A stretch of DNA of 48,500 nt from contig JAIBCJ010000006.1 in assembly GCA_019694145.1 (NCBI GenBank), forward strand, positions 1 to 48,500, written 5' to 3'. This document shows, in pieces, positions 1-48,500 of the stretch (position 1 is the first letter of the stretch; every line of letters starts with the position of its first letter). The notes beneath the pieces were generated by a model. The model saw nothing but the letters and a program-made list of their open reading frames with translations. It searched no databases and was not told the DNA's origin. The stretch is from Solirubrobacterales bacterium (GTDB lineage Bacteria; Actinomycetota; Thermoleophilia; Solirubrobacterales; 70-9). Position numbers and translations under genes: made by a program.

Positions 1-311
1 GCGGCGAGATCATCGAGCCGGCCGTCGAAGTGGGTCTCGTCGGTCAGCACGGACAGAGCGGCGGCGCCACCGGCCTCATAGGCCTTGACCTGATCGGGAA
101 GCTCGACCCCGGGGGCGATCTCCCCGGCGCTCGGTGACTTGCGCTTGTACTCGCAGATCAGCGACATGCCGGGACGGGTCAGCGCTTCCTGGAACGGGCG
201 GTCATGGTCACGCTCGCCCAACCTTGCCTCCAGGTCAGCAAGGGGCACCTGCTGGCTGCGGGCCTTGACGCCCTGGCTCGCGGCCGAAATCAGTTGCTCG
301 AGTATTCCCAA
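1..311 (-). CDS. trpC: Indole-3-glycerol phosphate synthase, N-terminal part (runs off left edge)
   Basis: About 103 codons are present; the gene continues beyond the left edge. The enzyme closes the indole ring from carboxyphenylamino-deoxyribulose phosphate in tryptophan synthesis. Seen: an N-terminal helix beginning LGILEQLISAAS, then ICEYKRKSPSAGEI, the TrpC signature in which the Lys of the EYKR/EVKR strand and the SPS(A/K)G loop bind the substrate phosphate, and then an AGGAAALSVLTDE segment matching the family's (A)YE.GGA.A(L/I)SVLT(D/E). I place the start at a TTG (309-311), 16 bases after the trpD stop, because no ATG or GTG lies in frame between the trpD stop and the conserved helix. 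It is the last visible gene of the trpE-G-D-C run. Identity is secure; the start codon is moderately sure. Confidence 0.9.
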   Translation of the reverse strand, partial: MGILEQLISAASQGVKARSQQVPLADLEARLGERDHDRPFQEALTRPGMSLICEYKRKSPSAGEIAPGVELPDQVKAYEAGGAAALSVLTDETHFDGRLDDLA

Positions 312-327
312 TTCGCTTCAGAGCCTA

Positions 328-1347
328 CTAGGACTGACCGGTGAAACTGACCAGCCGGGCCAAAACGGCAGCGGCCGCCCCGGAGTCGATCGCTTCCTGT
401 GCCGCAACCACGCCGGCGGCGAAATCACCGGCCTTGCCGCCAACCAGGATCGCCGCCGCCGCGTTGAGGACCACGAGGTCACGCCTCGGACCCTTTTCAC
501 CTTCCAGCACTGCCCGCGTGGCGGCCGCGTTTTCATCCGGGGTGCCGCCCGCGACATCACCGAGTTCGGCCCGCTCAAGTTCGAAATCGCCGGGTGAGAC
601 GAACCATTCGCTGGTGCCGCCGTCAACGACCTCGATGATCCGGGTGGGGCCGGTGATCGAGATCTCGTCGATGCCGTCGTCGCCGGAAACGACCAGAGCC
701 CGTTCGGTGCCGAGACCGGCCAGCGCCTCGGCGATCGACTCCTGGTAGCGGCGATCCGAGACGCCCATCAACTGGCGCCTGGCACCGGCAGGATTGGTCA
801 GTGGTCCCAGGAAGTTGAAGATCGTTCGCACCGCCAGCGCCTTGCGGACCGGCACCACATGCGCCATCGCCTTGTGGTGTCTGGGCGCGAACATGAAACC
901 GAAGCCGGTCTCCTCGATCGAGGCCGCCACCTTTTCCGGCGTGATCTCGATGTCGACGCCAAGCGCCTCGAGCAGGTCAGCCGAACCGCTGAGGCTGGTG
1001 CTGGAACGATTGCCGTGCTTGGCCACCGGACAGCCGGCCCCGGCCGCAACCAGGGCGGCGGTCGTGGAGACGTTGAAAGTCGAGGGGCCTCCTCCGGTTC
1101 CGGCCGTGTCCACCAGATCACCGGAAACCTCGACCGGCTCGGCCAGGGACCGCATGGTCCGGGCCAGCCCGATCAACTCGGGAACAGTCTCGCCCTTGGT
1201 TCTGAGGGCGATCAGGAAGGCAGCGGTCTGCACCTCGTCGGAGCGGCCTTCCATGATCTCGGTCAGCACAGCCGAGGCATGGTCTGTCGTCAGGTGCTGG
1301 CCTGAAGCAGCCGCGTCGATCGCCCTGGTCAGGATGTCATTAGGCAA
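328..1347 (-). CDS. trpD: Anthranilate phosphoribosyltransferase
   Basis: 339 residues, normal family length. Transfers phosphoribose from PRPP to anthranilate. Seen: an alpha-helical N-terminal domain, the PRPP loop GTGGG (residues 83-87) followed by PSTFNVST, the KHGNRSSTSLSGSADLLEALG signature (about 110-130) and a DDGIDE metal-binding motif near residue 223. The PRPP loop normally reads GTGGDG; here it is one residue shorter and lacks the Asp (see findings). The start is a TTG at 1347, overlapping the TAA stop of trpG (1340-1342) by 8 bases, so translation is probably coupled. It sits between trpG and trpC. Confidence 0.95.
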   Translation of the reverse strand: MPNDILTRAIDAAASGQHLTTDHASAVLTEIMEGRSDEVQTAAFLIALRTKGETVPELIGLARTMRSLAEPVEVSGDLVDTAGTGGGPSTFNVSTTAALVAAGAGCPVAKHGNRSSTSLSGSADLLEALGVDIEITPEKVAASIEETGFGFMFAPRHHKAMAHVVPVRKALAVRTIFNFLGPLTNPAGARRQLMGVSDRRYQESIAEALAGLGTERALVVSGDDGIDEISITGPTRIIEVVDGGTSEWFVSPGDFELERAELGDVAGGTPDENAAATRAVLEGEKGPRRDLVVLNAAAAILVGGKAGDFAAGVVAAQEAIDSGAAAAVLARLVSFTGQS

Positions 1348-1957
1348 CTGGTTTCCCTTCGTTGTCCGGAATTCCGGCGGCGGCCTGCTCCAGCGAAAGC
1401 TCGACTCCGATGAAGGTGGCGATCATCCGCTTCCCGTAAGGCGTCAGGACCGATTCGGGATGAAACTGGACCCCTTCGGCCGGAAGCTCCCTGTGACGGA
1501 CGCCCATCACGATGTCTCCAAAGGTCGAGGTCACTTCGAGCGAGTCGGGAACATCGCCGGCGATCAGCGAGTGGTAGCGACCGACCGTGAGCGGGTGGGG
1601 CAGCCCGTCATAGATCGACTTGCCGTCGTGATCGATTTCGGCGCTTTTGCCGTGGATCGGCTCGCCCTGGATGACCGTGCCCCCGAAGGTCTGCACCATC
1701 GCCTGGTGGCCGAGGCAGACCCCGAGCACGGGAACGCCGGCCTCGGCGAAGGCTGGAATCACTTCGAGCGAGATTCCGGCGTCATCCGGGGTGCAGGGAC
1801 CCGGTGATACGACCAGCCGGTCGTGGCCTTCGGCCAGCAGCTCGTCGACCGTCCGGACATCATTGCGAACCGTTTCCACTTCCGCCCCGAGCTCACCGAG
1901 GTACTGGACCAGGTTGTAGGTGAAGGAGTCGTAGTTGTCGATTACCAGTACTCGCAT
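1340..1957 (-). CDS. trpG: Anthranilate synthase component II, glutamine amidotransferase
   Basis: 205 residues. Supplies ammonia from glutamine to TrpE. Seen: the class I amidotransferase start VLVIDNYDSFTYNL, oxyanion loop SPGPCTPDDAG (51-61), nucleophile Cys81 in GVCLGHQAM, and His166/Glu168 in FHPES completing the triad. The ATG (1955-1957) shares one base with the trpE stop (TGATG), so the two subunits are translationally coupled and should be made in equal amounts. Some bacteria use the same subunit as PabA for folate; the position inside the trp run favours tryptophan, but dual use cannot be excluded. Confidence 0.95.
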   Translation of the reverse strand: MRVLVIDNYDSFTYNLVQYLGELGAEVETVRNDVRTVDELLAEGHDRLVVSPGPCTPDDAGISLEVIPAFAEAGVPVLGVCLGHQAMVQTFGGTVIQGEPIHGKSAEIDHDGKSIYDGLPHPLTVGRYHSLIAGDVPDSLEVTSTFGDIVMGVRHRELPAEGVQFHPESVLTPYGKRMIATFIGVELSLEQAAAGIPDNEGKPVA

Positions 1958-3483
1958 CAGGCCCAGTCCGGGTTTTCGCAGGCGATCTCGACCGCGCGGA
2001 ACATCGCCTTCGCCTTGTTGACCGACTCTTCGTACTCGTACTCCGGCTTCGCGTCGGCGACCGTGCCGCCCCCGGCCTGAATGTGGACCTGGCCGTCCTT
2101 GATCAGGGCAGTGCGAATGTGGATCGCGGTGTCGAGGTCACCGTTCCAGGAGAGGTAGCCGACGGCGCCGCCGTAGGAGCAGCGTTTGACCTTCTCCATC
2201 TCGTCGATGATCTGCATCGCCCGGACCTTCGGCGCGCCGGAAAGAGTGCCGGCGGGGAGGGCGGAACGGAGCACGTCGAGGGCGCCGCGGCCCTCCGGCA
2301 GCCTGCCCGAGACCCGGCTGACGATGTGCATCACATGCGAATAGGTCTCGACCACCATCAGCTCTTCCACCTCGACCGTGCCGTACCCGGCTTCGCGGCC
2401 GATGTCGTTGCGGGCGAGGTCAACCAGCATCACGTGCTCGGATCGCTCCTTCGGGTCGGAGATCATCTTCTCGGCGAGGCGGCGATCCTCTTCCTCGTCC
2501 TCCCCGCGCGGCGAGGTGCCGGCGATAGGCCGGATCTCGACGCGGTCTCCGTTCACCTTGAGCAACGGCTCGGGTGAGGCTCCGGCGATCTGGAAATCAC
2601 CGAACTCGAAGAAGTACATGTACGGCGAGGGGTTGATCGATCGAAGCCCCCGGTAAATCGAGAGGGCTTCGGCCTTCTGATCGGCGCTGAACCTCTGAGA
2701 AGGCACCACCTGGAAGGCGTCGCCGGCGTGGATGTACTCGACGATTCGGGCGACCGTTGCCTCGAACTCGTCCCGCGTCACGTTGGAAGTGAACTCGGGA
2801 GCTTCAACCGCGCCGGTCTCGCCCGCGTCGGGCACCGGTCCGCGCAGGCTTTCCCTGACCGCCCCGATCCGTTCGGCGGCTGCTTCCCAGGCCTGGTCGA
2901 AGTTCTCATGCTCGTCGGCCCAGGCGCAGCTGATGATGGTCAACTCGTTGTGGAGATGGTCGAAGGCGAGCAGGACGTCGGTGATCATCAGGGCGAGATC
3001 GGGAAGGCCCAGCGGGTCCGGGTTCGGATCACCGAGGGGTTCGATCGCGCGGACCAGGTCATAGCCGAAGAGGCCGACCGCGCCACCGGCAAATGGCGGC
3101 ATTCCCGGGGTCTCGGCGACCCGGTACCGGCTCAGGTATTCCTTGACCCCGTCATAGGGGTCCGCGGCCGGAAACGTCGCGATCGGCGCGCCCTCGCCGG
3201 ACATCGCCTCGCCCGGGAACTCCTTCAACTCGCCGGCCACCCAGCGGATCACCCGATGGGGACCGACCCCGACGAACGAGTAGCGCCCGACCTGACCGCG
3301 CTCGGCCGATTCGAGCAGGAAGCAGGGGCCACCCTGCCTCAGCTTGAGCAGGGCTGAAACCGGTGTCTCGACATCGTCCGTGTACCGCAGGGCGACCGGC
3401 ACCACGTTTGATTCCGGAACCAGCGCCCGGGCGGTCTCAAGATCCGGGGTGAGCCGCGAAGCGAGGTCAGGCGCGACGGCCAT
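1957..3483 (-). CDS. trpE: Anthranilate synthase component I
   Basis: 508 residues. Converts chorismate to anthranilate with TrpG. The N-terminal domain has the [17 protein letters not shown] element; LLES is the known tryptophan feedback-inhibition site, so the enzyme is probably allosterically controlled. The C-terminal chorismate-binding domain has [35 protein letters not shown] and [15 protein letters not shown]. The start ATG at 3483 lies 17 bases inside the 3' end of hisIE. I see no leader peptide or attenuator in front; the gene is embedded in an operon beginning with a lipoprotein gene. Confidence 0.96.
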
Positions 3484-4084
3484 TCAGGACCTCCCCCACG
3501 TCATCGAGGGTGATGCCGCGCGATCGGATCAGCGCCGCCAGGTGAAAGATCACGTCGGCCGCCTCGTTGGCCACCCGGTCGTCCGTCTCCTCACGGACGG
3601 CCCGGCTCACCTCTTCGGCTTCCTCCATCACCTTCTCGCCGGCGAAGGCGGGATCCTCGAGCAGCTTCACCACGTAGCTTCCCTCCGGCTTCTCGGCGAG
3701 GCGGGAATCAATCGTTCGGGCCAGCACCGAAAGGGCTTCGCCACTGACCGGTTCGGGGTTCGCGCCGGTTTCGAGGTCGCGGAAAAAGCAGGTGCGCTCA
3801 CCGGTGTGGCAGGCGGGGCCGGACGGTTCGACCAGGGCGACGATCGCGTCGCCGTCGCAGTCGATCCGGAGTTGGCGGACTTTCTGCACGTTGCCGGATT
3901 CCTCGCCCTTCTGCCAGATCTTCTGGCGCGAACGGCTGAAGTAGGTAACCAGACCGGACTCGCGGGTCAGCCTCAGGGATTCCTCGTTCATGTAGGCGAG
4001 GGTCAGCACCTCGCCCGTCTCCGCGTTCTGGGCGATGCAGGGGACCAGCCCGTCCCGGTCAAACTTCACTTCGACTTCCGGCAT
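3467..4084 (-). CDS. hisIE: Bifunctional phosphoribosyl-AMP cyclohydrolase / phosphoribosyl-ATP pyrophosphatase
   Basis: 205 residues, a HisI-HisE fusion doing steps 2 and 3 of histidine synthesis. Residues about 1-105 are His[35 protein letters not shown], the DCDGDA metal site and the zinc-site Cys of [13 protein letters not shown]. Residues about 115-205 are HisE: a MazG-like helical domain with [20 protein letters not shown] and [13 protein letters not shown], supplying the acidic Mg2+ ligands. The start ATG overlaps the lipoprotein stop as TGATG. Actinobacteria often keep hisI and hisE separate, so the fusion is a useful taxonomic note. Confidence 0.95.
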
Positions 4085-4515
4085 CAGCCTTCGCTTCCGT
4101 TCGAGCCCTGGTTGGTCGTGATCTCACTCTGGCTGAGCGGCACGTACCACTGGCCGTCTTCCTTGACGAACTTCGCTTCGCGGCTGGTGCCGCCCTGGAA
4201 CGTGACCGCGGCGATGTCGCCATTCACTTCGATCGTGTCGATCTTGAGGACACCCTGGTCACCGGCCGCCTTGAGGATCGGGGTCGTTTCACTTACGCAA
4301 CGGTCGATGTCGTGAAAGGTCTGCTCGACCGCACTGGGCTGCATGATCAGGCAGAAGGCCGAGGCATCCTTTTCCTGGGTCGCCTGATTCAGCTTGGCGA
4401 CGAGTTCGGTGATCGCCTGGCTGTCCTCGCTCGAAGTCGAGTCATCGGACCCGCCGCAGGCGGAGACCAGCGTTGCCGATCCGATCAGGGCGCAGATTGC
4501 GACTTTTCGCAGCAT
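4084..4515 (-). CDS. Small secreted lipoprotein with NTF2/SnoaL-like features
   Basis: 143 residues. The N-terminus is a lipoprotein signal peptide with lipobox VSAC at residues 17-20, followed by a Gly/Ser/Asp linker, so the mature protein should be lipid-anchored outside the membrane. The body ([22 protein letters not shown]...PSAVEQTF) followed by strands ending in [13 protein letters not shown] resembles NTF2-like/DUF4878-type extracytoplasmic domains; this is a fold guess from the pattern only. Two Cys in the body (FCLIM, DRCVSE) could form a disulfide. It is the first gene of the hisIE-trp operon, with a TAGGAT -10 box six bases before the ATG, and its stop overlaps hisIE. Function unknown. 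Confidence 0.8.
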
Positions 4516-4521
4516 GGCCCA

Positions 4522-4527
4522 ATCCTA
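4522..4527 (-). promoter_or_regulatory. -10 box (TAGGAT) for the lipoprotein-hisIE-trp operon
   Basis: TAGGAT on the minus strand ends six bases before the ATG at 4515, placing the expected transcription start at or next to the start codon (leaderless mRNA). No convincing -35 is visible. Confidence 0.55.
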
Positions 4528-4572
4528 CGAAAGCCTGACCGGGATCCGGTCGCACGATGCCGGCTTGCCGTC

Positions 4573-4578
4573 TAGGGT
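4573..4578 (+). promoter_or_regulatory. -10 box (TAGGGT) for the zinc metallopeptidase gene
   Basis: TAGGGT ends seven bases before the ATG at 4586, so the mRNA should begin at the start codon. It is divergent from the lipoprotein promoter within a 70-base gap. No clear -35. Confidence 0.5.
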
Positions 4579-4585
4579 TCAGGCC

Positions 4586-5536
4586 ATGAAGTGGAAGCGA
4601 GGCCGTTCAGGCAACCGGAACGTGATCGATATCCGCGGCGCGAAGAGGGGCGGCGGAGGCGGCGGTGGTGGCTTCGGCGGCATCGGTGGCATGGGCGGTG
4701 GCGGTATGCAGCTGCCGGGCGGCAAGGGCAAGATCGGCGGCCTGGTCGGCGTGATCATCGTGATCATCGTGATCGGCACCCAGGTTCTCGGCGGGGGCGG
4801 CTCCGGTGGCGGCACCGGCTTCGACATGGGATCGATGTTCCCGGGAATGGGCGCCGTGCCCGGCGCGGAGAATCCCTCCCCGATCCCCGCCGGCGAGGAC
4901 CCGGATGCCGACCTCAAGGATTTCTCGGCCTACGTCTTCACCGACGCCCAGCAGGTCTGGCGCAAGGCCTTCACCCGGGACGGCCGGCGCTGGCAGGACG
5001 CGCAGCTGGTGCTCTACTCGGGCGCGGTCAGCACCGGTGGCTGCGGCAACGCCACTTCGGCGGTCGGCCCCTTCTACTGCCCGGCCGACAACCGGGTCTA
5101 CCTGGATCTGAGCTTCTACAAGGACATGAAGAACCAGCTCGGGGCCGACGGCGACTTCGCCTGGGCCTACGTGATCGCCCACGAGATGGGCCATCATGTC
5201 CAGAACATGGGTGGCATCTCCGACGAGGTTTCCCGCGAGAAGCGTGAGCAATCCGAGTCACGCAACGAGATCTCGGTCCGTAACGAGCTTCAGGCCGACT
5301 GCCTCGCCGGAGTCTGGGCGTCAACCGTCTTCGACCAGCTCGAGGCCGGCGACCTGGACGAGGCGATCGGCGCCTCCGAAGCGGTCGGTGACGACCGCCT
5401 CCAGTCCCGCGGCGGCGGCAGCGTCAACCCCGACTCGTTCACCCACGGAACCTCCGCCCAGCGCCACAGATGGTTCAAGACCGGCTTCGAGTCGGGAGAT
5501 CCGGCCAGCTGCGACACGTTCTCGGGCGACATCTAG
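4586..5536 (+). CDS. Membrane-anchored neutral zinc metallopeptidase (YpfJ-like)
   Basis: 316 residues. Seen: a basic N-terminus, a Gly-rich stretch (residues about 24-45), one transmembrane helix (about 53-68, VGVIIVIIVIGTQVLG), a second Gly/Ser linker, then a catalytic domain with WQDAQLVLYSG, conserved Cys pairs (GGCGNATSAVGPFYCP) and the zinc motif HEMGHHVQ near residue 197, followed by NELQADCLAG, where the Glu is the likely third ligand. This is the architecture of the neutral zinc metallopeptidase family (PF04228, YpfJ); its substrates are not known to me. An in-frame reading extends further upstream, but the start at 4586 is set by the -10 box seven bases before it and by the onset of the basic/Gly-rich N-terminus. 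Confidence 0.9.
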   Translation: MKWKRGRSGNRNVIDIRGAKRGGGGGGGGFGGIGGMGGGGMQLPGGKGKIGGLVGVIIVIIVIGTQVLGGGGSGGGTGFDMGSMFPGMGAVPGAENPSPIPAGEDPDADLKDFSAYVFTDAQQVWRKAFTRDGRRWQDAQLVLYSGAVSTGGCGNATSAVGPFYCPADNRVYLDLSFYKDMKNQLGADGDFAWAYVIAHEMGHHVQNMGGISDEVSREKREQSESRNEISVRNELQADCLAGVWASTVFDQLEAGDLDEAIGASEAVGDDRLQSRGGGSVNPDSFTHGTSAQRHRWFKTGFESGDPASCDTFSGDI

Positions 5537-5620
5537 CCTGATTCGCCCGGTGGTTACGCCGCGGGGTGGGGGAGCTTCCCCGCCGTACCTCCAGGGCCGG
5601 GTTCAGGCTCTGGTTTCGGG

Positions 5621-5667
5621 AGGTGCCGCACATTCAGGCCCTTGATGGGCCTATTTTTGCGGCGCCT
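5621..5667 (+). repeat. 47-nt nested hairpin element, copy 1
   Basis: Outer arms of ten bases (5621-5630 AGGTGCCGCA with 5658-5667 TGCGGCGCCT) enclose a symmetrical five-by-five internal loop and an inner stem (5636-5641 AGGCCC with 5647-5652 GGGCCT). A second copy lies at 29486-29532 in the opposite orientation: 39 of 47 positions are identical and the differences preserve pairing. The outer U-G pair at positions 4/44 fits RNA made from the plus strand here. Confidence 0.75.
5636..5658 (+). terminator. Intrinsic terminator of the metallopeptidase gene (inner part of the nested hairpin)
   Basis: AGGCCC-ttgat-GGGCCT followed by ATTTTT, 100 bases after the stop at 5536, in the gap between converging genes. 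This is a short, standard-looking rho-independent terminator on the plus strand. The rest of the 5537-5790 gap holds another GC-rich inverted repeat (about 5566-5581) and no convincing gene. Confidence 0.6.
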
Positions 5668-5790
5668 ATCCCGGATCCGGCCGGATATCGATCGAGATCG
5701 GAGTTGGGTGCGCTATATGGCAGAAAACGGGATCTCGAAAAGCCAACACCACCCCACTTCAGCGGCTGGTGGTTCCTGGCGCCACCCGGG

Positions 5791-6699
5791 CTAATCAATG
5801 CCGAGGCGGTCCAGCATGTCTTCGTCGCGGCGCCACTTTCGCTTGACCTTGACCTGGAGGTCGAGGTGGACCTTGCCGCCGAGTTCCCCTTCGATGTCCT
5901 TGCGGGCCCCGGTGCCGATCTCTCCGACCTTGAAGCCCTTCTTGCCGATCAGGATCCGCTTCTGGGAGTCCGATTCAACCCAGATCTCGGCGTCGACCAG
6001 CCAGAGGCCGTCTTCGCGCTGCTCGATCCCGGTCACCCGCACCTCAACCGAATGGGGAATCTCGTCCCGGGTGCGGATCAGGGCCTGGCCCCGGATCAGT
6101 TCGGCCAGAAGCAGTTCCCGCGGCTGATCGGAGTGATCCTCCGGCGGGTAGAGGTAAGGCCCCTCGGGGACGATCGAGGCCAGGTACGAGGCGAGTTCCG
6201 GCACGCCCTGACCGGTCAGGGCACTGACCGGGAAAACCTCGTCGACACCGGCGAGCTCCGCGGCGGCGACCAAGACCGGCACGATGTTCCGGCCGAGCCG
6301 GTCGGCCTTGTTGACGGCGCAGATGATTGGCAAGCCGCCGGCTTTGGCCCGGGCCCCGAGCAGGGTTTCGGCGATGAACCGGTCGCCCGGCCCGACGCCT
6401 TCCTCGCCATTGATCACCAGCAGGGCGACATCGGCCCCCGCCAGTTCGCTTTCGACCGTCTTCTGCATGCGGCTGGTCAACTCGTCCCGGGGCCGCTGGA
6501 CCCCGGGCAGATCGACCAGAACCAGCTGGGTACCGGCCTCGAGGTCGGTCGCCACTCCCCGGATCGCCCGGCGCGTGGTCTGGGGCCGGACCGAGGAGAT
6601 CGCGACCTTGGCCCCGACGATCGCGTTGACCAGGGTCGACTTGCCGACGTTCGGCCTTCCGGCCAGTCCGACGAAACCCGAGCGGCTGCCTTCACTCAT
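5791..6699 (-). CDS. era: GTPase Era, ribosome assembly factor
   Basis: 302 residues. Binds the 3' end of 16S rRNA during 30S maturation. Seen: G1 GRPNVGKS (14-21), a switch region with SVRPQTTRR, G3 as VDLPG (the more common form is DTPG; the DxxG requirement is still met), G4 NKAD (near 129), G5-like SALTGQG, and a C-terminal KH domain with RILIGKKGFKVGEIG (GKKG as the GXXG loop). The ATG overlaps the 3' end of ybeY by 8 bases. recO, often next to era in actinobacteria, is not here. Confidence 0.96.
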   Translation of the reverse strand: MSEGSRSGFVGLAGRPNVGKSTLVNAIVGAKVAISSVRPQTTRRAIRGVATDLEAGTQLVLVDLPGVQRPRDELTSRMQKTVESELAGADVALLVINGEEGVGPGDRFIAETLLGARAKAGGLPIICAVNKADRLGRNIVPVLVAAAELAGVDEVFPVSALTGQGVPELASYLASIVPEGPYLYPPEDHSDQPRELLLAELIRGQALIRTRDEIPHSVEVRVTGIEQREDGLWLVDAEIWVESDSQKRILIGKKGFKVGEIGTGARKDIEGELGGKVHLDLQVKVKRKWRRDEDMLDRLGID

Positions 6700-7090
6700 C
6701 GTCAGCCTCGACGGTCATCTTCGGTTCGATCCCCAGCCCGGAAACGACGCGGTCCTGGAGGTCGAGCATCTCGCCTTGATCGGTTTCGTGGTCGTAACCG
6801 CAGAGGTGGAGCACTCCGTGGACGACCGCTTCCACCTCGTCGACGCAGAATTCGGGGCAGATGACCACGTCCCCCAGCTCAACCGGGCCGGGACCCTCTT
6901 CCCCGTCGACCGGGAAGGAAAGGACATCGGTCGGTTTGTTTTTTCCGCGGTGGTCCCGGTTCAGTTTCCGGATCCTGGCTTCATCCACGACCTCCACCGC
7001 CAGGTGGCCATTCCCGACCCCTGCCGCTTCGAGGGTCGCGGTCACGGCCGGCCGGAAACGGGCCGGCACGTCATCAAGGTCAAGGCTCAC
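6692..7090 (-). CDS. ybeY: Endoribonuclease YbeY (rRNA maturation)
   Basis: 132 residues, slightly short for the family. A single-strand endoribonuclease for 16S rRNA 3' processing and ribosome quality control. The zinc signature HGVLHLCGYDH places the three ligands at His91, His95 and His101, preceded by the KPTDVLSFP strand typical of the family. The start is a GTG in a GTGA overlap with phoH, and its stop lies inside era, so phoH-ybeY-era form a coupled set. Confidence 0.95.
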   Translation of the reverse strand: MSLDLDDVPARFRPAVTATLEAAGVGNGHLAVEVVDEARIRKLNRDHRGKNKPTDVLSFPVDGEEGPGPVELGDVVICPEFCVDEVEAVVHGVLHLCGYDHETDQGEMLDLQDRVVSGLGIEPKMTVEADDE

Positions 7091-8052
7091 TTGCCGTTCT
7101 CGCGTTCGGCGTGTTCGCCGTAGGCGGCGACGATCCGCTGGACCAGCCGGTGCCGGACCACGTCCTTGCCGCCGAAGCGCACGAACCTGACGTCTTCGAT
7201 CCCCTCGAGGATCTCCCGCACGACGACCAGCCCGGACTTGCTGTCACGAGGCAGGTCGATCTGGGTGACGTCACCGGTCACCACCATCTTCGAGTTGAAG
7301 CCGAGCCGGGTGAGGAACATCTTCATCTGTTCGGGGGTGGTGTTCTGTGCCTCGTCGAGGATCACGAAGGCGTCATTCAGGGTGCGGCCGCGCATGAAGG
7401 CGAGCGGGGCGACCTCGATCACGCCTCGGTCGAAGTAGCCGTTGACCCGGTCCGGGTCGAGCATGTCGTAGAGGGCGTCGAAGAGCGGCCGCAGGTAAGG
7501 GTCCACCTTGGCCTGAAGGTCACCCGGCAGGAAACCGAGGCTTTCCCCCGCCTCGACCGCCGGTCGGGTCAGGATGATCCGCTGGACCTCGCCCTCGATC
7601 AGGGCGGCGGCTGCCATCGCCACCGCGAGGAATGTCTTGCCCGTGCCGGCCGGTCCGATGCCGAAGGTGACCGTGTTCTCGCGAATCGAATCAACGTAGA
7701 CCTTCTGGTTGACGGTTTTCGGCACCACCCGCGTATTGCGGTTGTGCCAGACCACGTCATCGAGCACCTCGGCCGGGCGGCGGGAAGACTGGATCGCGTT
7801 GGTGACCGAACCTACGGTGGAGGCTTCAACCTCATGACCGCCTTCGATCAGGCCGATCATCTCGTCGACCAGGCGGGCCGCCTTGTCGTTCTCCGCGTCA
7901 TCACCTTCGAGGGTGAGCTGGTTGCCGCGCAGGTGCACGCGGCTCGTGGTGCTGTCCCGGAGTGCGCGGAGGACGGAATCCTCGGCACCGGCCAGGTCGG
8001 CCGCAACATCGTTGTCCAGGGTGAGAGTCCTACGCGCCATAAGGTCAGCCAT
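7087..8052 (-). CDS. phoH: PhoH-like ATPase
   Basis: 321 residues. An N-terminal KH-like region (about 1-90) is followed by a RecA-like ATPase: Walker A GPAGTGKT (133-140), [18 protein letters not shown], Walker [10 protein letters not shown], and the sensor-like [10 protein letters not shown]. PhoH proteins are linked to RNA metabolism and usually neighbour ybeY. The ATG at 8052 overlaps yqeY by 8 bases; a second in-frame ATG at 8040 (MARRTLT) is a possible alternative. Confidence 0.93.
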
Positions 8053-8476
8053 TGAGCTGGCTGCGCACCTCCGTGCTGACCCGCTTGCCGTCGGCGCGGC
8101 CGGCGACCCTTTCCTTCAGGAGACCCATCACCTGGCCCATGTGCTTCTGCTCGGTCGCGCCGGTTTCGGCGATCGCCAGCCTCGCAAGGTCGGCCAGTTC
8201 CTCGTCGCTCAGCTGGGCCGGCAGGTAAGCCTCGATCAGCTCGGCCTCGAAGCGTTCGTCCTCGGCCTGTTCGTAACGGCCGGCGTCGGCGAATGCCTTG
8301 GCTGCCTCCAGCCGCTTCTTGTGCTCGCGCTGCAGGGCGCTGATCTCATCGCCCTTGCCCAGCTTGTTTTCCTGCTGGAGGACGTCCTGGATCATTCGAA
8401 GCGCCGAGGCACGCTTGCGGTCGCCGTCCTTGAGGGCGGCCTGTGCGTCTTCGCGAATCTGGTCGGCGGCTGACAT
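8045..8476 (-). CDS. yqeY: GatB/YqeY domain protein
   Basis: 143 residues. Resembles the tRNA-binding C-terminal domain of amidotransferase subunit GatB as a free-standing protein: ADQIREDAQAALKDGDRKRASALRMI, a charged helical hairpin, LIEAYLPAQLSDEEL, and GQVMGLLKERVAGRADGKRVS. Its biochemical role is not settled. I start it at the ATG at 8476, giving MSAADQIREDAQ, because a TACGCT -10 box ends six bases before it; a longer reading upstream would cross that box. First gene of the yqeY-phoH-ybeY-era unit. rpsU, often beside yqeY elsewhere, is absent. Confidence 0.9.
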   Translation of the reverse strand: MSAADQIREDAQAALKDGDRKRASALRMIQDVLQQENKLGKGDEISALQREHKKRLEAAKAFADAGRYEQAEDERFEAELIEAYLPAQLSDEELADLARLAIAETGATEQKHMGQVMGLLKERVAGRADGKRVSTEVRSQLNG

Positions 8477-8482
8477 GGGACT

Positions 8483-8488
8483 AGCGTA
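8483..8488 (-). promoter_or_regulatory. -10 box (TACGCT) for yqeY-phoH-ybeY-era
   Basis: TACGCT on the minus strand, six bases before the ATG at 8476; it is the same hexamer found before proA and the VOC dioxygenase gene. Leaderless start expected. No -35 consensus seen. Confidence 0.6.
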
Positions 8489-8533
8489 CCTGCCCGGGCA
8501 GCCGAACCCGCTCACCGCCTGTGAAGAAGCGGT

Positions 8534-8896
8534 TCAGCTCTGGCTTCCCTTGCCGCCGGGCGGCTCCGCATGCGAAGTACGGGGGCCGAAGGCGGCGTAG
8601 AAGACGATTCCCCCGGCGATCACGACCGACCCGTAGAGCAGCATGATGCGGTAGGTCCCGTTGACGATCCCGAGGCCGACCAGGGTGATCCCGATCCCGG
8701 CCGCGAAGGCAAAGAAGTATCGGGGCGAGCGAACTCCCCGCCAGATCAGGAAACCGGCCAGCAGCGCCGCCGGAATCCAGTCGAAGAAGCTGATCGGGGC
8801 GATGCAGCCAACCATGAAGAGAACCCCGACCGCCAGCCATCCGGCGAACCTGGCGGTTGCCGTGTTGCGGCTGTTTTGCTGATCGTCCTGATTCAA
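8534..8896 (-). CDS. Small polytopic membrane protein of unknown function
   Basis: 120 residues. A polar N-terminus (NQDDQQNSRNTATARF) is followed by about four hydrophobic helices (roughly 17-36, 40-51, 60-77, 82-104) and a short polar tail. I do not recognise the family. It starts with a TTG overlapping the murI stop as TTGA, so it is the last gene of hrcA-dnaJ-prmA-murI. The coupling suggests co-expression only, not a shared function. Confidence 0.75.
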   Translation of the reverse strand: MNQDDQQNSRNTATARFAGWLAVGVLFMVGCIAPISFFDWIPAALLAGFLIWRGVRSPRYFFAFAAGIGITLVGLGIVNGTYRIMLLYGSVVIAGGIVFYAAFGPRTSHAEPPGGKGSQS

Positions 8897-9708
8897 AGTT
8901 CCACCTTCTCGGCCCGTCCGGCCAGCGGCAGTTGCAGGAATCGGGTTCCGGCTTCGACGAAGGAATCAACGTCACCGGTGACCAGGAAACGGTAGTCGCC
9001 TTCGATCCGGTCGGTGGTCAACTCGTCGCGGCTTGCCAGTTCCCGCTGGATTGCCGCGGCGATCGCGTGGCCGGCCGTGACCAGGCTGACATCCCGGCCG
9101 AGCATGCGCTGCAGCATCGGAGCAACCAGCGGGTAGTGGGTACAGCCGAGGATCAAGGTGTCGACACCCGCTTCACGGAGCGGGTCACAGTAGCTGCGGA
9201 CTGTGTCGAGAACCCCCTGGTCAAAGGTCGGGCCTTGCTGGATGATCGGTGCCAGATCAGGTGCCGCGACCTCGGTCACGGTCAGCGGTCGACCCAGGGA
9301 ATCGAGTGCCCGCCGGTAGGCGCCACTGGCGACGGTCGCCGGCGTCGCGAGCACGCCCACTTTTCCGTTGCCGCTGATCGTGGCGGCGATCTCCGCTTCC
9401 GGACCGACCACGGTCACCACCGGCACCCCGGCTTCAGCCCCGAGCTGACGAATCTCGTCGCCGGCCGCGGCGGTGGCCGAGTTGCAGGCGATGACCAGCA
9501 TCTTCACCCCGCGTTCCAGCAGCCCGGTGGCGATCACCTGGGCGCGATCGCGCAGCTCTTCGGCGCTCTTCGTCCCGTAAGGGAAGTGACCGCTGTCACC
9601 TAGGTAGAGGAAATCCTCGGCCGGCAGGGAGATCAGGCACTCATGGAGCACGGTCAAGCCTCCTACCCCTGAGTCGAACACGCCGATCGGCAGGGTCGAG
9701 CGGGTCAC
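8893..9708 (-). CDS. murI: Glutamate racemase
   Basis: 271 residues. Makes D-glutamate for peptidoglycan. Seen: IGVFDSGVGGLTV (8-20), YLGDSGHFPYG, the first catalytic Cys75 in ACNSATA and the second Cys190 in GCTHYPL. The start is a GTG overlapping the prmA stop (GTGA). Confidence 0.97.
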   Translation of the reverse strand: MTRSTLPIGVFDSGVGGLTVLHECLISLPAEDFLYLGDSGHFPYGTKSAEELRDRAQVIATGLLERGVKMLVIACNSATAAAGDEIRQLGAEAGVPVVTVVGPEAEIAATISGNGKVGVLATPATVASGAYRRALDSLGRPLTVTEVAAPDLAPIIQQGPTFDQGVLDTVRSYCDPLREAGVDTLILGCTHYPLVAPMLQRMLGRDVSLVTAGHAIAAAIQRELASRDELTTDRIEGDYRFLVTGDVDSFVEAGTRFLQLPLAGRAEKVEL

Positions 9709-10553
9709 CGCGAACCTTCCCGGGCGAAGACCAGCGAGCCCCAGTCGCCGATCGCGCCGCGGCCGGTCTCGACCAGGCCATGGGGTCCGAAGGCGGCCAG
9801 GACCCGGTCGTATTCGGTGGTCAGGAGCCCGGAGCAGATCAGGGTTTCCGGCAGGTTCTCCGCGCTCAGTCCGTTCGCGACGATTTCCAGCAGTGGCGCG
9901 GTCAGGTTGGCGACCGTGGTGGGCGCCAGGGCCGGGAGCCCGGACTTGAGGTCAATCCGATCGAAGCCGGCCTCGACCCCGTTGACCCGGGCGTTCTCAC
10001 GGGCGGCCTCGACCGCGGCGACCTCGTTGTCGCAGCCCTCGAGCGGTCGCCAGCCCAGCTTGCCGGCCGCGATCGCCAGTACGCCCGATCCGCAGCCGAG
10101 GTCGGTCAGGGGACCGAACGGATCACCCCGGCCGGCAATCTCGATCAGGGCCTCGATGCAGAGCCGGGTGGTCGGATGGGCTCCGGTGCCGAAGGCCTGG
10201 CCCGGGTCGACCACGACCTCGGCCAGGTCGGCCCTTTCCGGTTCCCAGGGCGGCCGGATCCAGACCGCGGGACCCCGGTCCGGGTCACCGACCAGCAGCG
10301 GCTTGTGGAAGGTGCGCCAGCGATCGGCCCAGTCATCGGCGACCTCGGTCGCCTCGACTTCCACCGTGCCGCCGGCGATGACTACCTTCTCCTCCTCGCC
10401 GAGGTCGGGCAGCTCGCCTTCGGCGCCGTAGATCGCGTATTCCACGTATCCGTCAGCGGCGACCTCTTCCACCCCGCCCGGGGCGAGAACGGTGAGTTCG
10501 GCCAGTACGAGTTCGGCCTGTTCCGGCTGGCACCGGACGGCAAGACGGATCAA
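9705..10553 (-). CDS. prmA: Ribosomal protein L11 methyltransferase
   Basis: 282 residues. SAM-dependent N-methylation of L11. An N-terminal substrate-recognition domain (about 1-75) precedes the Rossmann domain with FGTGAHPTT (121-129), SAM motif DLGCGSGVLAIA (151-162), and a VANLTAPLL motif where other PrmA enzymes read (V)AN(I/L). Starts with TTG in a TTGA overlap with dnaJ. dnaJ-prmA adjacency is a common bacterial arrangement. Confidence 0.95.
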   Translation of the reverse strand: MIRLAVRCQPEQAELVLAELTVLAPGGVEEVAADGYVEYAIYGAEGELPDLGEEEKVVIAGGTVEVEATEVADDWADRWRTFHKPLLVGDPDRGPAVWIRPPWEPERADLAEVVVDPGQAFGTGAHPTTRLCIEALIEIAGRGDPFGPLTDLGCGSGVLAIAAGKLGWRPLEGCDNEVAAVEAARENARVNGVEAGFDRIDLKSGLPALAPTTVANLTAPLLEIVANGLSAENLPETLICSGLLTTEYDRVLAAFGPHGLVETGRGAIGDWGSLVFAREGSR

Positions 10554-11665
10554 CCGAAAGCCCTGCGCATGCGCGAGAAGATGCCCGATTCCTTCGGTTC
10601 GCGGTTCTCGTCGGTCAGCGTCCCATCCAGGTCGGCGGCCAGTTTCTGCTGCTGCTCGCTGAGGTTGGCCGGGATGATCACGTTGAAGATGAAGCGGTGA
10701 TCACCGCGACGCCGTGAGGATCCGAGTTGCGGCAGCCCCTTGCCCTTGAGCCGCGTTTCCGCCCCGGGCTGGGTGCCGGGGGCGAGTTCGATCTCGTCTT
10801 CGCCATCGAGCGTCTCGACTTCAAGCGTGTCGCCGATCATCGCCGCCGTGGCGTCGACCGGTACCACGGTGATCAGGTCCTGGCCGTCGCGGACCATTCC
10901 TTCGCGTTCGGCGACCTGAACCTCGACATAGAGATCCCCGGGCGGCGCCCCGGTTTCACCGGCGTGCCCGGCACCGGAGATGCGGATCCGCTGGCCGGAC
11001 TCGATACCGGCGGGGATGTCAATCCGGTGTTTTTTGGCGGTGTGCTTGCGGCCCAGCCCGGAGCAGACCTTGCAGGGTTCCTCGGGGATCCGGCCGTCAC
11101 CGTGGCAGCGGTCGCAGGGGGTGGCCCGGACCATCTGGCCGAAGGCGGTGTTGGCGACGCTCCTCAGTTCCCCGCTGCCGCCGCAGCGGTCGCAGGTCCT
11201 GATCGGGGTTCCCGGTTCGGCCCCGTTGCCATGGCAGTGCTCGCAGCTCGTGACCGCATCGAATTCGACTTCGCGGGTCGTGCCGTCGAGCACGTCCCCG
11301 AGTTCGATCTCGGTTCGGACCCCGACGTCGGCACCCGGCGCCGGACCCCGCGATGCTCCGAAGCCGCCGCCGAAGAAGGCGCTGAACAGGTCGTCGATCG
11401 AACCGAACCCCTGGGCCTGCGACTGGTAGCCACCGGAGCGAAGCCCGTCGTGACCGAACTGGTCGTAGGTTCCCCGCCGCTCGGCGTCGGAGAGCACCTC
11501 GTAGGCCTCGGCCGCCTCCTTGAACTTCTCTTCGGCCTCGGGATCGTGAGCGTTCACGTCCGGGTGGAGTTCCCGGGCGACCTTGCGGAATGCCTTCTTG
11601 ATCTCCGCGTCGGTCGCTTCCCGGCTTACCCCGAGAATCTCGTAGTAATCGCGCTTTTCGCTCAT
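10550..11665 (-). CDS. dnaJ: Chaperone DnaJ (type I)
   Basis: 371 residues. J domain 1-70 with HPD at 34-36, a Gly/Phe-rich linker (about 75-105, FFGGGFGASRG), and four zinc-finger repeats CEHCHGNG, CDRCGGSG, CDRCHGDG and CKVCSGLG, then the two client-binding barrels. The Cys set is complete, so it should be a full type I co-chaperone. ATGA overlap with hrcA; no dnaK or grpE in the window, so this is the stand-alone hrcA-dnaJ arrangement of many actinobacteria. Confidence 0.97.
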   Translation of the reverse strand: MSEKRDYYEILGVSREATDAEIKKAFRKVARELHPDVNAHDPEAEEKFKEAAEAYEVLSDAERRGTYDQFGHDGLRSGGYQSQAQGFGSIDDLFSAFFGGGFGASRGPAPGADVGVRTEIELGDVLDGTTREVEFDAVTSCEHCHGNGAEPGTPIRTCDRCGGSGELRSVANTAFGQMVRATPCDRCHGDGRIPEEPCKVCSGLGRKHTAKKHRIDIPAGIESGQRIRISGAGHAGETGAPPGDLYVEVQVAEREGMVRDGQDLITVVPVDATAAMIGDTLEVETLDGEDEIELAPGTQPGAETRLKGKGLPQLGSSRRRGDHRFIFNVIIPANLSEQQQKLAADLDGTLTDENREPKESGIFSRMRRAFG

Positions 11666-12687
11666 GCGTCGTAGACGAATTCGAAGTAGCGGGAAAGCTC
11701 GCGGGCGGCTTCACTGACGCTGGCGATCGCCTTCTCGTAATCCATGCGGGTCGGGCCGACCACCCCGACCGAGCCCAGGTTCCGGTGGCCGAGCCCGTAA
11801 TTGGCGCCGATCACGGTCACGTCCTGCAGTTCGGGCTGGGGATTCTCGGCCCCGATCCAGAGGAAGACGGAGCGCTCGTCGATTGCCGAGCGCATCATCC
11901 TGAGCACGGTCGCCTTCTCCTCCAGTGTGGTCATCAGGCGGTCGATCCGGGGCAGGTCGGCAGCCCTGCGCTGATCGAGCAGCCGGGAGGCACCATCGAC
12001 GTAGAGCGTGCCCTCGAGACCCTGTTCGAGGTCGACCAGGGCCGGCGCAAGCTGCTCGATGAAATTGGCCTCAAGCGGACCGAGCGCCGGATCGGCAAGT
12101 TTCGAGGCGATCCGGCGAGCCCCGAGATCGATGCCGGAGAGCGACTCGTTCAGGTAGCTGGAGGCCCACTCGACCAGACCGGGATCGACTGGCGAGGCGA
12201 AGGTGAAGGCCCGCCGGGTGACGTCACCGGTCGATGTGATCACGATCACCATCACCACCTCGGGCTGCAGCAGCAGGGCTTCGACCCGGTGGATCCGGGC
12301 CGTCCCCAGTGGCGGAGCCACGACCAGGGCGAGCAGGTCGGTGATCTGGGCCAGGGCCGAGGTCGCTTCCTGCATCGCCCCGTCGACCTCGCGACGCAGG
12401 TCGCTGAGGTCGAGGGTGGCCGCGGGCGCACCGCGGGTTACCGCGCGGGACTTCAGCGATTCGACGTACTGCCGGTAGCCGAGGTCGGTCGGAACCCGCC
12501 CGGCCGAAGTGTGGGGATGGGTCAGATAGCCGCCCGCCTCAAGCGCGGCAAGCTCCGCCCTGACCGTCGAGGCACCCCACTCCAGCCGGGAATCCCCGGC
12601 AATCGCCTTCGACCCCACCGGACGCCCGGTTTCCCGGTAAGCATCCACAACCAGCCCAAGAATCAGTTCCTGTCGCTCGGAGAGCAT
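11662..12687 (-). CDS. hrcA: Heat-inducible transcription repressor HrcA
   Basis: 341 residues. N-terminal winged helix (LSERQELILGLVVDAYRETGRPVGSKAI, VRAELAALEAGGYLTHPHTSAGRVPTDLGYR) and a C-terminal dimerisation region ending in GPTRMDYEKAIASVSEAA. HrcA normally binds CIRCE, a 9-bp inverted repeat; I see none upstream or elsewhere in the gaps, so the targets are probably outside the window. I use the ATG at 12687, not the GTG one codon earlier, because a TACAAT -10 box ends six bases before the ATG. Confidence 0.95.
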   Translation of the reverse strand: MLSERQELILGLVVDAYRETGRPVGSKAIAGDSRLEWGASTVRAELAALEAGGYLTHPHTSAGRVPTDLGYRQYVESLKSRAVTRGAPAATLDLSDLRREVDGAMQEATSALAQITDLLALVVAPPLGTARIHRVEALLLQPEVVMVIVITSTGDVTRRAFTFASPVDPGLVEWASSYLNESLSGIDLGARRIASKLADPALGPLEANFIEQLAPALVDLEQGLEGTLYVDGASRLLDQRRAADLPRIDRLMTTLEEKATVLRMMRSAIDERSVFLWIGAENPQPELQDVTVIGANYGLGHRNLGSVGVVGPTRMDYEKAIASVSEAARELSRYFEFVYDA

Positions 12688-12693
12688 CACTTC

Positions 12694-12699
12694 ATTGTA
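12694..12699 (-). promoter_or_regulatory. -10 box (TACAAT) for the hrcA-dnaJ-prmA-murI operon
   Basis: TACAAT, near the sigma-70 consensus, six bases before the ATG at 12687. No CIRCE repeat flanks it. Confidence 0.65.
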
Positions 12700-12732
12700 T
12701 GAAGCCGCGTTTTCCGCGACCTGCGAGCCGTC

Positions 12733-13128
12733 CTACGAGTAGGTGACGTCGGCGGTGGCGTTCCGGATCACCTGGTTCTCGCCCTGGGCCGCGATCAGGT
12801 CAAAGGTGACGTCGGCACCGTCGGCCTCGATCACTTCGCCCGAGACCTCGATCTCCGTTTCCGGCATGCTCATACCGCGGAACTGGACCGAAAGCCGCTT
12901 CAGTGCCCGCGGGTCTCCGCCGGCTTCTTCGGTTGCCGCCTTGGCGACCAGTCCCATCACGTAGAGGCCATGCAGGATGGTCGAGGGCAGGCCGACCATC
13001 TGGGCGAATTCCTTGTCGATGTGGATCGGGTTGAAGTCCCCGGATGCCCCGGCGTAGCGGTGCGGCAGAAACTTGTCCGGAGTGACCTTGAGGCCGGCGA
13101 TCTTCTCGCCCTTTTCCTTCGCGCTCAT
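12733..13128 (-). CDS. MaoC-type (R)-specific hydratase/dehydratase subunit, HadB-like
   Basis: 131 residues with a hot-dog fold. The hydratase-2 motif YAGASGDFNPIHIDKEFA (about 25-42) carries the Asp/His catalytic pair, followed by LPSTILHGLYVMGL. In mycobacteria HadA-HadB act as a 3-hydroxyacyl-ACP dehydratase in FAS-II, HadB being the catalytic subunit; adjacency to a HadA-like partner suggests the same heterodimer here. A CoA-linked enoyl hydratase is the alternative. ATG start in an ATGA overlap with the partner. Confidence 0.85.
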   Translation of the reverse strand: MSAKEKGEKIAGLKVTPDKFLPHRYAGASGDFNPIHIDKEFAQMVGLPSTILHGLYVMGLVAKAATEEAGGDPRALKRLSVQFRGMSMPETEIEVSGEVIEADGADVTFDLIAAQGENQVIRNATADVTYS

Positions 13129-13571
13129 TCTTCAATCCCCCTGACGATGTTGGTCCAGGTGGCCTTGCAGACGAGGTCACCGTTCTGGTTTTTCGACTCG
13201 GTCTCGAAGACGTAGAAACCCTTGCCGTCCTTCGGGTAGATGTCCCTGCAGGTGGTCGTGGTTGTGATCAGGTCGCCGGAGATCACCGGTTCCCCCCATT
13301 CGAATTCCTGGCCGCCGTGGACCATCGCGGCGAAGTTCATCTCCACGTCGGGGTCGAATAGCACCGGACCCATCGCCCCGGCCGCATACACGACGACGAA
13401 CATCGGCGGGGCCACTATCCCGCGGTATCCCGCCGCCCTGGCAGCTTCGGCGTCGAAGTGGACCGGGTTGTCGAGCCCGATCACCTGCGCGTATTCGCGG
13501 ATCTTTTCCCGGCCTACCTCGTACTCGTAGGCCGGCCAGCTCTTGCCAACGGCATCGGTCTTCAGCGCCAT
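13125..13571 (-). CDS. MaoC-like N-terminal dehydratase subunit, HadA-like
   Basis: 148 residues. Matches the FAS1-type/MaoC-like N-terminal hot-dog domain: MALKTDAVGKSWPAYEYEVG, REYAQVIGLDNPVH, APPMFVVVYAAGA, and HGGQEFEWGEPV, the family's H(G/S)(E/Q)QEF.(W/Y). These subunits usually lack the full catalytic pair and bind the acyl chain. With the HadB-like gene next door it should form an (R)-3-hydroxyacyl-ACP dehydratase. Leaderless start: TAAGTT box six bases before the ATG. Confidence 0.85.
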   Translation of the reverse strand: MALKTDAVGKSWPAYEYEVGREKIREYAQVIGLDNPVHFDAEAARAAGYRGIVAPPMFVVVYAAGAMGPVLFDPDVEMNFAAMVHGGQEFEWGEPVISGDLITTTTTCRDIYPKDGKGFYVFETESKNQNGDLVCKATWTNIVRGIEE

Positions 13572-13577
13572 GCCGGA

Positions 13578-13583
13578 AACTTA
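13578..13583 (-). promoter_or_regulatory. -10 box (TAAGTT) for the hadA/hadB-like pair
   Basis: TAAGTT six bases before the ATG at 13571. The same 124-base gap to lepA also holds a 9-bp hairpin (13613-13635) and very GC-rich inverted repeats. Confidence 0.45.
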
Positions 13584-13612
13584 CACCCGGCCCGGGTTCA
13601 CCGAGTGCCCGG

Positions 13613-13635
13613 TTTGTGCCGGTATGCGGCACAAA
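13613..13635. repeat. Perfect 9-bp hairpin between lepA and the dehydratase pair
   Basis: TTTGTGCCG-gtatg-CGGCACAAA. No T-tract follows on either strand. It may help end lepA transcription together with the GC-rich inverted repeats at about 13640-13690. Its core GTGCCG/CGGCAC resembles the outer arms of the 47-nt element, but it lacks the inner stem. Confidence 0.5.
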
Positions 13636-13695
13636 GTGGGATCTCGCGGGGCCGCCCGGGGGGGCGGGCCGGGACGCCGCCCGGGACGCGGCGGG

Positions 13696-15489
13696 TTACT
13701 CGTCGAGCTCGAGGACTGCGAGGAAGGCTTCCTGGGGGACTTCGACCCGGCCGACGTTCTTCATCCGCTTCTTTCCCTTCTTCTGCTTGTCGAGCAGCTT
13801 GTTCTTCCGGGTTACGTCACCGCCGTAGAGCTTCGCGGTGACGTCCTTGCGGACCGCCTTGACTGTTTCGCGGGCGAGGATGTTCGCCCCGATCGCGGCC
13901 TGGACCGGGATGTCGAACTGCTGGCGGGGGATCGTCTTGCGGAGCCTCGCGACCAGGTCCTTGCCCTGGTTGTAGGCGAATTCCTTGTGGGTGATGATCG
14001 AGAGCGCGTCGACCCGGTCGCCGGCCAGCAGCACGTCAACCTTGACCAGGTCCGAGGGGCGGAGCCCGATCGGTTCGTAGTCGAGCGAGGCGTATCCCCG
14101 GGTCGAGGACTTGAGCACGTCGAAGAAGTCGAGCACGATCTCGCCGAGCGGCAGGTCGTAACGGATCTGGACCCGGGTCGGGCTGAGGTAGTCCATGTCC
14201 ACATGGGTACCGCGCCGCGACTGGCAGAGCTCCATCACCGGGCCCACGTACTCGGTCGGGGTGATGACCGTGGCCCGGATGTAGGGCTCTTCGATCCGTT
14301 CGATCGAACCGGGGTCGGGCATCTGGTTCGGACTGGAGATCTCGGTCATCTCGCCGTTGGTCGTGTGGACCTCGTAGCGCACGGTCGGGCTGGTCGCCAT
14401 CAGCTCGAGGCCGTATTCGCGCTCCAGCCTCTCGCGCACGATCTCCATGTGAAGCAGCCCGAGGAACCCGCAGCGGAAGCCGAATCCCAGCGCCTCGGAA
14501 GTCTCGGGCTCCCAGGAAAGGGCGGCGTCGTTCAGGCCCATCTTGTCGAGTGCGTCCCGCAGGTCCTCGTAGCGGTCGGTGTCGATCGGGAAAAGGCCGC
14601 AGAAGACCATCGGCTTGACCTCGCGGTAGCCGGCCAGCGCCTCGGCTGCGGGGTTCTCGAGGTTGGTCAGCGTGTCACCGACCCGCAGCTTCGAAACGTC
14701 CTTGATGCCGGTGATCACGTAGCCGACCTCGCCGGTGTCGATCCCGTCGACCGGGGTCATGACCGGGCGAAAGAAGCCGATGTCATCCAGTTCGGCCTCG
14801 GTGCCGTTCTGCATCGCCAGCACCTTCCCGTGCTTGCGGAAGCGCCCGTCCATCAACCGCACGTAGGCGATCACGCCGCGGTACTGGTCGAATTCGGAAT
14901 CGAAGATCAGGGCCCGGGCCGGGGCATCGGGGTCGCCTTCCGGCGGCGGGATGCGGTCGACCACCGCTTCGAGCACTTCGATCACGCCCTCGCCGGTCTT
15001 GGCGGAGATGCGAAGGATGTCGTCGGGATCGACGCCGATCAGGTCCGAGACTTCTGCCGCGACCCGTTCCGGCTCGGCGCCGGGCAGGTCAACCTTGTTC
15101 AGGACGGGAATGAGCTCGAGCCCGTTCTCGATCGCCAGGTAGGTGTTGGCGACGGTCTGGGCCTCGACCCCCTGGGCAGCATCGACGACCAGGAGCGCAC
15201 CCTCGCAGGCGGCGAGGCTGCGCGAGACCTCGTATGAGAAGTCGACGTGGCCGGGAGTGTCGATCAGGTGCAGGTGGTAGGTGACGCCGTCGGAGGCCAT
15301 GAACTCGACCCGCACCGCCTGGGCCTTGATGGTTATTCCGCGCTCACGCTCGAGATCCATCGAGTCCAGAACCTGGGCCTGCATTTTCAGCGGGTCCACG
15401 GCCTTGGTCAGTTCGAGGATGCGGTCGGCCAGGGTCGACTTGCCATGGTCGATGTGGGCGATGATCGAGAAGTTGCGAATCAGTTCCAT
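13696..15489 (-). CDS. lepA: Elongation factor 4 (LepA)
   Basis: 597 residues, normal length. Translational GTPase. Seen: P-loop [10 protein letters not shown] (about 11-20), effector [11 protein letters not shown]3 DTPGHVDF, G4 NKVDLPGA, and the LepA-specific C-terminal domain ([37 protein letters not shown], ending [20 protein letters not shown]). hemW, frequently next to lepA, is absent. The nearest -10-like box (TACTGC, 15500-15505) ends ten bases before the ATG. Confidence 0.97.
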
Positions 15490-15517
15490 CAGGGACAGAG
15501 CAGTATGCCGCAGGGGA

Positions 15518-17599
15518 CTATCGGCAGGATCGCGGCGAGAGTGGCCCGTCGAGGGCGAGTACCGCCCCTCCGTCGGCGTCGATCACGTTTTTGACCGCGG
15601 GATCCCGAGAAACCCAGGTCAGCTCCCGGGGCACGAGCAGCTTCTGGCCTTCGCGGTCGAGGGTGAGGACCAGGTACTCGTAATCGCCCTGGTTGGCGGC
15701 GGCGATGAAGTCGCGACAGTTCCCGGCTTCGACGAAGCCGGCGTGGGGCTGCTTGACGCCGATGAACTGGACCTCGTTGTCGAGGTCCTCGCCCCAAAGC
15801 GGGTACTGGCGGGTTGCGTTGGTGCCGATCTTCACTCCGCTCTGGCCGTTCGCCCAGACATATGACTCGGAGAGGGCCGGGATCGTGAAATCCGGCGAGG
15901 CGTAGCGGTGGTTGAAGTAATAGCGCTGGACCCCGAACCCGCAGAGGACGAGGAATGCGATCGTCGCGCCGGCGGTCCAGCCGAAAAGTTTCCGGGAAGA
16001 GCGGGTCGAGAGTCTGTGCTGTTTCGACCGGACCCGCCAGACCCCGAGGGCGATCAGACAGACAACCCAGAAGACCGTCGCCGCCACGATCGCAACCAGC
16101 CATTCCTTGGCGTCCCAGCCATCACCGAAGGCGATCGTCACCGGGGCCAGGATGAGCAGCAGACCGGCCACGAGCCAGCGGGCCCGGCCGCCGCGCTGAC
16201 CGACGCCGCTGCCGAGCAGCGCTAGGCAGACCGCCAGCGCCGGGGCCAGGTACCGGAGTCCGGAGACGAATCCGTTCGGTTCCCCGGCGGGGCCGGAGGC
16301 GGAGGTCGGGGCGACCAGCCAGGCCAGGACCAGGGCGAGGCCGACCGCGGCCCCGGTGCGGCGGGCCGGGCCGGAATTCCGATCGAGGCAGAGCACCAGT
16401 CCGGTGATCGCCAGCACTCCGAGCAGAATCCAGCCGGAGCCGAAGCCGTCACCGAAGCCGGGCAGGAACCAGTGGCGGACCACATCGGTGTCGGTCAGAT
16501 ACCCCCAGACCGAGCCGGCGTCGCGCCCGCCCACGTCCTGTTCGGGCCCGGGCAGCGAAAGCGGGCCGATGTGGTTGATCCAGGGCAGCGGATTGCCGGC
16601 GTGAGTCAGGTTGCGCAGGTACCAGTAGCCCCCGCCGAGCAGCAGCGCCCCGCTGCCCGCAAGGCCGTTTCTCAGGCGGCGCGACGGCTCGGCCAGAACC
16701 ACCGTTCCGGCGAGCAGGACCAGGGCGGCCGGAATGAAGTTGACCTTGGTGCCCATCGCGAGGCCCGCCGCCAGAGCGACCACGAGGGTCGGACCGAGGG
16801 TGATCTTGCGCCCTCCGGCCGCGGCGTTGACCATTACCGCCAGACCGGCCAGCAGGAAGAAGGTTCCGACGATGTCGTTTCTCGCCTCCCCGGCCTGGTC
16901 GGCCATAGCGGTCGAACCGAGGATCAGCGCAACCCCCGCCATCGAGATCGGGGCTGCGCCGTAGGGCCGCCCGATGCACCAGGCCGCGAGCAGGCAGGCG
17001 GCGAACCAGCCCAGGTTGAGAAAGATCGAGAGCAGGTCGGTGCCGAAGGCCATCATCCCGAGCGAGTGGATGACTTCCGAGTTCTGGGGGTAAAACCAGC
17101 TGAGGAACTGCGGGGCGAGCAGATGGAGCGACCAGGTGTCCCCGCTCTGGGCGATGCCGGCGGCGAAGGGGCCGTGGTACCAGGTCGAATCGAATCCGGT
17201 CATGCCGGTGCCCAGCCGGATCGCGATGCCGGCCACGAAGGCGCCGAAGGCGCCGGCCGCGACGGCGGTACCGACCATGGTCAATCCGGGAGAAGCAGGT
17301 TCGGAAATCAGGGCCGGCCGGGCCCGGGCCGCAGGCAGCCGCTCCTGCCAGCGCCAGAGCGCCGCCGCCAGAAGGAGGGTCAGGAGCAGCCAGCTCCAGC
17401 CGGTCAGCAGCCCGAAGGTGCCGAGGGCCAGGGCCGGAGCGATCGCCGAAGCCACCGCCAGGATCGCCGCCCCGACCCAGGCCACGGGCCCGCGCCAGCC
17501 GGGCAGCAGGCACCGGCCGAGGACGACCGCGATAACCAGTACGGCGGCCAGCCCGGCGAGACTGGCGAGGCAGCCGACCAGGTACGCGGGGAAGCTCAC
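15518..17599 (-). CDS. Large polytopic membrane protein, GT-C glycosyltransferase-like
   Basis: 693 residues with about 11-13 hydrophobic helices and a C-terminal extracytoplasmic domain of about 150 residues containing Cys in GNCRDF and near the end (PRSCR). A luminal loop after the second or third helix reads [20 protein letters not shown], resembling the acidic loop of GT-C polyprenyl-phosphate-sugar transferases (ArnT/PMT/GT87-like); a second acidic site lies in [12 protein letters not shown]. The GTG start overlaps the murJ stop (GTGA), so it is coupled to the lipid II flippase, which points to envelope glycan work. Family assignment is by pattern only. Confidence 0.65.
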
Positions 17600-19470
17600 G
17601 ACCGGCGCCGCAGAAGGGCAGCGACCTGATCGAGTTCAGGGACCTTCAGCAGCTGGCAGACCGCGGCATAGGAGATGCCCCCCAGCCCGAGCCCGGCGCC
17701 CAGCGAAATGATCTGGCCGGCGAGCCCGCGACCAAGGGCCTCGTCGAGCAGGTCCCAGATCTCGTAGGAGACCCCGGCCAGCACGGCCGAGGCAATCAGT
17801 ATTCGCAGGGCCGACGAGAGGAACCGGCCGAACTCGATCCCGGCCAAACGGGTGCGAAGCATGACCGTCTGGATCGCCACCGAAACGGTTGTGGCGATCG
17901 CGGTCGCCGCCACGATCCCGGCCACCCCGAAAGGCTTGTAGAGCAGGAAGGAACCGACTGCGGTCACGGCGAGATTGGCGCCCGCAATCCAGGTCGGGAT
18001 CCAGGGCTTCTGGAGCCCGAAGAAGGTTCGGCTGAGCAGCAGGTACATGCCGTTGGTCGGCAGCGAGAAGGCGAACCAGAAGAGCGCGGTCGCAACGACC
18101 TCGGTCTCGGCTGCGTTGAACTCGCCTCGCTGGTAGACGAGGCGGATCACCGGTTCGGAGAGCACGAGGATCGCGGCGCTGGCCGGCAGGAGCACGAAGA
18201 TGATCTGCCGCATGCCCTTGGCCAGTGTGCTCCGCAGCGAGTCGAAGTCCTTGCGGTTGGCAAAACGGGCCAGGGTCGGGAAGAGGACCGTCGCAATCGC
18301 CACCGAGAAGATGCCCTGCGGGAGCTGATAAATCCGGAAGGCCTTGTCGATTGCCGCCGGGGCCTCGTCACTGACCAGCGAGCCGAAGAAGCTGTTGATC
18401 AGCAGGTTGAAGTTGATCAGGCCGAGGCTGAGCGTCACCGGGATCATCATGATCAGCACCCGTCTTACGTTCGGATCCCTGAAATCGACCTTGAGGGTGA
18501 ACTGGAAGGGCGTGTTCCGGAGGTCGAAGGTGGGGATCAGGAGCTGGACCAGGGTGCCCGCCACGACACCGATCGCGTACGCGTAGATCTGCTTGTCCTC
18601 GGGGAAGAGCGGCACCCCGATGATGACCACCGCGATGATCGTGATGTTCCAGAAGAACGGCGATATCGCGAAGGCGCCGAAGCGGTCGTAGCTGTTGAGG
18701 ATGCCGACCACGATCCCGGTCACCCCGAGCAGGATCAGGATCGGGAACAGGATCTGCGAAAGCACGATCATCAGGTCTTCGGTGGCGGCCGAGAAGCCGG
18801 GAGCGAAGATCGGCATGACCAGGCCGGCGGCGAGGATGAAGAAGGCGGTGATCGCGCCGAGGATCATGGTCACCAGCAGGAGCAGGGTCGAGGCCATGCG
18901 GAAGGCCTCCCGGTACTTGCCCTTCTCGATCTGCTCGGTGAAGATCGGGACGAAGGCGGGCTGCAGCGCGGCATCGGCGAAAAGTGCCCGGATCAGATTC
19001 GGAACCTGGAAGGCGACGGTGAAGGCCGACATCGGTCCCGAGATGCCGAAATACCCTGCGGCGACGATTTCGCGAACCAGCCCGGCCACCCGGGAGGCGG
19101 CGGTGGCGATCGAGAAGAAGGCGGTCGAGCGGGCCAGGCGTCCCGGCTTCTCCGGTTTGAGGGCCCCGTCGGGTTCGGGGGCGGGCGCTTTCACCTCCGG
19201 TGCCGGCGTCGGAGCCAGGGCCTCGGGGTCGAGTTCCGTTCCCTCGATCACCGGGACCGGGGCAATGGCTCCCCCCTCCTCGGCCAGCCCGGATGCGGTT
19301 TCAACCAGCGCGTCTTCCCTTTCCCGCACCGGTTCAGGGACGGGATCCGGATTCCTCACCGGCTGCCGCATCACCCGGGTGGCCTTCTCCGAGGTGTTGC
19401 GGATCGCCTCTTCAGCCGCACGGGCGGCAGCTTCAAAGGGGTCGAGTTGGGGGTCGGATGGCGTGTTCAA
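17596..19470 (-). CDS. murJ: Lipid II flippase MurJ
   Basis: 624 residues from a TTG start. Moves lipid II across the membrane for peptidoglycan synthesis. Seen: about 14 hydrophobic helices and MviN/MurJ signatures: STAFFSIATAASRVAGLVREIVAAGYFG, SAFTVAFQVPNLIRALFADAALQPAFVPIF, and FRIYQLPQGIFSVAIATVLFPTLAR. Before the first helix there is a Pro/Glu-rich extension of about 105 residues not found in typical MurJ. The open frame extends to a GTG at 19530 but that would run through the rpsT leader; I prefer the TTG at 19468-19470 because a TATACG box lies nine bases before it. The start is uncertain. Confidence 0.9.
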   Translation of the reverse strand: MNTPSDPQLDPFEAAARAAEEAIRNTSEKATRVMRQPVRNPDPVPEPVREREDALVETASGLAEEGGAIAPVPVIEGTELDPEALAPTPAPEVKAPAPEPDGALKPEKPGRLARSTAFFSIATAASRVAGLVREIVAAGYFGISGPMSAFTVAFQVPNLIRALFADAALQPAFVPIFTEQIEKGKYREAFRMASTLLLLVTMILGAITAFFILAAGLVMPIFAPGFSAATEDLMIVLSQILFPILILLGVTGIVVGILNSYDRFGAFAISPFFWNITIIAVVIIGVPLFPEDKQIYAYAIGVVAGTLVQLLIPTFDLRNTPFQFTLKVDFRDPNVRRVLIMMIPVTLSLGLINFNLLINSFFGSLVSDEAPAAIDKAFRIYQLPQGIFSVAIATVLFPTLARFANRKDFDSLRSTLAKGMRQIIFVLLPASAAILVLSEPVIRLVYQRGEFNAAETEVVATALFWFAFSLPTNGMYLLLSRTFFGLQKPWIPTWIAGANLAVTAVGSFLLYKPFGVAGIVAATAIATTVSVAIQTVMLRTRLAGIEFGRFLSSALRILIASAVLAGVSYEIWDLLDEALGRGLAGQIISLGAGLGLGGISYAAVCQLLKVPELDQVAALLRRRS

Positions 19471-19481
19471 GCTCTTTGGCG

Positions 19482-19487
19482 TATAGT
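19482..19487 (+). promoter_or_regulatory. -10 box (TATAGT) for rpsT, overlapping an opposite TATACG for murJ
   Basis: TATAGT on the plus strand lies 48 bases before the rpsT ATG; on the minus strand the overlapping 19480-19485 reads TATACG. The shared TATA core suggests mutually exclusive divergent promoters. No convincing -35 on either side. Confidence 0.45.
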
Positions 19488-19535
19488 CAGCGGCCGCTCG
19501 TCGGCAGCAATACGCCCGCAAGCACACCACAAATC

Positions 19536-19796
19536 ATGGCCAACATAGCCTCACAGAAAAAGAGAATCCTTCGCACCGAGCGCGAGCGCGTCGAAAACCG
19601 GCGGCTTACCTCTGCGATCAAGACTTACTTCAACCGCCTCGAGAAGGCCGCCGATGAAGGCGACGCCGACTCCGTCCAGGCCGAGCATCGCGCTCTGGTC
19701 TCGCGGATAGACAAGGCGGTTCAGAAGGGCGCGATCCACCGCAACAACGGCGCGAGGAAAAAAGCGCGCGCTGCCCGTATCGCCTCCGGCTCCTAG
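19536..19796 (+). CDS. rpsT: 30S ribosomal protein S20 (bS20)
   Basis: 86 residues, basic, all-helical: MANIASQKKRILRTERER, RLTSAIKTYFNRLEKA, and HRNNGARKKARAARI match the S20 pattern (N(I/M)..(K/Q)(K)R, A.R..., G.IH.N.A.RKKSR). ATG at 19536 without an obvious Shine-Dalgarno sequence. Its stop is two bases from the converging holA stop, leaving no room for its own terminator. Confidence 0.96.
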   Translation: MANIASQKKRILRTERERVENRRLTSAIKTYFNRLEKAADEGDADSVQAEHRALVSRIDKAVQKGAIHRNNGARKKARAARIASGS

Positions 19797-19798
19797 CT

Positions 19799-20758
19799 TC
19801 ACGCGGTGGCGGCCAGGAGGGCGAGGTCGAGGGCGAGGTCGTCCGGGTATTCGGCGCCGCCACGGGTCCAGATCTCCAGTTGTGCGAAGGCAATCGCCGC
19901 CTCCCGCATCGATTCGACCGTGGTTCCGGTCAACGAGCTGATCAGCCGTCTGGCGACAAACGGCGGCACCCCGAGTTCCCGTTCGAGTCGTGACGGATCC
20001 TCCCCGGCTTCCAGCCTGACCAGTGCCTTGTGAGCCCGGCGGATCGAGGTCGAAGTCGAGAAGACGGTGCTGCCCGCACTCACACCCTGGGCGAGCAGGC
20101 GCTCGGCGACGGCGATCACTTCCCGCCGGTCCCCGCTGATTACCGCATCGCCGAGAGCGAAGTTGCTGGTTTCGGATGTGTCGGTGACCATCTCTTCGAG
20201 GTCCTCGACGTCGACCAGCCCGTCGGGGCCGGCCCAGAGCGCCAGCCGGTCAAGTTCGTTCCCGAGCCGGGGCAGGCTCTCCCCCATCCGGGCGATCATG
20301 AAGCGGGCGGCCTCCGGGGTCAGCTCGAATCCCCGGGCCGCTGCACTCTCGATCAGGTGCACCGGCAGCCGGGCGCCTTCCGGAGCTTCATAGGAAAGAT
20401 CCTCGCCCCCGACCTTCTTCACGGCTTCCGCGATCCCGGCCGGAACCTTGCCCCGCGCGATAAGTACCACCGTCGTCTCGTCGGGCGCGGCCAGCAGCGC
20501 CTCGGCGACCGTCGCGGACTGGTTCTTGCCCCATTTCTCGATCCGGTCGGCGAGCAGGTATCGCCGGCCCGGCATCAGCGAGAGCGAACCGATCGAGGCG
20601 GCAAGCGCATCGGCGTCGGGGCTTCCCTTGCCGTCGGCCGGTTCGAAGACCTCCAGACCACCGGCACCGCTCTCGGACTCGGCCCGTTGCCGCAACCGGG
20701 TGCGGGCCTGGTCGATCTTGGCGCTGTCGCTGCCATGGATGAGGTAGGCGGGCTTCAC
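19799..20758 (-). CDS. holA: DNA polymerase III delta subunit
   Basis: 319 residues from a GTG start. Clamp-loader subunit that opens the beta clamp. Seen: an N-terminal VKPAYLIHGSDSAKIDQARTRL strand-helix unit, LLADRIEKWGK, and the C-terminal collar domain with NFALGDAVISGDRREV and VPPFVARRLISSL. I start at the GTG at 20756-20758 because the conserved (P)AYLIHG strand follows at once and a GACAAT box lies six bases upstream; a longer frame reaches further upstream. It follows comEC, as in many bacteria. Confidence 0.92.
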   Translation of the reverse strand: MKPAYLIHGSDSAKIDQARTRLRQRAESESGAGGLEVFEPADGKGSPDADALAASIGSLSLMPGRRYLLADRIEKWGKNQSATVAEALLAAPDETTVVLIARGKVPAGIAEAVKKVGGEDLSYEAPEGARLPVHLIESAAARGFELTPEAARFMIARMGESLPRLGNELDRLALWAGPDGLVDVEDLEEMVTDTSETSNFALGDAVISGDRREVIAVAERLLAQGVSAGSTVFSTSTSIRRAHKALVRLEAGEDPSRLERELGVPPFVARRLISSLTGTTVESMREAAIAFAQLEIWTRGGAEYPDDLALDLALLAATA

Positions 20759-20764
20759 CCCTTC

Positions 20765-20770
20765 ATTGTC
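20765..20770 (-). promoter_or_regulatory. -10 box (GACAAT) for holA
   Basis: GACAAT six bases before the GTG at 20758, between the comEC stop (20794) and holA. One base off TACAAT, the hrcA box. Confidence 0.4.
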
Positions 20771-20793
20771 CCGGATGACCCGGCGTTCAACCC

Positions 20794-23115
20794 TCACCGC
20801 CCCGTTTCCACCCGGTAGCCCGGGCCGGCGCCGAGTACGATCGACACGGTGCCGTCCCGGTCGGTGCGCAGGGTCTCGACGCCGTCCGCGGAAAGTTCAC
20901 TCAGCGCGTCCGCGGCCGGGTGGCCGTAGCGGTTGTCCTCGCCGACCGAGATCACGGCGAGCCGGGGCGAGGATTCATCGAGGAGCGCCGGCAGTCCCGC
21001 ATCCTCGCTGCCGTGATGGGCAACCTTCAGCACGTCGATCGGCCCGGGATCGAGCGGCACCGCTTCCTCCTCGGCGTCGCCGGTCAGCAGCATGCGAAAG
21101 CCCCGCCAGCGGAGCAGGGTGACGATCGAGTTCTCGTTGGCCGCGGATTGGTCGCCGGAGGCCACGCCGGCAGCTTCGCCGGTAGGTCCCTGAGCGGGTG
21201 GCCAGAGGATCTCAAGGCTCAGGTCACCGTCTCTGATTTCCTCCGACTCGTTCACCCGGTCGAGCTCGGCGCCGGAATCTTCCGCCAGGGCGAGCAGTTC
21301 CGCCGGTGCGCGGTCGTAGAGCAGCCGGTCGACCGGGATCAGGCCAAAGAGATCAAGCAGCCCGCCGTAGTGGTCGAGATGCGGGTGGGTCAGGATCGCC
21401 GCGGCGAGGTGGCTTACCCCGGCTGATTCGAGAGCCCCGGAGATGCCTCCGCCGGGCGGACCGCCATCGATCAGAATCGGGTCGGCGCCGGAGGGGCGGA
21501 TCAGGATCGCGTCTCCCTGGCCCACGTCAAGGATCTCGACCCTGGCACCACCCGGCGGCGGCGCGTCAAGATGCCGGCGCCCGCTTCCGGTCAGCCCCGG
21601 CACCAGCAGGATCAGGCAAGCCAGAACCAGCACCGCCGCGGGAAGCCAGCGGCCGGGCCGGACCGGCGCCTGCCCCGGCCGCCAGAAGCGCAGGACGGCC
21701 GCGATGACCAGAACCAGCGCCACCGAGATCAGGGCCAGGTTCAAGGCACTGCCGGGGCTCACCTCGATCACCGCCCATTCCGGCCGTCCGAACCACTCGG
21801 CTACCTGGGCGATCCAGCCGAGGAAGAGGGAACCGGCCAGATTGAACGGCGCCGCGAGCACCGGGCTGAGCTGCCCGACCGCGACCGAAATCATGCCCAG
21901 CCACATGGCCGGAGCGACCGCCGGCATGGCCACCAGGTTTGCGGCGAGCGTCCCGACCGGCAGCCGCTCGAAGTGGAAGGCGATCAGCGGCGCCGTAACG
22001 ATCGTCGCCGCCAGGGTTACCGCGATCCCCTCGGCCAGGCTGCGCCGCCAGCCTTCCGAACCGACCACCGGTTCCAGCCGCAACTGAAGCGGCCGGGCGA
22101 GCAACATGATCCCGATCACCGCAACAAAGCTGAGCTGCCAGCCGATGTCTCCGGTCGCCCTCGGATTCAGTCCGAGCGTGACCAGGGCGGCAATCGCCAG
22201 CGCATAGGCCCGCGATGGGGCCCTGGTGGCTGCCAGCGCGGCGAGACCGGCCAGCCCCATCACTCCTGCCCGCTGGATCGACGGCCCGCCACCGGCCAGC
22301 GGGATGTAGATCAGGATGAGCCCCGCGATCACCAGGAGCCGCTGCCGGGGGCGGGCGCCGATCAGGGAGAGGAACGGAATCGCCAGCAGGGCGAGGAGCA
22401 CGACGTTCTGGCCGGACACCGCGAGCAGGTGACTCAACCCCGAGTTGCGGAAATCCTCGGTCGTCCGCTCGTCGACCTCGCCGTCGTCACCAAGCACGAA
22501 CCCCCGCGAGAGTGCCGCCTCCTGCTCCGGCACCGCGACCGCCAGCGCCTCGAAGGCGTTCTCCCGCAACCGGTCGATCAGACCGGTCACGCCGCCCCGT
22601 GCGAGTCCGTCCGGCCGCAGCCGGTCGGCTCGCAGAACCATGGCGATGCCGCGCCGCTCGAGGTCGGCCGCCATCCAGTCGGGGGACGGGCCGAGTTCTC
22701 CGCTGACCTCGAGGCCCCGGCCGGGCAGGAGGCCGTCGGTCGGTGAGGAGGTTTCGACCAGCACCTTGCCTTCACCGGTCTCGAAATCGAAGCGGGAGAT
22801 CCCCTGCGAGTGAGAAGGCGGCGAATCGACAAACCCGGAGAGTCCGGTCGCGCCGGCCGGCGCCCTCAGGGCACCGGCGTCGATCGCATCGATCCGTGCC
22901 CCGCCCAGCAGGAGTCCGGCGATTGCCGCGGCCAGAGTGACCAGCAGCAGGCCGACTCCGCTCAACCGCCCCCGGTGAGAGAACGCACCGATTGCGAGTG
23001 CCGCCGCAAGGGCGGGCTTCAACCAACTGCCGCCCGATCCCAGAAAGGGCGAGGCGGCCAGCCCCGCCGCGCCGCCGATCGCCGCCGCGAGCCGCCAGTC
23101 GGCGGCGGTGTTCAC
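20794..23115 (-). CDS. comEC: DNA internalisation channel ComEC/Rec2
   Basis: 773 residues. Three parts: an N-terminal hydrophobic/OB-like region (about 1-210), the Competence domain with ALSRGFVLGDDGEVDERTTE and GLSHLLAVSGQNVVLLAL plus multiple helices (about 210-500), and a C-terminal metallo-beta-lactamase-like domain with DVGQGDAILI, LTHPHLDHYGG and KVAHHGSEDAG. All the metal-site His/Asp positions I can recognise are present. The protein forms the inner-membrane pore for transforming DNA. GTG start in a GTGA overlap with comEA. Confidence 0.95.
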   Translation of the reverse strand: MNTAADWRLAAAIGGAAGLAASPFLGSGGSWLKPALAAALAIGAFSHRGRLSGVGLLLVTLAAAIAGLLLGGARIDAIDAGALRAPAGATGLSGFVDSPPSHSQGISRFDFETGEGKVLVETSSPTDGLLPGRGLEVSGELGPSPDWMAADLERRGIAMVLRADRLRPDGLARGGVTGLIDRLRENAFEALAVAVPEQEAALSRGFVLGDDGEVDERTTEDFRNSGLSHLLAVSGQNVVLLALLAIPFLSLIGARPRQRLLVIAGLILIYIPLAGGGPSIQRAGVMGLAGLAALAATRAPSRAYALAIAALVTLGLNPRATGDIGWQLSFVAVIGIMLLARPLQLRLEPVVGSEGWRRSLAEGIAVTLAATIVTAPLIAFHFERLPVGTLAANLVAMPAVAPAMWLGMISVAVGQLSPVLAAPFNLAGSLFLGWIAQVAEWFGRPEWAVIEVSPGSALNLALISVALVLVIAAVLRFWRPGQAPVRPGRWLPAAVLVLACLILLVPGLTGSGRRHLDAPPPGGARVEILDVGQGDAILIRPSGADPILIDGGPPGGGISGALESAGVSHLAAAILTHPHLDHYGGLLDLFGLIPVDRLLYDRAPAELLALAEDSGAELDRVNESEEIRDGDLSLEILWPPAQGPTGEAAGVASGDQSAANENSIVTLLRWRGFRMLLTGDAEEEAVPLDPGPIDVLKVAHHGSEDAGLPALLDESSPRLAVISVGEDNRYGHPAADALSELSADGVETLRTDRDGTVSIVLGAGPGYRVETGR

Positions 23116-23753
23116 GGCGTGAGGGCCGCCCGGAGCGACTCCATGGTTACCGGCCCGATGCCGCTGATCTGGTCGAGCTCGTCGATCGATCCGAGCCCAC
23201 CCTGTGCATCCCGAAACTCGAGGATCTTCTCCGCGGTCACCGGCCCGATCCCGTCGATCTCCTCGAGCTGCTCCTGGGTCGCCGTTCCGAGGCTGACCGG
23301 GGCGCTAGCTGCTTCGGTTCCGGAAACGGTCCCGCCGGTCGAAACCGTTCCACCGGCTGCGCCGGCCTCCGTCGCTGAGGGCACGATCACCTGCTGGCCG
23401 TCGCTCAGGGTCGCCGCCCGGTTGATCGCCCCGACGAAGGCCCCGCGTGTGGTGCCACCGGCCCGCTCGATCGCGTCGATCACCCGGGCACCCTGGGAGA
23501 ACCGGTAGACCCCGGGTCTCCGCACCGCCCCGGCCACGTCGACGATCAGTTTGCGGCTACTGCCACTGACCTCGAAGCCGCCGCTTCCGGAGCCGCCATC
23601 CGCTCCCGATTCCGCCCTGGACCCGCCACCCGCGGGATCCCCGCCGAAGCTGGCCGACTCGGACTTCTCCCCCCGGATCGAGTTGAAGCCGACCAGCAGC
23701 AGCACGCCGCCGACCACGGCGTAAACGAGCATCTGTCGGTTGATTTGCGGCAT
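23112..23753 (-). CDS. comEA: Competence protein ComEA (SLBB + helix-hairpin-helix DNA receptor)
   Basis: 213 residues. One N-terminal membrane helix (about 9-24), a Gly/Ser-rich linker, an SLBB domain (LIVDVAGAVRRPGVYRF...GGTTRGAFVGAINRAATLSDGQQVIVP), a second low-complexity linker, and a double helix-hairpin-helix at the C-terminus (ATQEQLEEIDGIGPVTAEKI, IDELDQISGIGPVTMESL) that binds double-stranded DNA. It should sit outside the membrane and hand DNA to ComEC. No pilus or comF genes are nearby, so competence itself is inferred. Confidence 0.95.
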   Translation of the reverse strand: MPQINRQMLVYAVVGGVLLLVGFNSIRGEKSESASFGGDPAGGGSRAESGADGGSGSGGFEVSGSSRKLIVDVAGAVRRPGVYRFSQGARVIDAIERAGGTTRGAFVGAINRAATLSDGQQVIVPSATEAGAAGGTVSTGGTVSGTEAASAPVSLGTATQEQLEEIDGIGPVTAEKILEFRDAQGGLGSIDELDQISGIGPVTMESLRAALTP

Positions 23754-23856
23754 GCCCCGAAACTGCCACGAAAAACCTCACACGTGGCTCTACAGGTGCA
23801 ACGATTCAGTAACGTGGAGCCCCGTTTCCGGCTCACTCCGACGGTTTCGGGCTACT

Positions 23857-26358
23857 TCAGGCCGGTTTGACGACCAGGTTGACCAGCTTGCCGGGGACGA
23901 CGATCTCCTTGACGATGGTCATTCCTTCGAGGTGGCGGGCGACGTTTTCGGCGGCTTTGGCCGTCGCGAGGATCTCTTCTTCGGGGGCACCGTCGGCGAC
24001 CTCGACCCGGTCGCGCACCTTGCCTCCGACCTGGACGACGATGGTCACCGTGTCGGACTTGAGCAGGTCCGGATCGGCTTCGGGCCAGGCAGCTTCCCAG
24101 ACCCTCTGGCCGGTCACTCGTTCGAAGACTTCGGCGGCCAGATGGGGCGCGAAGGGCTGGATCAGGGAGGCTGCGGTCCCGGTCGCGAAACGCACTGCCT
24201 CCGCTCCGTCGCCGCCGGCCGCGAGCAGGTTCCCCTTGACCAGGTAGATCTCGTTTACCAGCTCCATCACGGCGGCGATGACCGTGTTGAACTGGAAGCC
24301 GCGGTTGAAGTCACCGGTCGCCTTGTCGATCGCCCAGTGGGCCTTGGCCGCAACCTCGCGGGCCTCGCCGTCGAGCCCGTCCGGCAACGCCAGTGGCCCG
24401 GACTGGCCGGCGGCAGCCAGCTCCTCGCCGAGTCGCCAGAGCCTGGCCAGGAAACGGTGGACGCCCTCCACCCCTTCGTCGGTCCAGTCGCCGGAACGCT
24501 CCGGCGGGCCCATGAAGCAGACGTAGGTCCGGGCGGCGTCGGCCCCGTGGCGGGCGACGATCTCGGAAGGACTGACCGTGTTGCCCTTCGACTTCGACAT
24601 CTTGGCACCGTCGCGAGTGATCATCCCCTGCGTGAAGAGGTTGGCGAAGGGCTCGACCACACCGATGTGCCCCATGTCCTTGAGCGCCTTGGCGAAGAAG
24701 CGGGCGTACATCAGGTGGAGGATCGCGTGCTCGACTCCGCCGATGTACTGGTCGACCGGCATCCAGAAATCCGCGGCTTCCCGATCCCAGGCGGCCTCGG
24801 AGTTCTGCGCGTCCAGATAGCGCAGGAAGTACCAGGACGAATCGACGAAGGTGTCCATGGTGTCGGTTTCGCGCTCGGCGGCGGCCCCGCACTTCGGGCA
24901 GGTGGTGGCGACCCAGTGCGTCGCCGCGGCCAGGGGACTCTTGCCCTTCGGCGCGTAGTCGTCGATCTCCGGCAACCGGACCGGCAACTGCTCTTCGGGC
25001 ACCGGGACCATGCCGCATTCATCGCAGTAGACGATCGGGATCGGCGCGCCCCAGTACCGCTGCCGCGACACGAGCCAGTCACGCAGGCGGAAGTTGACCG
25101 AGGCGTCGCCCCGGCCTTCGAGCTTCAGCCACTCGACGATCTCGTCGTAGGCCGCCCGGTTGTTCATGCCGTCGAAACGGCCGGAACCGGTCATCGGACC
25201 GTCGCCCGCGTAGGGCAGACCCCGGTCGTCTCCCCCCTCCTCCGGTTCGCCCTCGATCACCCTTCTCACCGGCAGGTCGAAGACCTTCGCGAACTCGTAG
25301 TCGCGCTGGTCGTGGCCCGGCACCGCCATGATCGCGCCGGTGCCGTAGTCCATCAGCACGTAGTCGGCGACGAACATCGGGATTTCTTCGCCGTTGACAG
25401 GATTGGTCACCGTGCGGCCGAGCGGCACCCCGGTCTTGGGTCGGCCCTCGTCACCGCGCTCGGCGACCGACTCGCGGGCGACCGAGTTCACGTACTCCCG
25501 GACCTCGTCCTCGACCTCGGTGCCTTCGATCAACCGGTCGAGCTCGGGATGTTCGGGTGCCATCACGAAGAAGGTCGCGCCGAAGAGCGTGTCGGGGCGG
25601 GTCGTGAAGACCGGGAAGTCGAGGTTGGCCGACTCGCAGCGGAAGGTCACCTCGGCGCCTTCGGAGCGGCCGATCCAGTTCTTCTGCATGGTGATCACGT
25701 GCGGCGGCCAGGCCTCGAGCTCGTCGAAGTCGTCGAGCAGCTGCTGGGCGTATTCGGTGGTCTTGAAGAACCACTGCCTCAGGTTGCGGGTCTCGACCTG
25801 GGTTCCGCAACGCTCGCAGCGGCCGTCGACCACTTGCTCGTTGGCCAGCACCGTCGCGTCCTTCGGGCACCACTGGACCGGTGCCTGGGTCCGGTAGGCG
25901 AGCCCGCGCTCGAACAGCTGCAGGAAGATCCACTGGGTCCAGCGGTAGTACTCGGGGGTGTGGGTCGCGAGCTCCCGGGACCAGTCGATCGAGACCCCCC
26001 AGTCGGCGAACTGCTTGCGGAACGACTCGATCGAGCGCTCGGTCGCGACCAGCGGCGGCTCGCCGGTCTTGATCGCGTTGTTCTCGGCCGGCAGACCGAA
26101 CGAGTCGAAGCCCATCGGATGAATTACCTCGAAACCGTTCCGGCGCCGGAAATGGGCGATCGCATCACCCAGCGAGTAGCACTTGAGGTGCCCGACGTGG
26201 GGTTCACCCGAGGGGTAGGGCAGCATCTCGAGCACGTAGCTCTTGGGCTTCTCGGGGTCGAAGCCTTCCTGACCGGGATTCGGCACCTCCCAGGTGCCCT
26301 CGTCCGCCCAGACCTGCTGCCATTTGCCCTCGATTTCGCGAGGTTCGTACCGACTCAT
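23857..26358 (-). CDS. leuS: Leucyl-tRNA synthetase
   Basis: 833 residues, bacterial type. Seen: class I signature PYPSGEPHVGHL with HVGH at 54-57, a zinc-domain CPKDATVLANEQVVDGRCERCG, an editing domain containing FTTRPDTLFGATFFVMAPEHP, a second CDEC/CPKC pair, and KMSKSKGN near residue 585. A TAGACT box ends eight bases before the ATG. Followed downstream (23754-23856) by a 103-base gap with weak inverted repeats and then comEA. Confidence 0.97.
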   Translation of the reverse strand: MSRYEPREIEGKWQQVWADEGTWEVPNPGQEGFDPEKPKSYVLEMLPYPSGEPHVGHLKCYSLGDAIAHFRRRNGFEVIHPMGFDSFGLPAENNAIKTGEPPLVATERSIESFRKQFADWGVSIDWSRELATHTPEYYRWTQWIFLQLFERGLAYRTQAPVQWCPKDATVLANEQVVDGRCERCGTQVETRNLRQWFFKTTEYAQQLLDDFDELEAWPPHVITMQKNWIGRSEGAEVTFRCESANLDFPVFTTRPDTLFGATFFVMAPEHPELDRLIEGTEVEDEVREYVNSVARESVAERGDEGRPKTGVPLGRTVTNPVNGEEIPMFVADYVLMDYGTGAIMAVPGHDQRDYEFAKVFDLPVRRVIEGEPEEGGDDRGLPYAGDGPMTGSGRFDGMNNRAAYDEIVEWLKLEGRGDASVNFRLRDWLVSRQRYWGAPIPIVYCDECGMVPVPEEQLPVRLPEIDDYAPKGKSPLAAATHWVATTCPKCGAAAERETDTMDTFVDSSWYFLRYLDAQNSEAAWDREAADFWMPVDQYIGGVEHAILHLMYARFFAKALKDMGHIGVVEPFANLFTQGMITRDGAKMSKSKGNTVSPSEIVARHGADAARTYVCFMGPPERSGDWTDEGVEGVHRFLARLWRLGEELAAAGQSGPLALPDGLDGEAREVAAKAHWAIDKATGDFNRGFQFNTVIAAVMELVNEIYLVKGNLLAAGGDGAEAVRFATGTAASLIQPFAPHLAAEVFERVTGQRVWEAAWPEADPDLLKSDTVTIVVQVGGKVRDRVEVADGAPEEEILATAKAAENVARHLEGMTIVKEIVVPGKLVNLVVKPA

Positions 26359-26366
26359 CGGCGCGG

Positions 26367-26372
26367 AGTCTA
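26367..26372 (-). promoter_or_regulatory. -10 box (TAGACT) for leuS
   Basis: TAGACT on the minus strand, eight bases before the ATG at 26358; the same hexamer precedes the agmatine deiminase gene. There is no room for a T-box, and none is visible. Confidence 0.45.
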
Positions 26373-26381
26373 TTTCTCAGG

Positions 26382-27374
26382 CTAGGGTCGCCACTGCGTG
26401 ATGTCGGGGATCGGCCTGAGGTTCGGCTCGACCTGCTCGCGGACCGATTCGAAATCGGGGGGCAGCGAGAGCCGCTCGCCGAGATGCTCCGGGTCCTCGT
26501 CGGTGGCGAAACCGGGGCCGATCGTGGCGATTTCGAAGAGGATGCCGCCCGGCTCGCGAAAGTAGAGCGCCTTGAAGTAGAAGCGGTCGATCACCGGGGT
26601 GATGTAGAGCCCGGTCGCGGCGACCTTCTCCCGCCACTCGTCGTGCTGGTCCATCGGCGAGGCCCAGGCGATGTGATGCACCGTTCCGGCGCCCGGGATC
26701 GCCCGGTCCGCCGGCGGCTCGTCGAGGAAGTAGTAGCCGTTGCGGGCCTCGAAACCGTCACCCGCCTCACCGGCCAGATGCCAGTGATCCTCGCCTTCAT
26801 CGGTGAAGCCAAGCACCTGTCCGAGCACCTGCCTGGTCACTTCGGGGTTGCCGGAGAAGGCGCGGGCTCCGTGGAAGCCCTGGATCGCATGCTCGGCCGG
26901 GATGTCTACGTGGCCCGGGATCAGCGGCGCATCCGGTCCGTCGTAGACGAGGATCTCGTGGGTCAGCCCTTCCGGGTCCTGAAACAACAGGGTGTCGCCC
27001 TCACCGGTCGGACCGATCCCGTAGAAGGAGGCGCCTTCGTCGGAACTGCGGACCGTCGTGACCCCGGCCTGCCCGAGCCTCGCGGCCCAGTAATCGAGTG
27101 AATCAGGGGAGCCGACCCGCCAGAGAATGCGGTGAATCATCCCGGCTCCCGCCCGCCCCTCGCGCGATCCGGGGTATTCGAAAAAGGTCAGGTCGAAACC
27201 GGGCGAGCCCTTCTCGTCACCGTAGAAGAGGTGGTAGACGGAGGGGTCGTCCTGATTGACCGTCTTCTTGACCAGCCGCATGCCGAGCAGGCCGGCGTAG
27301 AACTCGACGTTTCCCGGTGCGTCGCCGGTGATGCAGCTGATGTGATGAACGCCGTTCAGGCTGAGATCGGTCAT
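26382..27374 (-). CDS. VOC-family ring-cleaving dioxygenase (MhqO/LinE-like)
   Basis: 330 residues with two vicinal-oxygen-chelate halves. Metal ligands appear as His in NGVHHISCITGDAP (near 10), His in GTVHHIAWASP (near 221) and Glu in GGILFEIATIGPGF (near 276). This is the pattern of putative hydroquinone-specific ring-cleaving dioxygenases and glyoxalase-type proteins. Partner genes such as quinone reductases are absent, so the substrate is unknown. Monocistronic, with a leaderless promoter divergent from the SRPBCC gene. Confidence 0.85.
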   Translation of the reverse strand: MTDLSLNGVHHISCITGDAPGNVEFYAGLLGMRLVKKTVNQDDPSVYHLFYGDEKGSPGFDLTFFEYPGSREGRAGAGMIHRILWRVGSPDSLDYWAARLGQAGVTTVRSSDEGASFYGIGPTGEGDTLLFQDPEGLTHEILVYDGPDAPLIPGHVDIPAEHAIQGFHGARAFSGNPEVTRQVLGQVLGFTDEGEDHWHLAGEAGDGFEARNGYYFLDEPPADRAIPGAGTVHHIAWASPMDQHDEWREKVAATGLYITPVIDRFYFKALYFREPGGILFEIATIGPGFATDEDPEHLGERLSLPPDFESVREQVEPNLRPIPDITQWRP

Positions 27375-27381
27375 GAAGCCA

Positions 27382-27387
27382 AGCGTA
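27382..27387 (-). promoter_or_regulatory. -10 box (TACGCT) for the VOC dioxygenase gene
   Basis: TACGCT seven bases before the ATG at 27374. It directly abuts the -35 of the opposite promoter (27389-27394). Confidence 0.6.
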
Positions 27388-27388
27388 C

Positions 27389-27418
27389 TTGGCTGGCATC
27401 CCCGGTCCGGGATAGCAT
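27389..27418 (+). promoter_or_regulatory. Promoter of the SRPBCC gene (-35 TTGGCT, -10 TAGCAT)
   Basis: TTGGCT (27389-27394), an 18-base spacer and TAGCAT (27413-27418), ending seven bases before the ATG at 27426. Both hexamers are recognisable, so it is one of the better-supported leaderless promoters here. Confidence 0.7.
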
Positions 27419-27425
27419 CCCGAAC

Positions 27426-27872
27426 ATGGGAATCCTTGAAGCTTCACGCGTCGTGGAGATCGACGCCCCCAAGTCCGAGTGCTACGCGATCATTGCCGAC
27501 CTTCCCGCCACTCCCGAGTGGCAGGAATCGATGATTTCGCTTGACGTCATCGAGACGAATTCCGAGGGCTTCGCCTCGCTCGTGGAAATCAAGTCCGACG
27601 GCAAGGTCAAGGAAGTCACTTCGCTGATCGCCTTCGAATACCAGCCCGAGGAAGGCATGAGCTGGGAACAGAAGAAGGGCGACATGAAATGGCTGAAGGG
27701 CAAGTGGATCCTGGAGGAGCTCGAGGAAGGCAGGACCCGCGCCACCTACTGGCTCAAGGCCGACACCGGTCGCATGCTGGGCCTGCTGATCAAGGGTCCG
27801 GTCCAGGACAAGCTGAAGGAATGGCTGACCAAGGACGCAGCCGAAGGCCTCAAGGCCCGCGCCGAGAGCTAG
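27426..27872 (+). CDS. SRPBCC-family (polyketide cyclase/Bet v1-like) protein
   Basis: 148 residues. Begins EASRVVEIDAPKSECYAIIADLPATPEWQ, the standard START/Bet v1 opening, followed by strands and a long C-terminal helix (GPVQDKLKEWLTKDAAEGL). Such proteins bind hydrophobic ligands; some carry coenzyme Q or act as cyclases. No specific role can be read from the neighbours (VOC dioxygenase divergent, agmatine deiminase convergent with a 10-base gap). Start fixed by the promoter ending seven bases upstream. Confidence 0.85.
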   Translation: MGILEASRVVEIDAPKSECYAIIADLPATPEWQESMISLDVIETNSEGFASLVEIKSDGKVKEVTSLIAFEYQPEEGMSWEQKKGDMKWLKGKWILEELEEGRTRATYWLKADTGRMLGLLIKGPVQDKLKEWLTKDAAEGLKARAES

Positions 27873-27882
27873 ACAGCCGCGA

Positions 27883-28872
27883 TCAGGCGGCCGGGATCTG
27901 CTGCGTGATGCAGTGGATGCCGCCCCCGCCGAGGGCGAGGGTGCGTCCGTCGATCCCGATCGCTTCCCGATCAGGGTAGAGGCGACCGAGCAACTCGAGC
28001 GCCTGGGCGTCCATGTCCGGGTCGATGCCGCTGACCGGGACGATCAGGGCGCTGTTGGCGATATAGAAGTTCGTGTACGGCACCACCACCGAGTCGCCCT
28101 CGCCTTCGATCCGCGGGAGCAGATCGAGTTCGACCACCTCGAGTCCGGCGTCGACGAGTCGGGCGAGGTTGGCCTGGGCGTTCGGCACGTTCGGATCGCC
28201 TTCCGGCGCGGTCTGGAGCAGAACCCGGCCGGGTTCGATGAAGGCGCAGATGTTGTCGACGTGCCCGTCGGTGTCTTCGTCCTCGATCAGGCCCTGGTCG
28301 AGCCAGACGAACATCTCGATATCGAGTCTGGAAGCCAGTTCTGCTTCGATCGCCGCCTGGTCGAGATCGGGATTCCGGTTCGGGTTGAGCAGGCATTGCC
28401 CGGTCGTGACCAGCGTCCCCTCCCCGTCGACCGCGATGGATCCGCCCTCGAGGACCAGGTCGGAGCTGATCTTCTCGATTCCCAGGTGATCGAGGATGCG
28501 ACCGGCGATCGCCGCGTCGTTGTCGTAAGGGAGAAACGCTTCACCCCAGGAGTTGAAGGTGAAGTCGATTCCGGCCCGGCGGCCTTCGCCGGTGACGATG
28601 ACCGGCCCGGAATCCCGGAGCCAGGAATCGTCGATCGGGGCTTCGAAGATCTCCACGTTTTCCGCCGGCACCCGCCCGCGGGCGTCGCCCGCCTGGGAGG
28701 GGTCGACGACCAGCAACACCGGTTCGAACTCGGCGATCGCGGCCACGACTTCCGCGTGGGTGTCACGGGCGTCCTCGATCGTCGTTCCCCGCCACGCGTC
28801 TTCCCGCTGCGGCCAGGCGACCAGGGTCATTTCGTGGGGCGCCCATTCGGCGGGCATGCGCAGATCGCTCAT
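27883..28872 (-). CDS. aguA: Agmatine deiminase / peptidylarginine-deiminase-like amidinotransferase
   Basis: 329 residues. Belongs to the Porphyromonas-type PAD/AguA family: DDSWLRDSGP (81-90) with the substrate-binding Trp and Asp, DGHVDN with catalytic His204, and nucleophile Cys321 in GGGGIHCITQQ. Agmatine deiminase converts agmatine to N-carbamoylputrescine; the usual partner aguB is not adjacent, so the assignment rests on the motif set. Leaderless start with TAGACT. Confidence 0.88.
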   Translation of the reverse strand: MSDLRMPAEWAPHEMTLVAWPQREDAWRGTTIEDARDTHAEVVAAIAEFEPVLLVVDPSQAGDARGRVPAENVEIFEAPIDDSWLRDSGPVIVTGEGRRAGIDFTFNSWGEAFLPYDNDAAIAGRILDHLGIEKISSDLVLEGGSIAVDGEGTLVTTGQCLLNPNRNPDLDQAAIEAELASRLDIEMFVWLDQGLIEDEDTDGHVDNICAFIEPGRVLLQTAPEGDPNVPNAQANLARLVDAGLEVVELDLLPRIEGEGDSVVVPYTNFYIANSALIVPVSGIDPDMDAQALELLGRLYPDREAIGIDGRTLALGGGGIHCITQQIPAA

Positions 28873-28878
28873 GGCGCG

Positions 28879-28884
28879 AGTCTA
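28879..28884 (-). promoter_or_regulatory. -10 box (TAGACT) for aguA
   Basis: TAGACT six bases before the ATG at 28872, in the 92-base divergent gap shared with the secreted SnoaL-like gene. Confidence 0.55.
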
Positions 28885-28896
28885 CCCCCGGCCCGC

Positions 28897-28925
28897 TTGC
28901 CTGTTTTCACCCCGCCGGGTAGGCT
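28897..28925 (+). promoter_or_regulatory. Promoter of the secreted SnoaL-like gene (-35 TTGCCT, -10 TAGGCT)
   Basis: TTGCCT (28897-28902), a 17-base spacer and TAGGCT (28920-28925). Unlike most genes here it has a leader of about 30 bases with a Shine-Dalgarno AGGGAG (28955-28960) four bases before the ATG. Confidence 0.7.
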
Positions 28926-28964
28926 CGCCGCAGTTACCTTCGCTTGACCAACCCAGGGAGACAC

Positions 28965-29474
28965 ATGGAAGCCATCGCCCCGCGCTTCTCGCGCCGACTG
29001 ACACTTGTCCTCGCAGCCGTTCTGCTGGCCGCGACCTTCGCCTTCACGACCGCTGCGCCCGGCGCCGACGCCAGGGCCGGATCGTCGACTGCGCAGACCG
29101 GTGTGCTGAAGGGCTGGCCGACCAAGCAACGGCTCGCGACCGAGTTTCTGCGACTGCTGAAGAACGAGGACACCGACGGGCTCCGTCGTTTCCTCGACCC
29201 CGCTTTCCTCCTCCAGCGCGGTGACGGCAGTTACCTGACCAAGTCCGAATACCTCAAGGATCCTTCGGAAGTCTTCGCCTTCAAGGTCCGCAACATCGTC
29301 GCCACCCACAACGGTGACGTGAGGGTGCTTCGCTTCGAGGCGAAGACCGACCAGATCGTCAACGGCAACCCGGTTCCGGGGGTTTGGATCCCCCGGCTTT
29401 CGACCTTCAAGAAGACCGGCAAGGTCTGGCGCCTGATCGCCCACGCCAACTTCCTCCCGCCCGTCGCGACCTAG
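28965..29474 (+). CDS. Secreted protein with SnoaL/NTF2-like domain
   Basis: 169 residues. A Sec signal peptide (RRLTLVLAAVLLAATFAFTTAAPGADA) ends near residue 36. The mature part (TKQRLATEFLRLLKNEDTDGLRRFLDPAFLLQRGDG ... VLRFEAKTDQIVNG ... KTGKVWRLIAHANF) follows the SnoaL/DUF4440 pattern of a cone-shaped alpha+beta barrel. No lipobox, so it is probably released. The AGGGAG ribosome site chooses the ATG at 28965 over an ATG seven codons upstream. Function unknown. Confidence 0.8.
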   Translation: MEAIAPRFSRRLTLVLAAVLLAATFAFTTAAPGADARAGSSTAQTGVLKGWPTKQRLATEFLRLLKNEDTDGLRRFLDPAFLLQRGDGSYLTKSEYLKDPSEVFAFKVRNIVATHNGDVRVLRFEAKTDQIVNGNPVPGVWIPRLSTFKKTGKVWRLIAHANFLPPVAT

Positions 29475-29485
29475 AGGAACAGCCG

Positions 29486-29532
29486 AGGTGCCGCAAAATC
29501 AGCCCCGTCACGGGGCTGGATGTGCGGCACCT
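29486..29532 (-). repeat. 47-nt nested hairpin element, copy 2
   Basis: Same architecture as 5621-5667 read on the opposite strand: 10-bp outer stem (AGGTGCCGCA/TGCGGCACCT), five-by-five internal loop, and a 7-bp inner stem CAGCCCC-type with loop TGA. It lies 12 bases after the secreted SnoaL-like gene and 86 bases downstream of tRNA-Ala in the tRNA's direction. Confidence 0.75.
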
Positions 29533-29550
29533 TTGCGCGTGGAAGCCCGT

Positions 29551-29570
29551 GGAGCCGCGCGAACGGCTCC
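29551..29570. repeat. Hairpin in the gap between the SnoaL-like gene and tRNA-Ala
   Basis: GGAGCCG-cgcgaa-CGGCTCC, a perfect 7-bp stem, followed at 29581-29595 by CCCGC-cgtac-GCGGG. Neither has a T-tract. Probably part of the 3' end structure of the tRNA-Ala transcript or of the converging gene. Confidence 0.4.
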
Positions 29571-29617
29571 GTGGGGACCGCCCGCCGTACGCGGGGACTT
29601 CGAGGAGAACTTACGAG

Positions 29618-29690
29618 TGGAGCTACCCGGGATCGAACCGGGGACCTCTTGCATGCCATGCAAGCGCTCTGCCAGCTGAGCTATAGCCCC
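29618..29690 (-). tRNA. tRNA-Ala, anticodon GGC
   Basis: 73 nt. Reads GGGGCTATAGCTCAGCTGGC at its 5' end; acceptor stem GGGGCTA/TAGCTCC includes the G3-U70 pair that defines alanine identity. Anticodon stem CTTGC/GCAAG with loop ATGGCAT gives GGC, decoding GCC and GCU. The T-arm has GGTTCGATCC. The discriminator is A; CCA is not encoded (CTC follows), so a CCA-adding enzyme is needed. Confidence 0.97.
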
Positions 29691-29703
29691 AGAGGGACGA
29701 AGG

Positions 29704-29709
29704 AGTTTA
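29704..29709 (-). promoter_or_regulatory. -10 box (TAAACT) for tRNA-Ala
   Basis: TAAACT on the minus strand, 13 bases before the mature tRNA 5' end, in the 25-base gap after rsfS. It would give a short 5' trailer for RNase P. No clear -35; read-through from rsfS is also possible. Confidence 0.4.
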
Positions 29710-29715
29710 CCGGGA

Positions 29716-30102
29716 TCAGGCGGCCGAGGCGGACTTCGCCCCGGACTGGTCGAGACCGAGATCGAGGTGGGGCGCTTCGTGCCAGAGGTCTTCGAGGTCG
29801 TAGCGCTGCCTGGCTTCCTCGGTGAAGATGTGGAGGACGCAGTCGAGGTAGTCGAGCACGGTCCATCCGACGTCACCGGAGCGGTCCGGATTGACCGGCA
29901 GCAGCGAGTTGTCGTGCTTGAGGCGCAGGTGGACCTCGTCGGCAATCGCCTCGGCCTGCCGTTCGTTGCGGGCGGTGCAGATCACCAGGTAGTCGGTGTA
30001 GGTGACCAGCTCGCGCATGTCGAGACAGACGATGTCCTCGCCGAGCTTTTGATCCAGCAGCCGGGCGATATCCCGGCTCAGTTCTTCACTGCTTGCTGCC
30101 AT
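29716..30102 (-). CDS. rsfS: Ribosome silencing factor RsfS (Iojap)
   Basis: 128 residues. Binds uL14 on the 50S subunit and blocks subunit joining during starvation. Seen: LGEDIVCLDMRELVTYTDYLVICTARNERQAEAIADEV and GWTVLDYLDCVLHIFTEEARQRYDLEDLWHEAP, both family hallmarks. I start at the ATG at 30102 (MAASSEELS) because GAGGAT lies five bases before it; another ATG is four codons upstream. It overlaps nadD by 17 bases, the common nadD-rsfS pairing. Confidence 0.95.
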   Translation of the reverse strand: MAASSEELSRDIARLLDQKLGEDIVCLDMRELVTYTDYLVICTARNERQAEAIADEVHLRLKHDNSLLPVNPDRSGDVGWTVLDYLDCVLHIFTEEARQRYDLEDLWHEAPHLDLGLDQSGAKSASAA

Positions 30103-30691
30103 ACAGATCCTCATTGTCGATCATTTCCGCCACCCCTTGCGGTACGAGGTGTTTCCAGGGCCGGTTCGAGGCGATCCGCTCCCGGACCAAAGTCGATGAA
30201 AACTCCATCCTCGGCATCGCGAAGAACTCGAGCCGGTCTCGCGCTCCGAGCCTCTCGAAGACCTCCGCCACCGCGTCCCGGGCGATCTCTGAACGCGGTG
30301 CCACGGCAAATTCCGCCAGCTCAAGCACGCGGTCGGGCCGATGCCACTCCCCCAACCCCAGGGCGGCATCAGAGCCCGAGAGGAAGAAGACCTGGCTGTC
30401 CGGATTCAAAGAATGGATCTCCTCAAGGGTGTCACATGTGTAGGACGGACCCTGCCGGTCCACTTCGAGCGATGAAACTTCAAGCCCTTCCTGGCCGCCG
30501 AAGGCTGCCTTCGCCAGGGCCATCCGGACCCCGGCGGCGGGCGCCCCGGAAATGTCCTTGTGCCAGGCCTCCCCGGTCGGCACGACCATGATCCGGTCAA
30601 GGGCGAGCTGCCAGCCGGCTTCGGCGAGCAGCACCGCGTGGGCCAGCGTCGGCGGATTGAAAGAAGAGCCGAAAACCCCGAGCCGGGTCAC
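30086..30691 (-). CDS. nadD: Nicotinate-mononucleotide adenylyltransferase
   Basis: 201 residues. Joins NaMN and ATP to make deamido-NAD. The nucleotidyltransferase fold is visible: GVFGSSFNPPTLAHAVLL, where the normal G.FDP.H.GH reads F-N-P-P-T-L-A-H; then WHKDISGAPAAGVRMALAKAAF, SYTCDTLEE, FFLSGSDAALGL, and the ISSTxxR-like FSSTLVRERI. The second His of the (H/T)xGH motif is kept while the Gly is Ala and the preceding Asp is Asn. GTG start, one base after the proA stop. Confidence 0.9.
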   Translation of the reverse strand: MTRLGVFGSSFNPPTLAHAVLLAEAGWQLALDRIMVVPTGEAWHKDISGAPAAGVRMALAKAAFGGQEGLEVSSLEVDRQGPSYTCDTLEEIHSLNPDSQVFFLSGSDAALGLGEWHRPDRVLELAEFAVAPRSEIARDAVAEVFERLGARDRLEFFAMPRMEFSSTLVRERIASNRPWKHLVPQGVAEMIDNEDLYGSKQ

Positions 30692-30692
30692 T

Positions 30693-31958
30693 TCAGCCGC
30701 GAACCTGGCCGTCGCCGCGGCCCACGTACTTGGTCGTGGTCAGTTCCTTGAGGCCGACCGGCCCGCGGGCGTGAAGCTTCTGGGTCGAAACGCCGATTTC
30801 GGCTCCCATACCGAATTCGAATCCGTCGGTGAACCGGGTCGAAGCGTTCACGTAGACGGCAGCCGAATCGACACCCTGGGCAAAAAGATCGGCCGCCTGG
30901 GCGTTGTCGGTGACGATCGCGTCGGAGTGTCCGCTGCCGTGGCGGTTGATGTGCTCGATCGCTTCGTCGAGCCCGTCCACCACCTTCACGGCCAGTTTCA
31001 GGTCGAGGTACTCGGTGTCCCAATCGACCTCGGTCGCTTCGCCGACCGGTGTGTCCCCGGCGTTCTCGCGGGTTGATTCGTCCCCGACCAGTTCGACTCC
31101 GCCGCCGGAAAGCTCGGCCAGGGCGGGCGGCAGGAAGGCAGCGGCGACTGCGCTGTCCACCAGCAGGGTCTCGGCCGCGTTGCAGACGCCGGGGCGCTGG
31201 ATCTTTGCGTTATAGGCGATCGCCCGGGCCATCTCCAGGTTCGCGTCGGAGTGGACGTAGACATGACAGATCCCGGCCGCAGCGAAGATCACCGGTACGG
31301 TCGCCACCTCTTCGAGCGTCTTCTTCAGCCCTTCACCGCCGCGGGGAATCAGCAGGTCGACCACGCCATCCTGGGTGGCGAGGTCGGCAATCGACTCGCG
31401 GCCGCCTCCGACCGACATCACGACGCCGTCCTCGGGCAGGCCGGCTTCGGCCAGGCCTGATCGCACGACTTCGGCCAGCGCCAGGTTCGTGTTCTCGGCG
31501 TAGCTGGACCCCTTGAGCAGAATCGAGTTGCCTGACTTGATGGTCAGGGCAGCGCAGTCGATGGTCACGTTCGGCCGCGCCTCGTAAACCACGGCGACGA
31601 CGCCGAGCGGCACCCTGATCTTGCTCAGCTCAAGCCCGTTCTCGAGGGTGCGCGATTCCAGCACTTCCCCGACCGGGTCGTCGAGGGCAGCGACCTCCCG
31701 CACCCCGGCGGCCATCGCTCCCACGCGCTCGGGCGTGAGCGTAAGCCGGTCAGTCAGCGCCCTGGAAAGCCCCTGGGCCCTTTCGTCGGCCAGATCTGAA
31801 GCGTTCGCGGCGAGAATCCCGTCAACCGATTCACCGAGACCACGGGCGATCGCCTCGAGCGCCCGGTTCTTGACCCCGGTCGGAGCCGCGGCCATGGCGC
31901 GGGCGGCGCTTTTGGCTCTGACAGTATCGGCGGCTATGTCGGCGGCGGTCACTTCCAT
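30693..31958 (-). CDS. proA: Gamma-glutamyl phosphate reductase
   Basis: 421 residues. NADPH-dependent reduction of gamma-glutamyl phosphate in proline synthesis. Seen: LGVVAVVYEARPNVTIDCAAL, KSGNSILLKGSSYA, IPRGGEGL, and catalytic Cys in QRPGVCNAAETLLVD. Separated from proB by the two ELWxTDG genes, so proBA is split and proA has its own promoter. Heads proA-nadD-rsfS. Confidence 0.96.
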   Translation of the reverse strand: MEVTAADIAADTVRAKSAARAMAAAPTGVKNRALEAIARGLGESVDGILAANASDLADERAQGLSRALTDRLTLTPERVGAMAAGVREVAALDDPVGEVLESRTLENGLELSKIRVPLGVVAVVYEARPNVTIDCAALTIKSGNSILLKGSSYAENTNLALAEVVRSGLAEAGLPEDGVVMSVGGGRESIADLATQDGVVDLLIPRGGEGLKKTLEEVATVPVIFAAAGICHVYVHSDANLEMARAIAYNAKIQRPGVCNAAETLLVDSAVAAAFLPPALAELSGGGVELVGDESTRENAGDTPVGEATEVDWDTEYLDLKLAVKVVDGLDEAIEHINRHGSGHSDAIVTDNAQAADLFAQGVDSAAVYVNASTRFTDGFEFGMGAEIGVSTQKLHARGPVGLKELTTTKYVGRGDGQVRG

Positions 31959-31964
31959 AACTGA

Positions 31965-31970
31965 AGCGTA
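31965..31970 (-). promoter_or_regulatory. -10 box (TACGCT) for proA-nadD-rsfS
   Basis: TACGCT six bases before the ATG at 31958, the same hexamer and spacing as for yqeY. Divergent from the ELWxTDG promoter, whose -35 begins 20 bases away. Confidence 0.6.
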
Positions 31971-31989
31971 CCTGTTCGATCGAGGCCGC

Positions 31990-32018
31990 TTGACCGCGCG
32001 CCGTGCGGGCGCTAGCGT
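31990..32018 (+). promoter_or_regulatory. Promoter of the ELWxTDG operon (-35 TTGACC, -10 TAGCGT)
   Basis: TTGACC (31990-31995), a 17-base spacer and TAGCGT (32013-32018): the best -35 in the window. The transcript would begin near 32025, leaving a leader of about 45 bases to the chosen start. Confidence 0.75.
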
Positions 32019-32068
32019 CGGGGCAGACGCACTGCTACGGGGGAAGCTTGCACGGAGTTGGAAACAGA

Positions 32069-33757
32069 TTGAAGGTCCGGTTGACGCTGGCCTTGTTCGC
32101 CGCCACTTTGGTGTCGCTGCTGGCGGCCTCCCCCTCGGTGGGCGCCCTTGTTCCCCGCTTTGCCCTTGATGGCAGTCCCGGGCCCAGCGGGTCTTATCCG
32201 TTCGACCTGACCGACCTCAACGGCACCCTGCTGTTTTCGGCCGAGATCGAGCGCGGCAATGAGTTGTACGCAACCAGTGATGGCAGGAAGATCAGGCTGG
32301 TCCGGGATTTGCTTTCCGGACCGGACGACGGGGATCCTTCCGACCTCACCAGATTCGGCAACTTCGTCTACTTCCTCGGCTACGAGAAGAACGCCGGATA
32401 CGAAATGTGGAGAACCAACGGCAGGAGTGCTTCGCTGTTCGCCGAGCCTTCCCCCGGACCGGACTCATCGAACATCGACTTCCTGACCGTGGCCGACGGT
32501 TTCCTCTACTTCTCCGCCGAAACCCCGGCTGCCGGAAGGGAGCTCTGGAAGACCGACGGCCAGGCGACGACGATGATCCAGGACCTGAATCCCGGGCCGG
32601 ACGGCTCCTACCCCCGGAACCTGACTCCCTTCGACGGCCAGCTCTACTTCACGGCCGATACGCCAACCGAAGGCAGCGAGCTCTTCCGGACCGACGGCAA
32701 CACGATCAGCCTCGTCTACGACGTCTGGCCCGGAGCCAGCGGCAGCGAACCCAACGATTTCGCCGTGCTCGGTTCGCACCTCTACTTCAGCGCCTACCAG
32801 CCGGGGTCAAGCCGGGAACTCTGGCGGACGGACGGTGTGACCACGGCGCTCTGGTCCGACATAAATCCCGGCGCCGGATACGGGAGCCCGGGCGGCATGT
32901 TGACTTCCGGCGACCGGCTTTTCTTCTCCGCCGATGACGGCGTAAACGGCGAAGAACCGTGGTCAACGGACGGCCTCACCACATCGATGGTTGCCGACAT
33001 CTCCCCCGGACCCGACGACTCCAACCCTGAAGACATGGCACCTTTCGGCAACGGCCGGATGATCTTCAACGCCGAGGATCCGGCACACGGCGAAGAACCA
33101 TGGGTCGCCGACGGATCGTCGGCGAACCTGCTCAGGGACATCTGGCCGGGGGAACAGGACTCCGGGTCGAGCGAATTCTTCTTCCGCAATGGCACCGCAT
33201 ATTTCAACGCCCGGGACCAGGCTCACGGCCGGGAGCTCTGGGCGAGCAACGGCACCGGCGCGCGCCTGGTCAAGGACATCCTGCCCGGAACCGACGGCTC
33301 CTCTCCCCGGTCCTTCACCCCTTACCGGGGCGACGTCTACTTCAGCGCCGACGACGGCATCCGCGGACGCGAAATCTGGAAGCTGGTGCCGGCCGACAGG
33401 AAGGTCACTGTGAAGGGGCCCCGCAAGCTCCGTTTCCGGCCCAGCGGGCGAGCCGACCTGAAGCTGACCTGCCCGGCCAGCGAGGCGACCGGACCCTGCT
33501 CCGGCCAGTTCAGGCTCGCGACCGCCTCGAAGGTTCCCTTCCAGGGCAAACGAAGGTCGGTCACGCTGGCCGGGGGCCGCTTCAGGGCCGCACCGGGCAA
33601 GTCGGACACGGTGATCGTCCGCGTGAGCAACTCTGAACGGAGATTGCTGAAGCGGGTTGCCGCCGCGCGGAATCTGAACGTGCTCGCCCGGGTCAGGGAC
33701 GGAGCCGGGAACTCGGCCCGGGTCAGCATCCCGGTCAGGGCGGTGATGCCCGGATGA
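32069..33757 (+). CDS. Secreted ELWxTDG repeat protein 1 (predicted beta-propeller)
   Basis: 562 residues from a TTG start. A signal peptide (KVRLTLALFAATLVSLLAASPSVGA) is followed by nine repeats of about 46 residues, each built as G-(R/Y/S)-ELW-x-TDG ... DI.PG..GS.P..L......LYFSA.. (examples: RELWKTDG, SELFRTDG, RELWRTDG, EEPWSTDG). These repeats belong to the ELWxxDGT-type family and probably form a propeller or solenoid. From about residue 455 a C-terminal domain of about 105 residues has LTCPASEATGPC, two Cys likely to be disulfide-bonded, and ends in Ig-like strands. No membrane anchor. The start may instead be a TTG at 32048; I prefer 32069 because it gives a normal signal peptide with GGAG 11 bases upstream. 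Coupled to the next gene by ATGA. Confidence 0.85.
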   Translation: MKVRLTLALFAATLVSLLAASPSVGALVPRFALDGSPGPSGSYPFDLTDLNGTLLFSAEIERGNELYATSDGRKIRLVRDLLSGPDDGDPSDLTRFGNFVYFLGYEKNAGYEMWRTNGRSASLFAEPSPGPDSSNIDFLTVADGFLYFSAETPAAGRELWKTDGQATTMIQDLNPGPDGSYPRNLTPFDGQLYFTADTPTEGSELFRTDGNTISLVYDVWPGASGSEPNDFAVLGSHLYFSAYQPGSSRELWRTDGVTTALWSDINPGAGYGSPGGMLTSGDRLFFSADDGVNGEEPWSTDGLTTSMVADISPGPDDSNPEDMAPFGNGRMIFNAEDPAHGEEPWVADGSSANLLRDIWPGEQDSGSSEFFFRNGTAYFNARDQAHGRELWASNGTGARLVKDILPGTDGSSPRSFTPYRGDVYFSADDGIRGREIWKLVPADRKVTVKGPRKLRFRPSGRADLKLTCPASEATGPCSGQFRLATASKVPFQGKRRSVTLAGGRFRAAPGKSDTVIVRVSNSERRLLKRVAAARNLNVLARVRDGAGNSARVSIPVRAVMPG

Positions 33758-35430
33758 AGCGGGTGGCCCTCATTCTCCTCGGCACGCTCGCCCTGCTGGG
33801 TGCGAACACCACCCAGTCCCCGGCCGCGATGCCGCAGGCCGACCTCTTCCAGGATGTGAATCCCGGCCCCAGCGGCTCGAACACCGAGGCGTTCCTCCCG
33901 TTCGGGAACCGGCTCTGGACCTCTGCCAACAATGGCAAGACCGGCTATGAGCCGTGGTTTGTCGGCAATCGGAAGCTGAAGCTGATCGAGGACCTCTGGC
34001 CAGGCCTGGACGCCTCCGACCCCGGCCCGGGAGCCGAGCTGAACGGCTTCTATTACTTCCCCGCCTACGATCCCGATCACGGCAACGAGCTCTGGCGCTT
34101 CAACGGAAATTCCGCGGAGCTGGTCAAGGACATCTGGCCGGGCTCCGAAGATTCGACCCCCCGGGAATTCGTGCGGGTCGGAAACCGCATCTTCTTTGTG
34201 GCCCACGAGCCGACCAGCGGCCGCGAGCTCTGGCAGATCGATGCCGGCGGAGCAACCCTGGTCGCTGACATCAATTCGGGAACCGGCACTTCGAACCCCA
34301 GTTACCTGACCGCGTACCTGGACAAGGTTTACTTCTCGGCCTACACCGCCGCCCACGGATACGAACTGTGGTCGAGCGACGGAACCACCACGGCCGAAGT
34401 CGGTGACCTCCGCCCCGGTTCCGCTTCCTCGGACCCGGGTTCCCTGACAGTTGCCGGCGGAACGCTGTTCATGGTCGCAAACGACGGCACCAACGGCTAC
34501 GAACTCTTCAAGAGCTCCGGCGGGCCGGCCACCCTGGTCGCCGACATCCAGCCCGGCGGCAACTCATCTTCACCAACCTCGATGCTGCCCTTCAACAACA
34601 AACTCATATTCACGGCCAACACGAGTGTGTCCGGCTCCGAACCCTGGATCACCGATGGCGTCAGCGTCACCCAGATCGGCGACCTTGCCCCGGGGATCGA
34701 TTCTTCCTACGCCAGCTACTACAGCCGGATGAACGGCAAGGTCTACTTTGTCGCCTACCTTTCCGATCCCCGGCTGTACGAGACCGACGGTGTCACGGCC
34801 AGTCCCACGACCGCCACCTTCCCGGAAGACGCCTCCGGCTTTTACAACCTGGCCGTGGTCGGCAACCGGCTCTACCTGTCGATCGGCACTCCGAAGACCG
34901 GGTTGGAACCCTGGGTTTTCGACGGAGCCGGCGCCCGCATGATCAGGGACATCCTGCCCGGTCCGGATTCCTCGTATCCGACCGCGTACGCCAAACGGGG
35001 CAACGGGGTGATTTTCGCGGCCGATGACGGCACCCACGGGGCCGAGCCCTGGCTGCTCCACCCCGACCGGGAGGTGAAGCTCAGGCTGGGAAGTTCAAGG
35101 CTGGGCGTCTCGAAGCAGGGCTTCGCCGGACTGAAGCTGACCTGCCCGGCAAACGAGGCGAACGGACCGTGCATCTCGAAGGTGACCGTCTCGACCCGGC
35201 GGCCGGTCGTCTTCCGCGGCAAGCGGCGCAAGGTGACCCTGGCCCGCAAGTCGATCCGGGTTCTGACCGGCAACACCGGCACCGCCCGTCTCAACTTCCC
35301 GAAGCCGATAATCCGGCTGCTGCTCCGCACCCCCGCCGCCCGCCGCGCCACGATCACGGTCAAGGTTCACGACAAAGCCGGCAACAAGCAGACCGTCCGG
35401 CAGGGTCTCACGCTAGGCCGTCCCGCCTGA
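33754..35430 (+). CDS. Secreted ELWxTDG repeat protein 2 (paralogue)
   Basis: 558 residues. Signal peptide MKRVALILLGTLALLGANTTQSPAA, then again nine ~46-residue repeats (YEPWFVGN, NELWRFNG, RELWQIDA, YELWSSDG, YELFKSSG, SEPWITDG, RLYETDG, LEPWVFDG, AEPWLLHP) and a C-terminal domain with LTCPANEANGPC aligned with LTCPASEATGPC of protein 1. The W-x-TDG core is more degenerate than in protein 1. ATG in an ATGA overlap with the upstream gene. Together they look like a duplicated pair, possibly forming a heteromer at the cell surface; the function is unknown. Confidence 0.85.
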   Translation: MKRVALILLGTLALLGANTTQSPAAMPQADLFQDVNPGPSGSNTEAFLPFGNRLWTSANNGKTGYEPWFVGNRKLKLIEDLWPGLDASDPGPGAELNGFYYFPAYDPDHGNELWRFNGNSAELVKDIWPGSEDSTPREFVRVGNRIFFVAHEPTSGRELWQIDAGGATLVADINSGTGTSNPSYLTAYLDKVYFSAYTAAHGYELWSSDGTTTAEVGDLRPGSASSDPGSLTVAGGTLFMVANDGTNGYELFKSSGGPATLVADIQPGGNSSSPTSMLPFNNKLIFTANTSVSGSEPWITDGVSVTQIGDLAPGIDSSYASYYSRMNGKVYFVAYLSDPRLYETDGVTASPTTATFPEDASGFYNLAVVGNRLYLSIGTPKTGLEPWVFDGAGARMIRDILPGPDSSYPTAYAKRGNGVIFAADDGTHGAEPWLLHPDREVKLRLGSSRLGVSKQGFAGLKLTCPANEANGPCISKVTVSTRRPVVFRGKRRKVTLARKSIRVLTGNTGTARLNFPKPIIRLLLRTPAARRATITVKVHDKAGNKQTVRQGLTLGRPA

Positions 35431-35433
35431 GAC

Positions 35434-35483
35434 AGAGCCCCTTCCTTCTAACCCTGAATGTGAGAGGAAGGGACTTGCAGTTA
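35434..35483. repeat. 3'-end module A: inverted repeat between ELWxTDG gene 2 and proB
   Basis: CCCTTCCT (35439-35446) pairs with AGGAAGGG (35465-35472) across an 18-base loop, between two converging genes, so it may stop transcription from both sides. Its outer edges CAGAGCCCCT and TGCAGTTAAG recur in module B behind obg (36607-36692). TTA at 35481-35483 is the proB stop. Confidence 0.5.
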
Positions 35484-36569
35484 AGAAAGGACGAAGTAAT
35501 CGCGGTGGATCAGCTCTTCCGCGGCGTGGGGCATCAGTTCGAGCACCTCGACGCTCTTCATGCCCTTGATCCGGTCGGCCTCGCCGGCCGAGTAGTTGGC
35601 GATGCCCTTGCCGATCACCGTTCCGGACGCAACCACCTCAACCGCGTCCCCGGCCTCGAAAGCACCTTCGATCGAGGTCACACCGACCGGAAGCAGGCTT
35701 GACCCGCTCTTGCGGAGCACGCGGGCGGCGCCTTCGTCGACGACGATCCTGCCGGCCACCGGCTTGGCGTACCTGAGCCACTGCTTGAAAGCCGGCGCGT
35801 CGCTCTTCAGCGCGCGGAAGGTGGTGCCCGCCGCCTCGCCGGCGGCAGCGCGCGCAAGGGTTCCGTCAACGGTGCCGTTGCAGATCCTTACTTCGATCCC
35901 GGAGCCGCTGGCCATCCCGGCCGCGGCGACCTTGCTGCGCATTCCGCCAGTGCCGAAAGCCGAGGTGCGGTCGCCGATCTCCAGCGCTTCAAGGTCGGCC
36001 GGGCTTGACAATTCGTCGATCAGCCTGGCCTCGGGGTCATGGGCCGGATCGGCGGTGAAGACGCCGTCGGTATTGGTCAAGAGAACCAGCAACCTGGCCT
36101 CAAGCATGATCGCCACCTGGGCGGCGAGGAAGTCGTTGTCCCCGAAGGTGATCTCGTCGGTGGCGGTGGTGTCGTTCTCGTTTATGACCGGGACCACACC
36201 CCAGTCGAGCAGCCGGCGCAGGGTCTGGCGGGCGTTCACGTAACTGGTCCGGTTGGCAACGTCGGATGCGGTCAGCAGCACCTGGGCGGCCGCTGCCTCC
36301 CCCGTCTCGAGCCGGGACTCGTACTCGCGGAAGAGCGAGCCCTGGCCGACCGCGGAAGCGGCCTGCAGCTCGTCGATCGCCCGCGGCCTGGCCTGGAGAC
36401 CGAGCAGCCGGATCCCCCGGGCGATCGACCCGGAGGTGACCATGACCAGCGGCTCCCCGGCCCGCCGCAGAGCAGCCGCCTGGGCGCAGACGGAATCGAG
36501 CACCTCCTCGCGCAGGCTCCCGTCATCCGCCGAAACGATCGAAGATCCAAGTTTCACCACCAAAGTCAT
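35481..36569 (-). CDS. proB: Glutamate 5-kinase
   Basis: 362 residues. First step of proline synthesis. An amino-acid kinase domain (TLVVKLGSSIVSADDGS, VTSGSIARGIRLL, VPVINENDTTATDEITFGDNDFLAAQVA, LLTNTDGVFTADP, FGTGGMRSKVAAA) precedes a C-terminal PUA domain (about 270-362). The PUA domain is typical of bacterial ProB. I start at ATG 36569; GGGGAG lies directly against it, so GTG codons at 36560 or 36557, nine to twelve bases downstream of that site, are alternatives. TAGGGT (36580-36585) is a -10 candidate ten bases upstream. Confidence 0.94.
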   Translation of the reverse strand: MTLVVKLGSSIVSADDGSLREEVLDSVCAQAAALRRAGEPLVMVTSGSIARGIRLLGLQARPRAIDELQAASAVGQGSLFREYESRLETGEAAAAQVLLTASDVANRTSYVNARQTLRRLLDWGVVPVINENDTTATDEITFGDNDFLAAQVAIMLEARLLVLLTNTDGVFTADPAHDPEARLIDELSSPADLEALEIGDRTSAFGTGGMRSKVAAAGMASGSGIEVRICNGTVDGTLARAAAGEAAGTTFRALKSDAPAFKQWLRYAKPVAGRIVVDEGAARVLRKSGSSLLPVGVTSIEGAFEAGDAVEVVASGTVIGKGIANYSAGEADRIKGMKSVEVLELMPHAAEELIHRDYFVLS

Positions 36570-36606
36570 CTCCCCACCAACCCTAGAGGCTGATGCCACG
36601 ACCGGC

Positions 36607-36692
36607 AGAGCCCCTCCCAACCATCCTTTGCTCCTGATGGGAGGGGCGGGTGGAGATTGGAGGGCCGGCGAAGACCGGCCCGACTGCAGTTA
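36607..36692 (-). repeat. 3'-end module B downstream of obg: two hairpins
   Basis: Minus-strand order after the obg stop: CTTAACTGCAG, hairpin GGGCCGG-tcttcg-CCGGCCC (36662-36681), then a 9-bp inverted repeat GCCCCTCCC/GGGAGGGGC (36610-36618 with 36639-36647, loop 20). Shares CAGAGCCCCT and TGCAGTTAAG with module A. The first hairpin is a probable obg terminator, though without a T-tract. Confidence 0.5.
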
Positions 36693-36694
36693 AG

Positions 36695-37987
36695 TCAGTA
36701 AAGCTCGAACTCGAGGTCTCCGACCCGGATCTCGTCTCCGGACTCAAACCCGGCCCGTTTCAGTTCGGCCATCACGCCGATTTCGGTGAGACGGGATTCG
36801 AGGTAGGCGAGTGCTTCCTCGTTGCCGGTGTCGAAGCGTTCGAAGAGAACCTCGATGCCGTGGCCGTGGATCCGGAAGGCACCTTCTTCTTCCTCCTCGA
36901 CCGAGTAGCCGCCCTCCCCCTTCGGCCGGTAGGTGAGGTGTTCGGCTTCGAAGTCGACTTCGATCCCGTCGGCCGAGGTTACGACCGGCGCCTCGACTTG
37001 GTCAGGCACGAAGCGGACGATCGACTCCTTCAGCCGCTCCAGGCCGGCGCCGGTCGCAGATGAAACGGGAATGATCCCCAGCACGGATTCGCCGAGCTCG
37101 CGATCCCATTCCTCGACCTGGTCCGCGATGTCGGCCTCGGTCCAGAGGTCGGACTTCGAAAGCACCAGCAGCTCGGGCAGCTTCTCCAGACCGGTGCTGT
37201 GAGCGGCAAGCTCGGCCCGTACCGCCCGGTAGTTCTCCAGCGGCTCACCGTCGGAGGGGGCAAGCTCGACGACGTGGATCAGCATCGCGCAGCGTTCGAC
37301 GTGGGCGAGGAACTCGTGACCGAGCCCGGCCCCCTCGGCGGCACCCTCGATCAGTCCCGGGATGTCGGCGATCACGACCTGGCGGTCCGGGGTTTCGATC
37401 GTTCCGAGAACCGGCTCGAGCGTGGTGAACGGGTAGTCGGCAACCTTGGGGTCGGCCCTGGTCAGGCGGGAGAGCAGCGAGCTCTTGCCGGCGTTGGGCA
37501 GGCCGATCAGGCCGGCGTCGGCCAGCAGCTTCAGTCTCAGTTCAACCCAGCCCGATTCTCCGGAGGTCCCGTTTTCGGCAAAGCGCGGAGCCTGACGGAC
37601 CGAGGTCGAAAAGCGCTTGTTGCCGTGGCCGCCACGCCCGCCCCGCGCCAGGACCGCGGTCTGGCCCGGTTCGGTCAGGTCGATCAGGGCGCCGTCAACC
37701 GAAGTCGCCTGGGTGCCGGGCGGCACCGGGATGATCATGTCCTCGCCGCGGGCGCCCTGCTTGTTGGCACCCTCGCCGTGGTGACCGCTCTCGGCCCGGA
37801 AGTGCTTCGAACGGAGCGCGCCCAGGTCTCGCCGGGAGGGGTCGCATTCGAGCACCACCCCGCCTCCGTGGCCGCCGTCGCCGCCATCGGGCCCGCCGCG
37901 GGGAACATGGGCCTCGCGCCGGAAGGAGATCGAGCCGTTGCCGCCAGCCCCGCCCTCCACGTAGATCTTCGCCTTGTCGTACAGCAC
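36695..37987 (-). CDS. obg: GTPase Obg/CgtA
   Basis: 430 residues. 50S assembly and stress GTPase. Gly-rich Obg fold (VEGGAGGNGSISFRREAHVPRGGPDGGDGG; 1-158), G domain with GLPNAGKSSLLSRL, DIPGLIEGA and LSKSDL, and a C-terminal OCT domain (from about 340, VEEEEEGAFRIHGHGIEVLFERFDTGNEEALAYLESRL). I start at GTG 37987, because the domain begins VLYDKAKIYVEGG and a TACCCT box ends six bases before it; a longer reading would run through that box. The box overlaps the stop codon of the next gene upstream. Confidence 0.96.
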   Translation of the reverse strand: MLYDKAKIYVEGGAGGNGSISFRREAHVPRGGPDGGDGGHGGGVVLECDPSRRDLGALRSKHFRAESGHHGEGANKQGARGEDMIIPVPPGTQATSVDGALIDLTEPGQTAVLARGGRGGHGNKRFSTSVRQAPRFAENGTSGESGWVELRLKLLADAGLIGLPNAGKSSLLSRLTRADPKVADYPFTTLEPVLGTIETPDRQVVIADIPGLIEGAAEGAGLGHEFLAHVERCAMLIHVVELAPSDGEPLENYRAVRAELAAHSTGLEKLPELLVLSKSDLWTEADIADQVEEWDRELGESVLGIIPVSSATGAGLERLKESIVRFVPDQVEAPVVTSADGIEVDFEAEHLTYRPKGEGGYSVEEEEEGAFRIHGHGIEVLFERFDTGNEEALAYLESRLTEIGVMAELKRAGFESGDEIRVGDLEFELY

Positions 37988-37991
37988 CCGC

Positions 37992-38692
37992 CTAGGGTAC
38001 GGAGATGGCCTCGACCGAGGTGATCCGGGCCGAGAAGAACGGCTTGAACTCACCTTCGACCCAGCCGGCGGTCATCCTGGCCGGCACCTTCATTCCGGCG
38101 AATTCCCGTTCTCCGTCGAAGCGGCAGAGAAACGGGAGGAGCCCGCCCGACTGGTCCTTTTCCTTGCGCCAGCGCGGTGCTTCGACCTCGGTCGCGCGTC
38201 CGTCGGGATCGATCCGGAGATCACCTCCTCGGCGAGCGAAACCGCGGGGCGCCGGAAGCGGATCTCGGTTTCCGAGCGCGCGGTCCATTCGATCCCGGTG
38301 CCCGGCCGCAGCGTGGCCGGCACCATCGTCGATTCCATCACGGCCCTGGTTGCGGCCGAGCGGGCGGCGTCCGCGCTCGTATCGGCGAAGAGTTGCCGGC
38401 CGAACCCGCGGCCGGTCATTCCGCCGCCCGTCCCGTCGAAGTAATCGAGCACCTCGAGGAGCGGGAACCGGTTCGAAGGTACCCGGGCCCGCCACCTGAA
38501 CGACCTGCCGTCGAGTTCCTGACCGGCCTCGAAGGGCAACCGCAGACCGACCTTGATCGAACCCTTCATCCGGAGGCTCCAGGCATCTGGAACGGTCATG
38601 CCGGGCGCCAGGGCGCGAGTCAGGTATCGGCGGACCGGATCATCGAGTCCGCCCAGTTGTTCCGGATCAAATTTGCCGTTTCCCTCGGTCAT
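37992..38692 (-). pseudogene. Frameshifted gene, DUF6920-like
   Basis: Two frames together make one protein of about 233 residues. Frame 1 (ATG 38692 to about 38222) reads LDDPVRRYLTRALAPG, LRMKGSIKV, DGRSFRWRARVPS, and ends sensibly at RRPAVSLAEEV. The continuation LRIDPDGRATEVEAPRWRKEK, GEREFAGMKVPARMTAGW, and EFKPFFSARITSVE lies in the -1 frame, stopping at 37992. The pattern is that of DUF6920-type proteins (named from memory). A single missing base near 38221-38225 would restore one frame. Preceded by AGGTGAGG as ribosome site and TAACCT (38710-38715) as -10. Confidence 0.7.
37994..37999 (-). promoter_or_regulatory. -10 box (TACCCT) for obg
   Basis: TACCCT six bases before the GTG at 37987; overlaps the TAG stop (37992-37994) of the frameshifted gene. 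Confidence 0.55.
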
Positions 38693-38726
38693 CGCCTCAC
38701 CTGACCGGAAGGTTACGGGCCGCGAG

Positions 38727-39497
38727 TCAGCCCGGCAGGCCGCGCAGCAACCGGGCAGCCACTCCTCGCAGGGTCACCTTGCCGTATGCGTGGGACGGGT
38801 TGTTCATGGTCTGGATCGAGAGTCCGATCCGGTGCCTGCCGCGGCGGAGCAGGGCAATCTGATGGTCGACCGCGCCGCTGCCGCTGCCCCAGCCGCCCTT
38901 GAAGTAGAGCCGCCATCCGTGCGGCCTCACCCGACCGATTCCCCAGCGCTGGGACGGAGTGATCCGGTTGAGCTGCCGCAGGGCAAACCGGCGGTGACGC
39001 CGCGGCAAAAGGTCCGGAAGGCGCCTCATGAAACCGGCCTGGCTGCGCGGGTTTGACCGGCACTCGCCCCATATCGCCGAGTAGATGAAAGCGTGGATGC
39101 CGACCGTCCGGGCGAGGTGCGGCAGTCCCGAGTGACCGATCCGGTTGCGGATCTCGGTCGCCGCGAAGTCATCGGAGTGCCGGATCATCCGCCTGATCAG
39201 CCGACGCTCACCGGGGTGAAGGTTCCGGCGGCGAACCGGCCGGCTTCTCAGGTATGAGGTCATCAGCATCACCTTGACCGTGCTGGCCATCGGATCCATG
39301 CGCAGTCCGTGGAACATGTAGCGGTGGCCGCCGGTGACCACGGCGAAGGAGATCTCGCCGCTCCGGGTGCCGGCCCATCGCCGGGCGAGGTTCACATGCG
39401 GCTTCCAGGCCGGATTAGCACTTGCGCCCCCGGCCGGCGCGGCGGCGAAGGCGAGCAGGCAAAAGAGGAGCAGGATCGCCTGGCGAACGGAACGCAT
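38727..39497 (-). CDS. Secreted class A beta-lactamase-fold serine hydrolase
   Basis: 256 residues. Signal peptide RSVRQAILLLFCLLAFAAAPAGGASA. Active-site elements: Ser72-T-V-Lys75 (ASTVKVMLM), S108-D-D110 in the SDN position, and K200-G-G-W in the KTG position. These mark the beta-lactamase/DD-peptidase fold, but the altered second and third motifs argue against an ordinary beta-lactamase; proteins of this type are annotated as class A beta-lactamase-related hydrolases. The mature part is strikingly Arg-rich. Start at ATG 39497 by the TACCGT box six bases upstream; another ATG is nine codons earlier. Confidence 0.8.
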   Translation of the reverse strand: MRSVRQAILLLFCLLAFAAAPAGGASANPAWKPHVNLARRWAGTRSGEISFAVVTGGHRYMFHGLRMDPMASTVKVMLMTSYLRSRPVRRRNLHPGERRLIRRMIRHSDDFAATEIRNRIGHSGLPHLARTVGIHAFIYSAIWGECRSNPRSQAGFMRRLPDLLPRRHRRFALRQLNRITPSQRWGIGRVRPHGWRLYFKGGWGSGSGAVDHQIALLRRGRHRIGLSIQTMNNPSHAYGKVTLRGVAARLLRGLPG

Positions 39498-39503
39498 CCA
39501 TTC

Positions 39504-39509
39504 ACGGTA
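39504..39509 (-). promoter_or_regulatory. -10 box (TACCGT) for the serine hydrolase gene
   Basis: TACCGT six bases before the ATG at 39497, just downstream of the rpmA terminator. Confidence 0.55.
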
Positions 39510-39522
39510 CCCCGGAAAATGC

Positions 39523-39551
39523 AAAAGAAAAGGCCCGCGGAGCGGGCCTTT
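39523..39551 (-). terminator. Intrinsic terminator of the rplU-rpmA operon
   Basis: On the minus strand GGCCCGC-tcc-GCGGGCC (39548-39532) flanked by AAA/TTT and followed by TTTTCTTTT. It lies 18 bases after the rpmA stop. The clearest intrinsic terminator in the window. Confidence 0.92.
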
Positions 39552-39569
39552 CCGAATCCTGTTTCCCGG

Positions 39570-39824
39570 TTACTCGGCCGGAGCGACCGAGATCGTCCTG
39601 CCGCGGCGGCCGGGCTTGAACTCGACCGTGCCGGGCCGGGTGGCGAAAATGGTGTGGTCACGGCCGAGGCCGGTGCCCTCGCCGGGCCAGAACTTCGTGC
39701 CGCGCTGGCGGACGATGATCTCGCCGCCGGAAACGGTTTCTCCGGCGAAGACCTTCACCCCGAGCATCTTCGGGTTCGAGTCACGACCGTTCCGTGAGGA
39801 TCCGAGTCCTTTCTTATGCGCCAT
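39570..39824 (-). CDS. rpmA: 50S ribosomal protein L27 (bL27)
   Basis: 84 residues. [20 protein letters not shown] is the L27 start, with [21 protein letters not shown] and [20 protein letters not shown]. The N-terminal tail reaches the peptidyl-transferase centre. No Firmicutes-type N-terminal cleavage extension. The ATG lies 11 bases inside the 3' end of rplU. Confidence 0.97.
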
Positions 39825-40356
39825 CGGTGTCCTCCTTCTTGGCGGCCGGCTTCTTGGCCGCAGGCTTTTTGGCGGCCGGCTTCTTCGCGGCAGCCTTGGT
39901 TTCAGTCTTGGTTTCGGCCTTGGCCGCCGGCTTCTTCGCGGCCGGCTTCTTTGCCGGGGCCTTCTTCTCGGCGGTTTCCGCCTTGGCTTCGGCCTTCGGC
40001 TTCTCCTCCGCCTTGTCGGCAGCAGCCTTCTTCGGGGCGGCCTTCTTCGCGCCGCCACCCAGGGAAGTCACCTCGAGCTTCGTCAACTCGGCCCGGTGAC
40101 CGGCCCGGCGGCTGTAGCCCTTCTTCGGCTTGTACTTGAAGACCTTGATCTTGTCGCCGCGCAGATGCTCGGTGACGGTCGCCTCGATCTTGATCTTCTC
40201 GAGGCCTTTCGCGTCAACGATGACCTCCTTGTCCTTGAACATGACCGGCTTCAGGGCGACCTTGTCACCCTGCTCGGCCTTCAGGCGATCAACGACGAGC
40301 ACCGTGCCCTTTTCGACCCGGTACTGCTTGCCACCACTTTCAACTACCGCGTACAT
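39814..40356 (-). CDS. rplU: 50S ribosomal protein L21 (bL21) with long Lys/Ala-rich tail
   Basis: 180 residues; usual L21 is about 100. Residues 1-101 are ordinary: [36 protein letters not shown], and [29 protein letters not shown]. Residues about 102-180 are a low-complexity tail with repeated [14 protein letters not shown] units and acidic [18 protein letters not shown] parts, resembling histone H1 and mycobacterial HupB tails. The 3' end overlaps rpmA. Confidence 0.95.
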
Positions 40357-40390
40357 GTCTTGAACTCAAATCCTTGTCTGGTCTTCCTGA

Positions 40391-40408
40391 AGCTGAGTCT
40401 TCTCAGCC
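40391..40408 (-). promoter_or_regulatory. Hairpin in the rplU leader
   Basis: GCTGAG (40392-40397), loop of four, CTCAGC (40402-40407), 35 bases before the rplU ATG and 22 bases after the rne stop. Could be an L21-type leader, a processing site or a weak attenuator; no T-tract on the minus strand. Confidence 0.4.
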
Positions 40409-40429
40409 TGAAATCGGCGGGACCGAGGA

Positions 40430-42460
40430 TCAACTACCGGCGTCTTCCTTCTTCTTGCCACGCCGACGTCGTCCGCGCCTCAGGCCGAACGGGCCGGATT
40501 TTACCGGTTTGTCCTCTTTTTCACCTTCTGCGTCCTTTTTCACCGCTGATTCGGCTTTGGGTTTCGGGTCGGAACCGTTCTTCGAGCCCTGACCGGACCT
40601 GCCCTGGCGATCGTTACCGCGATTCCCGGTCTCCTGTTTCGGGCCGCGACCCGACGCGGAAGCCTTGCCGTTTTCGCTCCTGCCGGCATTCTGGCCCGAC
40701 CCGTTCTTCTTTCGAGGGGCGGCCTTCTTCGTCTCCTTGGGCTGGGCTTCCTCCGGCAGCAGCTCGGCCACCGCGGAGGCCCGCTCGACCGACTGGATGC
40801 GGACCATCTTGCGCTCACCGACCGCATTCGCGGCACCGGTGATGCTGATGATGTAGGAGTCGATCCGGGCGATCGCGTCATCCGCGTTGTACATGTGCGG
40901 CTCTTCGATCTTGACGAACACTTCCTCGCCCGGCCGGAAGGGCAGGGCCCTTTCCTCGATCGAAGACTTCTCGCCGGACTCGATCAGTTCGAAGTTGTCG
41001 ATCGCCAGGGCCTCGCCGCCCTCGAAGTGGAACTGCTTGCCGGTTTCTTCCTCGAGCTCGAGCAGGCCGGAGTCGGAATCGTTGAGCAGCGCGGCGACCT
41101 TCGGGTTGACCCGGACCAGGAAGGCCTCGTCACCGGCGTGGTCGGCCGCGATCTCCTTCATCTTGCGGAGACCTTCCAGGGCGACCGTCTCGGCCGAGAG
41201 CACCACGCCCTCGCCCTCGCAGGTCGGGCACTGGACGGTGAGGATCTCGCGCACCCCGTCGGTGATGTTCTGGCGGGTCATCTCGACCAGGCCGAGCGGC
41301 GAAATCTCGACCAGGTAGCTCTTCGACTTGTCGGCGTCGAGCGCTTCCCGCAGGGTGCCGAGCACCTTGTCGCGGTTCTTGCCCTTCGCCATGTCGATGA
41401 AGTCGATGACGATGATGCCGCCGATGTCGCGCAGCCTGAGCTGCCGGACGACTTCGGAGGCCGCCTCGGTGTTGACCTTGGTGATCGTCTCCTCGAGGCC
41501 GCCCTTTCCGCGGCCGGTGAAGGAACCGGAGTTCACGTCGATCACGGTCAGCGCCTCGGTGTAGTCGATGATCAGGTAGCCGCCGGAGGGCAGGTCGATA
41601 CGACGGCCCAGGGTCGACTGGATCGCCCTTTCGATCTCCCATTTCTCGAAGAGCGGCTTCTTGCCCTTGTAATGCTCGACCCCTTCGACCAGCTCCGGCG
41701 CGGTGCGCTGGAAGAAGCTGGTTACCCGGTCGAACTGTTTCTGGTCATCGATGATCGCCTTGTCGAACTCGTTGAGGAAGACGTCGCGGAGCACGCGGAC
41801 CGGCAGGTCCTGCTCCTGGAAGACGAGGGATGGCGCCTTGGCGCCCTCGCGGCGCTTCTCGAGCACGGCGTCGAGGCGATGCAGGTAGGCGATCTCGCGG
41901 GTGAAGTCGGCCTTTTTGGCGCCGTGGGCCGCGGTGCGGACGATCAGGCCGCCCGGGCCGTCATAGGTTCGGCTGACCATGCGGCGCAGGCGGTCGCGTT
42001 CCTTGTCGGCGAGCCGGCGGCTCACCCCCACCCCGGTGCCGTTCGGCGCGTAGACCAGGTAGCGGCCGGCGATGGTCACGTTCATCGAAAGGCGGGCGCC
42101 CTTCGACTTGATCGGATCCTTGATCACCTGGACCAGGATCTCCTGTTTGGGCTTGATCAGCTCGTCGATCCGGCGGCCCTGGCCGCGGCCGCGGCGGGGT
42201 GCCTGCTGGCCGTCGGGGAGCAGGATCTCGTCGACATGCAGGAAGCCGTTTCGCTCCAGGCCGATGTCAACGAAGGCCGCTTCCATCCCGGGCAGGACGT
42301 TGTCGACCTTGCCCAGGTAGATGTTCCCGACCAGGGAGCGGCCGCCCCGGCGTTCGATGTAGACCTCGGCCACTTCGCGCTTTGATTTGACCGTCTTGGC
42401 CTCGAGCACGGCAACGCGGGTTTCGCCGCGGTCGGCCGACACAACAATTGTCTTTTTCAT
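40430..42460 (-). CDS. rne: Ribonuclease E/G
   Basis: 676 residues. N-terminal S1 domain (about 35-120, GNIYLGKVDNVLPGMEAAFVDIG), an RNase-H-like and a sensor region, catalytic DNase-I-like part with IDVNSGSFTGRG and VIDFIDMAKGKNRDKV (acidic Mg2+ ligands), and the zinc-link CPTCEGEGV. From about residue 560 a disordered tail rich in Lys, Arg, Gly and Ser follows, ending GLRRGRRRRGKKKEDAGS; in other RNase E proteins such tails are scaffolds for the degradosome or RNA. There is no visible Shine-Dalgarno sequence. Sits between rodA and rplU. Confidence 0.92.
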   Translation of the reverse strand: MKKTIVVSADRGETRVAVLEAKTVKSKREVAEVYIERRGGRSLVGNIYLGKVDNVLPGMEAAFVDIGLERNGFLHVDEILLPDGQQAPRRGRGQGRRIDELIKPKQEILVQVIKDPIKSKGARLSMNVTIAGRYLVYAPNGTGVGVSRRLADKERDRLRRMVSRTYDGPGGLIVRTAAHGAKKADFTREIAYLHRLDAVLEKRREGAKAPSLVFQEQDLPVRVLRDVFLNEFDKAIIDDQKQFDRVTSFFQRTAPELVEGVEHYKGKKPLFEKWEIERAIQSTLGRRIDLPSGGYLIIDYTEALTVIDVNSGSFTGRGKGGLEETITKVNTEAASEVVRQLRLRDIGGIIVIDFIDMAKGKNRDKVLGTLREALDADKSKSYLVEISPLGLVEMTRQNITDGVREILTVQCPTCEGEGVVLSAETVALEGLRKMKEIAADHAGDEAFLVRVNPKVAALLNDSDSGLLELEEETGKQFHFEGGEALAIDNFELIESGEKSSIEERALPFRPGEEVFVKIEEPHMYNADDAIARIDSYIISITGAANAVGERKMVRIQSVERASAVAELLPEEAQPKETKKAAPRKKNGSGQNAGRSENGKASASGRGPKQETGNRGNDRQGRSGQGSKNGSDPKPKAESAVKKDAEGEKEDKPVKSGPFGLRRGRRRRGKKKEDAGS

Positions 42461-42503
42461 TTTCTAAGTCGTTTTCCGTTCAGATTGGCTGCCCTGTGGA
42501 TTC

Positions 42504-43688
42504 TCAGTCGATCCACGGACCCCTCTCTGCGGCGCGCGACTCGATGTGAATGCTCTGCAGGACCCCGATCATCAGGAAGGTGGCGATTACCGCCGACCCG
42601 CCGTAACTCATCAGCGGCAAGGGGATGCCGGTGATCGGCATGATGCCGAGGTTCATTCCCACGTTTACGAAGACCTGAAAGATGATCGCGGCAGCGATTC
42701 CGGCCGCGACCAGGGTTCCGTAGAAATTCTTCGAGAGCGTCATCAGACGCAGCGCCCGCCAGAAGAGCAGGGCAAAAAGGGATAAGACCAGCGCCGCGCC
42801 AACGAATCCGTAACGCTCGGCAACCACGGCAAAAATGAAGTCCGTGTGCCGTTCGGGAACGAATCCGAAGCGGGACTGGGTGGCCTGGTCGCCGCGGCCG
42901 GTGGTTCCACCGGCTCCGATTCCGACCTTGGCCTGATTCTGCTGGTAGCCCGCGTCACCGATATCGGACGACGGGCTGAGGAACGAGGTAAGTCGTTCCT
43001 GTTGATACTCCTTCAGCACCGGCATCCCGGCCGCCGGAAGGGCGACCAGCACGACGGTGACAAAAACTGCGAGGACGGCCCCGATCGCGGCCAGGTGAGA
43101 CCAGCGAACGCCGGCCGCGACCATGATCGCGAAGGTAATCGCCGCGAAGACGAGCGACGTACCCAGGTCCTGAAGCAGGACCAGGCCGGTCGGCACGAGT
43201 CCGAGGGCGAGTATGCGGATCGTCCTTTGACCTTCGGAGCCACGACGGGCCCCGTCGATCACGAATCCGGCCAGGGCAAGCACGAGAAGCAGCTTGCCCA
43301 GCTCGGCCGGCTGGAAGGTGAAGAAAGGAAGTTCAAGTGAGTTCGTCGACCCGCGTGCGGCCACGCCGAATGTGAACACCGCGAAGATCGAGGCGCACAG
43401 GAACGTGTAGATGCCAACACGTAGTTCCCGGAAACGGGAATAGTCGATGCGGGAGACGGCAATCATTCCGATGATTCCGACCAAACCATAGAGAGCCTGC
43501 CGCTGGACGTACTGCTCGGGTGCCCCGACGATCTGCGAGCCGGAAGCCTCGTATAGCGTGAAAAGCGAGCAGGCGAGCAGGCCCAGAGCCGAAAAGGCAA
43601 GCCATCCGTCCATCCCGGCCAGGCCGGCGCGCTCCAGCGGGTTGACTGACTGCTTCGGGGTCCGGCGCGGCAGCCGCGAGGATTCCAT
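42504..43688 (-). CDS. rodA: SEDS peptidoglycan glycosyltransferase RodA
   Basis: 394 residues with about ten hydrophobic helices. Polymerises lipid II in the elongasome. Seen: SLELPFFTFQPAELGKLLLVLALAGF, QDLGTSLVFAAITFAIMVAAG, QNQAKVGIGAGGTTGRG, FVPERHTDFIFAVVAERYGFVGA, and NVGMNLGIMPITGIPLPLMSYGGS, all SEDS hallmarks including the putative catalytic Asp of HTDF. ATG 43688 shares a base with the mrdA stop (TGATG). Confidence 0.96.
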   Translation of the reverse strand: MESSRLPRRTPKQSVNPLERAGLAGMDGWLAFSALGLLACSLFTLYEASGSQIVGAPEQYVQRQALYGLVGIIGMIAVSRIDYSRFRELRVGIYTFLCASIFAVFTFGVAARGSTNSLELPFFTFQPAELGKLLLVLALAGFVIDGARRGSEGQRTIRILALGLVPTGLVLLQDLGTSLVFAAITFAIMVAAGVRWSHLAAIGAVLAVFVTVVLVALPAAGMPVLKEYQQERLTSFLSPSSDIGDAGYQQNQAKVGIGAGGTTGRGDQATQSRFGFVPERHTDFIFAVVAERYGFVGAALVLSLFALLFWRALRLMTLSKNFYGTLVAAGIAAAIIFQVFVNVGMNLGIMPITGIPLPLMSYGGSAVIATFLMIGVLQSIHIESRAAERGPWID

Positions 43689-45559
43689 CACTCCACGCTC
43701 CCGACCCCGCCCGAGACCGCATGGGCCTGTTTGTCGAAATAGGCCTGGAGGATCTGGAGGGCGACCGGCGCGGCGGTGTCGGCACCGAACCCGCCTTGCT
43801 CGACCGTGACGACAACGGCGATTTCCGGATCCGGATACGGGGCCAGCACCGCGTACCAGGCCTGGTCGATTTCATCGGTGCGCTCCGCGGTGCCGGTCTT
43901 GCCCGCGACCTTGACCGGGAAGCCGCCGAAAACCTTGTACGAGGTGCCTTCGGGTGCCTGCGCGGCGTCGTGAAGTCCGTCCATGATCACCTGCCGGGCC
44001 GCCGGATCAATCGGGATTTCCCCGGTCACAACCGGTTCGGCCTCGGACTTGACCCGGCCCGCTGCGTCCTCGGTCTGCAGCATCAGCTGCGGCTGGAGAA
44101 CGGTGCCGCCGTTGCCGAGCGCGGCGTAGGCCGTCGCCAGCTGCAGCGGACTGGCCTGGAAGTAGCCCTGGCCGATCGCGAACTGGATGTTCTGGCCGAT
44201 CGCCCACGGGTCGTAGTACTTCGGCTCTTCCTTGTGGGCCTGGTTCACCCACTTCGGGCTCGGCACCAGGCCTTCCGATTCACCCGGTATGTCGATCCCG
44301 GTCGCCTTGCCGAAGCCGAAGTCGCCGGCCCAGTTCTGGAGCTGGCGGGTGCCGTTCATGTCGCGGCCGAGCATGTAGAAATAGACGTCGGAGGAGACCT
44401 CGAGCGCGCGCTGAAGGTCGACCGGCCCATGGGCCTGTTTGCCGGCGTTGTCGAATTCCTGATCGGCGATGGTGATCGAGCCGGTGTCGTTGACGACGGT
44501 TTGCGGGGTGATGTAGCCGCCATCGAGTGCGGCCAGGGCGGTGAAGGGCTTGAAGGTCGAGCCGACCGCATACTGGCCGCCGATCGCCCGGTCAAAGAGC
44601 GGTGCCCCGTTGTCCTCGTCATAGAGCGCGTCGACCTGGTTCTGGGTCAGCGGATGGGTGAACATGTCCGGGTCGAAGGTCGGGTTGGAAGCGAGGCCCA
44701 GCACCTGCCCGTTGTTCACGTCCATGGCGACGAAGGCGCCGGGCAACCCGATGCTCTGAAGCGATGCCTCTCCTGCCTGCTGCACCTTCCCGTCGATCGA
44801 AAGCCGTACGCTCTCGCCCGGGACCGGCAGGGTCGAGGGCAGCTGGCTGACGATCCGGCCGGTCGAATCGACCTGCACCTTCGTGTCCCCTGGCTGGCCG
44901 CGCAGCTCGTCGTCGTAGGTCTGTTCGATCCCGGTCTTGCCGAGCGTGTCACCGGCGGCGAGGTCCTTGTCCGGGTTCTTTTCGAGGTCCTCGGCGGTCA
45001 CCTCGCCGATGCTGCCGAGGATGTGCGCCGCGAGCAGCCCCTGCGGGTACTTGCGGACGAAAATCCGGTTGACCTGGACCTCGGGGAACTCGGCCTGGTG
45101 TTCCTGCAGGTAGTAGACGATGTCGTCATCGACGTCCTGATCGAGGGTGATCGGGCTGCCCGGCGGGTCGTTCTTCTTCGTTTCGTAGACCTTCTTCCGG
45201 ATCCAGTCGGCAGAGTGATCGAGCACCTTGCCGATCCGCGCGTAGAGCTCCTGGCGGCCCGCGACGGTGGTCGGAATCTCGATCGGGTCCAGCTGGAGCG
45301 CCATGCTGGTCCGGTTGTCAACCAGAACCTTTCCGTCCCGGTCCAGGATCCGCCCACGCGGGGCCGGGACCCGGATCTCGCGGGTCCGGTTGTCGTTTGC
45401 CTCGGCGAGGTACTTGTCCCCGGTCACGATCTGGAGCGACCAGAGCCGAAAGAAGAGGATCCCCAGCAGGACCAGCCCGATGCCGCCGATCACGGCGAAC
45501 CGACGGGACACGGGGTTCCGCTTCGGTCGTGGTCTGGGAACTACGGGTTCAATTCTCAT
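43688..45559 (-). CDS. mrdA: Penicillin-binding protein 2 (class B transpeptidase)
   Basis: 623 residues. One N-terminal membrane helix (about 21-40), a PBP dimerisation region (VPAPRGRILDRDGKVLVDN, then about 60-250), and the transpeptidase domain with Ser in GSTFKPFTAL (near 333), SSD in LEVSSDVYFY, and KTG in VAGKTGTAER (near 551). Partner of RodA in side-wall synthesis. ATG 45559 is in an ATGA overlap with mreD, which fixes the start; a longer in-frame reading inside mreD is not needed. Confidence 0.96.
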   Translation of the reverse strand: MRIEPVVPRPRPKRNPVSRRFAVIGGIGLVLLGILFFRLWSLQIVTGDKYLAEANDNRTREIRVPAPRGRILDRDGKVLVDNRTSMALQLDPIEIPTTVAGRQELYARIGKVLDHSADWIRKKVYETKKNDPPGSPITLDQDVDDDIVYYLQEHQAEFPEVQVNRIFVRKYPQGLLAAHILGSIGEVTAEDLEKNPDKDLAAGDTLGKTGIEQTYDDELRGQPGDTKVQVDSTGRIVSQLPSTLPVPGESVRLSIDGKVQQAGEASLQSIGLPGAFVAMDVNNGQVLGLASNPTFDPDMFTHPLTQNQVDALYDEDNGAPLFDRAIGGQYAVGSTFKPFTALAALDGGYITPQTVVNDTGSITIADQEFDNAGKQAHGPVDLQRALEVSSDVYFYMLGRDMNGTRQLQNWAGDFGFGKATGIDIPGESEGLVPSPKWVNQAHKEEPKYYDPWAIGQNIQFAIGQGYFQASPLQLATAYAALGNGGTVLQPQLMLQTEDAAGRVKSEAEPVVTGEIPIDPAARQVIMDGLHDAAQAPEGTSYKVFGGFPVKVAGKTGTAERTDEIDQAWYAVLAPYPDPEIAVVVTVEQGGFGADTAAPVALQILQAYFDKQAHAVSGGVGSVE

Positions 45560-46149
45560 CGGAAAGCCTCGGGGCCGTTTCCGCCCGGCGGGTCGAGCTC
45601 GTCGGCCCACCGTTCAATGTCAACCGGCCGCCGGCGGGTGGCCGGCTCGTGAATCAGCGCTGGTCTGAGAACACGGTAAGTCAGCGCGTAGAGCGGAATC
45701 GCCAGAAGAACACCATAGAAGGCCTGCAGGATGAGGTCGGGGACAAGCGATCCGCTTAGCGAGGAATCGAAACCGACGATCACGGTGTAGAAGCCGAGCG
45801 CCAGGTTCGCCCCCAGGGTTGCGATTCCGCAGACCGCGAGCACGGTCGGCCGGTCGACGAAATCCCCGCGCTCGCGGTAGATGCCGGCCAGGTAGCCGAC
45901 CGCCATGAAGACGAGGCAGGCGCTGCCGAGCGGCCCGTCGGTCAGTCCGTCACCAAGGAAGCCGAAGGCGAAACCGACCGTGGCCCCGATCAGGCTGCCA
46001 CCCAGCAGGCCGAAGATCGCGGCGCAGGCGGGCAGGATCCACATCGAGGTTCCGAACAGTTCGATCTGCGAGAAGAAGGAGATCTGAAGCACCGTGAAGA
46101 GCAGGATCAGGCCGGCCACCCTCGCGGCTGTGCGGCTCGTGATGATCAT
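45556..46149 (-). CDS. mreD: Rod shape-determining protein MreD
   Basis: 197 residues, five to six hydrophobic helices: LILLFTVLQISFFSQIELFG, WILPACAAIFGLLGGSLIGATVGFAFGFLGD, and GYLAGIYRERGDF are typical of MreD. A polar tail follows (about 165-197). ATGA overlaps on both sides link mreC, mreD and mrdA. Confidence 0.92.
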   Translation of the reverse strand: MIITSRTAARVAGLILLFTVLQISFFSQIELFGTSMWILPACAAIFGLLGGSLIGATVGFAFGFLGDGLTDGPLGSACLVFMAVGYLAGIYRERGDFVDRPTVLAVCGIATLGANLALGFYTVIVGFDSSLSGSLVPDLILQAFYGVLLAIPLYALTYRVLRPALIHEPATRRRPVDIERWADELDPPGGNGPEAFR

Positions 46150-46994
46150 CCGCGGTTGCCTCCGGTCAGGACCTGGAGCCAGTCCAGATTGCGGAGATCG
46201 GCGAAGGGCCTCAGTTCGACCGACTGGATCGCCTCGCGCTCATCGATCGGCGCCCGCGTGATCTCGCCGATCGGCAGGCCGCGCGGGTAGAGCGAGGAGA
46301 GCCCGTCGCCGCGCCAGCCGGAGGTGACCACGGTGTCACCGCTGTGGACGTCCTTGGTTTCGTCGAGAAATTCCAGCACCAGAGTCTGGGGGTCCCCGAC
46401 CTTGGCCCGGACCACGCCCTGGGCACCGCCGGGCAGAACCCTGGCGCTGACCGCGCTCGACCCGTCCGAGATCAGGCTGACCACCGAACCCGAGTGGCTG
46501 ACCGCGCTGATCCGCCCGACCAGCCCGTCGCCGCTGATCACCGGATCGTTGACCGCGATTCCGTCGGAAGAACCGGCGTTGACGCTGACCGTCGTGTACC
46601 AGACGGTCGGCGAGCGGCCGGTCACGTTGACGGTCACCGGGTCGTAGGCGTCGGGAATCTTTCCGGCCTCCGCGAGGCCGACCATCTTGCGGAGCTGGCG
46701 GTTGTCTTCGAGTGCGACCTCGCCGGCGACCGCCTTGCCGCGGGCTTCCTCGAGCTCGCTCTGGAGCCGGTCCCGCTCACCGCGCGCGTCCATCGTCTCG
46801 TCGAACCAGTTGATCAGGTCCCGGGCCGGTTTCAGGGCCCTCGAGGCGGCGTTGGTGACCGGGTCGAAGAAGGTCCCGAGCACGCCTCCCACTCCGCCCG
46901 AACCACTGCCGAAGGTGAACGTGAGCAGCACGAAGCCCAGCACGATGAGGCCGATGAGCACGGCCCGGCGACGTCTGACTTGTTTGCGGTACAT
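46146..46994 (-). CDS. mreC: Rod shape-determining protein MreC
   Basis: 282 residues. One membrane helix (about 11-28), a coiled coil (about 65-100, GERDRLQSELEEARGKA), then the beta domains: VTVNVTGRSPTVWYTTVSVNAGSSDGI, GLVGRISAVSHSGSVVSLISDG, and DTVVTSGWRGDGLSSLYPRGLPIGEI. Couples PBP2-RodA to the cytoskeleton. mreB, usually just upstream, is not in the window. Confidence 0.95.
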   Translation of the reverse strand: MYRKQVRRRRAVLIGLIVLGFVLLTFTFGSGSGGVGGVLGTFFDPVTNAASRALKPARDLINWFDETMDARGERDRLQSELEEARGKAVAGEVALEDNRQLRKMVGLAEAGKIPDAYDPVTVNVTGRSPTVWYTTVSVNAGSSDGIAVNDPVISGDGLVGRISAVSHSGSVVSLISDGSSAVSARVLPGGAQGVVRAKVGDPQTLVLEFLDETKDVHSGDTVVTSGWRGDGLSSLYPRGLPIGEITRAPIDEREAIQSVELRPFADLRNLDWLQVLTGGNRG

Positions 46995-47170
46995 GTGAGT
47001 GGCTGGTGGTGATTGAGAGGTCGCGGAAGAGCGGGCACCAATCGTGATCCGGAGTGGAATCGCTCCGAACCCGCGACTTTCTCAGCTTGGCAAGAGTGCC
47101 GCCCGGACGGCCTGGTGACTGCGGGAAGGATTGCAGCGGCCGACCACCCTACCCGGAGGCCTTCAGCGGT
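46995..47170 (-). promoter_or_regulatory. mreC leader region with possible promoter and hairpin
   Basis: 176 bases between maf and mreC. On the minus strand TGAACC (47173-47168), a 16-base spacer and TAGGGT (47151-47146) form a promoter candidate, giving a leader of about 145 bases. A stem CGGAG/CTCCG (47050-47067) lies inside. No Shine-Dalgarno before the mreC ATG. No recognised riboswitch. Confidence 0.35.
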
Positions 47171-47737
47171 TCATAAATCCAGTTCCGGAGCCAAATCCAG
47201 CAGCAGGCCGACCGGCAGGCCGATCACGTTGGCGATATCGCCGTCGACCCCGGCGACCAGGGAAGATCCCCGGCCCTGGATCGCGTAGCCGCCGGCCCGG
47301 CCGCGCCACTCGCCGCTCGCCAGGTAGCGGTCAACCTCGCTCTTCTCCAGTTCACGGAAGCGGACGGCCGATTCGGCCACCCCGGTCCGGACCTGTTCCG
47401 CCTCGGGGCCGACGATCGCCAGCCCGCTCAGGACCCGGTGTTTCCGGCCGGAAAGCTGGGCCAGGTATTCGCGCGCCCGGACCTCGTCATCCGGTTTGCC
47501 GATGATGTGGTCCTCAAGCACCACGTCGGTGTCGCAACCGATCACCAGGCAGCCCGGCGCTGTTTCGGCCACCGACCTGGCCTTGAGCAGGGCGTTGGCC
47601 AGGACCACCTCCGCCGGGTCGCCGTGCACGATCTCTTCGACGCCCGAGACCCGAACCTCGAACTCGACGCCGATCCGTTCGAGCAGGTCGCGGCGCTGGG
47701 GTGAACCGGAAGCGAGGATTACCGGGCAGGCTGGCAC
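47171..47737 (-). CDS. maf: Maf-family nucleotide pyrophosphatase
   Basis: 188 residues from a GTG. Hydrolyses non-canonical or pyrimidine nucleoside triphosphates, possibly linked to septum control. Seen: VILASGSPQRRDLLERIG, the CDTDVV(L) metal site, GKPDDEVRAREYLAQLSGRKHRVLSGL, and YAIQGRGSSLVAGVDGDIANVIGLP. The Gln in AIQG and the Arg after SPQR are family features. The open frame extends further upstream through the TetR gene; GTG 47737, 32 bases after the TetR stop, is the most sensible start. Confidence 0.92.
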   Translation of the reverse strand: MPACPVILASGSPQRRDLLERIGVEFEVRVSGVEEIVHGDPAEVVLANALLKARSVAETAPGCLVIGCDTDVVLEDHIIGKPDDEVRAREYLAQLSGRKHRVLSGLAIVGPEAEQVRTGVAESAVRFRELEKSEVDRYLASGEWRGRAGGYAIQGRGSSLVAGVDGDIANVIGLPVGLLLDLAPELDL

Positions 47738-47769
47738 CGAAGCAGAATCGCAGATCGCGGTCCCGGCGA

Positions 47770-48333
47770 TCAGGCCGTGTCGGCGGCCCGGACCAGGGTC
47801 TCCATCGCCCGGATCGCGCGGTCGATCTCCGGCTCGGAGCGGACCGCGATGTTGCCCCATTCGTAGGCCATGCCGATCTGGGTGAGGACGTCGGCCAGCT
47901 CGCTTGCCTTCTCACCCGACCATTCCGGCCGGGTCCGTTCGATCTCGGCGGTCAACTCGCCGGTGATTGCGGTCGAAACCCCGGAACCCGGAGCCAGCAT
48001 CACCCGCAGGCCCAGTTCGGGTTCGTTCTGGACCAGGTGTCGAAGTGGCGCGAAGTCCGCGGTCGTCAGCATGAATCGGCGCATCGCGTCGATCGTGCGT
48101 TCAAGGCCCTCGCCCTCCGCCTCGCCTATCGCGGTGCCGATCACCTCGACCACCATTTCGGAGAGCATCTCCGAAATCAGGGAGTCGCGATCCCCCACCC
48201 ACCGGTAGAGGGTCGTGCGGCCAATCCCCAACTCGTTGGCCAGCGACTGCATGTCGACCCGCTCGAGGTTGAGGTAGTGGCGCCGCGCCAACCGGATCGC
48301 ATCGTCACGACGAACTTTCTCGGAAACACCCAC
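47770..48333 (-). CDS. TetR/AcrR-family transcriptional regulator
   Basis: 187 residues. Helix-turn-helix MQSLANELGIGRTTLYRWVGDRDSLISEML (about 28-57) is close to the TetR consensus. The ligand domain (ERTIDAMRRFMLTTADFAPLRHLVQNEPELGLRVMLAPG) resembles the QsdR-type C-terminal family; ligand unknown. It could regulate itself or maf downstream. GTG start with a TAGGAT box six bases upstream. Confidence 0.87.
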   Translation of the reverse strand: MGVSEKVRRDDAIRLARRHYLNLERVDMQSLANELGIGRTTLYRWVGDRDSLISEMLSEMVVEVIGTAIGEAEGEGLERTIDAMRRFMLTTADFAPLRHLVQNEPELGLRVMLAPGSGVSTAITGELTAEIERTRPEWSGEKASELADVLTQIGMAYEWGNIAVRSEPEIDRAIRAMETLVRAADTA

Positions 48334-48339
48334 GCAGCA

Positions 48340-48345
48340 ATCCTA
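48340..48345 (-). promoter_or_regulatory. -10 box (TAGGAT) for the TetR-maf pair
   Basis: TAGGAT six bases before the GTG at 48333; same hexamer and spacing as the lipoprotein promoter at 4522. No palindromic operator is obvious beside it. Confidence 0.6.
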
Positions 48346-48382
48346 GACCCGCCCCTTGAAGCAATGGTTGCGCCGCGGGGTC

Positions 48383-48464
48383 GGGTGGGCATTCCCGGGA
48401 CGCGCAAAACCCTCGCGCGGCATTCAGCCGCGCTCCTCGCTGAGTGTCCCGGAAACGCCCACCC
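48383..48464 (-). repeat. Long nested inverted repeat at the right edge
   Basis: Outer arms of 19 bases (48383-48401 with 48446-48464) pair at 17 positions; the two mismatches are A-C on the plus strand and therefore G-U on the minus strand. Inside is a perfect 7-bp stem GCGCGGC-attca-GCCGCGC (48415-48433). Likely a 3'-end structure for a minus-strand gene beyond the edge. Nothing coding is seen from 48346 to 48500. Confidence 0.6.
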
Positions 48465-48500
48465 CACCCAAGCCCACCCGCAACCCCCCGGTGGGTCGGA

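What the first reader, a model, noticed from the sequence alone, without database searches (positions are those of the whole stretch)
5621..5667. A 47-nt nested hairpin occurs twice in opposite orientation with compensatory changes
Seen: copy 1 (plus, 5621-5667) and copy 2 (minus, 29486-29532) are both exactly 47 nt and identical at 39 positions. Of the eight differences, positions 18/30 swap G-C for C-G, 4/44 change U-G to U-A, and 22/26 gain a G-C pair; the others fall in or next to the internal loop. The 10-bp outer stem, the five-by-five internal loop (CATYC opposite a T-rich strand) and the inner stem are all kept. Inference: the RNA fold is under selection, so this is a dispersed structured element (terminator family, processing site or small RNA domain), not a chance palindrome.
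Basis: partly seen in the sequence, partly recalled or inferred. Interest (0 to 1): 0.6.

Follow-up and report, generated by a model that had tools for sequence, protein, structure and literature searches.

The report
Short palindromic repeat at gene ends
The two matching hairpins are members of a 47-letter palindromic repeat that occurs about 32 times in this bacterium and in a few sister species, mostly just past the ends of genes that point at each other, and in two places inserted in frame inside protein genes; it probably spreads by copying and may help end or protect messages on both strands.

Summary
In detail: 5621-5667 (+) and 29486-29532 (-) are 47 nt each, 39 identical, with the stated paired changes. 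A covariance-model search found about 32 sites in this draft genome and about 35 more in sister species. Almost all are 47 nt; eleven other same-genus genomes have none, and the class shows only weak single matches. Arms (AGGTGCCGCA/TGCGGCACCT) are nearly invariant; the inside varies but stays largely paired. Of 52 intergenic sites with both neighbours called, 31 lie between convergent genes, 21 between co-directional genes, none between divergent genes. Copies also sit in frame inside two conserved protein genes; most sister genomes lack them there. About 15 sites are shared between species, yet the interior there is as different as between random copies, so copies are homogenised within a genome or gaps are re-used. 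The T-run that makes the window copies look like terminators occurs in only 7 of 66 copies. No REP transposase (Y1_Tnp) was found in any genome with more than one copy. Best reading: a REP/MITE-like palindromic repeat, moved by an unknown factor, sitting at gene 3' ends where it can act as a two-way transcript-end hairpin. RNA-level selection is possible but not shown.

The parts
5621..5667 (+). copy 1 of the 47-nt palindromic repeat, between a zinc-metallopeptidase gene (+) and an Era-like GTPase gene (-)
5636..5658 (+). inner hairpin of copy 1 followed by ATTTTT: terminator-like site on the + strand
   Evidence: consensus match only
29486..29532 (-). copy 2 of the repeat, between a + strand ORF ending at 29474 and tRNA-Ala (- strand)
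29617..29690 (-). tRNA-Ala(GGC); copy 2 lies 84 nt past its 3' end; in G010, G003 and G012 this place holds an ordinary G+C hairpin with a T-run and no 47-mer
4409..5536 (+). neighbour of copy 1: putative neutral zinc metallopeptidase (PF04228)
5791..6699 (-). neighbour of copy 1: Era-like GTPase (MMR_HSR1 + KH_2)
28965..29474 (+). neighbour of copy 2: ORF called by codon usage, stop codon 11 nt from the repeat; the stretch is conserved in the genus. An overlapping ORF on the - strand (28869-29444) had no Pfam hit and I judged it the weaker call

Best explanation
Both copies belong to a clade-specific family of short dispersed palindromes (45-nt core GGTGMCGC...GCGKCACC, 47 nt with the end pair). 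Shown: about 32 sites in this genome; nearly constant length; fixed arms and a variable but largely paired inside; gene 3' ends, above all convergent gaps; none in divergent (promoter) gaps; presence/absence between species; in-frame insertions in two protein genes; species-specific interiors at shared positions. Inferred: the element is copied around the genome by a factor acting in trans (not a recognisable Y1 REP transposase), or old copies are overwritten by other copies of the same genome. It is kept where it does no harm and can help, namely past stop codons, where its two-fold symmetry gives nearly the same hairpin in the messages of both convergent genes and can end them or shield their 3' ends. 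In copies 1 and 2 a T-rich stretch after the inner stem gives an intrinsic-terminator-like end.
For: Copies and length. Fixed arms, variable inside: (by my count from its table about 2% changes in the arms, 30% inside). Pairing and paired changes. Location 31 convergent / 21 co-directional / 0 divergent, against 13/129/34 for other gaps of the same loci. Insertion: in-frame copies in a phosphodiesterase-like gene and a FemAB-like acetyltransferase gene, absent from most sister genomes; 20 orthologous gaps without the repeat. Shared positions with species-specific interiors. The same place past tRNA-Ala holds ordinary terminators in G010, G003, G012. Terminator-like site in copy 1.
Against: No mobilising gene was identified: no Y1_Tnp, no target-site duplication. 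A 3'-end location could simply mean that insertions elsewhere are removed. The T-run occurs in only 7 of 66 copies, and the terminator scan found none at copy 2. Related species do without the repeat at the same gene pairs. The location background comes from the same loci and a home-made gene caller.
Confidence: 0.6

Rival explanations
1. A family of intrinsic, two-way transcription terminators: the fold itself is what selection keeps.
For: 3'-end location with no divergent gaps; the C55 gap is 57 nt and almost only the repeat, the G010 equivalent 56 nt; paired changes above shuffles; hairpin plus T-run in copy 1; ordinary terminators at the same tRNA place in sister species. Compensatory evolution of terminators is reported in Bacillus cereus (PMC5381666, title and abstract).
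Against: No T-run in 59 of 66 copies; copies inside genes, read in frame; only about 32 copies per genome; sequence shared between unrelated loci, which independent evolution of terminators would not give; the terminator scan finds none at copy 2.
Confidence: 0.2
2. A purely selfish or neutral palindromic repeat with no host role; the 3'-end location reflects removal of harmful insertions, and paired changes come from copying plus arm correction by template switching.
For: Patchy presence, in-gene copies, homogenised interiors, weak G-U excess; template switching homogenises inverted-repeat arms (PMC8604942, abstract).
Against: Positions shared between species whose neighbouring proteins are 77-97% identical suggest that some copies are kept; the arms stay intact while the inside has turned over.
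Confidence: 0.3
3. REPINs moved by a REP-associated tyrosine transposase (RAYT).
For: Inverted pair of conserved short arms with a variable inside, forming a hairpin, dispersed and mostly extragenic, as described in PMC3116915.
Against: No PF01797 match in G000 or in G010, G011, G013, G007. These are drafts of 74-94% completeness, but the absence is general.
Confidence: 0.06
4. Paired binding sites of a dispersed DNA-binding or recombination protein (nucleoid protein, integron-like recombinase).
For: Nearly invariant 9-10 bp arms at fixed distance.
Against: The inside also pairs and co-varies; absent from close relatives; in-gene copies; the arms lack the GTTRRRY/RYYYAAC ends that mark integron attC sites (by inspection; the attC definition is from my own knowledge).
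Confidence: 0.06

Closest known systems
REP sequences / REPINs (PMC3116915)
   Same: Short inverted arms, hairpin, many mostly extragenic copies, conserved ends with variable inside.
   Different: No RAYT gene found; fixed length of 45-47 nt; a few copies inside genes; arms not linked to a transposase gene.
Rickettsia palindromic elements (review PMC10969869)
   Same: Palindromes found in non-coding DNA and, in frame, inside conserved protein genes.
   Different: Much shorter (45-nt core against about 150 bp); only two in-gene loci firmly shown among about 32; unrelated bacterium and sequence.
Stem-loop sequence families of bacterial genomes (PMC2267715)
   Same: Intergenic repeated families with a common predicted hairpin.
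   Different: Another sequence family; here with cross-species positions and turnover examined.
Intrinsic transcription terminators
   Same: 3'-end position, G+C hairpin, T-rich stretch in the two window copies.
   Different: T-run in 7 of 66 copies; one repeated sequence shared by unrelated loci.

Membership tests
REPIN / REP | inverted conserved arms with spacer, predicted hairpin | tested here: met
REPIN / REP | many dispersed, mostly extragenic copies | tested here: met
REPIN / REP | REP-associated tyrosine transposase in the genome | tested here: not met
   no PF01797 in the repeat-rich genomes (drafts, 74-94% complete)
Rickettsia palindromic element | palindromic insert read in frame in conserved proteins | tested here: met
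   for two genes
Rickettsia palindromic element | length of an RPE (about 150 bp) | tested here: not met
   45-47 nt here against about 150 bp (PMC10969869); RPE sequences themselves were not compared
Intrinsic terminator | G+C stem directly followed by a T-run | tested here: not met
   7 of 66 copies; met for copy 1
Intrinsic terminator | transcript ends at the site | not testable with these tools
   no RNA data held
MITE | target-site duplication | tested here: not met
   flanking direct repeats no longer than in controls
Rfam family | covariance-model match at gathering score | tested here: not met
   only the tRNA in the window
Integron attC site | GTTRRRY / RYYYAAC ends | tested here: not met
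   arms are AGGTGCCGC/GCGGCACCT (by inspection)

The most novel reading that the evidence does not exclude
A palindromic repeat without a recognisable transposase whose positions at gene 3' ends are kept between species while the sequence at those positions is repeatedly overwritten by that genome's own version, i.e. concerted evolution of mobile two-way transcript-end hairpins.
Probability: 0.25. Interest if true: 0.75.

Novelty: new variant of a known kind. Interest (0 to 1): 0.5.

Why it matters
Short palindromic repeats of the REPIN kind are tied to a REP transposase. A family of fixed length without one, tied to convergent gene ends, entering proteins in frame, and evolving in concert at shared positions would make it testable how such repeats move and whether they are recruited as transcript ends in a poorly studied class of bacteria.

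Tried and rejected
RAYT/Y1 transposase: absent from the repeat-rich genomes. Rfam: no match. A simple 18-base pattern in 84,980 genomes gave 13 stretches; one (Solirubrobacterales HKST-UBA64) is the same-genus copy seen as G011. The two others I read (L052, L062) have unrelated insides, and about four chance hits are expected by simple arithmetic; the rest were not read. Viral contigs: 0 and 1 hits, the one unrelated inside. Weak class-wide matches in G304, G226, G261, G212, G040 were not counted as members. Target-site duplications: none. The idea that all convergent gaps of the genus hold long palindromes was dropped: other gaps have stems close to shuffled ones, although some orthologous gaps do hold palindromes of other families. 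Two scripts failed or printed nothing and one stopped midway (completed).

Full report
What was checked. Copies 1 and 2 are as described: 47 nt, 39 identical columns, the stated paired changes, folds far better than shuffles; similarity ends at the outer stem. The window is one contig (C21, 48,500 nt) of a draft genome of 2.55 Mb in 233 contigs, 81% complete.

The family. A model of the two copies found about 20 sites in this genome, and a model of 28 copies about 32. Apart from several 48-nt versions and one or two irregular matches, every copy is 47 nt. The outer ten positions of each arm are nearly invariant while the inside differs from the consensus at about 30% of positions (my count). 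There are two sub-families in this genome, one with ACATTCAG after the first arm, one with AGGTTTGC...GCAAACCT. The inside keeps pairing: 83.4% of cells paired against 78.0% when partners are shuffled, 51 against 32 cells with both sides changed; pairs 17/31 and 23/25 stand out. Relatedness of the copies inflates such counts, so they show a kept palindrome and not by themselves an RNA function.

Where it lives. Same-genus genomes G010, G011, G013 and G007 hold about 10, 7, 13 and 4 sites, G001 one and G002 one weak; eleven others none; the rest of the class only weak singles. In a tree of the phosphodiesterase-like gene G000, G010, G011, G013, G007 and G001 separate from the rest; a second short gene places G012 differently, so the clade is only approximate. 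Of 52 intergenic sites with both neighbours called, 31 are convergent, 21 co-directional, 0 divergent; other gaps of the same loci are 13, 129 and 34. Genes were called by my own codon-usage script, so single assignments may be wrong. Both window copies are convergent: copy 1 between a zinc metallopeptidase and an Era-like GTPase, copy 2 between a short + strand ORF and tRNA-Ala.

Insertions in genes. One copy lies in a phosphodiesterase-like gene (adding EVPQKQPRDGAKRAAP), another in a FemAB-like acetyltransferase gene (EVPHVSDRDGAERAAP), both in frame with intact coding signal on either side. Same-genus orthologues lack the insert, except that G010 and G013 hold their own versions at the same place of the phosphodiesterase gene. 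The gaps in these alignments are longer than the repeat and the loops are variable, so they do not fix the exact insertion ends. A third ORF (C115) may end through a copy.

Positions and turnover. Neighbour proteins 77-97% identical link about 15 sites between species, including copy 1 with a G013 site. At these shared sites the inside is no more alike (0.53) than in random copies of the two genomes (0.52; 187 of 500 draws as high), while copies within a genome are more alike (0.59 overall, 0.72 in G010). Either copies are overwritten from within the genome, or the same gaps are entered again. The order of other palindromes in one shared gap differs between species (C38 against G013_C6), which favours re-entry there; in another (C14 against G013_C228b) it is the same, which favours descent. 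For six G000 sites, 20 orthologous gaps in other species hold no copy.

How it may work. Copy 1 has a hairpin followed by ATTTTT, and at copy 2's place G010, G003 and G012 have ordinary hairpin plus T-run terminators. But only 7 of 66 copies have such a T-run, and the scan finds no terminator at copy 2. Being close to two-fold symmetric, the repeat forms nearly the same hairpin in the messages of both convergent genes; I infer that it ends or shields transcripts on both sides where it is kept, and that it spreads by copying. The mobilising enzyme is unknown: Y1_Tnp is absent and there is no target-site duplication. Paired changes do not need RNA selection, because template switching homogenises the arms of inverted repeats (PMC8604942, abstract).

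Comparison. It looks like a REP/REPIN-type repeat (PMC3116915) but fails the transposase test, and it resembles Rickettsia palindromic elements (PMC10969869) in entering genes in frame, but is far shorter. Families of intergenic stem-loop repeats are known in other bacteria (PMC2267715). A text search of the held library for Thermoleophilia with palindromic repeats found nothing relevant, which is weak evidence of novelty.

Noticed in passing
window 13602-13646: A different imperfect palindrome (CGAG..TTTGTGCCG / CGGCACAAAGTGGGATCTCG) in a short intergenic gap; look-alikes recur beside the 47-mer in other contigs and at the tRNA-Ala place of G013.
   Followed up: partly
window 5690-5737: Next to copy 1: CGAGATCGGAGTTGGGTGCGCTATATGGCAGAAAACGGGATCTCG, with arms like the previous family and an inside like a longer palindrome seen in C56 and C75.
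   Followed up: partly
L045:351-431, L051:2003-2085: Copies C56a and C75 are followed by a 23-nt tandem half copy of the repeat.
   Followed up: partly
L236, L239, L240, L246, L248, L250, L252 (orthologous gaps): Several convergent gaps in sister species hold long palindromes of other families, including one of more than 100 nt with GCCGTGGGGT..ACCCCACGGC ends.
   Followed up: partly
G000 contigs C15, C70, C151, C45 (L126, L127, L128, L133): Contigs end inside a copy of the repeat, so the assembly appears to break at these palindromes and the copy number is a minimum.
   Followed up: no
window 39507-39573: Longest inverted repeat of the window by arm length (32-nt arms, 72% complementary), with runs of A and T.
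   Followed up: no
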